From contig JAMLIR010000024.1 of assembly GCA_023954045.1 (NCBI GenBank), positions 1-64,000 on the forward strand: a DNA stretch of 64,000 nt, read 5' to 3'. The DNA comes from Burkholderiaceae bacterium. Lineage in GTDB: Bacteria; Pseudomonadota; Gammaproteobacteria; Burkholderiales; Burkholderiaceae_E. Each line of letters begins with the position of its first letter. Within the stretch, counting starts at the first letter, position 1. The position numbers and the translations under genes were made by a program. The notes under the pieces were generated by a model. That model did not search any database. It was given only the letters and a program-made list of their open reading frames with translations, and was not told where the DNA came from. Positions 1 to 64,000 of this stretch are shown one piece after another.

Positions 1-67
1 GGAAGGCCTGCAGAACGCGAAGCAGGTCCTGCAGGAGTACCGCGACGAAATCGCCCGATTGCAGTAG
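1..67 (+). CDS. C-terminal end of a protein cut by the window edge
   Basis: The frame beginning at base 2 reads to a TAG at 65-67 and ends in a charged, glutamine-rich helix (QVLQEYRDEIARLQ). Only 21 residues are inside the window. The composition suggests an amphipathic or coiled-coil C-terminus. No family can be assigned from this fragment. Confidence 0.5.
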   Translation, partial: EGLQNAKQVLQEYRDEIARLQ

Positions 68-86
68 GACCCCGTTGCGGGCGCGC

Positions 87-112
87 AAAAGAAAACGGGC
101 CCGTGGGCCCGT
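87..112 (-). terminator. Intrinsic terminator of the minus-strand gene at 195-665
   Basis: On the minus strand, the complementary arms ACGGGC and GCCCGT (107-112 and 95-100) form a GC stem, followed directly by TTTTCTTTT (94-86). It lies about 80 bases beyond the stop of the gene at 195. In the plus direction there is no T run, so it mainly serves the minus strand. Confidence 0.65.
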
Positions 113-194
113 CAATCCGAATCGTTCCTCTCTCTTCTCGTGGACTGTCGTGTCCCGATGCTTGTTGTCGTTTTCTCTTCCTCTTCCTCTTCTT

Positions 195-665
195 CTACTG
201 CCGGCGGCGAGTCATGAGCATCAGCGCGCCGAGCGAGAGAATCGCCCAGAATCCGCTCGCTGCGCCCAGGCCGTCCCGACGGGAATCTCCGGTCGGGATG
301 TCGCCGCCGCTTCCCCCCTGGCTGGCTGCCCCGGAAAACGTGTCGCCGAACGGCAGGATGCCGTAGCGGCCCTCGCGACGCTCGATCTCCCGCTCGAGCA
401 TTCGCGCGAATTCGATGACCGATCGATCCCCGGCCTCGCCGTCCCCCGCGACCTCGACATGGCCTGACAGCGCGAAGCGGCTGCCCATCCAGGTCGAAGC
501 CAGCAGCGAACCCGACGGAACCTGCGGCTCCTGGATCCAGCCGAGCCGCTCGCCGGCGGCATCGAGCGCGCGCCGCGCCGGCTCGCCGGCGGGCATCGCC
601 GCCAGGGTCACCATGGTGGCCGCAGTTACTCCGGCAACGGTGATCAGTCGGATGAATCCAGTCAT
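195..665 (-). CDS. Exported hypothetical protein with a C-terminal GlyGly-CTERM-like tail
   Basis: This is a 156-residue protein that I cannot assign to a named family. The ATG at 663-665 is preceded by GAGGATCG and is preferred over an in-frame ATG 18 codons upstream, because it places a signal-like segment (MTGFIRLITVAGVTAATMV) at the N-terminus. The central part is soluble and charged. The last 45 residues contain a Gly/Ser-rich stretch (SQGGSGG), one hydrophobic segment (GFWAILSLGALMLM) and a final RRRQ. This tripartite tail resembles bacterial C-terminal sorting signals of the PEP-CTERM/GlyGly-CTERM kind. No protease or sortase gene is nearby. The gene stands alone and ends at an intrinsic terminator. 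Confidence 0.6.
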   Translation of the reverse strand: MTGFIRLITVAGVTAATMVTLAAMPAGEPARRALDAAGERLGWIQEPQVPSGSLLASTWMGSRFALSGHVEVAGDGEAGDRSVIEFARMLEREIERREGRYGILPFGDTFSGAASQGGSGGDIPTGDSRRDGLGAASGFWAILSLGALMLMTRRRQ

Positions 666-837
666 TCTCGATCCTCGCCAGTGCTTAAGCGACAAGCATG
701 CCAGGCTGGAAAAACCCATAAGGAACAGCGGCTTGCGTCGAAGGGCGGGATGCGATCGACGGGATATGTCAAATCCGCCGACATTGTCGCCGATGCGCTC
801 GCGCCCGGCGCGGCGTACTTTCCCGTACCGACAGAAA
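666..837. other. Divergent intergenic region upstream of the exported protein and tRNA-Ala
   Basis: About 170 bases between the start of the minus-strand exported protein and the tRNA promoter. I see no coding potential with a ribosome binding site and no strong repeat. It should hold the promoter of the minus-strand gene, but no clear -35/-10 pair stands out. Confidence 0.4.
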
Positions 838-846
838 TGCTATAAT
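838..846 (+). promoter_or_regulatory. Extended -10 promoter of tRNA-Ala
   Basis: TGCTATAAT is a perfect TATAAT hexamer (841-846) with the TG extension. The -35 at 17 bp spacing (CTTTCC, 818-823) is weak, as expected for an extended -10 promoter. The predicted transcript starts near 853, a few bases before the mature tRNA at 861. Confidence 0.7.
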
Positions 847-860
847 CTCCGGCTTGCGTG

Positions 861-936
<76 letters not shown>

Positions 937-944
937 CCGATATC

Positions 945-975
945 ACGCCCAACCCTCACCGGTTGGGCGTTTTCA
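945..975 (+). terminator. Intrinsic terminator of tRNA-Ala
   Basis: Perfect 10-bp inverted repeat ACGCCCAACC (945-954) and GGTTGGGCGT (961-970) with a 6-base loop, followed by TTTCATT, so four T in a row. It sits 8 bases after the CCA end and before the convergent kup stop at 995. Confidence 0.85.
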
Positions 976-994
976 TTCCCGCGGCGAGGGCGCC

Positions 995-2908
995 TCAGAT
1001 CTGCACCCGTGTCCCGATCTCCACGACCGCATTGCCGGGCAGCCTGAAGTATTCGACGACGCCCCCGGCGTTGCGCGACATCGCGGCGAACAGCCTGTCG
1101 CGCCACGTCGCCATCCCGGTTCGGGGCAGTGGCACCACGGTTTCGCGGCTCAGGAAATAGCTGGTCGAGAACGCCGGGACGTGCAGACCGTGCGAGTCGG
1201 CCAGCGCGAGTGCCCGGGGCACGTCGGGCGTCTCCATGAACCCGAAGTTGAGGACCACGCGCCAGAACCCCTCGCCGAGTCGCTCGACTTCGGCGCGATC
1301 GTCGGGTGCCACCCACGGCACGTCGCGGAACACGACGGTCACGATCACGTTGTGCTCGTGGAGCACCTCGTTGTGCTTGATGTTGTGCAGCAGGGCCTGC
1401 GGAACCGTCGTCGCGTCGGCGACCGGGTAGACCGCGGTGCGCGTCGCGCGGCTCATCGTTCGCAGATCGGGCTGCGCCAGGAATTCGCGCAGGTCGACGC
1501 CCTCGCGCCGGATGCCTTCGAGCAGCAGCGCGCGTCCGCGCGACCAGGTGCTCATGACGCCGAACAGCACTGCGCCGAGCGCCAGCGGAAACCAGCCGCC
1601 GTCGAGGAACTTGACCGCGCAGCCGGCGACGAGCACCGCGTCGATCGCGAGGAAGAAGATCGTGGCCCCGATGGCCACCGGCGCAGGCAACCGCCAGCCG
1701 TTGCGGACGACGAAGTAGGCCAGCACGGTGGTGATCATCATCGTCAGCGTCACCGCGATGCCGTAGGCGCCGGCCAGCGCCGACGAACTGCCGAAGAAGA
1801 CGACCGCGGCGACGACGCCCGCGAGCAGCAGCCAGTTGACCGCGGGCATGTAGATCTGCCCGGCCTCGCGCGCCGACGTATGGCGAATCGCCATCCGGGG
1901 CAGGAAGCCGAGCTGGATCGCCTGCCGGGTCATCGAGTAGGCGCCCGAAATCACCGCCTGCGACGCGATGATCGCCGCCAGCGTGGCCAGCACCAGCGCC
2001 GGCAGCACCCAGGCGTCGGGAAACATCCGGTAGAACGGGTTCTCGATCGCCGACGGGTTGCCGATCAGCAGCGCTCCCTGTCCCAGGTAATTCAGGGCCA
2101 GGCTCGGCAGCACCAGGCCGGTCCACGCGATCTGGATCGGCCGACGCCCGAAGTGCCCCATGTCGGCGTAGAGTGCCTCGGCGCCGGTCACCGCCAGGAC
2201 GATCGCGCCGACCGCGGCGAACAGGTGCCAGCCTCGCTCGGCGAGGAACGTCCACGCGTGGACCGGGTTCAGCGCCTGCAGGATCGCGGGCTCGCGCGCG
2301 ATGTGAGCGGCACCGCTCACGCCCAGCGCGACGAACCACAGCACGATGATCGGCCCGAAGAACCGGCCGACGAACGCGGTGCCGAATCGCTGCACGAGGA
2401 ACAGCGAGAGCAGGATCGCGACGCTGGCGGGAACGACGTAGGGTTCGAGCGCCGGGGTCAGCAGTTCGAGGCCCTCCATCGCGCCGAGCACCGAGATCGC
2501 CGGCGTGATCACGCTGTCGCCATAGAAGAGCGCCGCGCCGAAGACGCCGGTCAGCAGCAGGACACGGCGCAGCGTCGGCCGCGAACGCACCGCGTGGGCG
2601 GCCAGGGCGGTCAGTGCCAGGCCGCCGCCTTCACCGCGGTTGTCGGCGCGCAGGATCAGGATCACGTACTTCAGCGTGACCACCAGCATCAGGGCCCAGA
2701 AGATCACCGAGACCGCGCCGACGAGGTTGTGCGCATCGAGCGCCACGCCGGTGGACGGCGAGAAGATCTCCTTGACCGTGTAGAGGGGGCTCGTCCCGAT
2801 GTCGCCGTAGACGACGCCGATCGCGGCCAGCGTCAGTGCGGCGAGCCCGTGTCGGCGCGGCTGCGCGTCGGGGCGGGACGCGCGGGTCGGGACTGCGGTG
2901 GTGGACAT
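995..2908 (-). CDS. kup: Low-affinity potassium transporter, KUP family
   Basis: A 637-residue inner-membrane K+ uptake carrier (K+/H+ symport in characterised members), of normal family length. The first membrane helix contains the KUP signature [14 protein letters not shown] (residues 31-44), followed by NRGEGG after the second or third helix. About twelve membrane segments are followed by a C-terminal cytoplasmic domain of roughly 170 residues. It lies 85 bp downstream of a KdpE-type regulator on the same strand, so a kdpD-kdpE-kup transcript is plausible. No kdpFABC genes occur in the window, which suggests that this two-component system controls kup here (inference). The 3' end faces the tRNA terminator. 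Confidence 0.95.
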
Positions 2909-2993
2909 GGCGGATTCGACGCGTGTTTCGAAGCCGCCAGCGTCGCACCGCGCGCATCAGGAACGCATAAGGGACCGCCGGATCGCTCCGTCG

Positions 2994-3695
2994 TCAGGGG
3001 ACGGGTTCGGCCAGCCGGTAGCCGACCCCGGTCTCGGTGAGCAGGCGCCGCGGGTCGGCCGGATCGTCCTCGAGCTTGGCGCGCAGTTGCGCCATGTACA
3101 GGCGCAGGTAGTGCGTGTGCTCGACGTACTCGGGTCCCCAGACATCGGCCAGCAGCTGCCGGTGCGTGACCACGCGGCCTGCGTTCCTGACGAGGCGTGC
3201 GAGCAACCGGTATTCGGTCGGCGTGAGGTGTACGTCCGTGCCGTCGAGCTGGACGCGGCGCGCGTCGAGATCGACCCGCAGGCCGTCGTGCTCGTAGCGG
3301 GTGAGCGCGGCCTCGACCACGGTGCCGCGATGGCGCAGCGCGACCCGCATCCGGGCCAGCAGCTCGCCGAGGCTGAACGGCTTGACCAGGTAGTCGTCGG
3401 CGCCGGCATCGAGCAGGCGGATCTTCGGGTCTTCGTCCTGCTGCGCGGTGACCACGATCACCGGCGTCGCGCTGTCGCGGCGGATCTCGGCGAGCAGCGT
3501 ATCGCCGGTGCCGTCGGGCAGCGACAGGTCGAGCAGGACGAGATCGATGCCGCTCGCACGCCCCGCGTGCGCCATCAGCGCGCGTGCGTCGGCGGTGCCG
3601 GCGGCCGCGAGGATCCGGTATCCCTCGATCTCGAGTGCCTCGCGCAGCGTGGCGCGCAACTCGCGGTCGTCCTCGATCAGCAGGACGGTCAGCAT
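2994..3695 (-). CDS. kdpE: KdpE-type response regulator
   Basis: A 233-residue OmpR/KdpE-class DNA-binding regulator. The receiver domain has the acidic pair E8-D9-D10, phospho-acceptor D56 (LVLLDLSLPDG) and conserved K105-P106. The C-terminal winged helix ends with the KdpE-like segment HTHYLRLYMAQLRAKLEDDP and TETGVGYRL. The start at 3693-3695 overlaps the end of the upstream kinase gene by 7 bp, indicating translational coupling. KdpE normally activates kdpFABC under K+ limitation or salt stress. Here the nearest K+ transporter is kup, directly downstream. Confidence 0.9.
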   Translation of the reverse strand: MLTVLLIEDDRELRATLREALEIEGYRILAAAGTADARALMAHAGRASGIDLVLLDLSLPDGTGDTLLAEIRRDSATPVIVVTAQQDEDPKIRLLDAGADDYLVKPFSLGELLARMRVALRHRGTVVEAALTRYEHDGLRVDLDARRVQLDGTDVHLTPTEYRLLARLVRNAGRVVTHRQLLADVWGPEYVEHTHYLRLYMAQLRAKLEDDPADPRRLLTETGVGYRLAEPVP

Positions 3696-5263
3696 TGCGC
3701 GGACCCGCGGCCGGCCGGCCCGCTGGCTTCGTCGGGCGTCGTGGCGATCGGCAGCACGACCTCGAAGCACGAACCGCCGCCGTCACGTTCCCGATAGGCG
3801 ATCTCGCCGCCGTGGGCGCGGGCAATGGCCCGGCACAGGGCCAGGCCGACGCCGGCGCCGCGCCGGCCCGGGCCGTCGGCGGCGCCAGTCTCGGGTCCCG
3901 GTCCGATGCGCTCGAACGTGTCGAACATCCGCGAGCGCCACGCCGGCGGAACGCCCGGTCCCCGGTCCTCGACCGCGAAGACCATGCGGTCGGCGTCGGC
4001 GCGCGCCTCGATCTCGACGGCGCCGTCGCCGTGCTTCAGCGCGTTGTCGACGAGATTGTCGAGGAGCTGCGTGACCAGAACCGCGTTGCAGCGCAAGAGC
4101 GGCAGTCCGTGTGCGACGCGTGCGCCGATCGGGCGCGAGGGCTCGCGCTGCCGTGCGCGGCGAAGGACGGCCCCGACGATTTCCTCAGCCGACTCCCAGT
4201 CCATCGGCAGCACGAGGCCAGGGGCGTCCAGGCGCGCGAGCTGCAGCGTGTTCTCGGCGAGCCGGGCGAGCTGCGTGGCCTCGTCGACGATCGTCGCCGC
4301 CAGGCGGCGCCGCTGCGGCGGCGTCAGGCGGTCGTCCTGGTCGTGCAGCGACGAGGCCGCTCCCAGGATCGTGGCCAGCGGCGTGCGGTGGTCGTGAGAG
4401 ATCGCCGCGAGCAGCGCGTTGCGCAGCGCCTGCGTTCGGGCGGCCTCGCCGGCGGCCGCTGCGGCGTGCAGCGCGTCCGCGCGCTCCAGCGCGGCGCCCA
4501 TCTGGTCGCACAGCGCCTGCGCCTGCGCTCGCGTCGCCGCTGCATCGGCGAGGCCTGGCCCGATCCTCAGCAGGGCTGCGCCGGAGCTGGCGCCGCGGCC
4601 GCGCATCGGCAGGTACCAGGCCGGCTGTTCCTCGTAGCGGCCGGTCCCCGGGCCCAGCGCGCGACTCTCGCGCAGGCTCAGCCACAGGCCGGCCTTCTCG
4701 TCCGCGCCGGCCTCTCCGATCAGTTCGCAGCGGCTCGCGTCCGACGCCACTGCCGGCGGCGCAGGAACGAGGACCAGCGTCGAGGCGGCGCCGGTCAGGC
4801 CGGACAGCGCGTCGCGAAGCGCCGGGCCGCGCGCGCGCGGGTCGTCGACGTCGCGCAGGGCCTCGCCGAACGCGCGCAGCCGCTCCGCCCGCGCGAAATG
4901 CCTCCGCACCGTCGCGACCAGCCTGCGCTGCCTGGCCATCAGCAGCGCGACGATCCAGCTCACGGCCAGCATGGTCGCCAGGAGCACGACGTGCTGCTCC
5001 AGGCCCACGGCGAACGTGCCCCGCGGAGGGACGAAAGCGTAGTTGAAGGCGAGCACAGCGGTCGCACAGGCGAGCATCGAGGGCAGCGGCGACCACCACA
5101 GGGCGGCGACTGCCGAGGCGAGCACGAGCAGCAGGGCCTGGTTGCCCAGGTCGGTGCGTCCGTCCAGCGCGAACATCGCGGCCCAGGCCAACAGCCATGC
5201 GAGCGCCGCCGGCCAGCCGGCAGGCGTCGAGCCGGTCGTTCGGGGCTGTTCCGGCTTGCTCAT
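3689..5263 (-). CDS. Short KdpD-like sensor histidine kinase lacking the N-terminal KdpD domain
   Basis: A 524-residue membrane kinase. The closely spaced N-terminal hydrophobic helices (residues about 15-110) resemble the DUF4118 sensor of KdpD. They are followed by a GAF-like region and then the kinase core. The phospho-acceptor is H290 in ISHDHRTPLATI, with N-box DNLVDNALKHG and G-boxes EDRGPGVP and GAGVGLALC. Full-length KdpD has about 900 residues. The cytoplasmic KdpD/USP input domains that sense K+ or bind nucleotides are absent, and no remnant is seen upstream. The ATG at 5261-5263 is chosen because an upstream in-frame ATG would extend into the divergent promoter region. It is the first gene of the kinase-regulator-kup group. 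Confidence 0.85.
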   Translation of the reverse strand: MSKPEQPRTTGSTPAGWPAALAWLLAWAAMFALDGRTDLGNQALLLVLASAVAALWWSPLPSMLACATAVLAFNYAFVPPRGTFAVGLEQHVVLLATMLAVSWIVALLMARQRRLVATVRRHFARAERLRAFGEALRDVDDPRARGPALRDALSGLTGAASTLVLVPAPPAVASDASRCELIGEAGADEKAGLWLSLRESRALGPGTGRYEEQPAWYLPMRGRGASSGAALLRIGPGLADAAATRAQAQALCDQMGAALERADALHAAAAAGEAARTQALRNALLAAISHDHRTPLATILGAASSLHDQDDRLTPPQRRRLAATIVDEATQLARLAENTLQLARLDAPGLVLPMDWESAEEIVGAVLRRARQREPSRPIGARVAHGLPLLRCNAVLVTQLLDNLVDNALKHGDGAVEIEARADADRMVFAVEDRGPGVPPAWRSRMFDTFERIGPGPETGAADGPGRRGAGVGLALCRAIARAHGGEIAYRERDGGGSCFEVVLPIATTPDEASGPAGRGSAQC

Positions 5264-5354
5264 CGGCGAGACGCTAGCACGGTGCACGCGCGACGCGGAT
5301 CGGGCCTCCGAACCCGCTCGTCACCCGATTGGGCGAGCGTCGTGCGCCCCATAG

Positions 5355-5369
5355 TGGCCCGGATATTGC
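5355..5369 (+). promoter_or_regulatory. Sigma54-type promoter of amt
   Basis: TGGCCCG-GATA-TTGC matches the -24/-12 consensus TGGCACG-N4-TTGC at all but one position with exact spacing. Transcription would begin near 5381, giving a leader of about 63 bases. Nitrogen-limited, NtrC-dependent control fits an ammonium transporter. I did not find a convincing NtrC site upstream. Confidence 0.6.
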
Positions 5370-5385
5370 TTCATCCCGGTGCGCG

Positions 5386-5406
5386 CCCGAGCTCCTCGGG
5401 GTTTTT
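5386..5406 (+). promoter_or_regulatory. Terminator-like hairpin in the amt leader
   Basis: CCCGAG (5386-5391) pairs with CTCGGG (5395-5400) around a 3-base loop and is followed by GTTTTT. The upstream gene is divergent, so this hairpin cannot be terminating a preceding plus-strand gene. It lies between the proposed sigma54 start and the amt ATG and could act as an attenuator or as a 5' stabilising structure. Confidence 0.45.
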
Positions 5407-5443
5407 GCACCGACTTGAATCAGATTACCCCGGAGACGATCGA

Positions 5444-6646
5444 ATGGAAGCACTGAAGCAGGGCACCGACACCTTGTTCGTCCTGTTGGGCGCCATCATG
5501 GTGCTGGCGATGCACGCGGGGTTCGCGTTCCTGGAGCTCGGCACGGTGCGGCGCAAGAACCAGGTCAACGCGCTGGTCAAGATCCTGGTCGACTTCTCGG
5601 TGTCCACGGTCGTCTACTTCGTCGTCGGCTTCGGCGTCGCCTACGGCACGCACTTCTTCGTCGGCGCCGAAGAGCTGGCCGCGAAGAGCGGCTACGAGCT
5701 GGTCCGCTTCTTCTTTCTGCTGACGTTCGCGGCGGCCATTCCGGCGATCGTCTCCGGCGGCATCGCCGAGCGCGCGAAGTTCTGGCCGCAGCTGATCGCG
5801 ACGGCGGCGATCGTCGGGTTCGTCTACCCGTTCTTCGAAGGCATCGCCTGGAACCAGCACTTCGGCGTGCAGGCCTGGATCGAGTCCGCGACCGGCGCGC
5901 AGTTCCACGACTTCGCCGGGAGCATCGTCGTGCATGCGGTGGGCGGCTGGATCGCGCTGCCGGCGGTGGTCCTGCTCGGGGCGCGCAGGAACCGCTACCG
6001 GAAGGACGGCGCCATGTCGGCGCATCCTCCGTCGAGCATCCCGTTCCTCGCGCTGGGCGCGTGGGTGCTCACCGTGGGCTGGTTCGGCTTCAACGTGATG
6101 AGCGCGCAGTCGCTGGAGAAGATCTCGGGCCTGGTCGCCGTGAACTCGCTGATGGCGATGGTCGGCGGAACGCTGGCGGCCCTGATGCTGGGCAGGAACG
6201 ACCCCGGCTTCGTCCACAACGGCCCGTTGGCGGGGCTGGTGGCGGTGTGCGCCGGCTCCGACCTGATGCATCCGTTGGGCGCGCTCGCCGTGGGCGGCAT
6301 CGCGGGCGCGATCTTCGTGGTCATGTTCACGCTGACGCAGAACCGATGGAAGATCGACGACGTGCTCGGCGTGTGGCCGCTGCACGGCCTGTGCGGCACC
6401 TGGGGCGGGCTGGCCGCGGGCCTGTTCGGCGCGAAGGCGCTGGGCGGGCTGGGCGGCGTCTCGCTGGGCGCGCAGGCGATCGGAACGCTGCTCGGCGTGG
6501 CCTGGGCGCTCGTCGGAGGCGTCGTGGTGTACGGCATCCTGAAGTCGACGATGGGGCTGCGGCTGTCGCAGGAGGAGGAATTCGACGGCGCCGACCTGTC
6601 GATCCACAAGATCAGCCTGACCACCGACCGCGAAGTGAACTGGTAG
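5444..6646 (+). CDS. amt: Ammonium transporter, Amt family
   Basis: A 400-residue Amt/MEP/Rh channel for NH4+/NH3 in the inner membrane. The ATG at 5444 follows CGGAG by 8 bases. Family landmarks are the N-terminal helix with FLELGTVRRKN, SGGIAERAKF, and the twin pore histidines H164 (SIVVHAVGG) and H314 (WPLHGLCGTWGG). The C-terminal tail (DLSIHKISLTTDREVNW) differs from the classical AmtB tail and is typical of a second Amt subclass. There is no adjacent glnK, unlike the usual glnK-amtB pair, so PII control would have to come from elsewhere. A sigma54-type promoter lies about 75 bp upstream. Confidence 0.93.
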   Translation: MEALKQGTDTLFVLLGAIMVLAMHAGFAFLELGTVRRKNQVNALVKILVDFSVSTVVYFVVGFGVAYGTHFFVGAEELAAKSGYELVRFFFLLTFAAAIPAIVSGGIAERAKFWPQLIATAAIVGFVYPFFEGIAWNQHFGVQAWIESATGAQFHDFAGSIVVHAVGGWIALPAVVLLGARRNRYRKDGAMSAHPPSSIPFLALGAWVLTVGWFGFNVMSAQSLEKISGLVAVNSLMAMVGGTLAALMLGRNDPGFVHNGPLAGLVAVCAGSDLMHPLGALAVGGIAGAIFVVMFTLTQNRWKIDDVLGVWPLHGLCGTWGGLAAGLFGAKALGGLGGVSLGAQAIGTLLGVAWALVGGVVVYGILKSTMGLRLSQEEEFDGADLSIHKISLTTDREVNW

Positions 6647-6667
6647 GCCGGTTCGCGGCCGCATACT

Positions 6668-6720
6668 TGTCGATGCGCCGGGCCGCGAGCCGCCCGGCGG
6701 CCGATCGGGGCGCATCGACA
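6668..6720 (+). repeat. 12-bp perfect inverted repeat enclosing the ATPase start codon
   Basis: TGTCGATGCGCC (6668-6679) and GGCGCATCGACA (6709-6720) are exact reverse complements. A nested 6-bp stem, GGCCGC (6681-6686) with GCGGCC (6697-6702), lies inside. The last base of the 3' arm is the A of the ATPase ATG, and the G-rich putative ribosome binding site (6707-6710) is partly within the arm. The folded RNA would hide the start of the downstream gene. Confidence 0.75.
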
Positions 6721-9161
6721 TGGACGCAGCAACGTCTTCCGGGAGCGCCGTCGCCGCCGCAGAGGCGACGGCGGCGCAGACGCTCGCCGCGCTGGGCGCC
6801 GATCGCGAGCGAGGCCTGTCGAGCGACGAGGCGGCGGCGCGGCTGCGCAAGGATGGCGCGAACGAAGTCCCCGAGAAGACGCGCCACCCGGTGCTGCTGT
6901 TCCTGCGGCACTTCTGGGGCCTGTCGGCGTGGATGCTCGAGCTGATCGCGTTGCTGTCGTACGTGCTGCGCAAGCAGGCGGACCTTCGGGTGGCGATCGC
7001 GCTGCTGCTCGTCAATGCAATCCTCGGCTTCGTCCAGGAACAGCGCGCTGCGGCGGCGGTCGCGCTGCTGCGCCGGCGCCTCGACGTGCAGGCGAGGGCG
7101 CTGCGCGACGGCCACTGGTCGCCGGTCGCAGCGCGATCGCTGGTGAAGGGCGACCTGGTGCGGGTGCGGGCCGGCGACTTCGTCCCGGCCGACATGCAGG
7201 TCGTCGACGGCGCGCTGAAGGTCGATCAGTCGGCGCTCACCGGCGAATCGCAGGAGGTCGCGCGGCGCGTCGACGAGATGCTGTACTCGGGCTCGACCGT
7301 GCGCGACGGCGAGGCGACCGCGGTGGTCACCGCGACCGGGGTGCAGACGTTCTTCGGCCGCACCGCGCAGCTGGTCGAGGGCGCGCAGCCGAAGATGCAC
7401 GTCGAGGAGGTCATCGCCCGCGTCGTCCGCTGGTTGTTCGTCATCGTCGGCGCGATGGTGGCGCTGACGCTCGGCGTGTCGATCTACCAGGGGCTCCCGC
7501 TCGCCGACACGCTGCCGATCGCGCTGGTCGTGCTGATGAGCGCGGTGCCGGTGGCGCTGCCGGTGATGTTCACGGTGAGCATGGCGCTGGGATCGATGGA
7601 GCTCGCGCGCAAGGGCGTGCTGATCACCCGCCTGGGCGCGGTCGAGGACGCCGCGACGATGGACGTGCTGTGCGCCGACAAGACCGGCACGCTGACGATG
7701 AACCGGCTGTCGCTGGCCGGCGCGTTGCCTCAGCCGGATTTCACCGAGGCCGACGTCGTGCGGATCGGCGCGCTGGCCTCGAACGAAGCCAACGCGGACC
7801 CGATCGATCTCGCGTTCCTGCGCGCGGCGCAGGAGCGCGGCCTGTCGTCGGGCGAGGCCGTCGTTCGTTCTTTCGTGCCGTTCTCGCCGGCGACGCGGCG
7901 CACCGAGGCGATCGTCGAGATCGACGGTGTCGCGCTGCGCTGCGTGAAGGGCGCCTTGCGCACGGTGGCCGCCGCGGCCGGACTCGGTGACGCGGCGATC
8001 GCCGCGCTCGAGCAGGCCGCGAACGCCGAGGCGGCCCGGGGCGTGCGCAGCCTCGCGGTCGCGCAGGCGCGCGGCGACGAGCCGCTGCGGCTGGTGGGGC
8101 TGGCGCTGCTTCACGATGCGCCGCGTCCCGATGCGCGGCAGCTGATCGATGCGCTGCGCGCGCTCGGCGTGCGGGTCAAGATGCTGACCGGCGATTCGCT
8201 GCCGGTTGCGAGGGAAATTGCGCGGGTGCTCGGACTGGGCGAGATCGCGCGCGCGCCCGAGTTGCGTTCGCTGCAGCAGGGCGGGGCGGCGCGCGCCGCC
8301 GAGGTGGTCGCGGGGGCCGACGGCTTCGCCGAGGTGTTTCCCGAGGACAAGTTCCGGGTGGTAACGACCCTGCAGGCCGCGGGCCGCGTCGTCGCGATGA
8401 CCGGAGACGGCGTGAACGACGCGCCCGCGCTGCGCCAGGCCGAGGTCGGCATCGCGGTGAGCGGCGCGACCGACGTCGCCAAGGGCGCAGCGAGCGCGGT
8501 GCTGACTACCGAGGGGCTGGCGAACATCGTCGACCTGGTGCGGATCGGCAGGTCGATCTACCAGCGCGTGCTCACCTGGATCGTCAACAAGGTGAGCCGC
8601 ACGATCATGAAGGCGGGGCTGGTCGTCGTCGCCTTTCTCGTGACCGGCAAGTTCGTCATCTCGGCGCTGGGCATGGTGCTGCTGGTGTTCATGACCGACT
8701 TCGTCAAGATCGCGCTGGCCACCGATCGCGTGCGTCCGTCGACGGCGCCCGAGACCTGGAACATCGGCCCCCTGGTACGCGTCGCCGTGGCGCTCGGCCT
8801 GCTGATGCTCGCCGAGGCGCTGGCTCTGCTCGCCTTCGGCTGGCATCGGTTCGCGCTGGCCGACGACCCGGGGCGGCTGCAGGCGTTCACGTTCCAGCTT
8901 CTGCTGTCCTTCGCGCTGTTCTCGGTGGTGTCGGTCCGCGAGCGGCGCGCGTTCCATGCGTCGCGTCCCGGCACGGCGCTGATGGCGGCGCTGGCCGCCG
9001 ACGCGGTCGCGGGCGTGCTGGTGGGCCTGGTCGGCCTCGGCGAACTGAGCCCGATGCCGCCCGGCCAGATCGCGCTGCTCTACGGCTGCGCGGCGGCGCT
9101 GGTGCTCGGTCCGAACGACTGGGTCAAGGTCGTGCTGACCAGGTGGGTTGGCGCGGCCTGA
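6720..9161 (+). CDS. Plasma-membrane proton-efflux P-type ATPase (type IIIA)
   Basis: An 813-residue P-type ATPase of the fungal/plant H+-pump class. In order: cation-ATPase N-terminal domain (residues 15-85), actuator domain with TGES at 174-177, phosphorylation motif DKTGTLT with D320, nucleotide domain, and the hinge TGDGVNDAPAL followed by VGIAVSGATDVAKGAA. Six to eight membrane helices include the catalytic-side segment VVLMSAVPVALPVMFTV. It lacks a heavy-metal-binding N-terminus and the CPx motif. The ATG lies 73 bp after the amt stop, inside an extended RNA hairpin. It may extrude H+ and so drive ion uptake by neighbours such as kup (inference). Confidence 0.9.
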   Translation: MDAATSSGSAVAAAEATAAQTLAALGADRERGLSSDEAAARLRKDGANEVPEKTRHPVLLFLRHFWGLSAWMLELIALLSYVLRKQADLRVAIALLLVNAILGFVQEQRAAAAVALLRRRLDVQARALRDGHWSPVAARSLVKGDLVRVRAGDFVPADMQVVDGALKVDQSALTGESQEVARRVDEMLYSGSTVRDGEATAVVTATGVQTFFGRTAQLVEGAQPKMHVEEVIARVVRWLFVIVGAMVALTLGVSIYQGLPLADTLPIALVVLMSAVPVALPVMFTVSMALGSMELARKGVLITRLGAVEDAATMDVLCADKTGTLTMNRLSLAGALPQPDFTEADVVRIGALASNEANADPIDLAFLRAAQERGLSSGEAVVRSFVPFSPATRRTEAIVEIDGVALRCVKGALRTVAAAAGLGDAAIAALEQAANAEAARGVRSLAVAQARGDEPLRLVGLALLHDAPRPDARQLIDALRALGVRVKMLTGDSLPVAREIARVLGLGEIARAPELRSLQQGGAARAAEVVAGADGFAEVFPEDKFRVVTTLQAAGRVVAMTGDGVNDAPALRQAEVGIAVSGATDVAKGAASAVLTTEGLANIVDLVRIGRSIYQRVLTWIVNKVSRTIMKAGLVVVAFLVTGKFVISALGMVLLVFMTDFVKIALATDRVRPSTAPETWNIGPLVRVAVALGLLMLAEALALLAFGWHRFALADDPGRLQAFTFQLLLSFALFSVVSVRERRAFHASRPGTALMAALAADAVAGVLVGLVGLGELSPMPPGQIALLYGCAAALVLGPNDWVKVVLTRWVGAA

Positions 9162-9225
9162 CCGGTAGGCCGGTCGGGGCAGCCCGAACCGGCGGCACGC
9201 ACGAGCGGTCTACCCACGGAGGGGG

Positions 9226-9254
9226 TTGCCCAATATTCGCACATTCATTAGACT
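9226..9254 (+). promoter_or_regulatory. Probable promoter of the ArsR-rhodanese operon, predicting a leaderless mRNA
   Basis: TTGCCC (9226-9231) and TAGACT (9249-9254) are separated by 17 bp. Each hexamer matches the sigma70 consensus at four positions in an unusually AT-rich patch. The predicted start is about 9261, the A of the ATG, and no Shine-Dalgarno sequence precedes that ATG. Tandem octamers TTAGACTG and TTAGAATG (9248-9263) cover the start site and could be part of an operator. Confidence 0.45.
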
Positions 9255-9260
9255 GTTAGA

Positions 9261-9932
9261 ATGGAAAAACGCACCCTCAAGGACCTGCTCTACGAGCAAG
9301 TCGCCCGCATCGGACGCGCCGTCTCCAGCCCGAAGCGGCTCGAGATCCTGGAATTGCTCGCGCAGGGCGAGAAGACCGTCGAGACGCTGGCCGGCGAGCT
9401 CGCGATCGACGTCAAGCTCGCCAGCGCTCACCTGCGGTCGCTGAAGGCGGCGCGGCTGGTCGACGCGCGGCGCGATGGCAGATACGTCGTCTATCGCCTC
9501 AGCGGCACCGATGTGGCGAACCTGTGGGTCGTGTTGCGCGAGGTGGCCGAGGAGCACGTGCTCGAACTGCGCGTTGCGCTCCAGCAGATGGTGAGCGATC
9601 CGGACAAGCTGGCGTCCGTCGGTCGCGAGACCTTGCTGCAGCAGGCGCGCGATGGCGAAGTGCTGGTCATCGACGTGCGTCCGCGCGAGGAGTACGACGT
9701 GGCGCACCTGCCCTTCGCCCGATCGATGCCGGTCGCCGAGATCGAGCGCCGGCTCTCGGAGCTGCCGCGCGACCGGCAGATCGTCGCCTACTGCCGCGGG
9801 CCGTTCTGCCTGCTGTCCGACGAAGCCGTCGACCTGCTGGCCGCACGCGGATTCGAGGTGCGCAAGATTCGCGACGGCGTGAGCGAATGGAAGGCCGCGG
9901 GCCTTCCGCTCGCGGCCGGTCCGCAGGCCTGA
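9261..9932 (+). CDS. ArsR-family repressor fused to a rhodanese domain
   Basis: A 223-residue two-domain regulator. Residues about 8-95 form an ArsR/SmtB winged helix (SPKRLEILELL, LAIDVKLASAHLRSLKAARL). Residues about 125-218 form a rhodanese domain with active-site loop Y177-CRGPFC, so catalytic C178 and second cysteine C183. Fusions of this kind are thought to sense sulfane sulfur or persulfides, with the rhodanese domain handling the thiol signal. The ATG at 9261 lacks a ribosome binding site and may be the first base of the transcript. It heads an operon of sulfur-related genes ending at 13561, so self-regulation is likely. Confidence 0.88.
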   Translation: MEKRTLKDLLYEQVARIGRAVSSPKRLEILELLAQGEKTVETLAGELAIDVKLASAHLRSLKAARLVDARRDGRYVVYRLSGTDVANLWVVLREVAEEHVLELRVALQQMVSDPDKLASVGRETLLQQARDGEVLVIDVRPREEYDVAHLPFARSMPVAEIERRLSELPRDRQIVAYCRGPFCLLSDEAVDLLAARGFEVRKIRDGVSEWKAAGLPLAAGPQA

Positions 9933-9960
9933 TCCGCATTCGCCGGGAAGGAGCACATCG

Positions 9961-10311
9961 ATGGGAACGACCCTGTTCATCGTCAACGATGCGCCGTACG
10001 GCAACGAGCGCGCCTACAACGCGTTGCGTCTCGCCGGCGCGATCGCCGCCCGCGAAGGCGAGCGGGTGCGGATGTTCCTGCTCGCCGACGCGGTGTCGTG
10101 CGCGAAGTCCGGCCAGAAGGTTCCGGACGGTTACTACAACGTCCAGCTGATGCTCGGCAAGGTCCTGCGGCGCGGCGAGGTCGCACTCTGCGGCACCTGC
10201 ATGGACGCGCGGGGCATGACCGAAGCGGAGACGATCGACGGGGCACGCCGCTCGACGCTCGCGCAGCTCGCCGACTGGACGATCGAATCCGACAAGGTCC
10301 TGGTGTTCTAG
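9961..10311 (+). CDS. DsrE-family sulfur-relay protein
   Basis: A 116-residue DsrE/DsrF-like protein starting behind GGAAGGAG. The fold begins TLFIVNDAPYGNERAYNALRLA, as in DsrE. Cysteines C44, C77 and C80 (AVSCAKSG and CGTCMDARG) are candidates for carrying persulfide sulfur. It lies 28 bp after the ArsR-rhodanese gene and 21 bp before the metallo-hydrolase. A role in passing sulfur between the rhodanese domain and the metallo-hydrolase is inferred from context. Confidence 0.85.
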   Translation: MGTTLFIVNDAPYGNERAYNALRLAGAIAAREGERVRMFLLADAVSCAKSGQKVPDGYYNVQLMLGKVLRRGEVALCGTCMDARGMTEAETIDGARRSTLAQLADWTIESDKVLVF

Positions 10312-10332
10312 ATCGACAACGGGGAGGTGCCG

Positions 10333-11064
10333 ATGTTCTTCAGGCAACTCGCGAGCCGCGAGGCGACGCTTTCGTACTTCTTCGGTTGCGGCGGGCTCGG
10401 CAAGGCCGTCGCCGTCGACGTCGTGGCCGGTGACGAGGACTGGTTCGTCGAGGAGGCGGGCAAGGCCGGCGTGCGGATCGAGTACGTCGTCGATACGCAC
10501 GTCCACGCCGATCACTACTCGGGGGGCCGCGCTCTCGCGCAGGCGACCGGCGCCAAGTATTGCCTGCACGAGTCCGACCGGCCCATCGCGCGCTTCGAGT
10601 TCGAACCGTTGAGCGACGGCCGCGTGCTCGACGTCGGCAACGTGCAGGTCGAGGTGCGCCACACGCCGGGTCACACGCTCGACAGCGTCTGCCTGCTCGT
10701 CACCGATCGGCGCCGCGGCGAGGCGCCGTGGTTCGCCGTCACCGGCGACACGTTGTTCGTGGGGGCGATCGGCCGGCCGGATCTCGCCGGGCGCGAGGCC
10801 GAGATGGCGGCGATGCTCTACGACAGCCTGCACGCAAAATTGCTGACGCTGCCGGACGAGCTCGAAATCTTTCCGGGGCACCAGGCAGGCAGCGTCTGCG
10901 GCGCCGGGTTGTCCGGCAAGCCGTCGTCGACGCTCGGGTTCGAGAAGCGATGGAACCCTGTGCTGTCGATGCGCAAGGCCGACTTCGTCCGCTACCTGAC
11001 CGCGGAGATTCGGCCGCGGCCCGACCAGATGGACCGGATCGTCGCCGCGAACATCGGTGCCTGA
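10333..11064 (+). CDS. Metallo-beta-lactamase-fold hydrolase, persulfide-dioxygenase-like
   Basis: A 243-residue MBL-fold protein. The ATG at 10333 has GGGGAGG five bases upstream. An in-frame GTG at 10327 lies within that ribosome binding site and is less likely. Metal ligands are seen in THVHADHYSGG, in HTPGHT, in the aspartate of TGDTLF, and in FPGHQ near the C-terminus. The arrangement and the neighbours match ETHE1/Blh persulfide dioxygenases, which oxidise glutathione persulfide to sulfite. A glyoxalase II-like role is the alternative. Confidence 0.83.
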   Translation: MFFRQLASREATLSYFFGCGGLGKAVAVDVVAGDEDWFVEEAGKAGVRIEYVVDTHVHADHYSGGRALAQATGAKYCLHESDRPIARFEFEPLSDGRVLDVGNVQVEVRHTPGHTLDSVCLLVTDRRRGEAPWFAVTGDTLFVGAIGRPDLAGREAEMAAMLYDSLHAKLLTLPDELEIFPGHQAGSVCGAGLSGKPSSTLGFEKRWNPVLSMRKADFVRYLTAEIRPRPDQMDRIVAANIGA

Positions 11065-11067
11065 TCG

Positions 11068-12363
11068 ATGGAACTGCAGCACGGCATTCGCGCCAACCGC
11101 GGGCAGTTCCTCCACCAGTTGCTGCAGGTCCTGCTGGTCGGCCTGACGATCGGCATGATGCGCACCGTCGTGCCGGCCCTCGCGGAGTCGGAATTCGGCG
11201 TGCCGCGTGGCTCGTTCGTGCTGCTCGCTGCCTTCGTCGTCGCGTTCGGCGTCGTCAAGGGAGTGCTGAATTTCGTCGCGGGCCGGCTGTCGGAACGCAT
11301 CGGTCGCAAGCGGGTGCTGCTCATCGGCTGGATCGTTGCGCTGCCGATCCCGCCGATCGTCTGGCTCGCGCCCGACTGGAACTGGATCGTCGCGGCTACC
11401 GTGCTGCTGGGCGTGAACCAGGGCCTGACGTGGTCGATGACGCAGACCGCGAAGCTCGACATCACGCGCCTCGACGAGCGCGGCCTGACGATCGGGTTGA
11501 ACGAGCTGTCGGGCTATCTCGGCGTGGCGCTGGCCGGGATCGTCACCGCCTACCTGGCCGCCGCGCTCGGCGCACGCACCGGCCTGCTGGCGTTCGGCAC
11601 GACGGTGATCGTGCTCGCGCTGGCGCTGACCCACCTGTGGGTCGAGGACACGCTGCCGTGGGCAAAGGCAGAGGCGGCCAGGCATCGTCGCCGCGAAGCG
11701 ACCGGCCCCGCGCCACGCTACCCCGCGAACGTGCCCGCGCGGCCCGGCACCTGGGACGTCTTCTCGCTGGTGTCGTGGCGCGAGCCGCGACTGATGGCGA
11801 TCAGCCAGGCCGGGCTGGTGGAGAAGTTCGTCGATGCGCTGGTGTGGGTGATGTATCCGGTGTTCCTCTACCAGCGGGGCCTGAGCCTGCCGGCGGTCGG
11901 CTGGGTCATCGGAGTCTACGGTTTCGTCTGGGGCGGTTCGCAACTGTTCACGGGCCGGCTTTCGGACCGGATCGGGCGCCACGGGCCCAACGTGGCGGGG
12001 ATGTGGATCTGCGGTGCCGGCGTCGCGATGATGGTCATCGGCGAAGGGATGGCGTGGTGGTCCGTGTCGGCCGCAGTGTCCGGATTCGGGATGGCGCTGC
12101 TCTATCCGAACCTGTCGGCAGCGGTGGCCGACATCTCGCACCCCGATTGGCGCGGCTCGGCGATCGGCATCTACCGTTTCTGGCGCGACCTCGGCTACGC
12201 GATCGGCGCGCTCGGCCTGTCGCTCGCCGCGCACCACGCGGGCCGGATGGAGGCCGCGTTCTGGTTCGTCGCGGCTTCGATGGCCGCCTCGGGCACCGTG
12301 CTGTGGCTGCTGGGAGAGGAGACGCACCCGCGGGTCAATCCGGCCGGCGGCACGGCGCCCTGA
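11068..12363 (+). CDS. MFS transporter in the sulfur operon (first of two)
   Basis: A 431-residue major facilitator with 12 predicted helices. The helix 2-3 loop motif is GRLSERIGRKR and the equivalent in the second half is GRLSDRIGRHG. It starts three bases after the metallo-hydrolase stop, so it belongs to the same transcript. The substrate is unknown. Export of an oxidised sulfur species such as sulfite is plausible from context but is not shown by the sequence. A long charged loop (about residues 195-225) separates the two halves. Confidence 0.85.
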   Translation: MELQHGIRANRGQFLHQLLQVLLVGLTIGMMRTVVPALAESEFGVPRGSFVLLAAFVVAFGVVKGVLNFVAGRLSERIGRKRVLLIGWIVALPIPPIVWLAPDWNWIVAATVLLGVNQGLTWSMTQTAKLDITRLDERGLTIGLNELSGYLGVALAGIVTAYLAAALGARTGLLAFGTTVIVLALALTHLWVEDTLPWAKAEAARHRRREATGPAPRYPANVPARPGTWDVFSLVSWREPRLMAISQAGLVEKFVDALVWVMYPVFLYQRGLSLPAVGWVIGVYGFVWGGSQLFTGRLSDRIGRHGPNVAGMWICGAGVAMMVIGEGMAWWSVSAAVSGFGMALLYPNLSAAVADISHPDWRGSAIGIYRFWRDLGYAIGALGLSLAAHHAGRMEAAFWFVAASMAASGTVLWLLGEETHPRVNPAGGTAP

Positions 12364-12376
12364 ACTAGGCCGTCGC

Positions 12377-13561
12377 ATGAACGCCGCACGTCGCAACGTC
12401 GTGCTGCTCGCGTGCAGCCAGGCAGCGATGTTGACCACGATCGTGATGTCGATGGCGGTGGCGGCGATCCTCGGGGCCGCACTGGCGCCGGACAAGGGGC
12501 TGGCGACATTGCCCATCGCGGCAATGGTGGTGGGCACCGCGATCGCGTCGCTGCCCGCGGCGATCATCATGCGGCGGCACGGTCGACGGCCCGGCTTCGT
12601 GATCGGGGCCTCGCTGGGCGCGGCAGGAAGCCTGCTCGCCGCGTTCGCATTGCACCGCCAGTCGTTCGCGCTGTTCGTGGCCGGACATCTGCTGCTCGGC
12701 AGCTACCAGGGCTTCGCCAACTACTATCGCTTCGCCGCTGTCGAGGCGGCCGACGCCGCGGACGCGGGCAGGGCGATCTCCTGGGTCGTGGCCGGCGGTG
12801 TCGTCGCCGCGTTCCTCGGGCCGCAACTCGGCCAGTGGGGCCGCGACTGGATCGCGGGCGATCCGTTCACCGGCGCGTATCTCGCGCAGGCGGCGCTCGC
12901 CGTGCTCGCGCTCGCGATGATCTCGCAACTGCGGCTGCCGCCGGTCGCAGCGGTTCACGGCGACGACGCCCGTCCGCTGCGCGCGATCGTCGCGCAACCG
13001 GCCCTGCGGGCGTCGATCATCGGCGCCGCGATCGGTTATGCGGTGATGATCATGGTCATGACCGCCACCCCGCTGGCGATGATCGGCTGCGGGCTTCCCG
13101 GCACGAGCGTCACGCCGGTGATCCAGTGGCACGTTGCAGGCATGTTCGTGCCGTCGTTCTTCACCGGTTCGCTGATCCGGCGCTTCGGGGCGCCGCGGGT
13201 CATGCAGGCAGGGTTCGTGCTGCTGATGGGCCACGTGGCGATCGCGCTGAGCGGCGTCGAGTTCCTGCACTTCCTGTCGGCGCTGGTCCTGCTGGGCGTC
13301 GGATGGAATTTCGCGTTCATCGGCGGTACGGCGCTGCTCACGCAGGCGTACCGGCCGTCGGAGCAGACGAGGGTCCAGGCCGTCAATGAATTCGTCGTGT
13401 TCGGCCTGGTCGCCCTGGCGAGCCTTTCGGCGGGGTGGGCGTACGACCGGTTCGGCTGGGTCGCGCTGAACCTGGCCGCGGTGCCGCTACTCGTCGTGGC
13501 GCTGGCGTCGGCGCTGCTCGTCGAGCGCCGGATGCGCGGCCAGGGCTCGGCCGCCGCCTGA
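12377..13561 (+). CDS. MFS transporter in the sulfur operon (second of two)
   Basis: A 394-residue major facilitator starting 13 bp after the preceding MFS gene, the last gene of the operon. The helix 2-3 region reads IIMRRHGRRPGF, and the fifth helix region contains GSYQGFANYYRFAAVEAAD, as in a group of uncharacterised MFS proteins often found with sulfur or oxidative-stress genes. Its sequence differs clearly from its neighbour, so it is not a recent duplicate. Substrate unknown. Confidence 0.82.
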   Translation: MNAARRNVVLLACSQAAMLTTIVMSMAVAAILGAALAPDKGLATLPIAAMVVGTAIASLPAAIIMRRHGRRPGFVIGASLGAAGSLLAAFALHRQSFALFVAGHLLLGSYQGFANYYRFAAVEAADAADAGRAISWVVAGGVVAAFLGPQLGQWGRDWIAGDPFTGAYLAQAALAVLALAMISQLRLPPVAAVHGDDARPLRAIVAQPALRASIIGAAIGYAVMIMVMTATPLAMIGCGLPGTSVTPVIQWHVAGMFVPSFFTGSLIRRFGAPRVMQAGFVLLMGHVAIALSGVEFLHFLSALVLLGVGWNFAFIGGTALLTQAYRPSEQTRVQAVNEFVVFGLVALASLSAGWAYDRFGWVALNLAAVPLLVVALASALLVERRMRGQGSAAA

Positions 13562-13575
13562 TCCTTCGCGATCAG
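13558..13575. terminator. Short hairpin between convergent stops
   Basis: CTGATC (13558-13563) and GATCAG (13570-13575) form a 6-bp stem with a 6-base loop. It contains the TGA of the MFS gene and the stop of the convergent DedA gene. There is no T run on either side, so function as a terminator is uncertain. Confidence 0.35.
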
Positions 13576-14171
13576 CCGCGCCGGCTGCGCACCCACCACC
13601 ACACGAGGCCCGCTGCACCGATCGCCACGAACAGCGGCGCCTCGACGCGACGCAGGTCACCGAGTACGCGCTCGGCCGCCGCACCGGCGAACCATCCGAG
13701 GCCGCCGATCGCCGCGGCCCACATCACGGCGCCCAGCACGTTGAACGCGGCGAAGCGCAGCGTCGGCACGCGCAACGCGCCGAGCGCGACCGGGCCCGCG
13801 ATGCGCATGCCCCAGGCGAAGCGCAGCCCCACGATCAGCCACGCGTCGTGGCGCCCGACGCGGGCCTGCAGCGTCGCCGCGCGCGCTTCGAGCCGGGGAA
13901 AGCGCTCGAGCAGCGCGGGGCCGCGCAGGCGGCCGATCCAGTAGAAGCACTGGTCGCCCGCGGCGGCGGCGGCGGCGGCGACGGCGAGCACGCCGGCCGG
14001 CGACAGGTAGCCGCCGCGCGCCGCCAGCCCGGCAAGCAGCAGCACCGTCTCGCCCTCGAGGAAGCAGCCGAGCGCGAGCAGCCAGTAGCCGTGCTGCGAA
14101 ACGAGCGAGCCGAAGTCCAGGTCCGCCTCCGCCGGGTCATGCGACGCGTGAGCCCGATACTGTGCCACCAT
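13572..14171 (-). CDS. DedA-family membrane protein
   Basis: A 199-residue DedA/SNARE-associated family protein. It has the conserved FLEGETVLLLAGLAARGGYL near the N-terminus, GDQCFYWIGRLRG in the middle and RFAWGMRIAGPVALG after it, then terminal helices ending in RSRRG. DedA proteins are polytopic inner-membrane flippases or transporters that support membrane homeostasis. The ATG at 14169-14171 is chosen because an alternative 13 codons upstream would overlap the divergent CDGSH gene control region. Confidence 0.85.
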   Translation of the reverse strand: MVAQYRAHASHDPAEADLDFGSLVSQHGYWLLALGCFLEGETVLLLAGLAARGGYLSPAGVLAVAAAAAAAGDQCFYWIGRLRGPALLERFPRLEARAATLQARVGRHDAWLIVGLRFAWGMRIAGPVALGALRVPTLRFAAFNVLGAVMWAAAIGGLGWFAGAAAERVLGDLRRVEAPLFVAIGAAGLVWWWVRSRRG

Positions 14172-14212
14172 CGCGTCTCGGCGCAGCACGTGCGTCAATC
14201 CAGGAGTCATCG

Positions 14213-14452
14213 ATGAGCGAACCGACGATTGCCCAGAAGGCCCCGTATCCCGTCCAGGTCGAGGCCGGCAAGACCTACTGGTGGTGCGCCTGCGGGCTGA
14301 GCAAGAAGCAGCCGTTCTGCGACGGTTCGCACAAGACCACGCCGTTCACGCCGATGGAATACAAGGCCGATGCGAGCAAGACCGTCTATTTCTGTGGCTG
14401 CAAGCACAGCGGCACCAAGCCGCTGTGCGACGGCACGCACAAGTCGCTGTAG
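14213..14452 (+). CDS. Double CDGSH iron-sulfur domain protein
   Basis: A 79-residue protein with two CDGSH zinc-finger/iron-sulfur motifs: C-A-C-GLSKKQPFCDGSH and C-G-C-KHSGTKPLCDGTH. Each gives the three Cys and one His that hold a 2Fe-2S cluster in mitoNEET-like folds. It starts behind AGGAG, seven bases upstream. Such small proteins are thought to transfer electrons or clusters. The gene is divergent from DedA with 41 bp between the starts. Confidence 0.92.
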   Translation: MSEPTIAQKAPYPVQVEAGKTYWWCACGLSKKQPFCDGSHKTTPFTPMEYKADASKTVYFCGCKHSGTKPLCDGTHKSL

Positions 14453-14491
14453 GCGCGGCCTGCCGCCCGCGCTGGCTCCGCGCGGCCGCCG

Positions 14492-15700
14492 ATGATTCCG
14501 GAACTCGACGACCGCCGCTCGGCGCTGCGCGTGGCAGCCGCGCTCGCGCTGGGCGCCGCGGTGTCGCTCGGGCTCGCGCGCTTCTCGTACGCGCTGCTGC
14601 TTGCGCCGATGCGCGTCGATCTCGGATGGAGCTACCTCACCGCCGGCGCGATGAACACGGTCAATGCCGGCGGCTACCTGGTGGGGGCACTGCTCGCGCC
14701 GCGCTGGCTCGCCCGCTTCGACGCGCGCGCGGCGCTGCTGGCGGGCAACGCGTCGGCGGCGCTGCTGCTCGCAGCCCACGGGGCAGCGTCGGACGATGCG
14801 ACGCTCTACCTGCTGCGACTCGCCACTGGCGTCGCCAGTGCCGCGTCCTTCGTCTCGGGCGGGCTGCTCGCGGCTCGCCTCGCGGCGACGCACCCGAGGG
14901 CTTCGGGCCTGACGCTGGGCATCTATTACGGCGGCACCGGGCTTGGCATCGTCGCGTCGGCGCTGCTGGTGCCGCCGCTGATCGAAATGCCGGCCGCGCA
15001 CGGTTGGCGCTGGGCCTGGGTCGCGCTCGGCGCGGCGGCGGCCGTCTCGACCGCGGTCATCGCCGCGAACACGCGCCCGCTGGTGGCGCCGCCCGCGCGC
15101 GCCGCCGATCGCGAACCGTTCGACTGGCGGCCGTTCGCGCCCGGCCTGGCCGCCTACTTCATGTTCGGGCTCGGCTACATCGGCTACATGACCTTCGTGA
15201 TCACGCTGCTTCGCGAGCAGCAATTGGGCACGGCGCAGATCGTCGCGTTCTTCGTGCTGCTCGGTGCCGGCGTGGTGGCGTCGTCGTGGCTGTGGGCGGG
15301 GTTGTTGCAGCGTTGCCGCGGCGGCGAGGCGCTGGCGCTGCTCAACGGCCTGCTCGCGCTGGCGACGGTGCTGCCGGTGCTCGGCGCGCATCCGTTGCTG
15401 GTCTACGCGTCGGGGCTGCTGTTCGGCAGCGTCTTCCTGTCGGTGGTGGCGTCGACCACGTCGCTCGTCCGGCACAACCTGCCGGCAGCGCTGTGGCCCG
15501 GCGGCATCAGCGCATTCACGATCGTGTTCGCGGCGGGGCAGATCATCGGGCCGAGCGCGGTCGGATGGATCGCCGACGGATCGGGCGGCCTTCAGCGCGG
15601 GCTCGCGAGCTCGGCGCTCGCGCTGGCGCTGGGTGCCGCGCTCGCGTGGCGCCAGAAGCCGCTGCATGCTGCGGCGGTGACCGGGAGCGCGCGAACGTGA
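14492..15700 (+). CDS. YbfB/YjiJ-type MFS transporter
   Basis: A 402-residue major facilitator of the YbfB/YjiJ group, recognised by the first helix segment LGLARFSYALLLAPM and by LTAGAMNTVNAGGYLVGAL. Twelve helices are predicted. The stop overlaps the GTG start of the next gene by four bases (GTGA at 15697-15700), which implies coupled translation with the ATP-grasp-like enzyme. It may export or import that enzyme's product or substrate (inference). Confidence 0.87.
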   Translation: MIPELDDRRSALRVAAALALGAAVSLGLARFSYALLLAPMRVDLGWSYLTAGAMNTVNAGGYLVGALLAPRWLARFDARAALLAGNASAALLLAAHGAASDDATLYLLRLATGVASAASFVSGGLLAARLAATHPRASGLTLGIYYGGTGLGIVASALLVPPLIEMPAAHGWRWAWVALGAAAAVSTAVIAANTRPLVAPPARAADREPFDWRPFAPGLAAYFMFGLGYIGYMTFVITLLREQQLGTAQIVAFFVLLGAGVVASSWLWAGLLQRCRGGEALALLNGLLALATVLPVLGAHPLLVYASGLLFGSVFLSVVASTTSLVRHNLPAALWPGGISAFTIVFAAGQIIGPSAVGWIADGSGGLQRGLASSALALALGAALAWRQKPLHAAAVTGSART

Positions 15701-16950
15701 TCGAGTCGCTCAATCGCGATTGCCTGTGCATCAGCCTGGACGAGCAGGCGCTGGCTCGCGCGCTCGAGTCCGAGTTCGGCTCGCCCGGCCTGTTCGCACT
15801 GGTGCGCGAGCGCTGCCCGTACCTGTTCTCGGCGCAGCCGGTGTTCGTGTCGCGCGCTCACCTCGACCGCATGGCCCGCACGATCGCCGCGATCGAGTCG
15901 GTCGTCGCGCTGCCGGCCTGGCGCGACACCGTGCTCGCGCGCGCGCCGTCGATCGCCCGCCACGACGGCGGCGCGCGCGGCGTGTTCCTGGGGTACGACT
16001 TCCACCTCGATCGGGACGGGCTCGGGCTGATCGAGATCAACACCAACGCCGGCGGCGCGATGCTCAATGCAGCGCTGGCCCGCGCACAGCGCAGCTGCTG
16101 CGAGGCGATGGAGCAGCTCGTGCCCAGGTTCCAGCACGTCATCGCGTTCGAGCGCGAGATCTTCGCGATGTTCGAGGCCGAATGGCGGCGCGCCGGCCGC
16201 ACGCGGCCGCTTCGCCGGATCGCGATCGTCGACGCGTCGCCGCAGCAGCAGTACCTCTATCCCGAGTTCGTGCTGTTTCGCGGGCTGTTCGAGCGCCGCG
16301 GCGTGCCGGCGATCATCGTCGATCCCTCGTCGCTCGAGCTGCACGACGGCGAGTTGCGCCACGACGGCCTGCCGCTCGACCTGGTCTACAACCGGCTCAC
16401 CGACTTCTATTTCGAGGAGCCGGCCAGCGCGGCCCTGCGCGACGCGTGGCTCTCCGACGCGGCAGTGGTGACGCCGCATCCGCGCGCGCACGCGCTTTAT
16501 GCCGACAAGCGCAACCTCGTGCTGCTGAGCGACGACGCGAGCCTGGCCGGGCTCGGCGTCGACGCCGGCACGCGCGAGGTGCTGCTTGCGGGCGTCCCGA
16601 AGACCGAGCTGGTCGAAGCTGCCAGCGCCGATCGGCTCTGGGCCGCGCGCCGCGGCCTGTTCTTCAAGCCCGTCGCCGGCTACGGCGGCCGGGCCGCGTA
16701 TCGCGGCGACAAGCTGACGCGGCGCGCGTGGGAGGACATCGCGGGCGGCGGCTACGTCGCGCAGCGCTATGCGGCGCCCGGCGAGCGCGCGATCGACGTC
16801 GAAGATCCGGCGCGGATGCTGAAGTTCGACCTGCGCAACTACGTCTACGACGGCGCCGTGCAGTGGGTCGCGGCGCGCCTGTACCAGGGGCAGACGACCA
16901 ACTTCCGCACGCCGGGCGGCGGCTTCGCGCCGGTGTACAGCACGCCCTGA
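15697..16950 (+). CDS. ATP-grasp-like protein of unknown function
   Basis: A 417-residue protein that I cannot match to a characterised enzyme. The GTG start overlaps the MFS stop. The sequence has features of circularly permuted ATP-grasp or glutathionylspermidine-synthase-like enzymes: YDFHLDRDGLGLIEINTNAGG (acidic and Asn residues of a metal site), LVYNRLTDFYFEEP, a lysine and glycine-loop segment LFFKPVAGYGGRAAYRG, an E/R segment YVAQRYAAPGE, and LKFDLRNYVYDG. These suggest ATP-dependent ligation of a carboxylate to an amine or thiol. The tight coupling to a transporter suggests a small peptide-like metabolite. Confidence 0.6.
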   Translation: MIESLNRDCLCISLDEQALARALESEFGSPGLFALVRERCPYLFSAQPVFVSRAHLDRMARTIAAIESVVALPAWRDTVLARAPSIARHDGGARGVFLGYDFHLDRDGLGLIEINTNAGGAMLNAALARAQRSCCEAMEQLVPRFQHVIAFEREIFAMFEAEWRRAGRTRPLRRIAIVDASPQQQYLYPEFVLFRGLFERRGVPAIIVDPSSLELHDGELRHDGLPLDLVYNRLTDFYFEEPASAALRDAWLSDAAVVTPHPRAHALYADKRNLVLLSDDASLAGLGVDAGTREVLLAGVPKTELVEAASADRLWAARRGLFFKPVAGYGGRAAYRGDKLTRRAWEDIAGGGYVAQRYAAPGERAIDVEDPARMLKFDLRNYVYDGAVQWVAARLYQGQTTNFRTPGGGFAPVYSTP

Positions 16951-16977
16951 GCCCGGCGTCGCGTCCGTGCGCTCAGG
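16946..16977. terminator. Inverted repeat spanning convergent stops
   Basis: CCTGAGC (16946-16952) and GCTCAGG (16971-16977) are exact complements with an 18-base spacer. The arms include the TGA of the ATP-grasp-like gene and the stop of the convergent nitronate monooxygenase gene. There is no T run. Confidence 0.4.
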
Positions 16978-17974
16978 CTGCGCGCTGCCTCGTCGCGGGC
17001 AGCCACGCGCCGCGCAGCGCGTTCATCGACTCCCACGCCGCCTCGTACTCGCGCCCGAGCCGCTCGACCAGCTCGGCGGCGCCCGGGACGTCGTGCACCG
17101 CGCCGATACCCTGTCCGCAGCCCCAGATCGTCTTCCAGGCCTTCGGCTTCTCGCGTTCCGAGCCGAAGCTCATCTTCGACGGGTCGCTGACCGGCAGGTT
17201 GTCGGGGTCCAGGCCAGCGTTGCGGATCGAAGGCTTCAGGTAATTGCCGAGCACGCCGGTGAACAGGTTCGTGTAGACGATGTCCTCGGCCGACGACTCG
17301 ACGATCATGCGTTTGTAGGCCTCGTCGGCGCGGGCCTCCTTCGTCGCGATGAAGGCCGAGCCGATGTAGGCGAGGTCGGCGCCGATCGCCTGCGCCGCGA
17401 GCACCGAGCGGCCGGTGGCGATTGCGCCCGACAGCAGCAGCGGCCCGTCGAACCACGCGCGGATCTCCTGCACCAGCGCGAACGGCGACAGGCCACCGGC
17501 GTGGCCGCCGGCGCCGGCCGCGACTGCGATCAGGCCGTCGGCGCCCTTGTCGATCGCCTTGTGCGCGAAGGTGTCGTTGATGATGTCGTGCAGCACGATG
17601 CCGCCGTAGCCGTGCACCGCGTCGTTGACCTCGACGCGCGCGCCCAGCGAGGTGATGACGATCGGCACCCGGTACTTCACGCACAGCGCCAGGTCGTGCT
17701 CGAGCCGGTCGTTCGACTTGTGCACGATCTGGTTCACCGCGAACGGCGCGGCCGGGCGGTCGGGATGGCGGCGGTCGTGCTCGGCGAGCTCTTCGGTGAT
17801 CTGCTGCAGCCATTGCTCGAGCTGCTCGGCGGGCCGGGCGTTGAGTGCCGGGAACGAGCCGACGATGCCGGCCTTGCACTGCGCGATGACCAGGTCGGGG
17901 TTCGAAATGATGAACAGCGGCGAGCCGACGATCGGCAGGCGAAGCTTGTCTTTCAGGATCGGGGGCAGGCTCAT
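16973..17974 (-). CDS. Nitronate monooxygenase (2-nitropropane dioxygenase family)
   Basis: A 333-residue FMN-dependent TIM-barrel enzyme of the NMO family, oxidising alkyl nitronates. Visible features are the N-terminal LRLPIVGSPLFIIS, the phosphate-binding region AVAAGAGGHAGGLSPFALV, LLLSGAIATGRSVLAAQAIGAD and YIGSAFIATKEA. The ATG at 17972-17974 is preceded by GGAGAG at a good distance and is preferred over an in-frame ATG 21 codons further upstream. It is monocistronic between convergent and divergent neighbours. Confidence 0.88.
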   Translation of the reverse strand: MSLPPILKDKLRLPIVGSPLFIISNPDLVIAQCKAGIVGSFPALNARPAEQLEQWLQQITEELAEHDRRHPDRPAAPFAVNQIVHKSNDRLEHDLALCVKYRVPIVITSLGARVEVNDAVHGYGGIVLHDIINDTFAHKAIDKGADGLIAVAAGAGGHAGGLSPFALVQEIRAWFDGPLLLSGAIATGRSVLAAQAIGADLAYIGSAFIATKEARADEAYKRMIVESSAEDIVYTNLFTGVLGNYLKPSIRNAGLDPDNLPVSDPSKMSFGSEREKPKAWKTIWGCGQGIGAVHDVPGAAELVERLGREYEAAWESMNALRGAWLPATRQRAA

Positions 17975-18120
17975 GACGGGCGACTCTCCGCGTTTTGCTT
18001 GATGCGCTTCATGTTCGCGCAACGCGCATGGTGCCACCTTCCGGTCGCGCGAGGTGCCCGGCGATACAATCGCCCGATGCGCGATCGGCCTCCAGGTCCC
18101 GGCACACGGGCGTGCCCGAC

Positions 18121-19314
18121 ATGACCGCCGCCGGGCCCGAGCGCGCGCGCGGCCGCGCGATCGTCCTGGTCGGCGCCGGCATGGTGGCGGCGCTCAACGT
18201 CGGCAAGCTGCCCCCGGCGCTGCCCGCGCTGCAGCACGAGTTCGGGCTGTCGCTCGTGCAGGTCAGCTGGATGGTTTCGCTGTTCCTGCTCGGCTCGGCG
18301 CTGTTCGGCATCGTCGGCGGCTCGCTCGCCGATCGCTTCGACCCGCGGCGCGTGATGATCGGCGGCCTGCTGCTGACGGCGTTCACCGGCGCGCTGGGCG
18401 CGCTGGCCCCGGACGCGACGGTGCTGTTCGCGAGCCGGGCGCTCGAGAGCGTCGCGTTCATGCTCACCGTGCTGCCGGTGCCCGCGCTGCTGCGCGAGGC
18501 GGTGCCGGGCGCTTCGCTGCGCGGCTGGCTCGGCGTCTGGGCGACCTACATGCCCACCGGCATGAGCGCGGCGCTGTTCTTCGCGCCTGCGCTGATGGCC
18601 GTAGCCGGATGGCGTGGCGCCTGGGCGTTCTGCGCGGCAGTGGCCGCGGCCTGGGCGGTGCTGGTCGCGATGACGCAGCCGCGCCGCGCGGCCCACGCGG
18701 CGGCGCCCGCCCCGATCGCTGCACTCGCGGCCGCGACGCTGCGCTCGCGCGGACCGTGGCTGCTCGCGCTGTGCTTCGCGTTCTATGCGGGCCAGTTCAC
18801 CGGCATCTTCAGCTTCCTGCCCAGCGTCTACCGCGAGTACGGCATCTCCGCGCAGCTCGGTGCGTCGCTCACCGCAGTGGCCGTGGCGAGCAACGGCGGC
18901 GGAGGGCTCGCTGCCGGCCTGCTGCTGCAGCGAGGGGTCGATCGCGCGACGCTGATCGTGGTCGTGGGCATCACGATGGCGGGCTGCGCGTGGGTCGCGT
19001 TCGGCAGCAGCCTGGGTTTCGGCTGGCGCTATGCGGCGATCGTCGCGCTGTCGACGATCGGCGGCCTGATCCCGGGCACGCTGTTCGCGACCGCGCCGTT
19101 CTACGCGCCTTCGATCGCGGCAGTCTCGACGACGGTCGGCCTGATGCAGCAGGGCTCGGGTCTCGGCCAGATCGTGTTGCCGCCCGCGATCGCGGCGCTT
19201 GCGCAATACAGCGGCGGCTGGAGTTCGACGTGGATCGCGACCGGCGCGGCGGCGCTGGTGACGGTGGCGCTGGGCCTGATGATCGGGCGCTACGACGCGG
19301 TCAGGCCGCGCTGA
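18121..19314 (+). CDS. MFS transporter, CynX/NimT-like
   Basis: A 397-residue major facilitator with 12 helices. The N-terminal part reads VGKLPPALPALQHEFGLSL, and the helix 2-3 loop is GGSLADRFDPRRVMIGG. The second half contains FYAGQFTGIFSFLPSVYREYG. The substrate is unknown. A TACAAT at 18065-18070 could be its -10 box, but no good -35 is present. The TGA stop lies inside an 18-bp palindrome shared with ccmH. Confidence 0.83.
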   Translation: MTAAGPERARGRAIVLVGAGMVAALNVGKLPPALPALQHEFGLSLVQVSWMVSLFLLGSALFGIVGGSLADRFDPRRVMIGGLLLTAFTGALGALAPDATVLFASRALESVAFMLTVLPVPALLREAVPGASLRGWLGVWATYMPTGMSAALFFAPALMAVAGWRGAWAFCAAVAAAWAVLVAMTQPRRAAHAAAPAPIAALAAATLRSRGPWLLALCFAFYAGQFTGIFSFLPSVYREYGISAQLGASLTAVAVASNGGGGLAAGLLLQRGVDRATLIVVVGITMAGCAWVAFGSSLGFGWRYAAIVALSTIGGLIPGTLFATAPFYAPSIAAVSTTVGLMQQGSGLGQIVLPPAIAALAQYSGGWSSTWIATGAAALVTVALGLMIGRYDAVRPR

Positions 19315-19329
19315 GCCGCCGGCGGCTCA
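19312..19329. terminator. 18-bp perfect palindrome joining two convergent stop codons
   Basis: TGAGCCGCCGGCGGCTCA is a perfect palindrome. Its first three bases are the TGA of the plus-strand MFS gene and its last three are the stop of minus-strand ccmH. As RNA it folds into a 7-bp stem with a CCGG loop in either direction. There is no T run. Confidence 0.5.
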
Positions 19330-19929
19330 CTCGTCGAGCAGGCGCCGCGCGCGGTCGAGGTCGGGCGCCGGCGCCGTCGCCGGCCGGCCGCGTCGCTGGA
19401 CGCGCCACCAGACGAACGCGCCGACCAGCAGCAGCGCGAACGGCCCGAGCCACAGCAGCCAGGTGTTGCGCTGAACCGGCGGCCGGTACAGCACGAAGTC
19501 GCCGTAGCGCTGCACCAGGTACGCCTTGATCTCGTCGTTGCTGCGCCCGGCCTGGATCATCGCCTCGACCTGGTGCCGCAGGTCGGCGGCGAGTTCGGCG
19601 TTGGAGTCGGCCAGCGTCTGGTTCTGGCAGACGAGGCAGCGCAGCTCCTCGGCGAGCCGGTGGTAGCGGTCGCGCTGCTCGGGCGAAGTCAGGATGCCGG
19701 TGTCGGTGGGCCCCGCAGCGGGGGCCGCCGCCGGTGCGGTCGTTGCGGCGGGCGCTGCGGTTGCCGCTGCCCCCGCGGCGGGCGCCGTCGGAGTCGGCGT
19801 GTCGGCCGCGCGTGCAGTGCCCGGGAGCCACGCTGCGGCGACCGCCAGCGCAAGCGCTGCGAGCAGCGCGGCGAGGCCGCCTGCGTGCCGGCGGTGCGCC
19901 GGCGTGCGAATCGTGGCGGGCGCGCGCAT
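19327..19929 (-). CDS. ccmH: Cytochrome c maturation protein CcmH (thiol reductase subunit)
   Basis: A 200-residue periplasmic, membrane-anchored thiol-disulfide protein that reduces apocytochrome c before haem attachment. A signal or anchor helix near residues 15-40 is followed by a long Ala/Thr/Pro linker (about residues 43-75, unusually long), the active site LRCLVCQNQ with its CxxC, the NDEIKAYLVQRYGDFVLY segment, and a C-terminal membrane helix. It starts at 19929, overlapping the ccmG stop. The TPR half found in some CcmH proteins is encoded separately as ccmI at the other end of the operon. Confidence 0.92.
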   Translation of the reverse strand: MRAPATIRTPAHRRHAGGLAALLAALALAVAAAWLPGTARAADTPTPTAPAAGAAATAAPAATTAPAAAPAAGPTDTGILTSPEQRDRYHRLAEELRCLVCQNQTLADSNAELAADLRHQVEAMIQAGRSNDEIKAYLVQRYGDFVLYRPPVQRNTWLLWLGPFALLLVGAFVWWRVQRRGRPATAPAPDLDRARRLLDE

Positions 19930-20462
19930 CACGAGCCCCGCAGTTGCCGCGCCATCGGCAGCAGTTTCGTCTGCAGCAGCTCGGGCGTCACCGGCCCGAC
20001 CTGCTTGAAGCGGATCACGCCTTGCTTGTCGATCAGGAAGGTCTCCGGCGCCCCGTAGACGCCGTAGTCGATCGCGACGCCGCCCTTGATGTCGCTCACG
20101 ACGACGGCGTACGGGTTGCCGAGCTTCCTCAACCAGGCGATCGAGTTGTCCGGCATGTCCTTCCACGCGAGCCCGACGATCGGCAATTCGCCGGTCTTCG
20201 CGAGCTCGTTGAACACCGGATGCTCGACCTGGCAGGCCGCGCACCACGATCCCCAGACGTTGAGCAACCAGACCTGGCCTCGCATCGCTTCGGGGGTCCA
20301 GGTGCGCGACAGGTCGTGCGTGACCGGCAGCGAGAACATCGGCGCCGGCTTGCCGATCAGCGGCGACGGGATCTCGCGAGGATCGTGATCGAGCCCCTTC
20401 AACAGGAACCACGCGATCGCCGCGAAGATCGCCACCGGGATCAGGAAACGCAGCGTCCTCAT
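19929..20462 (-). CDS. ccmG: Thioredoxin-like CcmG/DsbE
   Basis: A 177-residue membrane-anchored periplasmic thioredoxin. The N-terminal helix is FLIPVAIFAAIAWFLL. The active site WGSWCAACQVEHP has CxxC, and the cis-proline region is YGAPETFLID. It keeps the CcmH/apocytochrome thiols reduced. The start ATG overlaps (ATGA) the stop of a 14-codon mini-ORF that itself overlaps the ccmF stop. Confidence 0.95.
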   Translation of the reverse strand: MRTLRFLIPVAIFAAIAWFLLKGLDHDPREIPSPLIGKPAPMFSLPVTHDLSRTWTPEAMRGQVWLLNVWGSWCAACQVEHPVFNELAKTGELPIVGLAWKDMPDNSIAWLRKLGNPYAVVVSDIKGGVAIDYGVYGAPETFLIDKQGVIRFKQVGPVTPELLQTKLLPMARQLRGS

Positions 20463-20503
20463 CGCGACGCACTCCGGGCGAGCCGACGCACGTCGTCGAT
20501 CAT
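20459..20503 (-). CDS. 14-codon coupling mini-ORF between ccmF and ccmG
   Basis: On the minus strand the ccmF stop overlaps an ATG (ATGA), and the resulting frame reads MIDDVRRLARSASR and stops at a TGA that overlaps the ccmG ATG (again ATGA). A strong ribosome binding site, CCCGGAGGA, lies nine bases before the mini-ORF ATG, inside the end of ccmF. The arrangement lets ribosomes pass from ccmF to ccmG by two re-initiation steps. Whether the peptide itself has a role is unknown. Confidence 0.5.
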   Translation of the reverse strand: MIDDVRRLARSASR

Positions 20504-22497
20504 GCGGCCTGTCCTCCGGGCACTGCGCGGGCCTCGCGCTCGACCGCGCGCCGGCGATAGCGGCGATCGGACGCGGCGACGAAGCCGCCGATGGCCATGA
20601 TCACGCAGCCGAGCCAGATCCAGTTGACGAAAGGTTTGACGTGCGCGCGCACGACCCAGGCGCGGTCGCCGAGCGGTTCGCCCATCGACAGGTAGACGTC
20701 GCGCAGCAGGCTGCGGTCGATTGCGGCCTCGGTCATCGGCATCGACGACGCGCGATAGACGCGCTTCTCGGGCGAGAGGATCGCGATCGGCGCGGCGTCT
20801 GCGGCGCCGGCCCGGCGAATCTCGAAGCGCCCGCGCGTCGCGTCGTAGTTCGGGCCCGAGACCGGCGAGAGTCCGACGAAGTGGATGTCGTAGCCGCCCA
20901 GTTCGATGCGCTGGCCGACTTCCATCCGCAGTTCGCGGCCGCTCTCGTAGCTGGTGACGAGCGTGACGCCGGCGACGAACACCGCGACGCCCAGGTGCGC
21001 GACGTGCATCCCCCACGCGCTCGCAGGGTGCAGGCCGACGCGGCGCAGCGACAGCCGGCCGTCCGCGCCGCGAAGCATGTCGCGCACCGCGACCGCGACG
21101 CAGGCCGCGATCCACAGCGCGAACATCAGGCCGAGGCTGGTCATCGGCCTGAAGCCGTCGACGGTGAGCGGCAGCAGCAGCGCGGCGATCACCGACGCGG
21201 CCAGCGCCCAGCGCAGCCGCGCGACGAGGTCGGGCAGCTCGGCCTTCTTCCAGCGCGCGAGCGGCCCCACGCCCATCAGGAACAGCGCCGGCGCCATCAA
21301 TGGGTAGAACACCGCGTCGAAGTAGGGCGGACCGACCGAGATCTTGCCCATGCCCAGCGTGTCGAGCACCAGCGGGTAGAGGGTGCCGAGCAGCACCGCC
21401 GCCATCGCCACCGTGAGCAGCACGTTGTTCGCGAGCAGCAGCGACTCGCGCGAGACCGCGCCGAAGCCCGGCCCGTTGCCGATCGCCGGCGCGCGCCAGG
21501 CGAACAGCAGCAGCGAGCCGCCGACCACGATCGCGAGGAACACCAGGATGAACACGCCGCGCGCCGGATCGGTCGCGAACGCGTGCACCGAGGTGAGCAC
21601 GCCCGAGCGCACGAGGAACGTGCCGAGCAGGCTCAGGCTGAAGCCGACGATCGCCAGCAGCACGGTCCAGCTCCGGAACGTGCCGCGCTTCTCGGCCACC
21701 GACAGCGAGTGGATCAGCGCGGTGGCAATCAGCCACGGCATGAACGATGCGTTCTCGACCGGATCCCAGAACCACCAGCCGCCCCAGCCCAGCTCGTAGT
21801 AGGCCCAGAACGAGCCGAGCGCGATGCCCAGCGTGAGGAAGCACCAGGCGATCGTGGTCCAGGGGCGCGCCCAGCGCGCCCAGGCCGCGTCGAAGCGCCC
21901 GCCGATCAGGCCGGCGACCGAGAACGCGAAGGCGACCGACAGCCCGACGTAGCCCATGTAGAGAAGCGGCGGGTGGAACACCATGCCGGGATCCTGCAGC
22001 AGCGGGTTCAGGTCGCGGCCGTCGGGGGCCGGCGGGACCAGCCGCTCGAACGGGTTCGACGTGAACAGCAGGAACAGCAGGAAGCCGACTGCGACCAGCC
22101 CCATCGTCGAGAGGATGCGCGCGCGCAGCAGCGCCGGCAGCGACTCCGAAAGCAGCGCGACCGCTCCGGTCCAGCACGACAGGATCAGCACCCAGAGCAG
22201 CATCGATCCTTCGTGCGAGCCCCAGGTGGCCGCGATCCGGTAGGGCAGCGGCAGGTTCAGGTTCGAATGCGTGGCCACGAGCGAGACGCTGAAGTCGTTG
22301 CCGACGAACAGCGCCGCGAGCGATCCGAACGCGAACACCGCCAGAGCCATCAGCGTCAGCGCGGCGGGGCGCGCGATCCCCATCAGCCGCGCGCCGGTCG
22401 CGCCGCGCATCGCGCTGCCCAGCATCGGCAGCACGCCGAGCGCCAGCGACACTGCGAGTGCCAGTGCCAGCGCGAATTGTCCGAGTTCGGCGATCAT
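20500..22497 (-). CDS. ccmF: Haem lyase subunit CcmF
   Basis: A 665-residue polytopic membrane protein of the haem-handling superfamily, of normal family length. It contains the tryptophan-rich WWD motif WGGWWFWDPVENASFMPWL, preceded by conserved NPF and HPPLLYMGYVG, and many membrane helices. It moves haem from CcmE to apocytochrome c together with CcmH/CcmI. The ATG at 22495-22497 has GGAGG upstream. About 58 bp separate it from ccmE, the largest gap in this operon. Confidence 0.96.
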   Translation of the reverse strand: MIAELGQFALALALAVSLALGVLPMLGSAMRGATGARLMGIARPAALTLMALAVFAFGSLAALFVGNDFSVSLVATHSNLNLPLPYRIAATWGSHEGSMLLWVLILSCWTGAVALLSESLPALLRARILSTMGLVAVGFLLFLLFTSNPFERLVPPAPDGRDLNPLLQDPGMVFHPPLLYMGYVGLSVAFAFSVAGLIGGRFDAAWARWARPWTTIAWCFLTLGIALGSFWAYYELGWGGWWFWDPVENASFMPWLIATALIHSLSVAEKRGTFRSWTVLLAIVGFSLSLLGTFLVRSGVLTSVHAFATDPARGVFILVFLAIVVGGSLLLFAWRAPAIGNGPGFGAVSRESLLLANNVLLTVAMAAVLLGTLYPLVLDTLGMGKISVGPPYFDAVFYPLMAPALFLMGVGPLARWKKAELPDLVARLRWALAASVIAALLLPLTVDGFRPMTSLGLMFALWIAACVAVAVRDMLRGADGRLSLRRVGLHPASAWGMHVAHLGVAVFVAGVTLVTSYESGRELRMEVGQRIELGGYDIHFVGLSPVSGPNYDATRGRFEIRRAGAADAAPIAILSPEKRVYRASSMPMTEAAIDRSLLRDVYLSMGEPLGDRAWVVRAHVKPFVNWIWLGCVIMAIGGFVAASDRRYRRRAVEREARAVPGGQAA

Positions 22498-22555
22498 GCC
22501 TGCCTCCGTGACGGGTCGATCGGCCGCTGCGCCGGCCGTGCGTCGCAGCGATCGT

Positions 22556-23023
22556 TCACTGCTTCGGCGCCTGCTGGAACTGCGCCGGCGCGCCCACCGG
22601 GTGGCCGGCGCGCTTGAGCGCCTCGGCCGCTTCGGGCGGCATGTAGTTCTCGTCGTGCTTGGCCAGCACCTCGCGCGCCTTGAACGTGCCGTCGTGTTCG
22701 AGCGTGCCCTGCGCGACCACGCCGCGACCCTCCTTGAACAGGTCGGGCAGGATGCCGGTGTAGGCGACCTGGATGGTCTTGGCGTTGTCGGTGACCGCGA
22801 AGGTGACCGTCGTGCCGTCGCCGACGCGCTTGACGCTCTCGGGCACCACCAGCCCGCCGATCCGGAACGGCTTGCCCTTCGGGGCCTCGCCGTCGACGAT
22901 CTGCGTCGGCGTGTAGAAGAACACCAGGTTGCTGCGGAACGCGTTGAGCACCAGCGTCGCGGCGACCGCCAGCGCGCCCAGCCCGGCCACGATCCACAGC
23001 ATGCGCTTGTGACGCGGTTTCAT
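22556..23023 (-). CDS. ccmE: Haem chaperone CcmE
   Basis: A 155-residue periplasmic haem chaperone with one N-terminal membrane helix ([19 protein letters not shown]) and a beta-barrel domain. The haem-binding histidine is in [12 protein letters not shown]. The start at 23021-23023 follows GGAGAAG and overlaps the ccmD stop (ATGA). Confidence 0.95.
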
Positions 23024-23211
23024 CGATTCGCTTCTCCGGGGCGCGCGGCCCCCGCCATCGAGCGCTCGGCGCGCATCTCGGCCACGCGCCGCAGGCTCTC
23101 GCGCCGGTGACGGCGCAGCCAGACCAGTTCGACGACCAGTGCGATCGCCAGCATTCCGTACGAGCTCCAGACGTAGAACCCGTAGCCGCCCATCGCGAGC
23201 CACTCGATCAT
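23020..23211 (-). CDS. ccmD: Haem exporter protein CcmD
   Basis: A 63-residue single-helix membrane protein. It begins [19 protein letters not shown], characteristic of CcmD, then has a helix and the basic stretch [11 protein letters not shown]. It helps release haem-loaded CcmE from the CcmABC complex. It overlaps ccmC and ccmE by four bases each. Confidence 0.92.
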
Positions 23212-24002
23212 CGCGTCGCGGCCCCCGCCATGGTCGGCGCCGCGTCGCCGGCCTTTCCGAGTTCGCCGACCCAGGCGCTCAGCGCCTCGCGCTCGAGGAT
23301 GATGCTGCGCACGCGGTACAGCGCCACCGCGATCGTGTAGGCCCAGGCGGCCAGCGTCATCAGCAGCATCGCGGTCAGCATCGTGTGCGCCATCTTGGGC
23401 GCCGCCGTCATCGAGATCGACGAGCCCTGGTGCAGCGTGTTCCACCAGCGCACCGAGAAATAGATGATCGGAACGTTGATCGCGCCGACCAGCGCCAGCA
23501 GCGCCGCGGCGCGGTCGGCGCGGCGCGGGTCGTCGATCGACGCGCGCAACGCGATGAAGCCCAGGTACAGGAACAGCAGGATCAGCGTCGACGTGAGCCG
23601 CGCGTCCCAGACCCAGTAGGCGCCCCAGGTCGGTCGGCCCCAGAACGCGCCGGTCCACAGCGACACGAACGCGAACATCGCGCCGGTCGGGGCGAGCGCC
23701 TGCGCCATCATCGCCGACAGCCGGGTATTGAACGCGAGCGACATCGCGCACCAGAACGCCATCACCAGGTAGGTGAACATGGCCATCCAGGCGGCCGGCA
23801 CGTGGATGAAGATGATCCGGTAGGCCTCGCCCTGCTGCCAGTCGGTGGGCGCGACGAAGAACCCGATGTACAGGCCCGCGACCGCGAGGATCGCCGCGAC
23901 TGCGCCGAACCACGGGATCAGCGTGCCGGCCAGCGGGTAGAAGCTGGCAGGCGACGCGAACCGGAACCAGACGCTGCCGGTGCTGGACGAAGGGGTGCTC
24001 AT
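23208..24002 (-). CDS. ccmC: Haem transporter CcmC
   Basis: A 264-residue membrane protein with six helices and the WWD-type motif [13 protein letters not shown] between conserved histidines (FIHVPAAW and WNTLHQG). It presents haem to CcmE. It overlaps ccmD and ccmB by four bases at each end. Confidence 0.95.
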
Positions 24003-24691
24003 TCGTGGGCGATTCTAACCGCCAGCGCGGTCGCAGCCGGCCCCAATACCCACGCCACGATCAGGCCGGCGCCCAGCAGCGACAGGTGGGCGTCGGCCCC
24101 CAGCCCCGACGTGAACGACTCCACTGCGCCGGCGCCGAAGATCAGCACCGGCACCGCCAGCGGCAGCACCAGCAGCGCCAGCAGCGACGAGCCGCCGCGC
24201 GCGCCCAGCGTGAGCGCGGCCGCGACGGCCCCGAGCCAGGACAGGATCGGCGTGCCGAGCGCCAGCGACGCCGCGAGCACCGCGATCGCGTCGGCAGGCA
24301 GGCCGAACTGCAGGCCGGCGACCGGCGACAGCAGCACCAGCGGCACGCCGGTGGCGAGCCAGTGCGCGAGCACCTTGCCGGCCACCAGCGCCGGCAGCGG
24401 CGCGGGCGCGAGCACCATCTGCTCGAGCGTGCCGTCGCCGTGGTCGGCCGCGAACAGGCGCGACAGCCCGAGCAGGCTCGCCAGCAGCGCGGCGACCCAG
24501 GCGATGCCGGGCGCGATCGCGCGCAGCAGCTGCGGATCGGGACTGACCGCGAGCGGGAACAGGCTGGTCACCAGCAGGAAGAACACCAGGATCACCGCGA
24601 GTTCGGCACGCGAGCGCATCGCCAGCCGCAGGTCGCGGCGGCACGCCCACCAGAGCGCGGGAAAGACGCCGGTGGCCGGCGTGTGCCTCAC
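23999..24691 (-). CDS. ccmB: Haem exporter permease CcmB
   Basis: A 230-residue ABC permease with six helices, including FFLLVTSLFPLAVSPD and the segment DHGDGTLEQMVLAP that is conserved in CcmB. The start is a GTG at 24689-24691 that overlaps the ccmA stop (GTGA). With CcmA it forms the ABC module that releases haem-bound CcmE from CcmC. Confidence 0.93.
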   Translation of the reverse strand: MRHTPATGVFPALWWACRRDLRLAMRSRAELAVILVFFLLVTSLFPLAVSPDPQLLRAIAPGIAWVAALLASLLGLSRLFAADHGDGTLEQMVLAPAPLPALVAGKVLAHWLATGVPLVLLSPVAGLQFGLPADAIAVLAASLALGTPILSWLGAVAAALTLGARGGSSLLALLVLPLAVPVLIFGAGAVESFTSGLGADAHLSLLGAGLIVAWVLGPAATALAVRIAHE

Positions 24692-25335
24692 GGCTGCAGC
24701 TCGCCGAGGTCGAGCACCAGCGGCGCATGCGCGCACGGCAGCGGCTGGTGCGTCGCGACGAGCGCGAGCCCGCCGTTGGCGAGGTGGGCGTCGAGCATCG
24801 CGGCCAGCGTCTGCAGCCCGGCGGCGTCGAGCGCCGTCCCGGGCTCGTCGAGCAGCCACAGCGGGCGCCGCGACAGGCCCAGCCGTGCCAGCGACAGCCT
24901 GCGGCGCTGGCCCGCGGACAGGCGCACGAAGGGCAGCTGCGCCTGGCGCTCGAGCCCGACGCGGGCCAGTTGCGCGTCGATCGCCTGCGCGTCGACGTCG
25001 AGGCCGTCGAGCGCGGCCTGCAGGGCGAGGTTCTCGCGCGCCTCCAGGCTGTCCTTCCAGCCGCTCGCGTGGCCCTCGTACAGGCAGGCGCTGCGCCACT
25101 CGGGCGAGCCGGCGCGGCGCGGCTCGCCGCGCCAGCGGATCTCGCCCGCGACCGGCCGCGCCAGCCCCGCGATCGCGCGCAGCAGCGTCGACTTGCCGCT
25201 TCCGTTGGGGCCGACCAGCATCATCCAGCGCGATCGCGGCACGCTCAGGTCGAGCGACGCGAACAGCGTGCGATAGCCGGCCGCGCAGGCGAGCGCGCGA
25301 ACCTCGAGTCCGTCGGAGTCAGGCCCGGCGCTCAA
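24688..25335 (-). CDS. ccmA: Haem exporter ATPase CcmA
   Basis: A 215-residue ABC ATPase. Walker A is VGPNGSGKSTLLRAIAG, the signature is RLSAGQRRRLSLARL, and Walker B is LWLLDEPGTAL. There is no ATG or GTG in the right region. The best start is a TTG at 25333-25335 that overlaps the ccmI stop (TTGA), giving a normal N-terminus. CcmA supplies ATP hydrolysis for haem-chaperone release. Confidence 0.9.
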   Translation of the reverse strand: MSAGPDSDGLEVRALACAAGYRTLFASLDLSVPRSRWMMLVGPNGSGKSTLLRAIAGLARPVAGEIRWRGEPRRAGSPEWRSACLYEGHASGWKDSLEARENLALQAALDGLDVDAQAIDAQLARVGLERQAQLPFVRLSAGQRRRLSLARLGLSRRPLWLLDEPGTALDAAGLQTLAAMLDAHLANGGLALVATHQPLPCAHAPLVLDLGELQP

Positions 25336-26615
25336 GGCGCGACCACGCGATCGATCACGATCGACACGTCGCGCTGGCCGGGCGCGACGTCGGCGCGCTG
25401 CCCGTAGAGGTCGCCGGGCTGGCGCATCGCGTTGCCGCTGCGGCTCAGGCGCGCCTCCAGCACCAGGGCGCCGGCCGACGACAGCGGCCGCGACGGGTCC
25501 ATCGCGTTGGCGTCGCCGATCGAGAACTGCATCGGCAGGCGCGCGTCGGGCTCGCGCAGCACGGCGACCGGGATCGGCGGCCCGCCGGCCTGCCGCGCGA
25601 TCACGTAAAGCGTGTCGCCGGGCCGCACCTGCGAGGCGAGCTTCGCGTCGACGGTGATCGTGCCGGTGACCGTCGACGTCGCCGCCGGCTTCGCGTCGCG
25701 GCCTGCGGCGCCGGCTGCGGGTGCGGGAGAACGCGCCGGAGGCGTCGTCGCGCTGCGCTGCGCGATCTCCGCTTCGATCCGCGCGAGCGCCTGGCCGATC
25801 TGCGCGGCCTCGTCGGAACCCGCCGGCAGGCCGTCGTGCAGCTTCTTCAGGTAGCCGCGGGCGCCTTCGAGGTTGCCGAGCCGGTACTGCGCGGCCCCCA
25901 TCAGCGCGATCGCCTTCGGCTCGTCCGGGTTGGCCGCGAGCGCCTGCTCGAGCAGCGACGCCGGGCGCCCGGAAAAATCGCCGCCCGCCAGCAGCGCGGC
26001 CGATTCGGCGAAGTCGGCGAGCAGGCGGGCGTCGGGCGGCAGCAGGCGCACCGCCTGCTCGAAGGCCGTCACGGCCTCGGCGTGGCGGCCCTGCATCCGG
26101 CGCGCCTCGGCGAGCATCGCCCAGGCTTCGCCGTCGTCGGGCTCTTCGCGAGTGCGCTGTTCGATGCTGCCGATCAGCTTCTCGACTTCGGCCGCATCGA
26201 CTGGCCGGTGGTCGGCGCGCAGGTCGATGCCGGCGAGGTCGGGCGCGCCCACGCGCTGGTAGACGCCGACCGCGATCAGGGGCACCACCACCGCGAGCGC
26301 CAGCGCGACCAGCGTCGGGGCACGCCTCGGCGCGGTTTCGCCTTCGCCCGCACTGCCTGCAGCGGCCGCGTCGGGCAGGTCTTCGGCGACCTGGCGCAGC
26401 AGGTCGGCCTGCGCCTGTTCCGCTTCGGCGTCGCTCAGCCGCCCGGCGGCGTGCTCGCGCTCGATTTCGTTCCTGCGATCGCGAAAGACCGCGACGCGGC
26501 GGCGCTCGTCGTCGCGCACGTCGGCCTGCGACGGCGAACGTGCGGACAGGAGCGGCCAGACGATGACGGCAGTCGCCACGACCGTGGCGACGGCAATGGA
26601 TACCCAGAGCAGCAT
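25332..26615 (-). CDS. ccmI: Cytochrome c biogenesis protein CcmI (TPR)
   Basis: A 427-residue apocytochrome chaperone. It has two N-terminal membrane helices (residues 1-22 and about 105-125) separated by a cytoplasmic segment containing RRNEIEREHAAGRLSDAEAE. These are followed by TPR repeats (about 150-300, for example PDDGEAWAMLAEARRMQGR) and a C-terminal beta-rich domain. It is the first gene of this ccm operon, whereas ccmI is usually last, after ccmH. The leader region 26616-26694 separates it from argE. Confidence 0.88.
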   Translation of the reverse strand: MLLWVSIAVATVVATAVIVWPLLSARSPSQADVRDDERRRVAVFRDRRNEIEREHAAGRLSDAEAEQAQADLLRQVAEDLPDAAAAGSAGEGETAPRRAPTLVALALAVVVPLIAVGVYQRVGAPDLAGIDLRADHRPVDAAEVEKLIGSIEQRTREEPDDGEAWAMLAEARRMQGRHAEAVTAFEQAVRLLPPDARLLADFAESAALLAGGDFSGRPASLLEQALAANPDEPKAIALMGAAQYRLGNLEGARGYLKKLHDGLPAGSDEAAQIGQALARIEAEIAQRSATTPPARSPAPAAGAAGRDAKPAATSTVTGTITVDAKLASQVRPGDTLYVIARQAGGPPIPVAVLREPDARLPMQFSIGDANAMDPSRPLSSAGALVLEARLSRSGNAMRQPGDLYGQRADVAPGQRDVSIVIDRVVAP

Positions 26616-26694
26616 CGGCGGGAGCCGGCCGGCAGGGCACGGCGGCGGGAAACGGGGTCAGCGCGGATTGTCGCACAGCCCCGCGGGCCGGCGC

Positions 26695-27864
26695 TCAGTG
26701 TCCGAGCGGCAACTCGCCCTTTGCCAGCCGGCCGGCGAGCACGTCGAGAAAACGGCTGCACGCCTCGAGCTGCGCGATCTCGACATATTCGTCGGGCTGG
26801 TGCGCGACGCGGATCTGCCCCGGGCCGCAGACGATCGTGGGCACGCCGATGTCCTGCAGGATGCCGGCCTCGGTGCCGAAGCTGACCCGGCCGGCCGACG
26901 CGTGTCCGCACAGCGGCATGATGGCCTGCGCCAGGTAGACGTTGCCGCGTTCGTCGAGCGCCGGCGTGTCGAAGATCTCCTCGAATTCGATGGCGGCGTC
27001 CGCCGAGATCGCCCGCATCGCGGGCAGCAGCACCGAGTCGCAGTAGCCGCGGATCTCGCCCAGCACGTCGGACGAGCGGGTGCCGGGCAGCGCGCGGATC
27101 TCGAGCAGGAACTCGCAGTCCTTCGCGGTGATGTTGTGCGCGGTGCCGCCCTCGATGCGGCCGACGTGCACGCTGGTGTGCGGGAACTCGAAGCCGTCGT
27201 GCCGCGCGGCCGCGTTCAGGCGTTTCTGCAGCGCATTGACGAAGACGACGATCTCGGCGGCGTACTCGACCGCCGAGACGCCCTGGTCGCGCAGCGACGA
27301 GTGCACCGAGTGGCCTCGCACCTTCACGCGGTAGCCGGCGGCGCCCTTGTTGGCGACGACGACCTGCATCGAGGTCGGCTCGCCGATGATGCACGCGGCC
27401 GGGCGCACCGGCGCGGCGGCCAGCTGCGCCGCGAGCTGGCGCATGCCGTGCATGTTGGTTTCCTCGTTGTACGACAGCGCGACGTGCAGAGGCGTGCGAA
27501 GCCCGGCCCGCGCGAAGCGCGGCGCGGCCTCGAGCACGCAGGCGATGAATCCCTTCATGTCGGCCGCGCCGCGCGCGTACAGGCGGCCGTCGCGCTCGGT
27601 GAGCACGAACGGATCGGAGCTCCATGCCTGTCCGGCCACCGGCACGACGTCCGAGTGGCCCGACAACATCAGGCCGGGGCGATCGACGGGGCCGATCGTC
27701 GCGAACAAATTGGCCTTGCCGGGCTCGTCGCCGACCTGCACGTCGACGCGCGCGCCGCACTCCCGCAGCCGCTCGGCGGACCAGTGGATCAGGGTCGCGT
27801 TCGGGTTCGCGCTGACGGTGTCGAAGGCCACCAACCGGCGCAGGATCTCGATGACGGGGGAGAT
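26695..27864 (-). CDS. argE: Acetylornithine deacetylase, apparent AUC start
   Basis: A 389-residue M20-family metallo-deacetylase that makes ornithine from N-acetylornithine. Metal and catalytic residues lie in LSGHSDVVPVAGQ, GAADMKGF, SYNEETNMHG and IIGEPT, with GTEAGILQ and the C-terminal histidine region also present. No ATG, GTG or TTG lies at the expected N-terminus. The frame begins ATC-TCC-CCC-GTC (27864 downward), with AGAGGA correctly spaced upstream and a two-base gap to the EF-G-like stop. One base change (ATG to ATC) would explain this. The alternative starts TTG or GTG, about ten codons later, would clip the first helix. Confidence 0.9.
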   Translation of the reverse strand: MSPVIEILRRLVAFDTVSANPNATLIHWSAERLRECGARVDVQVGDEPGKANLFATIGPVDRPGLMLSGHSDVVPVAGQAWSSDPFVLTERDGRLYARGAADMKGFIACVLEAAPRFARAGLRTPLHVALSYNEETNMHGMRQLAAQLAAAPVRPAACIIGEPTSMQVVVANKGAAGYRVKVRGHSVHSSLRDQGVSAVEYAAEIVVFVNALQKRLNAAARHDGFEFPHTSVHVGRIEGGTAHNITAKDCEFLLEIRALPGTRSSDVLGEIRGYCDSVLLPAMRAISADAAIEFEEIFDTPALDERGNVYLAQAIMPLCGHASAGRVSFGTEAGILQDIGVPTIVCGPGQIRVAHQPDEYVEIAQLEACSRFLDVLAGRLAKGELPLGH

Positions 27865-27866
27865 GG

Positions 27867-29921
27867 TTATTCCTCTTCGCGTGGGCGCCAGGCGGCGCGA
27901 AGCCGGCTCTGCACGTTCGGCGGCGCTTCCTCGTAGCCGAGCAATTCGAGCGAGTAGCTGCCCTGGCCGCCGGTGATCGCCTTCAACCGCCCCTGGAAGT
28001 CGGACAACTCGGCCAGCGGCGCGCGCGCGCTGAGCATCGCCATGCCGGCGCGCGCGTTGCCGGTGCCCGAGACCTGGCCGCGCCGCGCCGACAGCTCGCC
28101 CGACACCGCGCCGATGGCCTCCTGCGGAATCGTCAGCTCGAGCGAGACGATCGGCTCGAGGACGATCGGCCGCGCCCTGGCCGCGGCGTCGAGGAAGGCC
28201 TTGCGCCCGGCGGTGATGAACGCGATCTCCTTGCCGTCGACCGGATGGCTCTTGCCGTCGTAGACGGTGACCTGAACGTCCTGCACAGGGAATCCGGCGA
28301 CCGCGCCGCCGGAGAGCGCCTGGCGCACGCCTTTTTCGACCGCCGGGATGAACACGCTCGGGATCGCGCCGCCCTTGACCTCGTCGACGAAGCGGAAGCC
28401 CTCGCCGCGGGCGAGCGGCGCCACGCGCAGGAACACTTCGCCGAACTGCCCGGCTCCGCCGCTCTGCTTCTTGTGCCGATGGTGGCCCTCGGCCGCAGCG
28501 GCGATCGTCTCGCGATAGGGGATCGTCGGCGGGTGCGCGTCGACCTCGAGCTTGTACTGCGAGCGGATGCGCTCGAGCACGCGGCCGACGTGCAATTCGC
28601 CCAGGCCGCGGATCACCGCCTCGTGCGTGACCGGGTCGTGCTCGACGCCGAGGCTCGGGTCCTCGGAGGTCATTCGCTGCAGCACTTCGGCGAGCTTCTG
28701 CTCGTCGCCGCGGCGCTTCACGCGCACCGCGAGACCGTAGACCGCGTGCGGCAGCGGCAGCGGCCGGAAGTGGATTGCCGCATCCTCGGGGGCGTCGTGC
28801 AGCACCGCGTCGAAGGCCAGCTCGTCGATCTTCGACAGGGCGCAGATCTCCCCCGGGCCTGCCGACGACAGCGGGCGCGTCTCGCGGCCCTGCAGCAGCA
28901 TCGGCGTGCCCGCCTTGACCGCCTTGCGCCCCTCGCCGACGTAGAGCAGCGTGTCGGGCGTGATCGTCCCCTGGTGCACGCGGACCACGCCGATGCGGCC
29001 GACGTACGGATCGATCTCCACCTTGAACACGTGCGCGAGCACGTGGTCGGAGGGATTGCGCGTCGCGGTGAACGACTCGGCGCGCTCGCGATCGCCGGCC
29101 GGCCAGCGCTCGAACAGCGGCGGATTGCCCTCGGTCGGATTCGGCGCGAGCCGCACGATGAAGTCGGCCAGTTCGGCGACGCCCGCGCCGGTGCGCGCCG
29201 ACGCGAACAGGATCGGCACGATGTGCGCCTCGCGCAGTGCGCGCTCGAACGCGTCGTGCAGCGTCTGCACGTCGATCTCCTCGCCCGACAGGTAGCGCTC
29301 GGTGAGCGAGTCGTCGACCTCGACCACCTGCTCGACCAGCGCGCGATGCGCCTCCTCGACGCTGCCGAAGTCGGTGGCCGCGCCGGACGGCGCGAAGAAG
29401 CAGTCGGCGACCGAGCGGCCGCCGCCGGTGGGCAGGTTCACCGGCAGGCACTCCTGCCCGAACGCCGCGCGCAGCTCGTCGACGCGCGCAGGCAGGTCGA
29501 CGTCGTCGGCGTCGATGCGGTTGACGACGATGAAGCGGCACAGCCGACGCGTCTGCGCCCACAGCGCCATGCGCGCCGCCGACAGCTCGATGCCGTGCTG
29601 CGCGTTCACGACGATGCCGACCGACTCGACCGCGTCGAGCGCGGCCATCGCGCGACCCGCGAAATCGGGGTAGCCGGGCGTGTCGAGCAGGTGCACGCGC
29701 ACGCCGTCGCGCTCGAAGTGCGCGCAGGCGACTTTCAGCGAATGGCCGTGCTCCTTCTCCAGCGGGTCGTAGTCGCAGACCGTGCTGCCGCGCTCGACGG
29801 ATCCCACGCCGGTGAGCGCGCCGCCGGCCGCCAGGAGCGCCTCGACCAGGGTCGTCTTGCCGACGCCGGCGTGACCGACGAAGGCAAGCGTTCGCAGATT
29901 CGCACTCGGGTGCGCGGGCAT
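27867..29921 (-). CDS. EF-G-like GTPase (FusA paralogue)
   Basis: A 684-residue elongation-factor-G-like protein. The GTPase domain has G1 GHAGVGKTTLVEALL (residues about 15-29), G3 DTPGYPDFAG and G4 NRIDADD, where classical EF-G has NKMD. Domains II to V follow, with the domain IV segment HRHKKQSGGAGQFGEV and the C-terminal motif GYEEAPPN. Such type II EF-G homologues are usually not the main translocase. Proposed roles include ribosome rescue or none detectable. The canonical fusA is not in this window. It precedes argE by two bases. Confidence 0.87.
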   Translation of the reverse strand: MPAHPSANLRTLAFVGHAGVGKTTLVEALLAAGGALTGVGSVERGSTVCDYDPLEKEHGHSLKVACAHFERDGVRVHLLDTPGYPDFAGRAMAALDAVESVGIVVNAQHGIELSAARMALWAQTRRLCRFIVVNRIDADDVDLPARVDELRAAFGQECLPVNLPTGGGRSVADCFFAPSGAATDFGSVEEAHRALVEQVVEVDDSLTERYLSGEEIDVQTLHDAFERALREAHIVPILFASARTGAGVAELADFIVRLAPNPTEGNPPLFERWPAGDRERAESFTATRNPSDHVLAHVFKVEIDPYVGRIGVVRVHQGTITPDTLLYVGEGRKAVKAGTPMLLQGRETRPLSSAGPGEICALSKIDELAFDAVLHDAPEDAAIHFRPLPLPHAVYGLAVRVKRRGDEQKLAEVLQRMTSEDPSLGVEHDPVTHEAVIRGLGELHVGRVLERIRSQYKLEVDAHPPTIPYRETIAAAAEGHHRHKKQSGGAGQFGEVFLRVAPLARGEGFRFVDEVKGGAIPSVFIPAVEKGVRQALSGGAVAGFPVQDVQVTVYDGKSHPVDGKEIAFITAGRKAFLDAAARARPIVLEPIVSLELTIPQEAIGAVSGELSARRGQVSGTGNARAGMAMLSARAPLAELSDFQGRLKAITGGQGSYSLELLGYEEAPPNVQSRLRAAWRPREEE

Positions 29922-30235
29922 GCGGAAACCCCCAGGGGAAAGTGGCGGCACGGGCTGACACCGAAGCATGAATGCATCGGGGCGGCCGGCGCAAGCGCGG
30001 CGGCGCGCGGGCGGTGCCGCCCGCCGCAGCGCTCCGCTCCGGCGCGCGAACCCGAAACCGGGTATAGTGTCGGGATTGTGCGTCGCAACATGCGGGCGTC
30101 CTGCCCGTTTCGTCGCAGCGGCCACGATCCATCGTCCCCGACCTCTCGCCTCCTCGAAAGATCCTCTTTCCGACGGTTCTGGCATTGCGGCTTCCGGTTG
30201 GCGTCGATGCACGACCCCAACCCGGGAGGTTCCTG
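29922..30235. other. 314-bp divergent control region between the EF-G paralogue and the helicase
   Basis: This non-coding stretch has very GC-rich runs near 29980-30055 and a less GC-rich half towards the helicase. It should hold the promoters of both divergent genes. The only good element I see is the TATAGT at 30063-30068. The predicted helicase leader of about 160 bases is long, which often goes with post-transcriptional control of DEAD-box genes. Confidence 0.4.
30063..30068 (+). promoter_or_regulatory. Candidate -10 box for the helicase gene
   Basis: TATAGT within GGGTATAGTGTCGG is a five-of-six match to TATAAT. The position 17 bp upstream has no clear -35 hexamer. Transcription would start near 30075. 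Confidence 0.35.
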
Positions 30236-31516
30236 ATGAGTTTCTCCGAACTGGGCATCGGCTCGCCGATGCTCGACACCCTCGTTGCCGCCGGCTATAC
30301 CGAGCCGACCGCGGTCCAGAAGGCGGCGATCCCCGCCGCGCTGGCGGGCGCCGACCTGCTGGTGTCCTCGCACACCGGCAGCGGCAAGACCGCCGCATTC
30401 ATGCTGCCGAGCCTGCAGCGCCTGGCCGGCACTCCGGGTCGCGCCGGTCGCGGCCCGCGCGTGCTGGTGCTGGCGCCGACGCGCGAGCTGGCGATGCAGG
30501 TCAACAAGGCGGCGCTGAGTTACGGCCAGGGGCTGCGCCGCCTGCACACGCTCACGCTGGTCGGCGGCACGCCGTATGGCCAGCAGATCCGCATGCTCGA
30601 GCGCCCGGTCGACGTCGTCGTCGCCACGCCGGGCCGCCTGCTCGACCACATGAGCAGCGGCCGCGTCGACTTCTCGCGGCTCGAGACGCTGGTGCTCGAC
30701 GAGGCCGACCGGATGCTCGACATGGGCTTCCTGGCCGACATCGAGGCGATCGTCGCGCAGACGCCCGCCGATCGGCAGACGCTGATGTTCTCCGCGACGC
30801 TCGACGGTGTCGTGGGGCAACTGGCGCGCCGCCTGACGCGCGACCCCCGTCGCATCGACATCGCGGCGACGCCGACGCGCGGAGCCGACATCGAGCAGAT
30901 CCTGCTGTTCGCCGACGACATGGCGCACAAGACGCGCCTGCTCGATGCGCTGCTGCGCGACGCGGAGATGCAGCAGTGCGTCGTGTTCGCCGCGACGAAG
31001 CGCTCCACCGAGGAGCTGTGCGGCCTGCTGGCCGACAGCGGCTTCAGCGTCGCCGCGCTGCACGGCGACATGCAGCAGGGGCAGCGCACGCGCACGTTGC
31101 AGCGGCTGCGCGATGGCCACACGCAGGTGCTGGTCGCGACCGACGTCGCGGCGCGCGGCATCGACGTCGCCGGCATCAGCCACGTGATCAACTTCGACGC
31201 GCCGCGCCAGGCCGAGGACTACGTGCACCGGATCGGCCGCACCGGCCGCGCCGGCCGCAGCGGCGTCGCAGTGACCCTGATGGGGCATCACGAGAGGCAC
31301 CGCGTGCTCGACATCGAGCGCTACACTGGCCAGCCGATCCGGGTCGACGTGATTCCGGGCCTCGAGCCGGTGCGGCGCGCGCCGCGTCCGGCCGCGAAGC
31401 CGGGGTACCGCGGCCGGCCTTCGGCGGCGGCGGGTGGCCGCGGCCGACCGGGCGCCGGTGGCCGCGGCGGCCACGGTGGCCATGGCGGCGCGCAGCGGCG
31501 CAACACGGGCTGGTAG
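30236..31516 (+). CDS. DEAD-box RNA helicase, RhlE-like
   Basis: A 426-residue ATP-dependent RNA helicase. The ATG at 30236 follows GGGAGGT. Motifs in order: Q motif (EPTAVQKAAIP), I (HTGSGKT), Ia (PTRELA), II (VLDEADRMLDMGF), III (SAT), IV-V (VLVATDVAARGIDV) and VI (HRIGRTGRAGRSG). The tail is Gly/Arg-rich (GGRGRPGAGGRGGHGGHGG), as in RNA-binding C-termini of RhlE-type enzymes. Likely roles are ribosome assembly and RNA turnover at low temperature. Confidence 0.92.
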   Translation: MSFSELGIGSPMLDTLVAAGYTEPTAVQKAAIPAALAGADLLVSSHTGSGKTAAFMLPSLQRLAGTPGRAGRGPRVLVLAPTRELAMQVNKAALSYGQGLRRLHTLTLVGGTPYGQQIRMLERPVDVVVATPGRLLDHMSSGRVDFSRLETLVLDEADRMLDMGFLADIEAIVAQTPADRQTLMFSATLDGVVGQLARRLTRDPRRIDIAATPTRGADIEQILLFADDMAHKTRLLDALLRDAEMQQCVVFAATKRSTEELCGLLADSGFSVAALHGDMQQGQRTRTLQRLRDGHTQVLVATDVAARGIDVAGISHVINFDAPRQAEDYVHRIGRTGRAGRSGVAVTLMGHHERHRVLDIERYTGQPIRVDVIPGLEPVRRAPRPAAKPGYRGRPSAAAGGRGRPGAGGRGGHGGHGGAQRRNTGW

Positions 31517-31637
31517 GCGCGCGCCGCGAGGGGCGTGATCGGGCACGCGCCGCGCGGCGCGGTGTCGGGGTCCCGCGCCGCACGGCGCGTGACGGCGGAA
31601 ATCCCGGCGGGGGCGTGCCGGGGCAGCACCGGAGACG

Positions 31638-32375
31638 ATGTCGCTGGACCAGACCTGGACGCTGTCGGGCCGTGACCCTGCCGCGACGATCGCGAGACAG
31701 GGTTTCGTCGTCCTGACGCCGGACGAGTTGCGCGGGCTGGGCGGCGTCGACGCGGCATCGCTCGAGCGCTGGCGGCCGAGCTGGGACCGCCTGCCGCCGG
31801 ATCGCTACCTGAAGGACGGCGGCCGCTACCGTTCCCGCCGGCACGGCTGCTTCGTGCACGAGCCGGCCAGCGGGTCGTTCGTTCAGTCGCCGCACCGCGC
31901 GCACTGGCAGCCGCTGGACTACAACGCGCTGCACGGCGGCATCGAGCGGATGTTCGAGCCGATCGAAGCCGCGATCGCCGGCGACGCCGCATGGCGCCGC
32001 CTGCTCGTCGCGCTGGGCACGCTGTTCGCGCGGATCGCCGCCGTCGAGCGCTGGTTCATCGAGGCGCACCAGTTCCGCATCGACACCACCGACGGGGTGG
32101 GCAGGCCGACGCCGGAGGGCGCGCATCGCGACGGGGTCGACTTCGTCGCGGTGATCCTGGTTGCCCGGCACCACGTCCGCGGCGGCGAGTCCCGGGTGTT
32201 CGAGGCCGACGGCCCGCGCGGCATCCGCTTCGTGATGGACCAGCCCTGGAGCGCGGTGCTGCTCGACGACGCGCGCGTGGTGCACGAGGCCACGCCGATC
32301 CAGCCCGACGGGGCCGACCCGCATCGCGACACGCTGGTGCTCACGTATCGGCGCGGCGGCTTCCAGTCACCCTGA
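31638..32375 (+). CDS. 2-oxoglutarate/Fe(II)-dependent oxygenase family protein (2OG-Fe_dioxy, BsmA-like)
   Basis: A 245-residue protein. The jelly-roll core contains EGAHRDGVDFVAVILV (iron-binding His and Asp), EAHQFRID before it, and a distal histidine in DARVVHEATPI. A late HRDTLVLTYRRGG would supply the 2-oxoglutarate-binding arginine. The family includes amino-acid hydroxylases acting on free isoleucine or leucine and the biofilm protein BsmA. The substrate here is unknown. The 3' end overlaps the convergent flavoprotein gene by nine bases. Confidence 0.82.
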   Translation: MSLDQTWTLSGRDPAATIARQGFVVLTPDELRGLGGVDAASLERWRPSWDRLPPDRYLKDGGRYRSRRHGCFVHEPASGSFVQSPHRAHWQPLDYNALHGGIERMFEPIEAAIAGDAAWRRLLVALGTLFARIAAVERWFIEAHQFRIDTTDGVGRPTPEGAHRDGVDFVAVILVARHHVRGGESRVFEADGPRGIRFVMDQPWSAVLLDDARVVHEATPIQPDGADPHRDTLVLTYRRGGFQSP

Positions 32376-33719
32376 ATGCGCGGCGGCCGGGTCACCGCCG
32401 CCGCACCAGGCTGCAGCCGCGCGCCCCGCCGTGCGCCCGGTCGCAAAGCAGGCCGTCAGCAGGTAGCCCCCCGTCGGCGCTTCCCAGTCCAGCATCTCGC
32501 CGGCGCAGAACACGCCGGGCAGCGCGCGCAGCATCAGCCTTTCGTCGAGCGAGTCGAACGCTACGCCGCCCGCGGTGCTGATCGCTTCGTCGATCGGCCG
32601 CGCGGCCACCAGCCGAAGCGGCAGCGACTTGATTGCGGTCGCAAGTCGTTCGGGATCGGCGAAGTCCTCGGCGGCGAGCAGCTCGCGCAGCAGTCCCGCC
32701 TTGACGCCTTCGATGCCCGCGCGCACGCGCAGGTGGTTGGCGAGCGAGCGCCCGGCGCGCGGTCGCGCGAGCTCGGCGGCCAGCCGCGCGTGGCTGCGCG
32801 ACGGCGCGAGGTCGAGCCGCAGCGTCGCCGAGCCGCGGGCCTCGATCGCATCGCGCAGCGGCGCCGCGAACGCGTAGACCAGGCTTCCCTCGACGCCCGT
32901 GCGCGTGACGACGCACTCGCCCTGGCGCGGCGCAGGGGCTTCGGCCACGTCGTCGACGCTGGCGACGACCGACTTCAGCGGACGGCCGGCGAAGCGCTCG
33001 CGAAAATGTTCCGACCAGCCCGCGCCGCGCGACGTGCCGACGTCGAAGCCGCAGTTCGCGGGGCGCAGTCGCGCGATCGTCGCGCCGCGCGATTCGAGCA
33101 GCGGCACCCAGGCCGCGTCGGAGCCCAGGCGCGCCCAGCTCGCGCCGCCGAGCGCGAGGACGACCGCGCGTGCATGCACCTGCCGATCGCCGTCGGGCGC
33201 CCGCATGTTCAGCGAGTGCGCGACGACGCCCGCGTTGCCGCTGCCGGTGATCGTCCCGGCCGGATCGCCCCAGCCGATCCAGCGATGCCGCATGTGGAAC
33301 CTCACGCCCGCGTCGCGCAGCCGGTGCAGCCAGCGGCGAAGCAGCGGTGCCGCCTTCATTTCGGCCGGGAAGACGCGTCCCGACGAGCCGACGAAGGTGT
33401 GGACCCCGAGGCCGTCCGCCCAGCCGCGCAGCGCGGCGGGGTCGAAGTCGCGGACGATCGGCTCGAGTTGCGCGCGGCGCTCCCCGTAGTGCGACAGGAA
33501 CGCGTCGAGCGCTTCCGAGTGCGTGAGGTTGAGCCCGCCGCGGCCGGCGAGCAGGAACTTGCGTGCCGCCGAGGGCATCGAGTCGAAGACGTCGACGGCG
33601 AGGCCGGCTCCGCAGGCGGCCTCCGCGGCCATCAGGCCGGCGGGCCCGGCGCCGATTACCGCGACGTCCGTGACGCGAACGGGCGCAGCGGCCGCGGCCG
33701 TGCCGGGCGCGTCGGGCAT
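32367..33719 (-). CDS. FAD-dependent oxidoreductase, HI0933/TIGR03862 family
   Basis: A 450-residue flavoprotein. The N-terminal dinucleotide fold is VAVIGAGPAGLMAAEAA (residues about 19-35). It is followed by the family motif SAARKFLLAGRGGLNLTHSE, VLALGGASWARLGSD in the middle, and the closing FAD segment GVFCAGEMLDWEAPTGGYLL. The reaction is not established for this family. The alanine-rich first 15 residues suggest that the true start might be a few codons later. Confidence 0.85.
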   Translation of the reverse strand: MPDAPGTAAAAAPVRVTDVAVIGAGPAGLMAAEAACGAGLAVDVFDSMPSAARKFLLAGRGGLNLTHSEALDAFLSHYGERRAQLEPIVRDFDPAALRGWADGLGVHTFVGSSGRVFPAEMKAAPLLRRWLHRLRDAGVRFHMRHRWIGWGDPAGTITGSGNAGVVAHSLNMRAPDGDRQVHARAVVLALGGASWARLGSDAAWVPLLESRGATIARLRPANCGFDVGTSRGAGWSEHFRERFAGRPLKSVVASVDDVAEAPAPRQGECVVTRTGVEGSLVYAFAAPLRDAIEARGSATLRLDLAPSRSHARLAAELARPRAGRSLANHLRVRAGIEGVKAGLLRELLAAEDFADPERLATAIKSLPLRLVAARPIDEAISTAGGVAFDSLDERLMLRALPGVFCAGEMLDWEAPTGGYLLTACFATGRTAGRAAAAWCGGGDPAAAHSG

Positions 33720-33742
33720 CGCTCAGCCCGCCCGCGCGCCGC

Positions 33743-34240
33743 TCAGCGCAGCGGCGAGATCTCGGGGTCGGCGTCCCAGGTCGTCGACGGACGTTGCGTG
33801 CGCGCGAGCCACTTGTCGAGCGCGTCGACGTGGTCGGCTTCCTCGCTGGCGAATTCGGAGGCCAGGCGCCGCACTTCGGGGTCGGTCGACTGCGTTCCGA
33901 CCGAGCTGTAATACTCCATCGCGCGCACCTCGTTCTCGCGCGCATAGCGCAGCGCGTGCCACGGGTCGAGCAGGTAGTCGAACGCCTCGTCGCCGCCCGC
34001 CTCGGGCGGCGCGCTCCAGCGGTATTCCCACGACCTCAGCTTGGGCAGCACCGTCGTACCGGCCCGCGCCTTGATCTCGTCGCGATGCATCTGCGAGAAG
34101 TGGACCATGTCGCGGAACAGCGCGGCGACCTCGTCGTTGCGGTGCGCCTCCATCATGTCGGCGAGTTCGAGGTAGCGCTCGGCGGCCTCGGTTTCGAGGG
34201 CCACCGCGTGGGCGAGGAATTCCGGCAGGGTGTAGCTCAT
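33743..34240 (-). CDS. Ferritin-like (rubrerythrin-type) di-iron protein
   Basis: A 165-residue four-helix-bundle protein without a rubredoxin domain. Putative di-iron ligands are the Glu residues of ALETEAAERYLELAD, the H of MVHFSQMHRDE, the E of ARENEVRAMEYY, and E/H in SEFASEEADHVDAL. It begins behind AAGGAGA. Likely function is peroxide reduction or iron handling. It is transcribed after nothing obvious and stands 24 bp from the flavoprotein, possibly in one operon. Confidence 0.82.
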   Translation of the reverse strand: MSYTLPEFLAHAVALETEAAERYLELADMMEAHRNDEVAALFRDMVHFSQMHRDEIKARAGTTVLPKLRSWEYRWSAPPEAGGDEAFDYLLDPWHALRYARENEVRAMEYYSSVGTQSTDPEVRRLASEFASEEADHVDALDKWLARTQRPSTTWDADPEISPLR

Positions 34241-34383
34241 CGCGTCTCCTTCCGCCGGACCGCCGGTGCGGCGCCGGCCATCCGGAAGGTTCGCTCCCGC
34301 GGGCCGATCCGCAATTGATGCAGGTCAACGCAGGTCTCGCGCGGGCTGATCAGCGCACCGGGGCCTCCGCGCGGCCCGCGCCC

Positions 34384-35088
34384 TCAGGGGCGGGATTTCG
34401 TTGCCTCGTAGCGGGCACGGTTCGCCTCGTTGGGAGGGTACAGGCCCGGCAGCTCGGCGCCGCGCTCCACCTCGCCCATGATCCAGCCCTCGAGCCGCTC
34501 CTGCTCGACGGCGACCGGGACGACCTGTTCGAGCAGCGCCGCCGGGATCAGCACCGCGCCGTCGTCGTCGACCACCACGACGTCGTCGGGAAAGACCGCG
34601 ACGCCGCCGCAGCCGACCGGCTGCTGCCAGGCCACGAAGGTCAGGCCCGCGACCGACGCCGGCGCGGCGACGCCCTGGCACCAGACCGGCAGCCCGGTGC
34701 CCAGGACGCCCGCGCCGTCGCGCACGACGCCGTCGGTGACCAGCGCCGCGACGCCGCGCTTCTTCATCCGCGCGCACAGGATGTCGCCGAAGATGCCCGC
34801 ATCGGTGACGCCCATCGCGTCGACGACCGCGATGCAGCCTGCCGGCATCGCCTCGATCGCCGCGCGCGTGGAGATCGGCGACCCCCAGGATTCGGGCGTG
34901 GCGAGGTCCTCGCGCGCGGGCACGAAGCGCAGCGTGAACGCGCGGCCGACGAGCCGGGGCTGGCCGGGCCGCAACGGCCGCGTGCCTCGCATCCAGACGT
35001 TGCGCAGCCCCTTCTTCAGCAGCACGGTGGTCAGCGTGGCGGTCGAGACGCCCGACAGGGCGGCGACGACGGCGGGATCGAGGCTCAT
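34384..35088 (-). CDS. RraA-family aldolase/decarboxylase-like protein
   Basis: A 234-residue member of the RraA/4-hydroxy-4-methyl-2-oxoglutarate aldolase family. Hallmarks are the substrate-loop region GIFGDILCARMKKRGVAALV followed by TDGVVRDGAGV (catalytic Arg and Asp) and PDDVVVVDDDGAVLIP. Enzymes of this family cleave 4-carboxy-4-hydroxy-2-oxoadipate or decarboxylate oxaloacetate, and RNase E regulation applies only to the enterobacterial branch. The ATG at 35086-35088 follows AGGAA. Divergent from the GST gene. Confidence 0.85.
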   Translation of the reverse strand: MSLDPAVVAALSGVSTATLTTVLLKKGLRNVWMRGTRPLRPGQPRLVGRAFTLRFVPAREDLATPESWGSPISTRAAIEAMPAGCIAVVDAMGVTDAGIFGDILCARMKKRGVAALVTDGVVRDGAGVLGTGLPVWCQGVAAPASVAGLTFVAWQQPVGCGGVAVFPDDVVVVDDDGAVLIPAALLEQVVPVAVEQERLEGWIMGEVERGAELPGLYPPNEANRARYEATKSRP

Positions 35089-35120
35089 GGCGCGATTCCT
35101 GTGGTCCGGAGGCGCAATCG

Positions 35121-35126
35121 TATACT
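35121..35126 (+). promoter_or_regulatory. Candidate -10 box of the GST gene
   Basis: TATACT is a five-of-six -10 match between the divergent RraA-like and GST genes. No clear -35 lies at 17 bp. The predicted leader is about 30 bases and contains GGGAG before the ATG. Confidence 0.4.
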
Positions 35127-35163
35127 CGACGCCGAAGATCCATCCGACACGGGAGTCAATTCG

Positions 35164-35820
35164 ATGCTCGAACTCCACTACGGGCCCGGCGCCTGCTCGT
35201 TCGTTCCGCACGTCGCGCTCGAGGCGATCAAGGCCGCGACAGGCGAGGACTTCGTGCCGCGCCCGGTGAAGCTGCACAAGGGCGAACAGCGCACGCCCGA
35301 GTACCTGGCGATCAACCCGAACGCGCAGGTGCCGACGCTGGTCGCCGACGGCAAGCCGCTGTCGCAGATCGTGGCGATCTGCGACTACCTCGACCGGCGC
35401 TTTCCGCAGGTCGGACTGTTGCCGACCGAGTCGTGGGCGCGCGCGCAGGCGATGTCGCAGTTCCTGTGGCTGAACAACACGGTGCACACGACCTTCACGC
35501 ACGTGTTCATGCCCGAGAAGTTCTGCGACGGCGAGGCGACGATGGCCGAGCTCAAGCGCTTCAACGCGGCGCTGTATCGCACGCAGCTCGAGCGAATCCA
35601 GGGCTGGATCGCGGCTGCGAATCCCTACTGGTTCGGCGAGCGGCTGTCGTTCCACGACGCGTACGCGCTGACGCTGCTGCGCTGGGGCGGATTCGCGGGC
35701 ATCGACCCCGACTCGCTGCCCGTCTACAAGGCGTACGTCGATCGCGTCGCGCAGCACCCGGCGGTCGCCGCAGCGATCGCGCGCGAAGGGATCAAGCTCA
35801 GCACGTTCAGGAAGGCCTGA
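35164..35820 (+). CDS. Glutathione S-transferase, beta-like
   Basis: A 218-residue cytosolic GST. The N-terminal thioredoxin fold starts MLELHYGPGACSFVPHVALEA, with C10 in the beta-class position. The glutathione gamma-glutamyl site is near NPNAQVPTLV, and ICDYLDRRFPQ follows. The C-terminal helical domain contains LSFHDAYALTLLRW. It conjugates electrophiles or serves as a thiol reductase. It is followed by a VOC gene and the methyltransferase selenoprotein on the same strand. Confidence 0.9.
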   Translation: MLELHYGPGACSFVPHVALEAIKAATGEDFVPRPVKLHKGEQRTPEYLAINPNAQVPTLVADGKPLSQIVAICDYLDRRFPQVGLLPTESWARAQAMSQFLWLNNTVHTTFTHVFMPEKFCDGEATMAELKRFNAALYRTQLERIQGWIAAANPYWFGERLSFHDAYALTLLRWGGFAGIDPDSLPVYKAYVDRVAQHPAVAAAIAREGIKLSTFRKA

Positions 35821-35870
35821 CGCGGGCGAGGCTGCCCTGCGCATCGGGATGGCCCGACGAGCGAAGCCAT

Positions 35871-36329
35871 ATGAAGCCGCGAGTCAGCCTGGTCACACTC
35901 GGCGTCGACGATCTCGAGCAGGCGATCCGCTTTTATCGTGACGGGCTCGGGCTGCCGACCGACGGCATCGAAGGCGCGCAGTTCGAACAAGGCGCGGTGG
36001 CGTTCTTCGACCTGCAGCCGGGCCTGCGGCTGGCGCTGTGGCCGCGCACGAGCCTGGCGCACGACAGCGGACTGCCCGTCGCCGGCTCGGCGAATCCGGG
36101 CGCATTCTGCCTCGCGCACAACGTCGACTCGAAGGCCGAAGTCGATCAAGTGATGGCCGAGGCGGGCGCGGCAGGCGCCGCCATCGTGCAGCCGGCCCGC
36201 GACACGTTCTGGGGAGGCTACGCCGGCTACTTCCGCGATCCGGACGGTCACCTTTGGGAGGTGGCCTGCAGTCCCCAGGCCGCGCGTGCGACGACGTCGC
36301 AGGCGGCCGCGCGGCGGTCCGTGCGCTGA
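35871..36329 (+). CDS. VOC (glyoxalase/bleomycin-resistance) family protein
   Basis: A 152-residue metal-binding VOC fold with two beta-alpha-beta-beta-beta modules. It begins VSLVTLGVDDLEQAIRFYRD and ends GYFRDPDGHLWEVACSP, which supplies the C-terminal Glu ligand. The family covers glyoxalase I, dioxygenases and resistance proteins, and the substrate cannot be read from sequence. It lies 50 bp after GST. Confidence 0.85.
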   Translation: MKPRVSLVTLGVDDLEQAIRFYRDGLGLPTDGIEGAQFEQGAVAFFDLQPGLRLALWPRTSLAHDSGLPVAGSANPGAFCLAHNVDSKAEVDQVMAEAGAAGAAIVQPARDTFWGGYAGYFRDPDGHLWEVACSPQAARATTSQAAARRSVR

Positions 36330-36431
36330 AGGCAGCCGCGTTCGCGACCACGGCGGAGGCCGATCTCGTCGACGCGCTGCGGCCGCCGCAGCTTGTCGGC
36401 CTCCATGGTGGCGCGCATACTCAACCGTCGA

Positions 36432-36461
36432 GATGCCCCGATTCGGGCGCCGTGGGGCATC
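36432..36461. repeat. 8-bp inverted repeat upstream of the selenoprotein gene
   Basis: GATGCCCC (36432-36439) and GGGGCATC (36454-36461) are perfect complements around a 14-base spacer. It sits in the 197-bp gap between the VOC gene and the methyltransferase. It could be an operator or an RNA hairpin. There is no T run. The rest of the gap shows no gene. Confidence 0.45.
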
Positions 36462-36526
36462 GGCGTACTCGACACACCCCAACGCATCGTCGCTACGGCC
36501 GGCGTCCGATCCGGGAGGTGCCTGTC

Positions 36527-37297
36527 ATGGAAACACCCGTCGATCCCTCCGCATTGCGCGAGGAAGTCAAGAAGAAGTACCGCGACGTTGCTCTTCGGCC
36601 CGATGGCCAGTACCACTTCCACACCGGACGAAGGCTGGCGGCGAAGCTGGGCTACGATCGGGCAGTCGTCGACGCAATGCCGGATTCGGCGGTCGAGTCC
36701 TTCGCCGGCGTCGGCAATCCCTTTGCGACGGGGGCGCTCTTGCCCGGCGAGCGAGTGGTCGACGCCGGCTCGGGTGGCGGCTTCGATTGCTTCGTCGCGG
36801 CGCGCCAGGTCGGCCCCGGCGGCCGGATCGTCGGCGTGGACATGCTCGCGGAGATGCTCGATCGGTCCCGGCTTGCGGCCGAAATGCAGGGCTTGTCCAA
36901 CATCGAATTCCGGGAGGGTTTCGTCGAGAAGATGCCGGTCGAGGACGGCTGGGCCGACGTCGTCATCAGCAACGGGGTGCTGAATCTGTGTGCCGACAAG
37001 CGCGCCGCCTTCGACGAGATCCGGCGGGTGCTGCGTCCGGGCGGACGCCTGCAGTTCGCCGACATCGCGAACGGCGCGCCGGTTCCCGCCACGGCGCGCG
37101 GAATCATCGACCTGTGGACGGCATGAATCGCCGGCGGTCTTCCGTGTGAAGCCTGGCGATCGATGCTGAACGAGGCCGGATTCGTCGACGTGCGCATCAG
37201 TGAACCCTGGGACACCTTCCGCGATGCCGCGGGCGAGAAGAATGCGCGCAAGTTCGAGGTCTACGGATACGCGTTCGTGGCGCGAAAATCCGGTTGA
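36527..37297 (+). CDS. Selenocysteine-containing SAM methyltransferase, ArsM-like (UGA at codon 200)
   Basis: The ATG at 36527 follows GGGAGG. The frame runs to UGA at 37124-37126 and continues without other stops to TGA at 37295-37297, for 256 residues in total. The N-terminal part is a class I methyltransferase (motif I VVDAGSGGGFD, residues 77-87, then GVDMLAEML and VISNGVLNL). The layout matches arsenite methyltransferases, although their GCGNP cysteine is valine here (GVGNP, 61-65). The segment after UGA (IAGGLPCEAWRSMLNEAGF and on to VYGYAFVARKSG) completes the family C-terminus. UGA falls exactly where AS3MT has Cys156 (LWGECLGGAL against LWTA-UGA-IAGGL). A SECIS-like hairpin follows at once. 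Cys207 could pair with Sec200. The substrate is not proven. Confidence 0.82.
37127..37160 (+). promoter_or_regulatory. SECIS element for Sec200
   Basis: Directly after the UGA, AUCGCC (37127-37132) pairs with GGCGAU (37155-37160). The upper stem pairs G37136-G37137 with C37152-C37153 and CUUC (37139-37142) with GAAG (37148-37151), leaving U37138 bulged and an apical loop CGUGU. Counting the U of UGA as 1, the bulged U is 15 and loop G-U is 21-22. In E. coli fdhF they are U17 and G23-U24, so the spacing between the bulge and the loop GU is the same. Confidence 0.75.
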
Positions 37298-37304
37298 CGT
37301 CGCG

Positions 37305-37324
37305 CGCGGCCTTGGCGGGCCGCG
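37305..37324. terminator. GC hairpin between the selenoprotein gene and the convergent VOC gene
   Basis: CGCGGCC (37305-37311) and GGCCGCG (37318-37324) form a perfect 7-bp stem with a 6-base loop. It lies between the TGA at 37295 and the convergent stop at 37325. No T run. Confidence 0.4.
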
Positions 37325-37699
37325 TCACTGCATCGAGTGGAGCCCGAACATGTTCCCCTCGGTGTCGATCGCGTGCGCGATGAAGCCGTACTCTCCGATC
37401 GACATCTTCGGGCTCTCGATGCGCCCGCCGGCCTGAAGCACGCGGTTCGCCTCGTCGGCGCAGTCGGCACAGCTGAAGTACACCATCGTCCCGCCGCCGC
37501 CCGAGGCGACGCCCGGCATCCTGATCAGTGCGCCCGACGCGCCCCCCGCGTCGGGCGCCATCGGAAATGCCCACATCTCGTGGGGGCCGGGGCTGTTCAG
37601 TCTTTGCAGTGTCGTCCCGAACACCGCCTCGTAGAAGCGCCGGGCGCGTTCCATGTCCTGCACGTAGATCTCGAACCAGCCAACCGGGTTGCGTGTCAT
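37325..37699 (-). CDS. VOC family protein (second copy type)
   Basis: A 124-residue VOC protein with a good ribosome binding site (AAGGAG). It starts VGWFEIYVQDMERARRFYEAVFGT and ends GFIAHAIDTEGNMFGLHSMQ. It contains a CADCADEANRVLQAGG helix typical of PhnB/YdhR-like glyoxalase-fold proteins. Substrate unknown. It follows the BTAD regulator gene on the same strand with about 68 bp between them. Confidence 0.85.
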   Translation of the reverse strand: MTRNPVGWFEIYVQDMERARRFYEAVFGTTLQRLNSPGPHEMWAFPMAPDAGGASGALIRMPGVASGGGGTMVYFSCADCADEANRVLQAGGRIESPKMSIGEYGFIAHAIDTEGNMFGLHSMQ

Positions 37700-37767
37700 C
37701 GTGTCACTCCTTCGTGGCGCCGTGCGCCGTGTGCCCGGTCGTGGCGGATCCGGGTCGGCATCGCGCG

Positions 37768-39792
37768 TCACGTCATCCCGAGCCGCCGCGCGCCCTCGCG
37801 GAACAGCGCCGCGCCGTCGGGATCGAAGCGGAACGCGGCGAGAAAGTCGGCAATGCCGTAGCGGGGGATCGCCCGGCGAATCGTCGCGGCGAGCTTGCGC
37901 GCCTCGTCGAGCGAGCCGGCCAGCGCCAGCGTGAAGGCCGCGATCGCGAGGATGTGCGCGTGCGCATTGGGCCGCGCCGCCGCCTTGGTGGCCCATCCGG
38001 CCGCCTCGTCGAATCGGCCGAGCCGCACCAGCGCCATCGCGCGCGCGCCCAGCATCCCGAACAGCAGCGGGTCGAACGGACTCAGGTGGCGCGACTGGTC
38101 GGCCGAGGTGATCGCGGCCAGCGGATCGCCCGACTGCGAGTGGATGAACGCGAGCGTGTAATGGCCCAGCGCGAAGTTCGGGCTGAGGTCGATCGCCTGC
38201 TCGAGCTCCACGACCGACTGGTCGTGCTCGTCGCGCAGCCACAGCGCCCGGCCCATCGCCCAGTGCGCGGCCGGGTCGCGATCGTCGACCAGGAGGCTCT
38301 GGCCGGCGGCGTCCATCGCCCTTTCGATCTCGGGTTCGCGATCGGTCCAGCCCTGGAAGGCGTTCTGGAAGTGCGTGAACGACAGGCCGGCCCAGGCTCG
38401 TGCGAAGGTCGGGTCGAGTCGCACGGCGGTCTCGAAGAAATGCCGGGCGTGCTCGTTGTCGGCCTTGCTGAACCGGTACATGTGCCAGAGGCCGCGATGG
38501 TGCGCCTCCCACGCGTCGAGCGAGTCGGGCGGCTTGAGGATCGCGCGGTTGCGCTCGATGGTTTCGATCTCGCTGGCGATCGACGCGACGATCCGGTTGC
38601 CGATCTCGTCGAGGACGAGCAGCGCATCGTCCGCGCGGTGGTTGAAGATCTCCGCCCAGACGATGCGGGCGCTGCGCGTCTCGGCCAGCTCGACCGACAC
38701 CGACAGCCGATCGGCGTCGCGCCGCACCGACCCGCTGGCGACGTAGTCGACGTCGAGCATCCGGCCGGCGTCTTCCGGCGAGACGAGCCGCTCGTGCAGC
38801 GCGAACACCGTGCCTTGCGCGATGACGAACAGGCTTCGCAGCTTCGCGAGTCGGGTGATGACGTCGTGCGCGAGCGCGCCGGCGGTTCCGCCGCGCGTGC
38901 CGCTCGGGGTCGATTCGTCGACGAAGGGCATCACGGCCAGCGACGCCCGGCGCTGCGCGGCCGCAGCGACGTCGATCGCCTCGGCGGGTTGCGTCGCCAG
39001 CAGCAGCGAACGGGCCGCGGTCCCGGGTGGAGTCCCCGTGCGCGCGCGGGCGGCGCGCCATGCGTCGCGCAATGGCGTGCAGTCGAGCCCCTCGGTTTCG
39101 AACAGGCGCACGGCCGCCGCAAGGTGCTCCTCGCCCTCGCGCATCCGGCCGCGGCGCGCGAGCGCGGCCAGCATCGCCTCGTGGGCGCGCGCATCGAACG
39201 GCGACAGCCGCAGCAGCCGGTCGAGCCAGGCGAACGCTTCGTCGTCGGGCGCTTCGTCGGCCAGACGCGCCAGGAGCCCCGCGTGCAGGTCGCGAAAGCG
39301 TCGCCGCTGCGCGGCGAGCCATCCGTCGAAGACCGGGCTGCGGTCGACTTCGAGCCCCTCGAGGAAGTCGCCGCCGATCAGCTCGGACAGGCGTTGCCGG
39401 CCCGCCCGATCGAAGGCCTCGACGCCCGTCCCCGCGGCCTTCGCGACCTCGATCGCGTCGACGAAGCAGTCGGCAAGGTCGAGGGTCACGGTGTCGGCGC
39501 GCGTCTGCACGCGCCGGCGCTCGCCGTCGTCGACCAGGCCGCGAATCTTGCTCAGGCACCAGCGGAGTTCGCCGCGCGGATCGCTGGGTTCCTCCCACAG
39601 CAGTTCGCAGAGCCGGCTGCGCGTCTCCGCGCGCTGCGCGAGCGCAAGGTAGGCGAGCAGCGCGCGTACTTTCCTCGAAGCCGGCAGGGCGAGCTCGCGG
39701 TCGCCGCGCCAGATCGCGATGGGCCCGAAAAGCCGCATCCGGATCGAGGGCGCGGCGCCAGCGGCGTCGGTTGCAGCGGATCTGAAGGGCAT
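37768..39792 (-). CDS. Transcriptional activator with winged-helix/BTAD domain and TPR repeats
   Basis: A 674-residue regulator. Residues about 15-105 form an OmpR/SARP-type winged helix (MRLFGPIAIWRGDRELALP, SRLCELLWEEPSDPRGELRWCLSKIR). A BTAD helical domain follows (to about 250), then a TolB-like segment SLAVMPFVDESTP with LAHDVITRLAKLRSLFVI, as in adenylate-cyclase-type regulators. A TPR array extends to the C-terminus. No ATPase domain is seen. The ATG at 39790-39792 is preferred over upstream starts in the divergent region. Ligand and targets are unknown. The adjacent VOC and methyltransferase genes are candidates. Confidence 0.8.
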   Translation of the reverse strand: MPFRSAATDAAGAAPSIRMRLFGPIAIWRGDRELALPASRKVRALLAYLALAQRAETRSRLCELLWEEPSDPRGELRWCLSKIRGLVDDGERRRVQTRADTVTLDLADCFVDAIEVAKAAGTGVEAFDRAGRQRLSELIGGDFLEGLEVDRSPVFDGWLAAQRRRFRDLHAGLLARLADEAPDDEAFAWLDRLLRLSPFDARAHEAMLAALARRGRMREGEEHLAAAVRLFETEGLDCTPLRDAWRAARARTGTPPGTAARSLLLATQPAEAIDVAAAAQRRASLAVMPFVDESTPSGTRGGTAGALAHDVITRLAKLRSLFVIAQGTVFALHERLVSPEDAGRMLDVDYVASGSVRRDADRLSVSVELAETRSARIVWAEIFNHRADDALLVLDEIGNRIVASIASEIETIERNRAILKPPDSLDAWEAHHRGLWHMYRFSKADNEHARHFFETAVRLDPTFARAWAGLSFTHFQNAFQGWTDREPEIERAMDAAGQSLLVDDRDPAAHWAMGRALWLRDEHDQSVVELEQAIDLSPNFALGHYTLAFIHSQSGDPLAAITSADQSRHLSPFDPLLFGMLGARAMALVRLGRFDEAAGWATKAAARPNAHAHILAIAAFTLALAGSLDEARKLAATIRRAIPRYGIADFLAAFRFDPDGAALFREGARRLGMT

Positions 39793-39938
39793 TTCCACGC
39801 CGGTTACCACGCTCGCGCCCACGCCTGGCGCATATCGTCGATACCGTCGGTCAGGGCTCGCGGACGCGGCCGGACCGCAGGAACCCCGCCCTCGCAAGCG
39901 CGAGGCGGAATACCGCAGGACTCGACGGAGCCAATGAC

Positions 39939-40790
39939 ATGGACGCAGCCACCACCACCACCAACCAGAGCCGCCAGCCGGCCCCGCAGGCAGACCTCGC
40001 GGCGATCAAGTCGCGGCAGCAGGCAGCATGGTCGTCGGGCGATTATGCGCTCATCGGCACCACGCTGCAGATCGTCGGCGAGGACCTCTGCGAGGCGCTC
40101 GACCTTCGCGCCGGGAGCAAGGTGCTCGACGTCGCCGCCGGCAACGGGAACGTCTCGCTGGCCGCGGCGCGCCGCTGGTGCGACGTGGTCGCGACCGACT
40201 ACGTGCCCGCCCTGCTCGAGCGTGCCCGCGAGCGGGCTGCGGCCGATCGGCTCGCGATGACGTTTCGCGAAGCCGACGCCGAGGCGCTGCCGTTTCCGGA
40301 CGGCAGTTTCGACGCGGTCGTCTCGACCTTCGGCGTGATGTTCACGCCGGACCAGCCGCGCGCCGCGGCCGAGATGGTCCGCGTCTGCCGGCGCGGCGGC
40401 AAGATCGGCCTCGCCAACTGGACGCCCGAGGGCTTCATCGGCCAGCTGTTCAAGACCATCGGCAAGCACGTTCCCCCGCCGGCGGGCGCATCGTCGCCGG
40501 CGCTCTGGGGTACGCGCGACCGGATCTCCGAGCTGTTCGGGCGGCACGCGACCTCGATCGCGTCGTCGCAGCGGAACTACGTGTTCCGCTATCGCTCGCC
40601 CGAGCACTGGCTCGAGATCTTCCGGACCTGGTATGGCCCGGTGCTCAAGGCGTTCGGCGCGCTCGATGCCCAGGGGCAGGCCGCGCTCCGGGACGACATC
40701 CTCGCGCTGATCGGCCGGTTCAACCGTTCCGGGGACGGCACGATGGTCGTGCCGGGCGAGTACCTCGAGATCGTGATCACGCGCGGCTGA
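39939..40790 (+). CDS. Class I SAM-dependent methyltransferase
   Basis: A 283-residue UbiE-like methyltransferase. It starts behind GGAG. Motif I is VLDVAAGNGNVSLAAARR, followed by VVATDYVPALLERARERA and ALPFPDGSFDAVVSTFGVMF. The C-terminal half reads HWLEIFRTWYGPVLKAF, suggesting a small-molecule substrate. It is divergent from the BTAD regulator and convergent with a second, damaged methyltransferase. Confidence 0.85.
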   Translation: MDAATTTTNQSRQPAPQADLAAIKSRQQAAWSSGDYALIGTTLQIVGEDLCEALDLRAGSKVLDVAAGNGNVSLAAARRWCDVVATDYVPALLERARERAAADRLAMTFREADAEALPFPDGSFDAVVSTFGVMFTPDQPRAAAEMVRVCRRGGKIGLANWTPEGFIGQLFKTIGKHVPPPAGASSPALWGTRDRISELFGRHATSIASSQRNYVFRYRSPEHWLEIFRTWYGPVLKAFGALDAQGQAALRDDILALIGRFNRSGDGTMVVPGEYLEIVITRG

Positions 40791-40805
40791 CCGCTCGGCT
40801 CAGCC
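40785..40805. terminator. Hairpin containing both convergent stops
   Basis: GGCTGA (40785-40790) and TCAGCC (40800-40805) form a 6-bp stem with a 9-base loop. It carries the TGA of the plus-strand methyltransferase and the stop of the minus-strand methyltransferase pseudogene. No T run. Confidence 0.4.
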
Positions 40806-41593
40806 CCGGCCCGTGGCCAGGTTCGTCGCGATCTCGAACGCGAGCCGCCCGTCGGCGACGTAGGGCGACAGCGCTTCGGCGCTGTCGCCGACGATCGCGT
40901 CGACGGTCTTCGCGCGTTGCGCGTCGTCCATCTGCCGCGAGGCGGGGCTCATGCCCACGAGCGCAGTCGCGTTCAATCGCGCGAACACGCCGGGATCGTC
41001 GAAGCGAACCGTCCGCGTCAGGGTCCTGACGCGGACCTCGCCCAGGCCTGCGTCGGCGAGCAGGGATCGAAGCGCGTCGGCGTCGCCGAAGCCGTGGCGC
41101 TGGTCGACGAAGCTGCCCAGGTGCCGTTCCGCGACCCGATGCAGCGCGTGGAACAGCGGGACCTCGTCCTCGGGGCGCCAGGTCGCCACCGCGAACCTGC
41201 CGTTGGCGGCCAGCGCGCGCCGGCAGGCTTGTCGGGGAAGAACTGCAGCCCCTGCTGGCACACGACGACGTCGAACTTCTCGGCGTCGCGAAGCGGCAAT
41301 GCGCAGGCGTCGCCCTCGCGCCAGTCGATGGCCGGCGCCGCCGTGCGCGCAACCGCCAGCATCGCCGGGCTGATGTCGACGCCGACGACGCGCCCGGCCT
41401 CGCCCAGGCGTTCGCGCGCCAGCCGGGCCACGATGCCGGTGCCGCACGCGACGTCGAGGACGCGGTCGCCCGGGGCGAGGTCCACGTCGTCGAGGATCGT
41501 TTCGGCCCATGGCCGGAACAGCGGGCCCACGAGGCAGCGCTCGTAGGTCTCGGGAAAACTCGAGAGATTCATCGCATAGGCAGGAAGCGACAT
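40800..41593 (-). pseudogene. SAM-dependent methyltransferase broken by a frameshift near 41230
   Basis: The N-terminal part reads well from the ATG at 41591-41593: MSLPAYAMNLSS, SAM motif VLDVACGTGIVARLARERLG, GVDISPAMLAVAR, then CQQGLQFFPDKPA. After that the frame turns into nonsense, while another frame continues with RRALAANGRFAVATWRPEDE and a normal methyltransferase C-terminus to 40800. About half a dozen family residues (the usual ALREM-like helix) are missing at the junction near 41225-41235. This points to a small deletion that is not a multiple of three. An assembly error remains possible. Confidence 0.75.
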
Positions 41594-41671
41594 GGCGACC
41601 TCCGTCGGTACTGCCTGCGAGTCGACGTCGCACCGTGCGGATCGATCGCAGGGCACGGTCACAGTATCGCC

Positions 41672-41688
41672 CCGGAGCAGCGCTCCGG
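41672..41688. repeat. 7-bp inverted repeat between the channel-like gene and the methyltransferase pseudogene
   Basis: CCGGAGC (41672-41678) and GCTCCGG (41682-41688) with a 3-base loop. It lies in the 180-bp gap between two minus-strand genes. It could end the channel-like transcript or be an operator for the methyltransferase. No T run. No other element is obvious in this gap. Confidence 0.4.
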
Positions 41689-41772
41689 AACAGATCCCCG
41701 GGTCGGCGGTCTGCAGGCGCAACGCCGCGCGCCGAAGGGTCCCGCAAGGCCCCGGTCGCTCGGCGGAGACGC

Positions 41773-42117
41773 CTACCGGTCCTGTTCCCAGTGGAACCTG
41801 TGCAACAGGCGGTGCACGACCGGCGCGAAGAGCAGGCCGGCGGCGACGAGGAACACCAGCCCGGCATAGAGCGCGTAGAGCCCGGCGAACAGCTTGCCTG
41901 CATCGGTGCGGGGCGCGTCCACGGGCCCCATGCCGCCCATCAGCATCGCGGAGTTCAGGAACGCGTCGCGCCAGGGCAACCGCTCGAAGTGCTCGTACCC
42001 CGCCATGCCGACCGCGAGCGAGACCCCCAGCAACGCGAACGCGGCAGCCGAGTGGCGCACCATGCGCCGGACGAAACGCCGGCGCGGAATCGGCGGATGC
42101 GAGCGGGCTTCGTACAT
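41773..42117 (-). CDS. Two-helix pore-loop-like membrane protein without a canonical K+ filter
   Basis: A 114-residue protein of unknown function. The topology resembles a two-helix K+ channel subunit. A basic N-terminus (RRRFVRRMVR) is followed by helix 1 (AAFALLGVSLAVGMAGYEHF), a short amphipathic segment LPWRDAFLNSAMLMGGMGPVD where a channel has its pore helix and filter, and then helix 2 (GKLFAGLYALYAGLVFLVAA), very like the inner helix of Ion_trans_2 channels. The filter TVGYGD is replaced by MGGMGPVD. It may be a degenerate channel or one with another selectivity. No regulatory domain follows. Confidence 0.6.
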   Translation of the reverse strand: MYEARSHPPIPRRRFVRRMVRHSAAAFALLGVSLAVGMAGYEHFERLPWRDAFLNSAMLMGGMGPVDAPRTDAGKLFAGLYALYAGLVFLVAAGLLFAPVVHRLLHRFHWEQDR

Positions 42118-42165
42118 GCTGCGTTCGTCCGTGAGCGAGCCGGGAGGCCGGGCCCGACGTTGCGA

Positions 42166-45100
42166 TCAGGGCGGTTGCGGGAGGGTGGCGACACCCGGCC
42201 CATGGGCCGTGCCGAGAAACGCCTCGAGCGCCCGTTCCGTGTGCGTGCCGGCACGGGCCGCCAGCGCAGCCGGCGCGCCCGTCGAGACGATGCGGCCGCC
42301 CCCGGCGCCACCCTCGGGGCCGAGGTCGACGATCCAGTCGGCCTCGGCCCAGATGTCGAGGTTGTGCTCGACCACCACCAACGTGTTGCCCGCGTCGACC
42401 AGCCGGTGCAGCACCCGGATCAGCTTCTCGACGTCGGCCATGTGCAGCCCCACCGTGGGCTCGTCCAGCACGTACAGCGTGTGCGGGCCCGGAGGCAGCG
42501 TCCTGCCCGCCGCGAGCGCCTTCGCGCGGGCGCGCGCGACGCGCGGGTCGTCGTCGGCGCCTTCGCCGCGGTTGCGCACCTTGGCGAGCTCGGTGACCAG
42601 CTTGATGCGCTGCGCCTCGCCTCCCGACAGCGTCGGGCTCGGCTGGCCGAGCGTCAGGTAGCCCAGGCCGACGTCCTGCAGCAGTCGCAGCGGGTGGGCG
42701 ATGCCGGGGTGTGCCGCGAAGAAGTCGACGGCCTCGTCGACGTCCATCGCCAGCACGTCGCCGATGCTGCGGCCGCGCAGTCGAACCTCGAGCGTCTCGC
42801 GGTTGAAGCGTCGCCCGCGGCAGACGTCGCACAGCACCTTGACGTCCGGCAGGAAGCTCATCTCGATCGTCTGCTGGCCCTGTCCTTCGCAGGCCTCGCA
42901 GCGTCCGCCCCCGGTGTTGAAGCTGAAGCGCCCCGGGCTCCAGCCGCGGATGCGCGCCTCGCCGGTGTCGGCGAACAGCCTTCGGATCGCGTCCCAGAAA
43001 CCGACGTAGGTGGCGGGACACGAGCGCGGCGTCTTGCCGATCGGCGTCTGGTCGACTTCGAGCACGCGCGTGATGCCGTCCCAGCCCTCGATGCGCTCGA
43101 CGCCGGCCAGCGGCGGTGCGGCCTTGCGCTGGTTGCGGGCGCGAACCTGCGCTGCGACGTTCGCGAGCAGCACGTCGCGCGCCAGCGTCGACTTGCCGGA
43201 ACCGGAGACGCCCGTGACGACCGTCATCCGGCGCAGCGGGATGCGGGCGACGACGTGGCGAAGGTTGTGCAGGTGTGCGCCGCGCAGCACGAGCCAGTCT
43301 GCGTCTCCCGGCGGAGGGACCGCCCGCGGCGCAGCGAGCGGATGCGCCAGCGGGTTCGCGAGGAAGCGGCCGGTCAGGCTGTCCGGATGGCGCGCCAGCT
43401 CCTCGTGATGTCCGGCGGCGATGATCCGGCCGCCGAGCTTGCCGGCGCCCGGCCCGATGTCGATGACGTGGTCGGCGCGGCGGATCGTGTCCTCGTCGTG
43501 CTCGACGACCAGCAGCGTGTTGCCCTTGTCGCGCAGTGCCTCGAGCGTGTCGAGCAGGATCCGGTTGTCGTGCGGGTGAAGTCCGATCGTCGGCTCGTCG
43601 AGCACGTAGCAGACACCCTGCAGGTTCGAGCCGAGCTGCGCGGCCAGCCGAATCCGCTGGGCTTCGCCGCCGGACAGCGTCGGCGCGGCGCGATCGAGCG
43701 TCAGGTAGCCGAGCCCGACCTCCGACAGGAACGCGAGCCGCGAACGGATCTCGGCCAGCACGTCGCGGGCGATCTCCTGCTCGCGGCCGGCGAAGCCGAC
43801 CTGCCTGAGCCAGCGCGCGCAATCGGCGACGGGCATCGCAGTCAGCTCGGCGATCGACAGGTCGAGCAGCCTCACCGCGAGCGCCGCGCGATTCAGGCGT
43901 TTTCCGGCGCAGGCGGGGCAGGGCTCGGTGGCGGCCGACTCGGCGCCGCCGGCCTCGGCCGCGTCGCCTTCGGCCTGCGCGCCGAGCTGGTCGGCGAGTC
44001 TCTCGGCGAGCGCGCCGACCGCTTCGGCGGTCGAGTCCTCGTCGGAGCGGCCCTTCGGGTCGAGGGTCGGCACGTACGGGAGCTTCACGCCGGTGCCGAG
44101 GCAGCTCTGGCACCAGCCGATCTTCGAGTTGAACGAGAACATCCGCGGATCGGGCTCGGGGAAGCTCGTGCCGCACGACGAGCATGCGCGCCGGGTCGAA
44201 AACAGCTTCGTCCCGATCGCGGCCGACGCCCGAGCGTAACCGTCGGCGTCGCCGTGGTCGGCGGCGGCGCGCAGGTCGTCGAGTGGGGCCGCGACCATCA
44301 CGATCCCCTTGCCGAGGTCGAGCGCGCGGCGCAGCGCGTCGCGCAGCGGCGCCTCGTCGGCCGCGTCGGCCACGAGATCGGCGACCGGCAGTTCGATGTC
44401 GTGCTCCACGTAGCGGTCGAGCCGCGGAAACCGGTCGGTCGGCAGGAAGCGGCCATCGACGCGAAGGTGGCCGAAGCCCTTGGCCTTCGCCCATTTCGCG
44501 AGGTCGGTGTAGACCCCCTTGCGCGCGACGACCAGCGGTGCGAGCAGGCCGACATGGCGGCCTCGGTAGTCGCGCAGGATCCGCGCGGCGATCGCGTCGA
44601 AGCCCTGCGGCTCGATTCGCACGTTGCAGTCGGGGCAGTACTGCTGGCCGAGCTTGACGTAGAGCAGCCGCAGGAAGTGGTAGATCTCGGTCAGCGTCGC
44701 CACGGTACTCTTGCGGCCGCCGCGGCTCGTGCGCTGTTCGATCGCCACCGTCGGGGGGATGCCGAACACGCCGTCGACGTCGGGCCGCGACGAGGGCTGT
44801 ACGAACTGGCGCGCGTAGGCGTTCAGCGACTCGAGGTAGCGGCGTTGCCCTTCGCCGAAGATCACGTCGAAGGCGAGGGTCGACTTGCCGGACCCCGAGA
44901 CGCCGGTGATCACCGTCAGCTTGTCGCGCGGCACCTCGACGTCGATGTTCTTCAGGTTGTGCTCGCGGGCGTGGTGCACGAAGATCGCTTCGCGCGCTCG
45001 ATCTCGGAGAACGCTCTGGAGCGATCTTGCTGCGGGCTCTTCGGCCCTCAGCGCGGCTGTGCTCGCTTCGTGGCCGGGCCGAAGAGCCGTGGCGTACTGG

Positions 45101-48100
45101 GCCAGCGCCTTCCCCGTGTGCGTGCGCGCTTCGCTCGCCAGCTGGGCGGGGGTGCCGGTGGCGACGATGCGGCCGCCGGCGTCGCCGCCTTCGGGGCCGA
45201 GGTCGATCAGCCAGTCGCTGGCGCGGATCACGTCGAGGTTGTGCTCGATGACCAGCAGCGAGTGGCCCGCGTCGAGCAGCTTGCGGAACGCGCGCAGCAG
45301 CTTGGCGACGTCGTCGAAGTGCAGCCCGGTGGTCGGCTCGTCGAACATGAACAGCGTGCCGCGCCGGCCGGCTCTCGCGAACGCGTGGCCGGCGGCGGCC
45401 GCCTGCGTCAGGCCCTGGCTCGCGGCCTCGGCGAGGAAGCCCGCGAGCTTGAGCCGCTGGGCCTCGCCGCCCGACAGCGTCGGCACCGGCTGGCCCAGGC
45501 GCAGGTAGTCGAGGCCGACGTCGGCCAGCGGCTGCAGCCGGGCGCGGATGTCGTGCTCGCCGGCGAACACCGCCAGCGCCTCGTGCACCGTGAGATCGAG
45601 CACTTCGGCGACCGAGCGGGGTCGGCCGTCGCGGCCCGTGACCGTGACCTCGAGCACCTCGGGGCGGAAGCGCTTGCCGTCGCAGTCGGGGCAGCGCAGG
45701 TAGACGTCGGACAGGAACTGCATCTCGACGTGCTCGAAGCCGTTGCCGCCGCAGGTGGGACAGCGGCCGTTGCCGGCGTTGAAGCTGAAGGTGCCGGCCG
45801 TGTAGCCGCGCTCCTTCGACCGCTCGGCCGCCGCGAAGCGCTTGCGCAGCGGGTCGAACGCGCCGACGTAGCTGACCGGGTTGCTGCGTGCAGTCTTGCC
45901 GATCGGCGACTGGTCGACGAAGACCACGTCGCCGATCCAGTCGTCGCCGAGCAGGCGGTCGTGCGCGCCCGGCGACTCGGTCGGCCTGCCGCGCGCTTTC
46001 AGAAGCGCGGGCAGCAGCACGTTCTGCATCAGCGTCGACTTGCCGCTGCCCGAGACGCCGGTCAGGCAGACCAGTCGCTCGAGCGGGATCTCGATCGAGA
46101 CGTTCTTCAGGTTGTGCTCGCGCGCACCTTCGAGCACCAGGCGCTTCGTTCCGGCGACGACCGGCTGGGGGCGCCCGGTGTCGACCTGCCTGCGCCCCGC
46201 CAGGTAGTCGCCGGTCAGCGTGTCGGACGCGCGCAGCGCCTGCGGATCGCCGTCGAAGACGACCCGACCGCCGCGCTCGCCGGGCCCGGGCCCGATGTCG
46301 ATCATCCGGTCGGCGGCGAACATCACCTGCGGGTCGTGCTCGACGACGACCAGCGAGTTGCCGGCGTCACGCAGCCGCCGCATCACGCCGATCACGCGGT
46401 TCATGTCGCGCGGATGCAGGCCGATCGACGGCTCGTCGAGGACGAACAGCGTGTTGACCAGCGAAGTGCCGAGCGCGGTCGTCAGGTTGATCCGCTGCAC
46501 CTCGCCGCCCGACAGCGTGCGCGACTGGCGGTCGAGCGTCAGGTAGCCGAGCCCCACCTGCTGCAGGTAGCGCAGCCGCGCGCGCGTCTCGGCGAGCAGC
46601 AGGTCCGCCGCCTCGTCGAGCGGCGCGGGAAGCCTCAGCGCCTCGAAGAACGCGGCGACCCGGTCGATCGGCAGCAGCATCAGGTCGTGGATCGACAGCC
46701 CGGCGACCTGCTGCAGCTGCGCTTCGCTCCAGTCGACTCCCGCCGGCAAGAAGCGCGTGTACGACGCATCGTCCGCGGCGGCAGACAGCGCAGCATCCGC
46801 CTCCGCGAGCGAGCCGACGCGCCAGAGGAGGGCGTCGGGCTTCAGCCGAGCCCCGCGGCAGACCGTGCACGGCGTGTACGAGCGGTACTTCGACAACAGC
46901 ACCCGGATGTGCATCTTGTAGGCCTTCGACTCGAGCCAGTCGAAGAAGCGCCGGATGCCGTACCACTGCGACTGCCACTTGCCGGTCCAGTCGTCGCCGC
47001 CCTCGATCACCCAGCGGCGCTGCGCCTGGGGCAGCGAACGCCACGGGACGTCCATCGGCACGCCGGCCCTCGCGGCGAACTTCGCGAGGTCGCGCTGGCA
47101 CTCCTTGAAGCTCTCGGTCTGCCACGGCTTGACCGCGCCTTCGGCCAGCGTCTTTCCTTCGTCGGGGATCACCAGCCCGAGATCGATGCCGATCACGCGC
47201 CCGAAGCCGCGGCACGTGTCGCAGGCGCCCAGCGGCGAATTGAACGAGAACAGGCTGGGCAGCGGGTCGGCGTAGGCGATGTCGCAGTCGGCGCAGTGCA
47301 GGCCGGTGCTGAAGCGCCATCGCGCAGACTCGTTGCCCTCGTCGTCGAGAACGTGGACCGACACCCGGCCGTGGCCGCGTTGGATGGCGTTCTCGACCGC
47401 ATCCGCCACCCGCGAGTCCTCGACCGAGCCGGGACGGAAGCGATCCTGCACGACGTGAAGCACCCGGCCGCCCTCGTCCTGCCCGGTCGCCTGTACCCTG
47501 CCGTAGCCCTGCGCCTCGAGGTGGGCGCGGACCTCGTCCTCGCCGAAGTTCGCCGGCACGGCGACCGGGAAGCTCAGCACGAGTCTCGGATCACCGGCCG
47601 CGGCCGCGCGCGCGGCGATCGCATCGCGCACGCTCGCCACCGTGTCGCGGCGCACCGGTTGCGCGCAGCGCCGGCAGTGCAGCATCGCCGCGCGCGCGAA
47701 CAGCAGCTTCAGGTGGTCGTTGAGCTCGGTCATCGTCCCGACCGTCGAGCGCGACGTGCGCACCGGATTGGTCTGGTCGATCGCGATCGCCGGCGGCACG
47801 CCTTCGATCCGGTCGACCTGCGGCTTGTCCATCCGGTCGAGGAACTGGCGCGCGTAGGCCGAGAACGTCTCGACGTAGCGACGCTGTCCCTCGGCGTACA
47901 AGGTGTCGAACACCAGCGACGACTTGCCCGATCCCGAAACGCCGGTGACGACCACCAGCTCGCCGGTGGGGATGTCGAGGTCGACGTTCTTCAGGTTGTT
48001 CTGGCGCGCGCCGCGGATGCGGATCGCCTGCCGCAGCACCGATTGCAGCGGCCGGCCCGGCGCCTCTGCCGAGGCGGGGACATCGTTGGGGGGCATCGGA

Positions 48101-48141
48101 TCGTCGGGTGGTGCGGGAGGGGGCGACGAGTCTATCAGCAT
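42166..48141 (-). CDS. uvrA: Tandem (double-length) UvrA excinuclease ATPase
   Basis: A 1991-residue protein made of two complete UvrA units in one chain, the second beginning around residue 1050. Normal UvrA has about 940 residues. Four Walker A motifs (TGVSGSGKS, the first at residues 66-74) and four LSGGEAQR-type signatures are present. Each unit keeps its zinc sites (for example [32 protein letters not shown]). UvrA works as a dimer in nucleotide excision repair, and a tandem chain could form an intramolecular dimer. No clear LexA box was found upstream. A separate normal uvrA may exist elsewhere. Confidence 0.93.
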
Positions 48142-48190
48142 CGTCGCCGGATATCGGACAATGGCGGTTGCTTCGCGCCGGAACCCGCCG

Positions 48191-48613
48191 ATGACCGCCC
48201 CCGCTCCTGTCGCTCCCCATCGCTCGAAGACCCTGGCCGGCGCGCTCGCGCTGGTCGCCGGCAGCGTCGGCGCCCACCGCCTGTATCTCGGCGCGCGCTG
48301 GTGGTGGATCTACCCGCTGCTGTCGCTGCCGGCGATGGGCATCGCGCTGCGGGCCGATCCCTGGTACCGGCATCCCGGCTTCTTCTTCGCCGCGGCCGTC
48401 GCACTGGCGGCGATGCTCGAGGCGATCGTGATCTGCCTGACGCCCGACCCGAAGTGGGACGCGAAGCACAACCCGCACTCGGGGCGAAGCTCGGCCAGCG
48501 GCTGGCCCGCGGTGCTGGTCGCGATGGCTTCGCTGATCCTGGGGGCGACGCTGATGATGTCGGTGCTGGCGATCGCGCTCGAGACGCTGTTCACCTCGAT
48601 GGCCGGACGCTGA
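48191..48613 (+). CDS. TM2-domain membrane protein
   Basis: A 140-residue protein with a TM2 domain (KTLAGALALVAGSVGAHRLYLG, then helix WWWIYPLLSLPAMGIAL) and two further hydrophobic segments. Function unknown. An in-frame ATG at 48161 would add ten residues. The choice of start is uncertain because neither has a strong ribosome binding site. It is divergent from uvrA with only 49 bp between starts. Confidence 0.75.
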   Translation: MTAPAPVAPHRSKTLAGALALVAGSVGAHRLYLGARWWWIYPLLSLPAMGIALRADPWYRHPGFFFAAAVALAAMLEAIVICLTPDPKWDAKHNPHSGRSSASGWPAVLVAMASLILGATLMMSVLAIALETLFTSMAGR

Positions 48614-48623
48614 GCGAAAGACC

Positions 48624-49334
48624 ATGACGACCGAATTGCTGTTCCGCGACGATGCGTACCTGAAGTCCTGCCCGGCGACGGTCACTGCGGCCGGCGGTCG
48701 CGGCTTCGAGGTCGACCGCACCGTCTTCTATCCGGCCGGCGGCGGGCAGCCCGGCGACACGGGCACGTTGCGCCGCTCCGACGGCAGCGTGCTTCGCATC
48801 GTCGACACGCGCAAGGGCGAGGCGCCGGACAGCGTGCTGCACCTGCTCGACGAGGGCGCGCGGCTGCCGGCGCCCGGCGAGCGCGTCGAGCTCGCGCTCG
48901 ACTGGGACCGCCGCTACGCTCACATGCGCATCCACACCTGCCTGCACGTGCTCTCGTGCGTCGTCGTCGCTCCGGTGACCGGCGGCAACATCGCGGCCGA
49001 TCGCGGGCGGCTCGATTTCGACATCGAGATGAGCCAGCTCGACGCCGGCCGCATCGAGCGCGAGGTCAATGCGCTGATCGCGCGCGCGATCGACACCGAG
49101 ACCGTCTGGATCACCGACGAGGAGCTCGATGCGCGGCCCGAGCTGGTGAAGACGATGAGCGTCAAGCCGCCGCGCGGCGCCGGCCGCGTGCGGCTGCTGC
49201 GGATCGAAGGCATCGACCTGCAGCCGTGCGGCGGCACGCACGTGCGCAACATCGCCGAGATCGGGCAGGTGAAGGTGCTGCGGATCCGCAACGAGGGCAG
49301 GCGCAACCGGCGCGTGGAAATCGGCTTCGCCTGA
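48624..49334 (+). CDS. Alanyl-tRNA editing protein AlaX
   Basis: A 236-residue free-standing editing domain that hydrolyses mischarged Ser-tRNA(Ala). The N-terminal barrel contains TVFYPAGGGQPGDTGTL. Zinc ligands are in the HxxxH of IHTCLHVL and the CxxxH of PCGGTHV. Length fits the AlaX-M type. It lies ten bases after the TM2 gene. Confidence 0.92.
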   Translation: MTTELLFRDDAYLKSCPATVTAAGGRGFEVDRTVFYPAGGGQPGDTGTLRRSDGSVLRIVDTRKGEAPDSVLHLLDEGARLPAPGERVELALDWDRRYAHMRIHTCLHVLSCVVVAPVTGGNIAADRGRLDFDIEMSQLDAGRIEREVNALIARAIDTETVWITDEELDARPELVKTMSVKPPRGAGRVRLLRIEGIDLQPCGGTHVRNIAEIGQVKVLRIRNEGRRNRRVEIGFA

Positions 49335-49412
49335 GGGCGCGCGCGGCGGACGATGGCAAACCCGTTCCGCCGGGCACATAATCGCGACAAACGACAAACC
49401 CCGGGGGAATCC

Positions 49413-50384
49413 ATGATCGATCGTCGCCGTCTGCTGGCGGGCGCCGCGCTCGCGCCGCTCGCTGCCGCGCTGCCGCGCGCAGCCTTTGCGCTACCCCTGT
49501 TCGAATCAGTGCTGATGTTCGTGCCGGCCGCGCCCGGCGGGGGCTGGGACGGCACCGGCCGTGCGATCGAGCAGGCTTGCCGCGCGGCGGGGCTGGTGGG
49601 CGCGTTCCAGTTCGAGAACGTCGGCGGCGCGGGCGGCATGGTCGGCCTGCCGCGCTTCGTGAACCAGCGCAAGGGCATGGCCAACGCGATGATGGTCGGC
49701 GGATCGGTGATGGTCGGCGCGGGAATCCAGAACAGGAGTCCGGTCACGATCCGCGACGTCGTGCCACTGGCGCGGCTGACCGAGGAGGCGGGCGCGATCG
49801 TCGTCCCGGCCAGCAGTCCGATGAAGACCTGGAAGGACCTCGAGGCCGCGATCCGCGCCAACCCGCGGGCGGTCAGCGTCGCCGGCGGCTCGTCCGGCGG
49901 TACCGACCACCAGCTGCTCGGCAAGGTCATCAAGGCGCTCGGCCGCAACCCGCGGGAGGCCGCGTACGTGGCGTTCGCCGGCGGCGGCCCGGCCAACGCG
50001 GCGATCCTCGGCGGACAGGTGACGGCGGGCATCTCCGGCTACTCGGAGTTCGCCGAGCACATCGAGGCGGGGCGCATGCGCGCGCTCGCGGTGTCGGGCT
50101 CGATCCGCATCCCGGGCGTCGACGTTCCGACGCTCACCGAGCTCGGGTTGCCGGTCACCGCGGCGAACTGGCGCGGCGTCTTCGGCGCGCCGGGAATCAG
50201 CGCGGCGCAACGCCAGGCGCTGGTCGACCTGCTCACGAAGATGCACGCGTCGCAGCCGTGGCGCGAGGTGCTGGCCCAGCGCAAGTGGGCCGACGTGTTC
50301 CTCGCCGGCGACGCGTTCGGCAAGATGCTCGCCGACGACATCTCGAGCACCGAGTCGGTGATGAAGGACCTCGGGCTCGCCTGA
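49413..50384 (+). CDS. tctC: Tripartite tricarboxylate transporter solute-binding protein (Bug/TctC family)
   Basis: A 323-residue periplasmic binding protein. The signal peptide MIDRRRLLAGAALAPLAAAL carries a twin arginine and could use Tat. The mature part has the Bug fold (FVPAAPGGGWDGTGRAIEQA, AGGSSGGTDHQLLGK, YVAFAGGGPANAAILGG). It starts behind GGGGGAA. It delivers a carboxylate to TctBA. The ligand may be citrate-like but is unproven. Confidence 0.92.
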   Translation: MIDRRRLLAGAALAPLAAALPRAAFALPLFESVLMFVPAAPGGGWDGTGRAIEQACRAAGLVGAFQFENVGGAGGMVGLPRFVNQRKGMANAMMVGGSVMVGAGIQNRSPVTIRDVVPLARLTEEAGAIVVPASSPMKTWKDLEAAIRANPRAVSVAGGSSGGTDHQLLGKVIKALGRNPREAAYVAFAGGGPANAAILGGQVTAGISGYSEFAEHIEAGRMRALAVSGSIRIPGVDVPTLTELGLPVTAANWRGVFGAPGISAAQRQALVDLLTKMHASQPWREVLAQRKWADVFLAGDAFGKMLADDISSTESVMKDLGLA

Positions 50385-50386
50385 GC

Positions 50387-50881
50387 GTGGCGCCCTCGAC
50401 GCGTACCCGGCGCGGTCCGATCGCGCTCGCCGTCGCGCTGCTGGCCGGTGTCGCCGTCGCGGCCTGGCAGGTCGCGCTGATTCCCGAGCCGGCACCGGGC
50501 ATCGGCGTCGGCCCGCGCGCGCTGCCGGCCGCGCTGGTCGCACTGCTCGCCGTGCTCGGCGTCGCGTACCTGTGGGGAGCGCTGCGCGGACGGCAGGCCG
50601 ACCTGACGGACGACCCGGCCGAGTCCGCGTTGCCCGGGGCGGGACGGCGCGTCGCGCTGCTGTCGTCGGGCCTCGCGGCGATCCTGGTCCTGACTCCGCC
50701 GGCCGGGATCGGCGTCGCCTGCAGCGTCGCGTTCGCGCTGGTCGCGCGCGCGTTCGGCAGCAGGCGTCCCGCGCACGACCTGCTGGTCGGCGTGGTGTTC
50801 GTCTTCGCAGCGTGGTTCGTCTTCGACCGGCTGCTCGGCGTTCAGCTCGGCCGGTTCGCCGCGTTCGTCCCCTGGCCGTGA
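50387..50881 (+). CDS. tctB: Small permease subunit TctB
   Basis: A 164-residue membrane protein with four helices. It starts at a GTG two bases after the tctC stop. Segments [34 protein letters not shown] and [19 protein letters not shown] match the TctB pattern. It forms the inner-membrane permease with TctA. Confidence 0.9.
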
Positions 50882-50891
50882 GCCCAACGGC

Positions 50892-52385
50892 ATGGATGCC
50901 CTGCACGCGCTGATCGGCGGCTTCGCGGCAGCGCTGCAGCCGACGATCCTGCTCTACGGTTTCCTCGGCTGCCTGCTCGGCACGCTGGTCGGCGTGCTGC
51001 CCGGCATCGGGCCCGCGCTGACGATCGCGCTGCTGCTGCCGCTGACCTTCAAGGTGCCGGCGGCCGCGATGTTCGTGATGTTCGCCGGCGTCTACTACGG
51101 GGCCATGTACGGCGGATCGACGACCTCGATCCTGATCAACACGCCAGGCGAGTCGGCCACGGTGGTCACGGCGCTGGAAGGCTACCGGATGGCGCGCGCC
51201 GGGAGGGCCGGCGCCGCGCTCGCGACTGCGGCGATCGGCAGCTTCGTCGCCGGCACGATCGGGACCATCGCGCTGACCTTCATCGCGCCGCTGGTCGTCG
51301 AGGCCGCGCTGAAGTTCGGGCCCGCCGAGTACTTCAGCCTGATGCTGCTGTCGCTGGTCGCGGTGTCGGCCGTTCTCGGCAACTCGGTGTTGCGCGGCCT
51401 GGTGGCGCTCTCGCTGGGCCTGCTGCTCGGGCTCGTCGGCGTCGACATCCAGAGCGGGCAGCCGCGCTTCACGTTCGGCACGTCGGAGCTGCTCGACGGA
51501 ATCGAGTTCACCGCTGCCGCGGTCGGGCTGTTCGCGGTCGGCGAAGCGCTGTTCCTCGCCTGGCAGGGGCGGACGGCTAACGACGAGGCGCTGCAGGTCG
51601 GCGGACCCGTCGCGATGACCCGCGAGGACTGGCGGCGCAGCTGGAAGCCGTGGCTGCGCGGCGCGGCGTTCGGCTTTCCGATCGGCGCGATGCCGGCCGG
51701 CGGCGCCGAGCTGCCGACGCTGCTGTCGTACTACACCGAGAAGAAACTCGCGCGCCACCCGGAGGAATTCGGGCAGGGCGCGATCGAGGGCGTGGCCGGC
51801 CCCGAGGCGGCGAACAACGCGTCGGCGGCCGGCGTGCTGATGCCGCTGCTGACGCTGGGCATTCCGACCTCGGCGACCGCCGCAGTGATCCTGTCGGCGT
51901 TCGAGAGCTACGGCATCCAGCCGGGGCCGATGCTGTTCACGCAGCAGGCGGGCCTCGTCTGGACACTGATCGCCAGCCTGTACATCGGCAACGTGATCCT
52001 GCTGCTGCTGAACCTGCCGCTGGTGCGACTCTGGGTGCGCCTGCTGTCGATTCCGGCCCCGATGCTGTATGCCGGGATCGTCGTGATCGCGACCATCGGC
52101 GTCTACGGCGCCAGCAATTCGCTGTTCGACGTCGGATTGCTGTTCGCGTTCGGCGCGCTTGGCTATGCGCTGCGCCGTTTCGACTTCCCGGTCGCGCCGC
52201 TGGTCGTCGGCCTGATCCTCGGCCCGATGATGGAGCAGTCGATGCGCCAGGCGCTGACGATCAGCCAGGGCGAGTGGAGCACCTTCGTCGTGCGTCCCCT
52301 GTCCGGCACCCTGCTCGCGATCGCGCTCCTCCTGCTGGTCGCGCCGCGACTGTGGGCGCTGCTGCGTCGCGCTCGCTCGACTTGA
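50892..52385 (+). CDS. tctA: Large permease subunit TctA
   Basis: A 497-residue permease with 10 to 12 helices. The conserved TctA blocks are present: [53 protein letters not shown] and [17 protein letters not shown]. It completes the TctCBA operon. There is no TctDE two-component pair nearby. Confidence 0.95.
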
Positions 52386-52389
52386 TACG

Positions 52390-52509
52390 ATGCCGCTGAT
52401 GAACGCCTGGCCCGCGCCGCCGCCGATCGCCTCCGGGCGGATCTCGCCCTGCATCCTCGAGGGGCACGGCCGGCGGCTGCGCACGCGCTGCCGCGACCGG
52501 GGCGGTTAG
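52390..52509 (+). other. Possible 39-codon small ORF in the tctA to thioesterase gap
   Basis: The 130-bp gap between tctA and the thioesterase contains one ORF (MPLMNAWPAPPPIASGRISP and so on), ending in an Arg/Cys-rich tail. No ribosome binding site precedes it, and GC-rich sequence gives such ORFs by chance. I list it only because it fills the gap. Confidence 0.15.
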
Positions 52510-52516
52510 ACGGAGG

Positions 52517-53092
52517 ATGCCGACGTTGGGTGCCGAACGATCCAGGGAAGCGACCGAGGCCGAAGCGACGCTCGAGCTGTGGCTGGCTCGCGAGCGCGAG
52601 GTCCGGCTGCTGATGGCGCCGGCGGGGAAGATTCCCGCCGGGGAACTCGCCCGCGGCCCGGGGCTCGACTTCCTCGAGCGCATCGGCCGCGGCGAGATAC
52701 CGTCGCCGCCGATCATGCAGACGCTCGACTTCGTGCCGGTGGAGGCCGAGCGCGGTCGCATGGTGTTCCAGGGAACGCCGAAGCCCGACTACTACAACCC
52801 GATCGGCTCGGTGCACGGCGGCTACATCGCGACGCTGCTCGATTCGGCGCTGGGCTGCGCCGTGCACACGATGCTCGAGCGCGGGTACGGCTACACGACG
52901 CTCGAGCTGAAGGTCAACTACGTGCGGGCGCTGACCGACAAGACCGGTCCGGTGCGCGCCGAGGCGCACGTGGTCAACGTGTCGCGCCAGGTCGGCGTGG
53001 CGCAGGGGCGGCTCTTCGACGCCGCTGGCCGCATGTACGCCTGGGGTTCGACAACCTGCCTGATCTTCCCCCTGCCCGAGAACGCCCCCTGA
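52517..53092 (+). CDS. PaaI-family hotdog thioesterase
   Basis: A 191-residue acyl-CoA thioesterase-like protein. The hotdog domain has [20 protein letters not shown], with the HGG motif, and [11 protein letters not shown]. An extra N-terminal 50 residues precede the domain. The GGAGG directly abuts the ATG at 52517. A TTG nine bases later (52526) would be better spaced, so the true start may be three codons downstream. Confidence 0.85.
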
Positions 53093-53108
53093 CGCGGATG
53101 TCATCGCC

Positions 53109-53498
53109 ATGACGACGAACCGGACCATCATCTCCACCCCGGCGGCGCCTGCCGCGATCGGGCCGTACTCGCAGGCGGTGCTCGCCGGCCGGACCGCCTA
53201 CCTATCGGGCCAGATCGCGCTCGACCCCGCCACCGGCCAACTGGTCGAAGGCGGCATCCAGGCGCAGGCCGAGCAGGTGTTCCGCAACATGAAGGCAGTG
53301 GTCGAGGCCGCCGGCGGCTCGCTCGCGCAATGCGTGAAGCTCACGCTGTTCCTCACCGACCTCGCGCACTTCCCCGTGGTCAACGAGATCATGCAGCGTC
53401 ACTTCGCGCAGCCCTATCCGGCGCGCTCGACCGTGGGTGTCGCCAGCCTGCCGCGCGGCGCGCTGTTCGAGGCCGAGGCGATCGTGGTCCTCGACTGA
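53109..53498 (+). CDS. ridA: RidA-family imine/enamine deaminase
   Basis: A 129-residue trimeric Rid protein. It has [21 protein letters not shown] at the N-terminus and the catalytic arginine in [23 protein letters not shown]. It hydrolyses reactive 2-aminoacrylate-type enamines made by PLP enzymes, which fits the nearby cysM. It starts 17 bp after the thioesterase. Confidence 0.93.
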
Positions 53499-53525
53499 AG
53501 GCGGCGCCGAGCCGGTCCGGGCAGG

Positions 53526-55583
53526 GTGGCGCGCAAGGCTGGCGAGGCCGATTCCTCCGCCAAGGCGAGCGGAGACGCGGCGCTGTTCGCGCGGCTCGGC
53601 GTCCGGCGCGAGCAGGACCTGGTGCTGCACCTGCCGATCCGCTACGAGGACGAGACGCGGATTTCGACGATCGCCTCGGTGCGCTCCGGCGAGACGGTGC
53701 AGGTCGAGGGCGTCGTCGCGCGGCAGGAGATCGTCGCGCGTCCGCGGCGCACGCTGGTGGTCGAGCTGCGCGACGAGACCGGCGCGATCGCGCTGCGCTT
53801 CTTCCATTTCTACGGATCGCAGCTGCGGCAGTTCGCCGCCGGAAACCGGGTGCGCGTACTCGGCGAGGCACGCGGCGGGCTGTTCGGGCTCGAAATGGTC
53901 CACCCGCGCTACCGGCTGGTCGATGCCGGCGAGCCCCTGCCGCAGGCGCTGACGCCGGTCTACCCGACCGTGTCGGGCCTCGGGCAGGCGCGGTTGCGCG
54001 CGGCGATCCTGCGCGCGCTGCGGGGACTCGACTGGCGCGAAACCGTGCCGGCGGACGCGATCGCCCGGCTCGGGCTGCCTGCGTCGGCCGAAGCCCTGCG
54101 CGCGATCCACCAGCCGGCGCCCGACACGCCGGCCAGCGCGCTGCACGAGCGCACGACGCCGGCGTGGCGGCGCGTGATCTTCGACGAGTTGCTCGCGCAG
54201 CAACTGTCGCTCAAGCGCGCGCGGGCGGCGCGCGCCGGGCAGCTCGCGCCGGCGCTCGCCGACGACTCGCTCGCGCGGCGCCTGCTCGAAGCGCTGCCGT
54301 TCAGCCTGACCGGGGCGCAGCGGCGCGCCTGGCGCGAGATCGGCCGCGAGCTGGCGGCCACGCAGCCGATGAACCGGCTGTTGCAGGGCGACGTCGGCAG
54401 CGGCAAGACCGTCATCGCGGCGCTCGCGGCGGCGCAGGCGATCGGCAGCGGATGGCAGACCGCGATGATGGCGCCGACCGAGATCCTCGCCGAGCAGCAC
54501 CTGCGCAAGATCGGCCCGTGGCTCGCGCGCATCGGCGTGCGCATTGCCTGGCTGTCGGGATCGCTGAAGGAGTCGGAGAAGAAGGCGGTGCGCGCGCGCG
54601 CGGCCGCCGGCGAGGTCGACATGCTGATCGGCACGCACGCGCTGATCGAGGACACGGTCGCGTTCGCGCGGCTCGGCCTGGCGATCGTCGACGAGCAGCA
54701 CCGCTTCGGCGTCGCGCAGCGGCTCGCGCTGCGTGCCAAGCTCGAGGCGTCCGCTGCGGTGCTGCCGCACCAGCTGATGATGAGCGCGACGCCGATTCCG
54801 CGCACGCTGGCGATGTCGTACTACGCCGACCTGGACGTGTCGGTGATCGACGAATTGCCGCCGGGCCGCAAGCCGGTGCGCACCAAGCTCGTTTCGGAAG
54901 CGCGCCGCGACGAGGTGATCGCTCGGGTGCGTGCGGCCGCGGCGGCCGGGCGGCAGGTCTACTGGGTGTGCCCGCTGATCGAGGAGAGCGAGGCGCTCGA
55001 CCTGCAGACCGCGATCGACACGCACGCCGCCCTGGTGCAGGAGCTGGCGCCGCTGCGAGTCGGCCTGGTGCACGGTCGGTTGCCGCCCGGCGACAAGCAG
55101 ACGGCGATGGCCGATTTCGCGAGCGGCGCGCTGCAGGTGCTGGTCGCGACGACCGTGGTCGAAGTCGGCGTCGACGTCCCCAACGCGACGCTGATGGTGA
55201 TCGAGCACGCCGAGCGGTTCGGCCTGGCGCAGCTGCATCAGCTGCGCGGGCGCGTCGGACGCGGCGCCGGGGAGAGCGTCTGCGTGCTGATGTATCGGGG
55301 CCCGCTGTCGGCGGCGGCGCGCGAGCGGCTGAAGACGATGTACGAGACGTCCGACGGCTTCGAGATCGCGCGCCGCGACCTGATCCAGCGCGGCCCGGGC
55401 GAGTTCCTCGGCGCGCGCCAGTCCGGCGAGGCACTGCTGCGCTTCGCCGACCTCGAGCGCGACAACGACCTGCTCGACGCGGCGCGCGAGGTCGCGGCGC
55501 GGCTGCTGCGCGAGGATCCCGCGCGGGTCGACGAGCACCTGCAGCGCTGGTTCGGCGGGCGCGAGGAGTTCCTGCGCGCCTGA
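53526..55583 (+). CDS. recG: ATP-dependent DNA helicase RecG
   Basis: A 685-residue fork-reversal helicase starting at GTG. The N-terminal wedge/OB domain (about residues 15-160) is followed by a DEXH core with Walker A LLQGDVGSGKTVIA, motif II VDEQHRFGV (DEQH as in RecG), and the RecG TRG region in GRVGRGAGESVC. Length is typical. It rescues stalled replication forks. Confidence 0.95.
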   Translation: MARKAGEADSSAKASGDAALFARLGVRREQDLVLHLPIRYEDETRISTIASVRSGETVQVEGVVARQEIVARPRRTLVVELRDETGAIALRFFHFYGSQLRQFAAGNRVRVLGEARGGLFGLEMVHPRYRLVDAGEPLPQALTPVYPTVSGLGQARLRAAILRALRGLDWRETVPADAIARLGLPASAEALRAIHQPAPDTPASALHERTTPAWRRVIFDELLAQQLSLKRARAARAGQLAPALADDSLARRLLEALPFSLTGAQRRAWREIGRELAATQPMNRLLQGDVGSGKTVIAALAAAQAIGSGWQTAMMAPTEILAEQHLRKIGPWLARIGVRIAWLSGSLKESEKKAVRARAAAGEVDMLIGTHALIEDTVAFARLGLAIVDEQHRFGVAQRLALRAKLEASAAVLPHQLMMSATPIPRTLAMSYYADLDVSVIDELPPGRKPVRTKLVSEARRDEVIARVRAAAAAGRQVYWVCPLIEESEALDLQTAIDTHAALVQELAPLRVGLVHGRLPPGDKQTAMADFASGALQVLVATTVVEVGVDVPNATLMVIEHAERFGLAQLHQLRGRVGRGAGESVCVLMYRGPLSAAARERLKTMYETSDGFEIARRDLIQRGPGEFLGARQSGEALLRFADLERDNDLLDAAREVAARLLREDPARVDEHLQRWFGGREEFLRA

Positions 55584-55593
55584 GCGCGCGACG

Positions 55594-56565
55594 CTACAGC
55601 AGGGTGGCGGCGCGCGCGATCGCCACGAGGCCGGCCGCGGCCGAGTCGCCGTCGGCCACGTTTCCGCGCAGCCCGAGCCGGTGCATCGCCCTCGCGTATC
55701 GCGCCGACAGGTCGGTGCGCGCGACGACCGTCGCCGCCAGGTCGTGCGGCGACCACTTCGACGCGTCACGGACCTCGGCGCCGATCAGCAGCCCCGACAG
55801 GTAGGCGGGAACCTGGTGCGCGGCCAGGCCGCCGAGCAGGGCTTCGGTACGTGCGGTGAACAGCAGGTGCGTGAGCGACGCGGGCTGCGCGCCCGCGTGG
55901 TCGACGCCCTCGTCGAACGCGCGCAGCGCCTCGGCCTGGTGCTGCGGCGAATCGTCGGGATCGCCGCAATTGCGCGCGAGCGTCGAGCGCCGGCACAGCA
56001 GCGCGTAGATCTCGCCGGTCATGTAGGTGCGGAACGCGACGATGCGCCGGTCGCGCACTTCGACCCAGCGGCAGTGCGTGCCGGGGAGCACGAACAGGCC
56101 GTCGCGGCCGCGCAGCGCGCCGAAGACCTGTGTCTCGCCGCCGCGCATCAGGTCCGGCGAGTCGATCTCGCCGCGCGCGACCAGCCCGGGCACGACCCGG
56201 AACGGCCGGCCCGCCAGGTCGTCGAAGCTCGCCAGCCGCCGCGACAGGGCCTCGAGGCCGGCGGGCGTGCGCACGCGCCCGGCGTCGCGCCACCCGTCCT
56301 GGCTGCCGACCATGCCGCAGGCGACGACCGGCAGCGACGGAGCGCCTTCGATCCAGGGGCCGCACAGCGCCTGGAACGCGTCGAGGAAGCGTCCGCCGGC
56401 GATCGTCGCGACTCCCGCGGCCGAATCGCGGCGCGCGAGCACGCGCCCGTCGGCGCCGATCAGCCAGGCACGCAGCGAACTCGAGCCCCAGTCGAGGCCG
56501 AGCAGCGACGCGGACTCGTCGCGATCCGTGCCCGAAGGGCCGCCGGAGGGATGCGATGCGACCAT
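55594..56565 (-). CDS. dgoK: 2-dehydro-3-deoxygalactonokinase
   Basis: A 323-residue sugar kinase of the DgoK family, phosphorylating 2-keto-3-deoxygalactonate. The N-terminal ATPase-type segment is LLGLDWGSSSLRAWLI, followed by ACGMVGSQDGW and the nucleotide-site segment VLPGTHCRWVEV. An in-frame GTG 15 bases upstream is an alternative start. No other De Ley-Doudoroff genes lie in the window. It converges on recG with ten bases between stops. Confidence 0.88.
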   Translation of the reverse strand: MVASHPSGGPSGTDRDESASLLGLDWGSSSLRAWLIGADGRVLARRDSAAGVATIAGGRFLDAFQALCGPWIEGAPSLPVVACGMVGSQDGWRDAGRVRTPAGLEALSRRLASFDDLAGRPFRVVPGLVARGEIDSPDLMRGGETQVFGALRGRDGLFVLPGTHCRWVEVRDRRIVAFRTYMTGEIYALLCRRSTLARNCGDPDDSPQHQAEALRAFDEGVDHAGAQPASLTHLLFTARTEALLGGLAAHQVPAYLSGLLIGAEVRDASKWSPHDLAATVVARTDLSARYARAMHRLGLRGNVADGDSAAAGLVAIARAATLL

Positions 56566-56591
56566 GACGGCAGTATGCACGAGCGGCCGCT

Positions 56592-56600
56592 TGGTATCAT
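56592..56600 (+). promoter_or_regulatory. Extended -10 promoter of oxyR
   Basis: TGGTATCAT has the TG extension and a five-of-six -10 hexamer (56595-56600). The predicted start near 56607 leaves only about six bases before the ATG at 56613, so the message would be nearly leaderless. The divergent dgoK start lies about 30 bases upstream. Confidence 0.45.
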
Positions 56601-56612
56601 CGCGCCAAGTCC

Positions 56613-57557
56613 ATGACGCTCACCGAACTCAAGTACATCGTCGCCGTGGCGCGCGAGCGCCACTTCGGGCGGGCCGCCGAGGCCTGCTTCGTCAGCCAGC
56701 CGACGCTGTCGGTGGCGATCAGGAAGCTCGAGGAGGAGCTCGGGGTCCAGCTGTTCGAGCGCGGCGGCGGCGAGATCGGCGTGACGCCGGTCGGCGAGCA
56801 GATCGTCGAGCAGGCGCAGCACGTGCTCGAGCAGACCAACGCGATCCGCGAGATCGCGGTGCAGGGCAAGGATCCGCTGGTCGGCCCGTTGCGCGTCGGC
56901 GTCATCTACACGATCGGCCCGTACCTGCTGCCGCGGCTCGTGCCGCGGATGATCGAGGACGCGCCGCAGATGCCGCTGCTGCTGCAGGAGAATTTCACCG
57001 TCAAGCTGCTGGAACTGCTGCGGCAGGGCGACATCGACCTCGCGATCCTCGCCGATCCGTTCCCCGATCACGGACTGGTCACGCTGGGCGTCTACGACGA
57101 GCCGTTCGTCGTCGCGGTGCCGAGGCAGCACCCGTGGGCGCGACGCAAGTCCATCCGCTCGACCGAGCTCAAGGAGCAGACGATGCTGCTGCTCGGCACC
57201 GGGCACTGCTTCCGCGACCAGGTGCTCGAGGTCTGCCCGGAGCTGTCGCGCTACTCGCAGTCGAGCGCCGGCATCCAGAAGACCTTCGAAGGCTCGTCGC
57301 TCGAGACGATCCGGCACATGGTCGCCTCGGGCATCGGCGTCACCGTGCTGCCGTGGACCGCGTGCGCGCAGCCGCGCGACGACGACCTGCTGCGCTACGT
57401 GCCTTTCGAGGCGCCGGCGCCGCACCGCCGCGTGTCGCTGGTCTGGCGCAAGAGCTTCACGCGCGGGGCCGCCATCGAGGCATTGCGTCGCGCCATCCTC
57501 GACGCGGGACTTCCAGGCGCGACGCCGCTGCCGGGCGAGCGCCCGGTGCAACACTGA
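56613..57557 (+). CDS. oxyR: Hydrogen-peroxide sensor OxyR
   Basis: A 314-residue LysR-type regulator. The N-terminal helix-turn-helix is HFGRAAEACFVSQPTLSVAI. The peroxide-sensing cysteines are C199 and C208 (GTGHCFRDQVLEVCPE), the same numbering as E. coli OxyR. It activates peroxide-defence genes when the disulfide forms. It precedes cysM by 41 bp. Confidence 0.95.
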   Translation: MTLTELKYIVAVARERHFGRAAEACFVSQPTLSVAIRKLEEELGVQLFERGGGEIGVTPVGEQIVEQAQHVLEQTNAIREIAVQGKDPLVGPLRVGVIYTIGPYLLPRLVPRMIEDAPQMPLLLQENFTVKLLELLRQGDIDLAILADPFPDHGLVTLGVYDEPFVVAVPRQHPWARRKSIRSTELKEQTMLLLGTGHCFRDQVLEVCPELSRYSQSSAGIQKTFEGSSLETIRHMVASGIGVTVLPWTACAQPRDDDLLRYVPFEAPAPHRRVSLVWRKSFTRGAAIEALRRAILDAGLPGATPLPGERPVQH

Positions 57558-57597
57558 GCGGGCGCGCCGCGCCCGCCACCGACCGAGCGAACCGACC

Positions 57598-58512
57598 ATG
57601 AGCGAACGCCCAAGCTATCCGACGATCGAGCAGACGATCGGCCGCACGCCGCTGGTGAGGCTGCAGCGCATCCCGGGCGAGGGCTGCGAGCGCCGCGGCA
57701 ACGTCGTGCTGGGCAAGATGGAGGGCAACAATCCGGCCGGATCGGTCAAGGACCGCCCGGCACTGGCGATGATCGCGCGCGCCGAGGCGCGTGGCGAGAT
57801 CCGCCCCGGCGACACGCTGATCGAGGCGACTTCGGGCAACACCGGAATCGGGCTGGCGATGGCGGCGGCGCTGCGCGGCTACAGGATGGTTCTGATCATG
57901 CCGGACAACCTGTCGGTCGAGCGCCGCCAGTCGATGAAGGCCTACGGCGCCGAGCTCGTCCTGGTCTCGCGCGAGCAGGGCATGGAGGGCGCGCGCGACC
58001 TGGCCGACCAGATGCAGCGCGAGGGGCGCGGGCGGGTGCTCGACCAGTTCTCCAACGACGACAACTGGGCGGCGCACTACGAGACGACCGGCCCCGAGAT
58101 CTGGGACGACACGCGCGGGCAGGTCACGCACTTCGTCTCGGCGATGGGCACGACCGGAACGATCACCGGCGTCTCGCGCTACCTGAAGGAGCGCAACCCC
58201 GCGGTGTGCATCGTCGGCGCGCAGCCGACCGAAGGCTCGTCGATCCCCGGCATCCGCAAGTGGCCCGAAGCCTACATGCCGAAGATCTTCCGACACGCGA
58301 TGGTCGACCGGATCGAGTCGGTCTCGCAGTCCGACGCCGAGGCGATGGCGCGGCGGCTCGCCGCCGAGGAGGGGATCTTCTGCGGCATCTCCGCGGCAGG
58401 CGCCTGCTGCATCGCGCTGCGACTGGCCGGGGAAGCCGAGAACGCGACGATCGTGTTCGTCGTCTGCGATCGAGGCGACCGCTACCTGTCCACCGGCGTG
58501 TTTCCGGACTGA
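57598..58512 (+). CDS. cysM: Cysteine synthase B (CysM)
   Basis: A 304-residue PLP enzyme. The lysine is in NNPAGSVKDRPA, the substrate loop is TSGNTGIGLAMAAA, and the phosphate-binding loop is GTTGTITG. The CysM-type segment GSSIPGIRKWPEAY is present. It makes cysteine from O-acetylserine with sulfide, and often S-sulfocysteine from thiosulfate. Confidence 0.95.
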   Translation: MSERPSYPTIEQTIGRTPLVRLQRIPGEGCERRGNVVLGKMEGNNPAGSVKDRPALAMIARAEARGEIRPGDTLIEATSGNTGIGLAMAAALRGYRMVLIMPDNLSVERRQSMKAYGAELVLVSREQGMEGARDLADQMQREGRGRVLDQFSNDDNWAAHYETTGPEIWDDTRGQVTHFVSAMGTTGTITGVSRYLKERNPAVCIVGAQPTEGSSIPGIRKWPEAYMPKIFRHAMVDRIESVSQSDAEAMARRLAAEEGIFCGISAAGACCIALRLAGEAENATIVFVVCDRGDRYLSTGVFPD

Positions 58513-58564
58513 GCCGGCGGCGGGCCCGCGCGGCCCGCCGCAACGCGTTCCCGAGATCCGCCCC

Positions 58565-59446
58565 GTGAACACCGAGCACGCCTCGCTGCGGGCGATTGCC
58601 CTGCTGGTCGGCGCCTGCGTTTCGTTCGCGCTGCTCGACAGCGTCGCCAAGTACCTGTCGCAGACGCACCACCCGCTGCTGGTCGCGTGGGCGCGCTACG
58701 TTTTCCACGTGCTGGTGATGGCGGCGATCTTCCTGCCGCGGATGGGCCGCGCGCTGGTGCGCACGCGCCGGCCCTCGCTGCAGGTGGCGCGCGGCATCTG
58801 CCTCGGCATGTCCTCGGTGTGCTTCTTCTCGAGCGTCGCCTACCTGCCGCTCGCGGAGGCAACCGCGATCGTCTCGGTCGCGCCGATCCTGGTCACGGTC
58901 GGCGCGGTGGTGCTGATGCACGAACGGGCGCCGCGCGGCGCCTGGCTGTCGCTGGCGGCGAGCTTCGCGGGCGTCCTGCTGATCGTGCGCCCGGGCAGCG
59001 CGCTGTTCGGCTGGGCGGCGGCGTTGCCGCTGCTGGCGGCGCTGTTCATCGTCGGCTACCAGCTGCTCACCCGCAAGCTGTCGGGGGTCGACAACGGGCT
59101 CGCCACGCTGTTCATCGGCGCACTGGTCGCGGCGGTGATGCTGGCGGTCGTCGCACCCGGCCGCTGGCAGCTGCCGAACGACTGGCTTCAGGGCCTGCTG
59201 TTCGTCTCGATGGGCGCGATCGGCGCGTTCGGCCACCTGTTGCTGGTGCGCGCCTACGAGCACGGCTCGGCGGCGGCGCTGGCGCCGTTCGGCTACACGC
59301 ACTCGGTGATGGCGGTCGCGTTCGGCCTGCTGTTCTTCGGCCAGTTCCCGGACGCCGTCTCGATGGCGGGCATCGTGCTCATCGTCGCGACCGGGGTGCT
59401 GATGGCGGCCCTGCGCAGGATCGACGCGCGGCCGATCGAGGACTGA
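58565..59446 (+). CDS. DMT/EamA-family transporter
   Basis: A 293-residue ten-helix permease with two EamA repeats. It starts at GTG. Segments VGACVSFALLDSVAKYLSQ, RYVFHVLVMAAIFLP and ATAIVSVAPILVTVGAVVLMHE are typical of the first repeat, and ALAPFGYTHSVMAVAFGLL of the second. It is likely a metabolite exporter, perhaps of cysteine-related compounds next to cysM (inference). Confidence 0.88.
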   Translation: MNTEHASLRAIALLVGACVSFALLDSVAKYLSQTHHPLLVAWARYVFHVLVMAAIFLPRMGRALVRTRRPSLQVARGICLGMSSVCFFSSVAYLPLAEATAIVSVAPILVTVGAVVLMHERAPRGAWLSLAASFAGVLLIVRPGSALFGWAAALPLLAALFIVGYQLLTRKLSGVDNGLATLFIGALVAAVMLAVVAPGRWQLPNDWLQGLLFVSMGAIGAFGHLLLVRAYEHGSAAALAPFGYTHSVMAVAFGLLFFGQFPDAVSMAGIVLIVATGVLMAALRRIDARPIED

Positions 59447-59471
59447 TCGCGCGGGTGCGCGCGCCGCGGGT

Positions 59472-60578
59472 TCAGCGCCGCGCGGCCAGCGCGCGGGCCA
59501 GCTCGTAGACCGCCATTGCGTAGAAGCTCGAGCGGTTGTAGCGGGTGATCGCGAAGAAGTTCTGCGCGCCGAGGTAATAGCTCGGCGCGGAGTCGCCGTT
59601 GGGCAGGTCGACCAGCGCCAGCGGCATGTCGAGCGCGACCGGCTCGGTGCTGGAGACGCCGTACTCGGCGAGCTCGGTGATCGTGAACTGGGGCCGGATG
59701 CCGGCGTCGATCAGCGGCGCGAGCCGCCCCTCGCTGTCGAACATCATCTCGAGGCGCACGGGCTCGCCGTTGCGCCATCCGTGCTCGGCGAGGAAGCTCG
59801 CGACGCTGCCGATCGCGTCGGCCGGGTTCGACTTCAGGTCCACGCTGCCGTCGCCGTCGAGGTCGACCGCGAAGCGGCGGATGCTCCCGGGCATGAACTG
59901 CGGCAGGCCGATCGCGCCGGCGAACGAGCCGCGCACCGAGAAGACGTCGAGGCCGGACTCGCGGCTGTAGAGCAGGTACTGCTCGAGCTCGCTGCGGAAG
60001 TAGTCGGCGCGCCGCGGATAGTCGAACGCCAGCGTCGTCAGCACGTCGAGCACGCGGAAGTCGCCCGTGATCCGGCCATAGTGGGTCTCGACGCCGATGA
60101 TCGCCACCACGATCTCGGGCGGCACGCCGAAGCGCTGCGCGGCGAGGTCCAGCCAGAGCTCCTGCTCGCTCCAGAATCGCAGCCCCTCGCGGATGCGCAG
60201 CGGGTCGAGGAAGCGCGTGCGGTACGCCTGCCACGAGCGCTTGAAGGTCGGCGGCGCGGGCGCCATCAGCCGCACCGCGTCGTCGTTGCGCCGGACCTGC
60301 GCGAACATCCCGAGCAATTCGGACTCGATGAAGCCGTGCTGCGCGACCATCTCGGCGACGAAGGCCCTGACGTCGGCGCGATCGGCGTATCCGGCGGCCG
60401 CGGCAGCGACCGCGATCGGCGCCGCCGGCGCGCGCTTGGCGCGCCTCTTCGCGTCGGCCGGGGCCGCGGCGACCGCGAGCGCCAGCGCCAACGCCGCGAC
60501 CGCGCCGAGCCGGGCGGGGCACAGCGGTGGACGGATCGGGTTCGAGGCGCGGATGAAGGCGGGCGGGCGCAGGTTCAC
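59472..60578 (-). CDS. mltB: Lytic murein transglycosylase B
   Basis: A 368-residue peptidoglycan lytic transglycosylase with an N-terminal signal (LGAVAALALALAVAAAPADA). Catalytic glutamate is in AIIGVETHYGRITGDF. It is followed by GAIGLPQFMPGSIRRFAVD and GDGSVDLKSNPADAIGSVAS. The GTG start at 60576-60578 overlaps the tgpA stop (GTGA). No lipobox cysteine is seen, so it is probably soluble in the periplasm. Confidence 0.92.
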   Translation of the reverse strand: MNLRPPAFIRASNPIRPPLCPARLGAVAALALALAVAAAPADAKRRAKRAPAAPIAVAAAAAGYADRADVRAFVAEMVAQHGFIESELLGMFAQVRRNDDAVRLMAPAPPTFKRSWQAYRTRFLDPLRIREGLRFWSEQELWLDLAAQRFGVPPEIVVAIIGVETHYGRITGDFRVLDVLTTLAFDYPRRADYFRSELEQYLLYSRESGLDVFSVRGSFAGAIGLPQFMPGSIRRFAVDLDGDGSVDLKSNPADAIGSVASFLAEHGWRNGEPVRLEMMFDSEGRLAPLIDAGIRPQFTITELAEYGVSSTEPVALDMPLALVDLPNGDSAPSYYLGAQNFFAITRYNRSSFYAMAVYELARALAARR

Positions 60579-62602
60579 GGCTTGAAGGCTTGCACGGACT
60601 TGCGCAAGTGTCGCACGGCGGCGCGGTCGACCGATGCGTCGGCATAGCGCAGCTGCTCGTAGGCGGCGACGATGCGGCGCGCCTCGGCGAGCTGCCGGTC
60701 GTCGAGCGCGCGCGCGATCCGCGCGAGGTAGCGCGACGCAGTCTCGTGCTTGCCGCGTCCGAGGCCGACGGCGGCGAGCCGCGCGCAGAACGAATCGTAG
60801 GCCTGGACCACCGGGTCGCGCGGCAGCTGCGGGCGCAGCGTCAGCAGCGCCACTGCGCCGATCAGCGCGGCCAGCACGCCGGCCAGCAGCGCCGCGATCT
60901 GGCGCCAGTCGCCGGCCGTGATGCCGAGGCGCCCCAGCAGGTCCTGCTGGCGGCTGCGGTCGTAGGAGAGCACCCACTGGTTCCACGCGTTGCCGACTGC
61001 GTCGAGGTTGAACCACAGGCGCTGCACCATCGAGCGCGCGCGCCCGGCTGCGTCCTCGCCGGCTTCGGCTTCGCCGAGCCGCAGGCCGCGCTCGATCCGC
61101 TGGGGCGCGACCGCCGCGGTCGGGTCGACGCGGACCCAGCCGCGGCCGGCAAGCCAGACTTCGGACCACGCGTGCGCATCGGCCTGCCGCACCAGCCAGT
61201 ATCCGTCGACCGGGTTGAGCTCGCCGCCCTGGTAGCCGGTGACGATGCGCGCCGGAATCCCGAGCCCGCGCATCAGCACGGCGAACGCGCTCGCGTAGTG
61301 CTCGCAGAAGCCCGCGCGGGTCTCGAACAGGAAGTCGTCGACGCTGTCGCGGCCGAGCAGCGGCGGCTCGAGCGTGTACCGGAACGGCTCGCGGCGGAAC
61401 ATCGCCAGCGCGCGATCGACCAGCAACGCGTCGGCGCCGGCGCCGCTGCCCGCCTCGCTGCGCCAGCGCGCCGCCATCGCGACCGTGCGCGGATTGAAAC
61501 CGGCCGGCAGCGCGAGCCAGGGCCGCAGCGACGCCGGTTCCTCGTCGATCCCGGCGCGGTAGTCGAGGTTCGACACCACGGTCATGCGCAGGCGCTCGAC
61601 GATCGGCGCGCGCGAGACGAGCTGCAGGTCGGGACGCAGCGAGGGCTGGGCCGACGGCGACTCTGCGCGCAGCGGCATCTCCAGCGCGAACAGCCAGGTG
61701 CGGTCGGTGGGTTCCTGGGTCACCGTATAGCGGACCGATTCCGCGCCGGCAGCGAATTCGAGCTGCGTCGGGCGCGCCGGCGCGGCGCGCGCGGCCGCGG
61801 CACGCCAGGCCAGCCCGTCGAAGCTGCCGAGCACCGGCCCGCGCCAGTACAGCCGGGCGGTGGGCGGGACCGGGCCATCGAACAGGACCCGGAACGCGAT
61901 CTCGCTGGATTCGGAGAGCTGGGCGATGTTGCCGGGCGTCATTGCCTCGGACAGGCCGGTTCGCGCGCGGTGCGCGTCGGTGGGCAGCCCCCACAGCGGG
62001 CCGCCGGTCCTCGGGAACAGCACGAAGATCGCCGCGGCGATCGGCAGCGCCTGCGCGAGCATCAGGCCGACGCTGCGCAGCCGCTGGCCGATCGAGGTTT
62101 CCCCCCGGCGGAACTGCATCGTGAGCATCGCCGCGAGCAGGCCGTACAGCGCCAGGCCCACGGCGATCGCCGTGGCGATCGACTGCGAGTGAAAGAACGT
62201 GGTGAGGAGCAGGAAGAAGCAGAGGAAGATGACGACGAACAGATCGCGGCGCGCACGCATTTCCATCAGCTTCAGGCCGAGGAACAGCACCAGCAGCGCG
62301 ACGCCGGGATCGCGGCCGAACACGGTCTGGTAGTAGGCGTAGACCGCGGCGGTGCAGGCGACCGCGGCCGCCCACCGCACCGACGCTCGCGGCAGCCAGA
62401 GCCCCGACATGACGAGCCCGAGGCGCCATGCGAACAGGACGAAGAAGCCGGCGCCGATCCACCAGGGAAGATGCGCGGCGTGCGGCAGCACCGACAGCGC
62501 CACCGGCACCATCAGGAACAGCGTCTCGCGCCGCTCGCGCTCCCACTGCGCGCCCAGCGTACCGCCGAGCGCGCGCAGCGAGTACGGCAGCCCCAGCCCC
62601 AC
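60575..62602 (-). CDS. tgpA: Membrane transglutaminase-like protein TgpA
   Basis: A 675-residue membrane protein. Five to seven N-terminal helices are followed by a periplasmic transglutaminase-like domain with Cys (TRAGFCEHYASAFAVLMRG), His (RQADAHAWSEVWL) and Asp (GWVRVDPTAA), then a last helix and cytoplasmic tail. The GTG start lies one base after the DUF58 stop and has GGAG upstream. Part of a moxR-DUF58-tgpA-mltB operon. Confidence 0.9.
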   Translation of the reverse strand: MGLGLPYSLRALGGTLGAQWERERRETLFLMVPVALSVLPHAAHLPWWIGAGFFVLFAWRLGLVMSGLWLPRASVRWAAAVACTAAVYAYYQTVFGRDPGVALLVLFLGLKLMEMRARRDLFVVIFLCFFLLLTTFFHSQSIATAIAVGLALYGLLAAMLTMQFRRGETSIGQRLRSVGLMLAQALPIAAAIFVLFPRTGGPLWGLPTDAHRARTGLSEAMTPGNIAQLSESSEIAFRVLFDGPVPPTARLYWRGPVLGSFDGLAWRAAAARAAPARPTQLEFAAGAESVRYTVTQEPTDRTWLFALEMPLRAESPSAQPSLRPDLQLVSRAPIVERLRMTVVSNLDYRAGIDEEPASLRPWLALPAGFNPRTVAMAARWRSEAGSGAGADALLVDRALAMFRREPFRYTLEPPLLGRDSVDDFLFETRAGFCEHYASAFAVLMRGLGIPARIVTGYQGGELNPVDGYWLVRQADAHAWSEVWLAGRGWVRVDPTAAVAPQRIERGLRLGEAEAGEDAAGRARSMVQRLWFNLDAVGNAWNQWVLSYDRSRQQDLLGRLGITAGDWRQIAALLAGVLAALIGAVALLTLRPQLPRDPVVQAYDSFCARLAAVGLGRGKHETASRYLARIARALDDRQLAEARRIVAAYEQLRYADASVDRAAVRHLRKSVQAFKP

Positions 62603-62603
62603 C

Positions 62604-63647
62604 TCAGCGACTCCGCTCGCCGAAGGTCGCCAGCGCCTCGAGGCACCGCGCCCGATGGGGCGCACCCGTGTCGGTCGGGATCCGCACGCCAGGCAGCGCG
62701 AGCGCGTAGCGCACACCCGCCGCATCGGCGTCGAGCACCCATCGCGTCAGTCGCGACAGCCGCGCCTCGGTGTCCATCGACGTGGGCAGCATCGACCACT
62801 CGAGCGTGAGCTCGCCGAGGTGTCCGCCGTCGAACTGCTTGGTGATCAGTCCGTCGGACGCGGTGCGCGCGATCGCCTTCCAGGCGATCAGCCGCGGCGA
62901 GTCGCCGGCTGCGTAAGGACGCAGCGCTGCGATGTCCTCGTGGCCCTGCCCGCGCGCACTGCCTTCGCCGCTGGCGGCGACGCAGGCCGGTAGCGGCGCG
63001 GCCGGCGTCTCGGGCTGCGGATGGACGAGCACGCGCAGCGCCGGATGCCAGCGCGCCCACGCGCGCCAGATCCCGATCGGGTACGTCGTCGTCAGCGTCA
63101 GCTTCGGCAGCGGCATCCATCCGCGCCGGCGTGCCGGCAACGCGATCGTGACGAAGTGCTCGGCGCCCGCGGCGACGTCGAAGTATTCGGGCTGCGCCAT
63201 GCCTGCGGCGTTCAGGCTCAGCGCGAAGCGCTCGAGCTTCGTCTCGTTGCGCGCGATCAGCGTGAACTCGGCGATCTGTCCGGCGAAGACCGGCTCGGCG
63301 CGACCCGGGCGCAGCGTCAGCATCGCCAGATTGCGGAACGTGTGCAGCATGCCGACGATCGCGATCGAGGCGACCAGGAAGGTGAGCGCGTAGCCGAGCG
63401 AGAGCTGGTAGTTGAGGGCGGTGACGAGCATCGTCAGCACGACCCCGGCGAACAGCAGCCCCGCGCGGGTGGGCAGCATGAACACGTTGCGGCGCGTGAG
63501 GCGGTAGTCACCCGCGCGCGGGCGGCTGCGCCCCGGGATGAGTTCGATCAGGCGCTGGTACAGGGGTCCCGAAGCGGCTGCGCCGGGCACCGGCGCGGCA
63601 TCGGGCGCGGCCGCCCGCGCATCGAGGCCTTGCGAGGCTGCGCTCAC
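62604..63647 (-). CDS. DUF58 domain protein
   Basis: A 347-residue protein with two adjacent membrane helices (about residues 57-100) and a DUF58 domain containing GHEDIAALRPYAAGDSPRLIAWKAIART. DUF58 proteins are usually encoded with MoxR ATPases and transglutaminases and may chaperone membrane complexes. Overlaps moxR by four bases. Confidence 0.9.
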   Translation of the reverse strand: MSAASQGLDARAAAPDAAPVPGAAASGPLYQRLIELIPGRSRPRAGDYRLTRRNVFMLPTRAGLLFAGVVLTMLVTALNYQLSLGYALTFLVASIAIVGMLHTFRNLAMLTLRPGRAEPVFAGQIAEFTLIARNETKLERFALSLNAAGMAQPEYFDVAAGAEHFVTIALPARRRGWMPLPKLTLTTTYPIGIWRAWARWHPALRVLVHPQPETPAAPLPACVAASGEGSARGQGHEDIAALRPYAAGDSPRLIAWKAIARTASDGLITKQFDGGHLGELTLEWSMLPTSMDTEARLSRLTRWVLDADAAGVRYALALPGVRIPTDTGAPHRARCLEALATFGERSR

Positions 63648-64000
63648 GGCACCGCCACCGCCTTGAGCAGTTCGGCGACCATCTCGGCCCGGGCGCGATG
63701 CGAGGCGCTGCCGCCCTTGGCGGGGCGCAGCCGGTGACCGGCGACCGCGGTGAGCACTGCCTGGACGTCGTCGGGCAGCACGTGGTTGCGTCCGTCGAGC
63801 AACGCCCAGGCGCGGGCCGCCTGCACCAGCGCCAGTCCGGCACGCGGGCTCAGGCCTTCGGCCAGCGCGGGGCTGCGCCGGCTGAACGTCAGCAGGTTCT
63901 GCACGTAGTCCAGCAGCGGCGGCGCGCAGCGTATCCCGCGCACGAGCCGCTGCGCTTCCTGCAGCTGCGCCGGGTCCATCCTGGCGGGAAGGCTCTCGAG
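63644..64000 (-). CDS. MoxR-family AAA+ ATPase, C-terminal part (cut by window edge)
   Basis: The last 118 residues of a MoxR ATPase. The lid domain contains LLDYVQNLLTFSRRSPAL, LSPRAGLALVQAARAWALL and DGRNHVLPDDVQAVL. The Walker motifs lie beyond the window. It is the first gene seen of the moxR-DUF58-tgpA-mltB group. Confidence 0.9.
   Translation of the reverse strand, partial: LESLPARMDPAQLQEAQRLVRGIRCAPPLLDYVQNLLTFSRRSPALAEGLSPRAGLALVQAARAWALLDGRNHVLPDDVQAVLTAVAGHRLRPAKGGSASHRARAEMVAELLKAVAVP

Follow-up and report, generated by a model that had tools for sequence, protein, structure and literature searches.

The selenocysteine (Sec)-containing form of the arsenite methyltransferase ArsM is a published selenoprotein family. 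It stands, with the motif UxxG, in the selenoprotein list of PMC13188914 and is likewise listed as a selenoprotein in PMC9312934; the table of the GOS survey (PMC2398784), as we read it, gives eight such proteins, and PMC5029168 counts 41 of them in 39 organisms. The main text of the deep-Sep paper (PMC12013277) mentions neither a methyltransferase nor ArsM. Recoding of a second stop codon is also on record, namely by a UAG-decoding tRNA-Sec of the Geodermatophilaceae (PMC5330540), with formate dehydrogenase, UGSC-motif proteins and AhpC among the UAG-Sec genes given there.

The DNA analyzed here (the window) is a stretch of 64,000 nucleotides from a Burkholderiaceae bacterium, and its forward strand carries an ArsM-like SAM-dependent methyltransferase gene (36527..37297) which is a divergent variant of this family. 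Direct reading bore out the frame given in the original prediction: an ATG at 36527 is followed by 199 sense codons, an in-frame TGA at 37124-37126, 56 further sense codons and a terminal TGA at 37295-37297, giving a protein of 256 residues if the internal UGA is read as Sec (inferred Sec200). The residues around this codon are LWTA-U-IAGGL, and the cysteine position of the GCGNP motif is occupied by valine (FAGVGNP), both exactly as had been claimed. Although the window protein has the fold and the UxxG motif in common with the described Sec arsenite methyltransferase (PRK11873/NF008823), it reached only 216.4 bits against NF008823, below the cut-off of 263. Its top NCBIfam match was NF041537 (ArsM_AhpD_UU; 226.6 bits against a cut-off of 510, profile positions 7-228 of 345), whereas NF041536 (ArsM_DUF2284_UU; 203.8 bits, cut-off 575) and NF047649 (methyltransferase/UXPK-star double selenoprotein; 198.0 bits, cut-off 460) came third and fourth. 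As their names and a table in PMC13188914 suggest, these three are longer proteins with two to three Sec residues, of which the window protein matches only the first ~228 positions. Overall, it stayed below the cut-off of all 25 NCBIfam models listed from a total of 34 matches.

Codon 200 was compared in 82 sequences, comprising the window gene (L019), a gene from a genome of the same order (G069, locus L020) and 80 of 120 confirmed named loci, all at least 62% identical to the window protein. It was a stop codon in every one of them, TGA in 80 and TAG in two, so that besides the window gene the same codon is a stop in 81 homologues (79 TGA and two TAG). The protein is conserved on either side of this codon (alignment A3, 33 of the 82 sequences), which together with the shared stop rules out a UGA arisen by chance. 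Among the homologues of less than 50% identity, the 19 that could be aligned at this column had a cysteine codon (TGC in 15, TGT in four), nine more falling short of the column, and at 39-43% identity there are members of the same clade with Cys. The exchange of Cys and Sec expected in the original prediction is thus visible, and a family with neither residue in this column and a frame ending there, which would have spoken against it, is not what the alignments hold.

The two TAG carriers are Blastococcus saxobsidens DSM 44509 (L108) and Modestobacter sp. DSM 44400 (L122). In both of these genomes, the anticodon of tRNA-Sec is CTA (loci L157 and L156), as opposed to TCA in the 19 remaining tRNA-Sec loci of the 21 that were examined. 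Since codon and anticodon switch together, this is strong evidence that tRNA-Sec reads codon 200. It is the same recoding as in the UAG-Sec genes of the Geodermatophilaceae, found here in Blastococcus and Modestobacter at a methyltransferase gene, which would join the UAG-Sec genes already described. ARAGORN labeled both CUA tRNAs as tRNA-Pyl. As judged from these comparisons of sequence, UGA almost certainly serves as a Sec codon at the level of the family.

A candidate bacterial SECIS hairpin lies just downstream of the codon on the forward strand (37136..37154), with a 5-nt loop, CGUGU, at 37143-37147; the window copy can form six of the seven pairs. In 66 of the 82 sequences, the hairpin begins at +10 after the stop, with the loop at +17 to +21 (CGTGT in 49, CGTGC in 15 and CGTTG in two), and in the remaining 16 the loop starts 2 nt later on a different stem. 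Within the 66, the pair +15/+23 is G-C in 53 and U-A in 13, being broken in none, while the pair is lost in 13 sequences at +12/+26 and in 10 at +13/+25. Across the 57 distinct rows, 94.5% of the cells pair, and sliding the partner lowers this to 46.6% or less. The covariation score was 0.154 against 0.104 after shuffling, and none of 500 shuffles reached the observed value. Both sides vary at only one of the seven pairs, which was equalled in 478 of the 500 shuffles. The folds of six single copies had unremarkable z-scores from −2.16 to +1.11, and the window copy folded as a single sequence (z −1.95) preferred a different pairing. A hairpin of the kind that follows bacterial Sec codons is therefore seen at the family level, and more weakly in single sequences. 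The codon for residue 207 falls in or at the hairpin loop; 64 of the 82 sequences encode Cys there, 16 Arg and two Leu, so Cys207 may owe more to the RNA than to the enzyme.

The search for selA, selB and tRNA-Sec covered 22 genomes: the window's own (G000), G069 and those that carry 20 of the 80 named loci. Among the 21 other carriers, selA was above the cut-off in 20 (exception G120; partial in G069 and G108), tRNA-Sec was found in 20 with scores of 63.7-78.8 bits (exception G106), and selB was above the cut-off in 19 (exceptions G069 and G120). All three occurred together in 18 of the 21, and none of the 21 was without all three. They lie no more than 10 kb apart on one contig in 15 of these carriers, and in G116 on one contig but far apart. 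In G106 (L163, L135), selA and selB are present, and tRNA-Sec was found neither genome-wide with Rfam nor with ARAGORN near selA and selB, which may be due to an assembly gap or an unusual tRNA-Sec; a tRNA-Sec nested in selB has been described in alphaproteobacteria (PMC8124441). G101 has two contigs (C25 and C84; L158 and L159), each with selB and a tRNA-Sec gene. Moreover, the methyltransferase gene itself adjoins sel genes in at least 5 of the 82 loci: the order is selA-selB-gene-selD on a single strand in L072 and selB-gene-selD in L076 and L099, and in L051 and L052 selA and selB are placed on the opposite strand ~80 bases upstream of the gene. In L100 and L123, selD is within 1.3 kb of the gene. 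Because many loci have short flanks, these linkage counts are lower bounds.

Another question is whether the codon is decoded in the window's own genome (4.02 Mb in 50 contigs, 97.16% complete). Of the genes whose search had been proposed, selD was recovered (436.9 bits), its presence being explained by mnmH (347.4 bits) and hence by selenouridine synthesis. No match to selA was found in this genome, not even a partial one. The best selB match, at 192.9 bits, stayed below the cut-off of 242.25; position and length suggest that it is EF-Tu. Likewise, tRNA-Sec was not found among 13 matches in this genome, the five best of which were typed as tRNA-Ser, Ser, Leu, Trp and Leu; the two that exceeded the gathering score (48.5 and 48.2 bits) are tRNA-Ser, and the eight weaker, untyped ones had at most 37 bits, as compared with the 63.7 bits or more in the carriers. 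A homologue of the Sec formate dehydrogenase of G008 was also absent from this genome at E ≤ 1e-30. The absence of selB and tRNA-Sec from the assembly is the very finding that the original prediction had named as contrary to itself. The reading of UGA as Sec is thus strongly supported for the family, and for this host we consider the chances of decoding about even.

Two explanations compete at this point. According to the first, to which we give slightly less than an even chance, selABC is present in the organism and a locus of a few kb went unassembled or unbinned. selA is present in 6 of the 17 same-genus genomes, and partial losses of the machinery are seen in G069 and G120: in G069, which is rated 100% complete, selA reaches base 70610 of a 70613-base contig, selB was not found, and tRNA-Sec is located on another contig, 1.2 kb short of its end. 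Since the three genes are clustered within 10 kb in most carriers, a single gap can remove all of them. The completeness of 97% argues against such a gap, as do the lack of even a fragment of selA and the fact that 0 of the 21 other carriers miss all three genes.

The second explanation concerns the origin of the gene. A piece of ~1.5 kb (35826..37314) is absent at the syntenic place in the genus relatives G002 and G005, as followed by blastn synteny and the junctions. Compared with G002, 35826-37314 is missing and ~30 bases are found there instead; compared with G005, a longer stretch is missing, 35836-37761, likewise with ~30 bases in its place. Among the six relatives fetched, the junction is clean in these two, the interval differs in G013, G003 and G007, and the contig ends in G014. 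The same inserted piece contains, upstream on the forward strand, an open frame (35871..36329) which, from the look of its sequence, we take to be a VOC/glyoxalase-like gene. No close homologue of the methyltransferase gene was present in the 17 same-genus genomes, where the listed matches had at most 44% identity, and its GC content is 0.66 as against 0.70 and 0.71 in the flanks. Horizontal gain appears likelier than repeated loss, and the gene was probably acquired in this way together with the VOC gene. Misbinning of the contig is unlikely: the UvrA of the window shares 77-97% identity with its same-genus matches and at most 77% with those from other genera of the family, and the tetranucleotides of the window (r 0.993-0.995) fit those of 12 sampled stretches of its own genome (r 0.948-0.996). 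As a separate observation, a UvrA-like protein of double length (1991 residues) is encoded at 42166-48141 on the reverse strand of the window, and a similar length is seen in several relatives from the genus, the family and the order.

It is accordingly conceivable, again at a little under even probability, that a true Sec gene was gained horizontally by a host in which the UGA ends translation, and that it is a recent non-functional passenger. The machinery not found in the assembly, the 11 of 17 same-genus genomes without selA, the restricted occurrence of the gene within the genus and its deviating GC content all fit this explanation. However, neither a second stop nor a frameshift is present, and the C-terminal part is constrained as in relatives with sel genes: for the part after the UGA, a Nei-Gojobori-type ratio was 0.23-0.41 between the window gene and five relatives, compared with 0.13-0.45 among those relatives. 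This constraint means that the gene has not drifted for long, and a recent loss of decoding may be compatible with it. Drafts such as G069 do, furthermore, lose sel genes.

The active site was compared with that of CmArsM, in which Cys72, Cys174 and Cys224 are presumably the arsenic-binding cysteines; their human equivalents we take to be 61, 156 and 206, respectively. In a profile alignment, Val62 corresponds to Cys72 (GCG), Gly150 to Cys174 (SNC) and Sec200 to Cys224 (GEC), so that the window protein has Val, Gly and Sec where CmArsM (structures 4fr0 and 6cx6) has its three cysteines; two further structures bear titles naming the mutants C72A (5eg5) and C224A (5jx7). The assignment of the UGA to Cys156 in the original prediction was wrong, as the cysteine of LWGECLGGAL is the one equivalent to CmArsM Cys224. 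The protein has an ArsM-like methyltransferase fold, and a Sec codon stands at position 224 (CmArsM numbering) in all 82 sequences, whereas Cys72 and Cys174 are absent from all 82. The Sec forms invariably contain His30, His32, Gly150 and Cys155, and position 62 holds Val in 81 of them, the remaining one having Ile. In 13 Cys forms of 38-60% identity, among which L041 aligns poorly, position 155 is Ser (nine), Val (two) or Ala (two), and five plasmid-borne Cys forms have Ser or Val there. At position 32, His is missing from the three of these 13 that can be aligned there (10 unaligned) and from all five plasmid forms. Val62 and Gly150 are shared by two of the 13 (L021 and L022) and by four of the five plasmid forms, which therefore look like a Cys branch of the clade. 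In these alignments, Cys155 and His32 thus track Sec. The clade differs from the described Sec arsenite methyltransferase by the loss of two of the three arsenic-binding cysteines and by the presence of Cys155 and His32, although some of the published sequences may belong here.

The gene neighborhood was surveyed on crude ORF calls. The scan took in 64 of the 77 ORFs upstream and 65 of the 78 downstream; the window's two ORFs and others, mostly short, were left out. Ten of the scanned upstream ORFs have an ArsR-type HTH and ten a rhodanese domain, DsrE was seen in two upstream and four downstream ORFs, and most neighbors are not common to the loci. With the ArsR-rhodanese protein of L122 as the query, 16 of the 82 loci gave a match, which in 12 cases lies no more than 200 bases from the gene (its own locus included). 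The window has a homologue of this regulator (47% identity) at ~9260-9920 on the forward strand, 26.6 kb from the Sec gene on the same contig. Plasmid records gave 28 matches at E ≤ 1e-40, all below 60% identity, and five regions were inspected. On the haloarchaeal plasmids (L210, L211 and L213), a Cys form of the clade is located directly behind an OsmC gene, with a carboxymuconolactone decarboxylase within ~1 kb in two of the three records; neither of the two is found beside the gene in the Chelatococcus plasmid relative. The neighbors suggest a link with the chemistry of sulfur and peroxide no less than with arsenic.

A functional arsenite methyltransferase, with Sec replacing the Cys224 equivalent as proposed for the published Sec-ArsM, is therefore doubtful. 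The fold, the alignment to CmArsM and the ArsR-type regulator next door in several loci agree with it, but not the Val or Ile and the Gly in place of Cys72 and Cys174, the fusion of the neighboring ArsR to a rhodanese, which is a sulfur link, or the OsmC and carboxymuconolactone decarboxylase genes next to the haloarchaeal Cys relatives. The idea of a selenolate at a metalloid- or thiol-binding site is weakened on its metalloid side, since two of the three arsenic-binding cysteines are lost and the cysteine had been misnumbered, and arsenic seems a rather unlikely substrate. An ordinary pseudogene or sequencing error, i.e., a nonsense mutation in a Cys-type arsM, would account for the broken frame and the machinery not seen in the assembly, but it is refuted, with hardly any probability left to it, by the same-codon stop in the other homologues and the tRNA-Sec anticodons that match the codon.

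The best explanation of the whole, in which we have high confidence, is an ArsM-fold SAM-dependent methyltransferase whose UGA is a Sec codon. SelB, putatively bound to the hairpin just after the UGA, would deliver Sec-tRNA, and the product of read-through would have 256 residues, in which Sec200 occupies the position of CmArsM Cys224. Here, next to the SAM site, Sec200 would serve as a soft nucleophile or ligand, along with Cys155 and possibly His30/His32, the likeliest substrate being a metalloid, chalcogen or thiol compound. More tentatively, and with a probability somewhat short of even, the Sec clade may have a chemistry of its own rather than that of an arsenite methyltransferase: Sec200 with the co-acquired Cys155 and His32 would perhaps form a selenenylsulfide switch or a soft-metal/chalcogen site coupled to methyl transfer, in line with the sulfur/peroxide neighborhoods (rhodanese, DsrE, OsmC) and with the incorporation of the gene into the sel operon in some alphaproteobacteria.

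What is added to the published family is the different active site of this clade, its UAG members with a CUA tRNA-Sec, the linkage to sel operons and a host without visible machinery. Either a few kb are missing from the genome of this host, or the host has a Sec gene that it is unable to read. The clade is widespread, and a standard gene finder would truncate its members. It harbors a natural UGA/UAG switch matched by the anticodons of tRNA-Sec, and in Cys155 and His32 it offers residues tracking Sec that are open to mutation tests.
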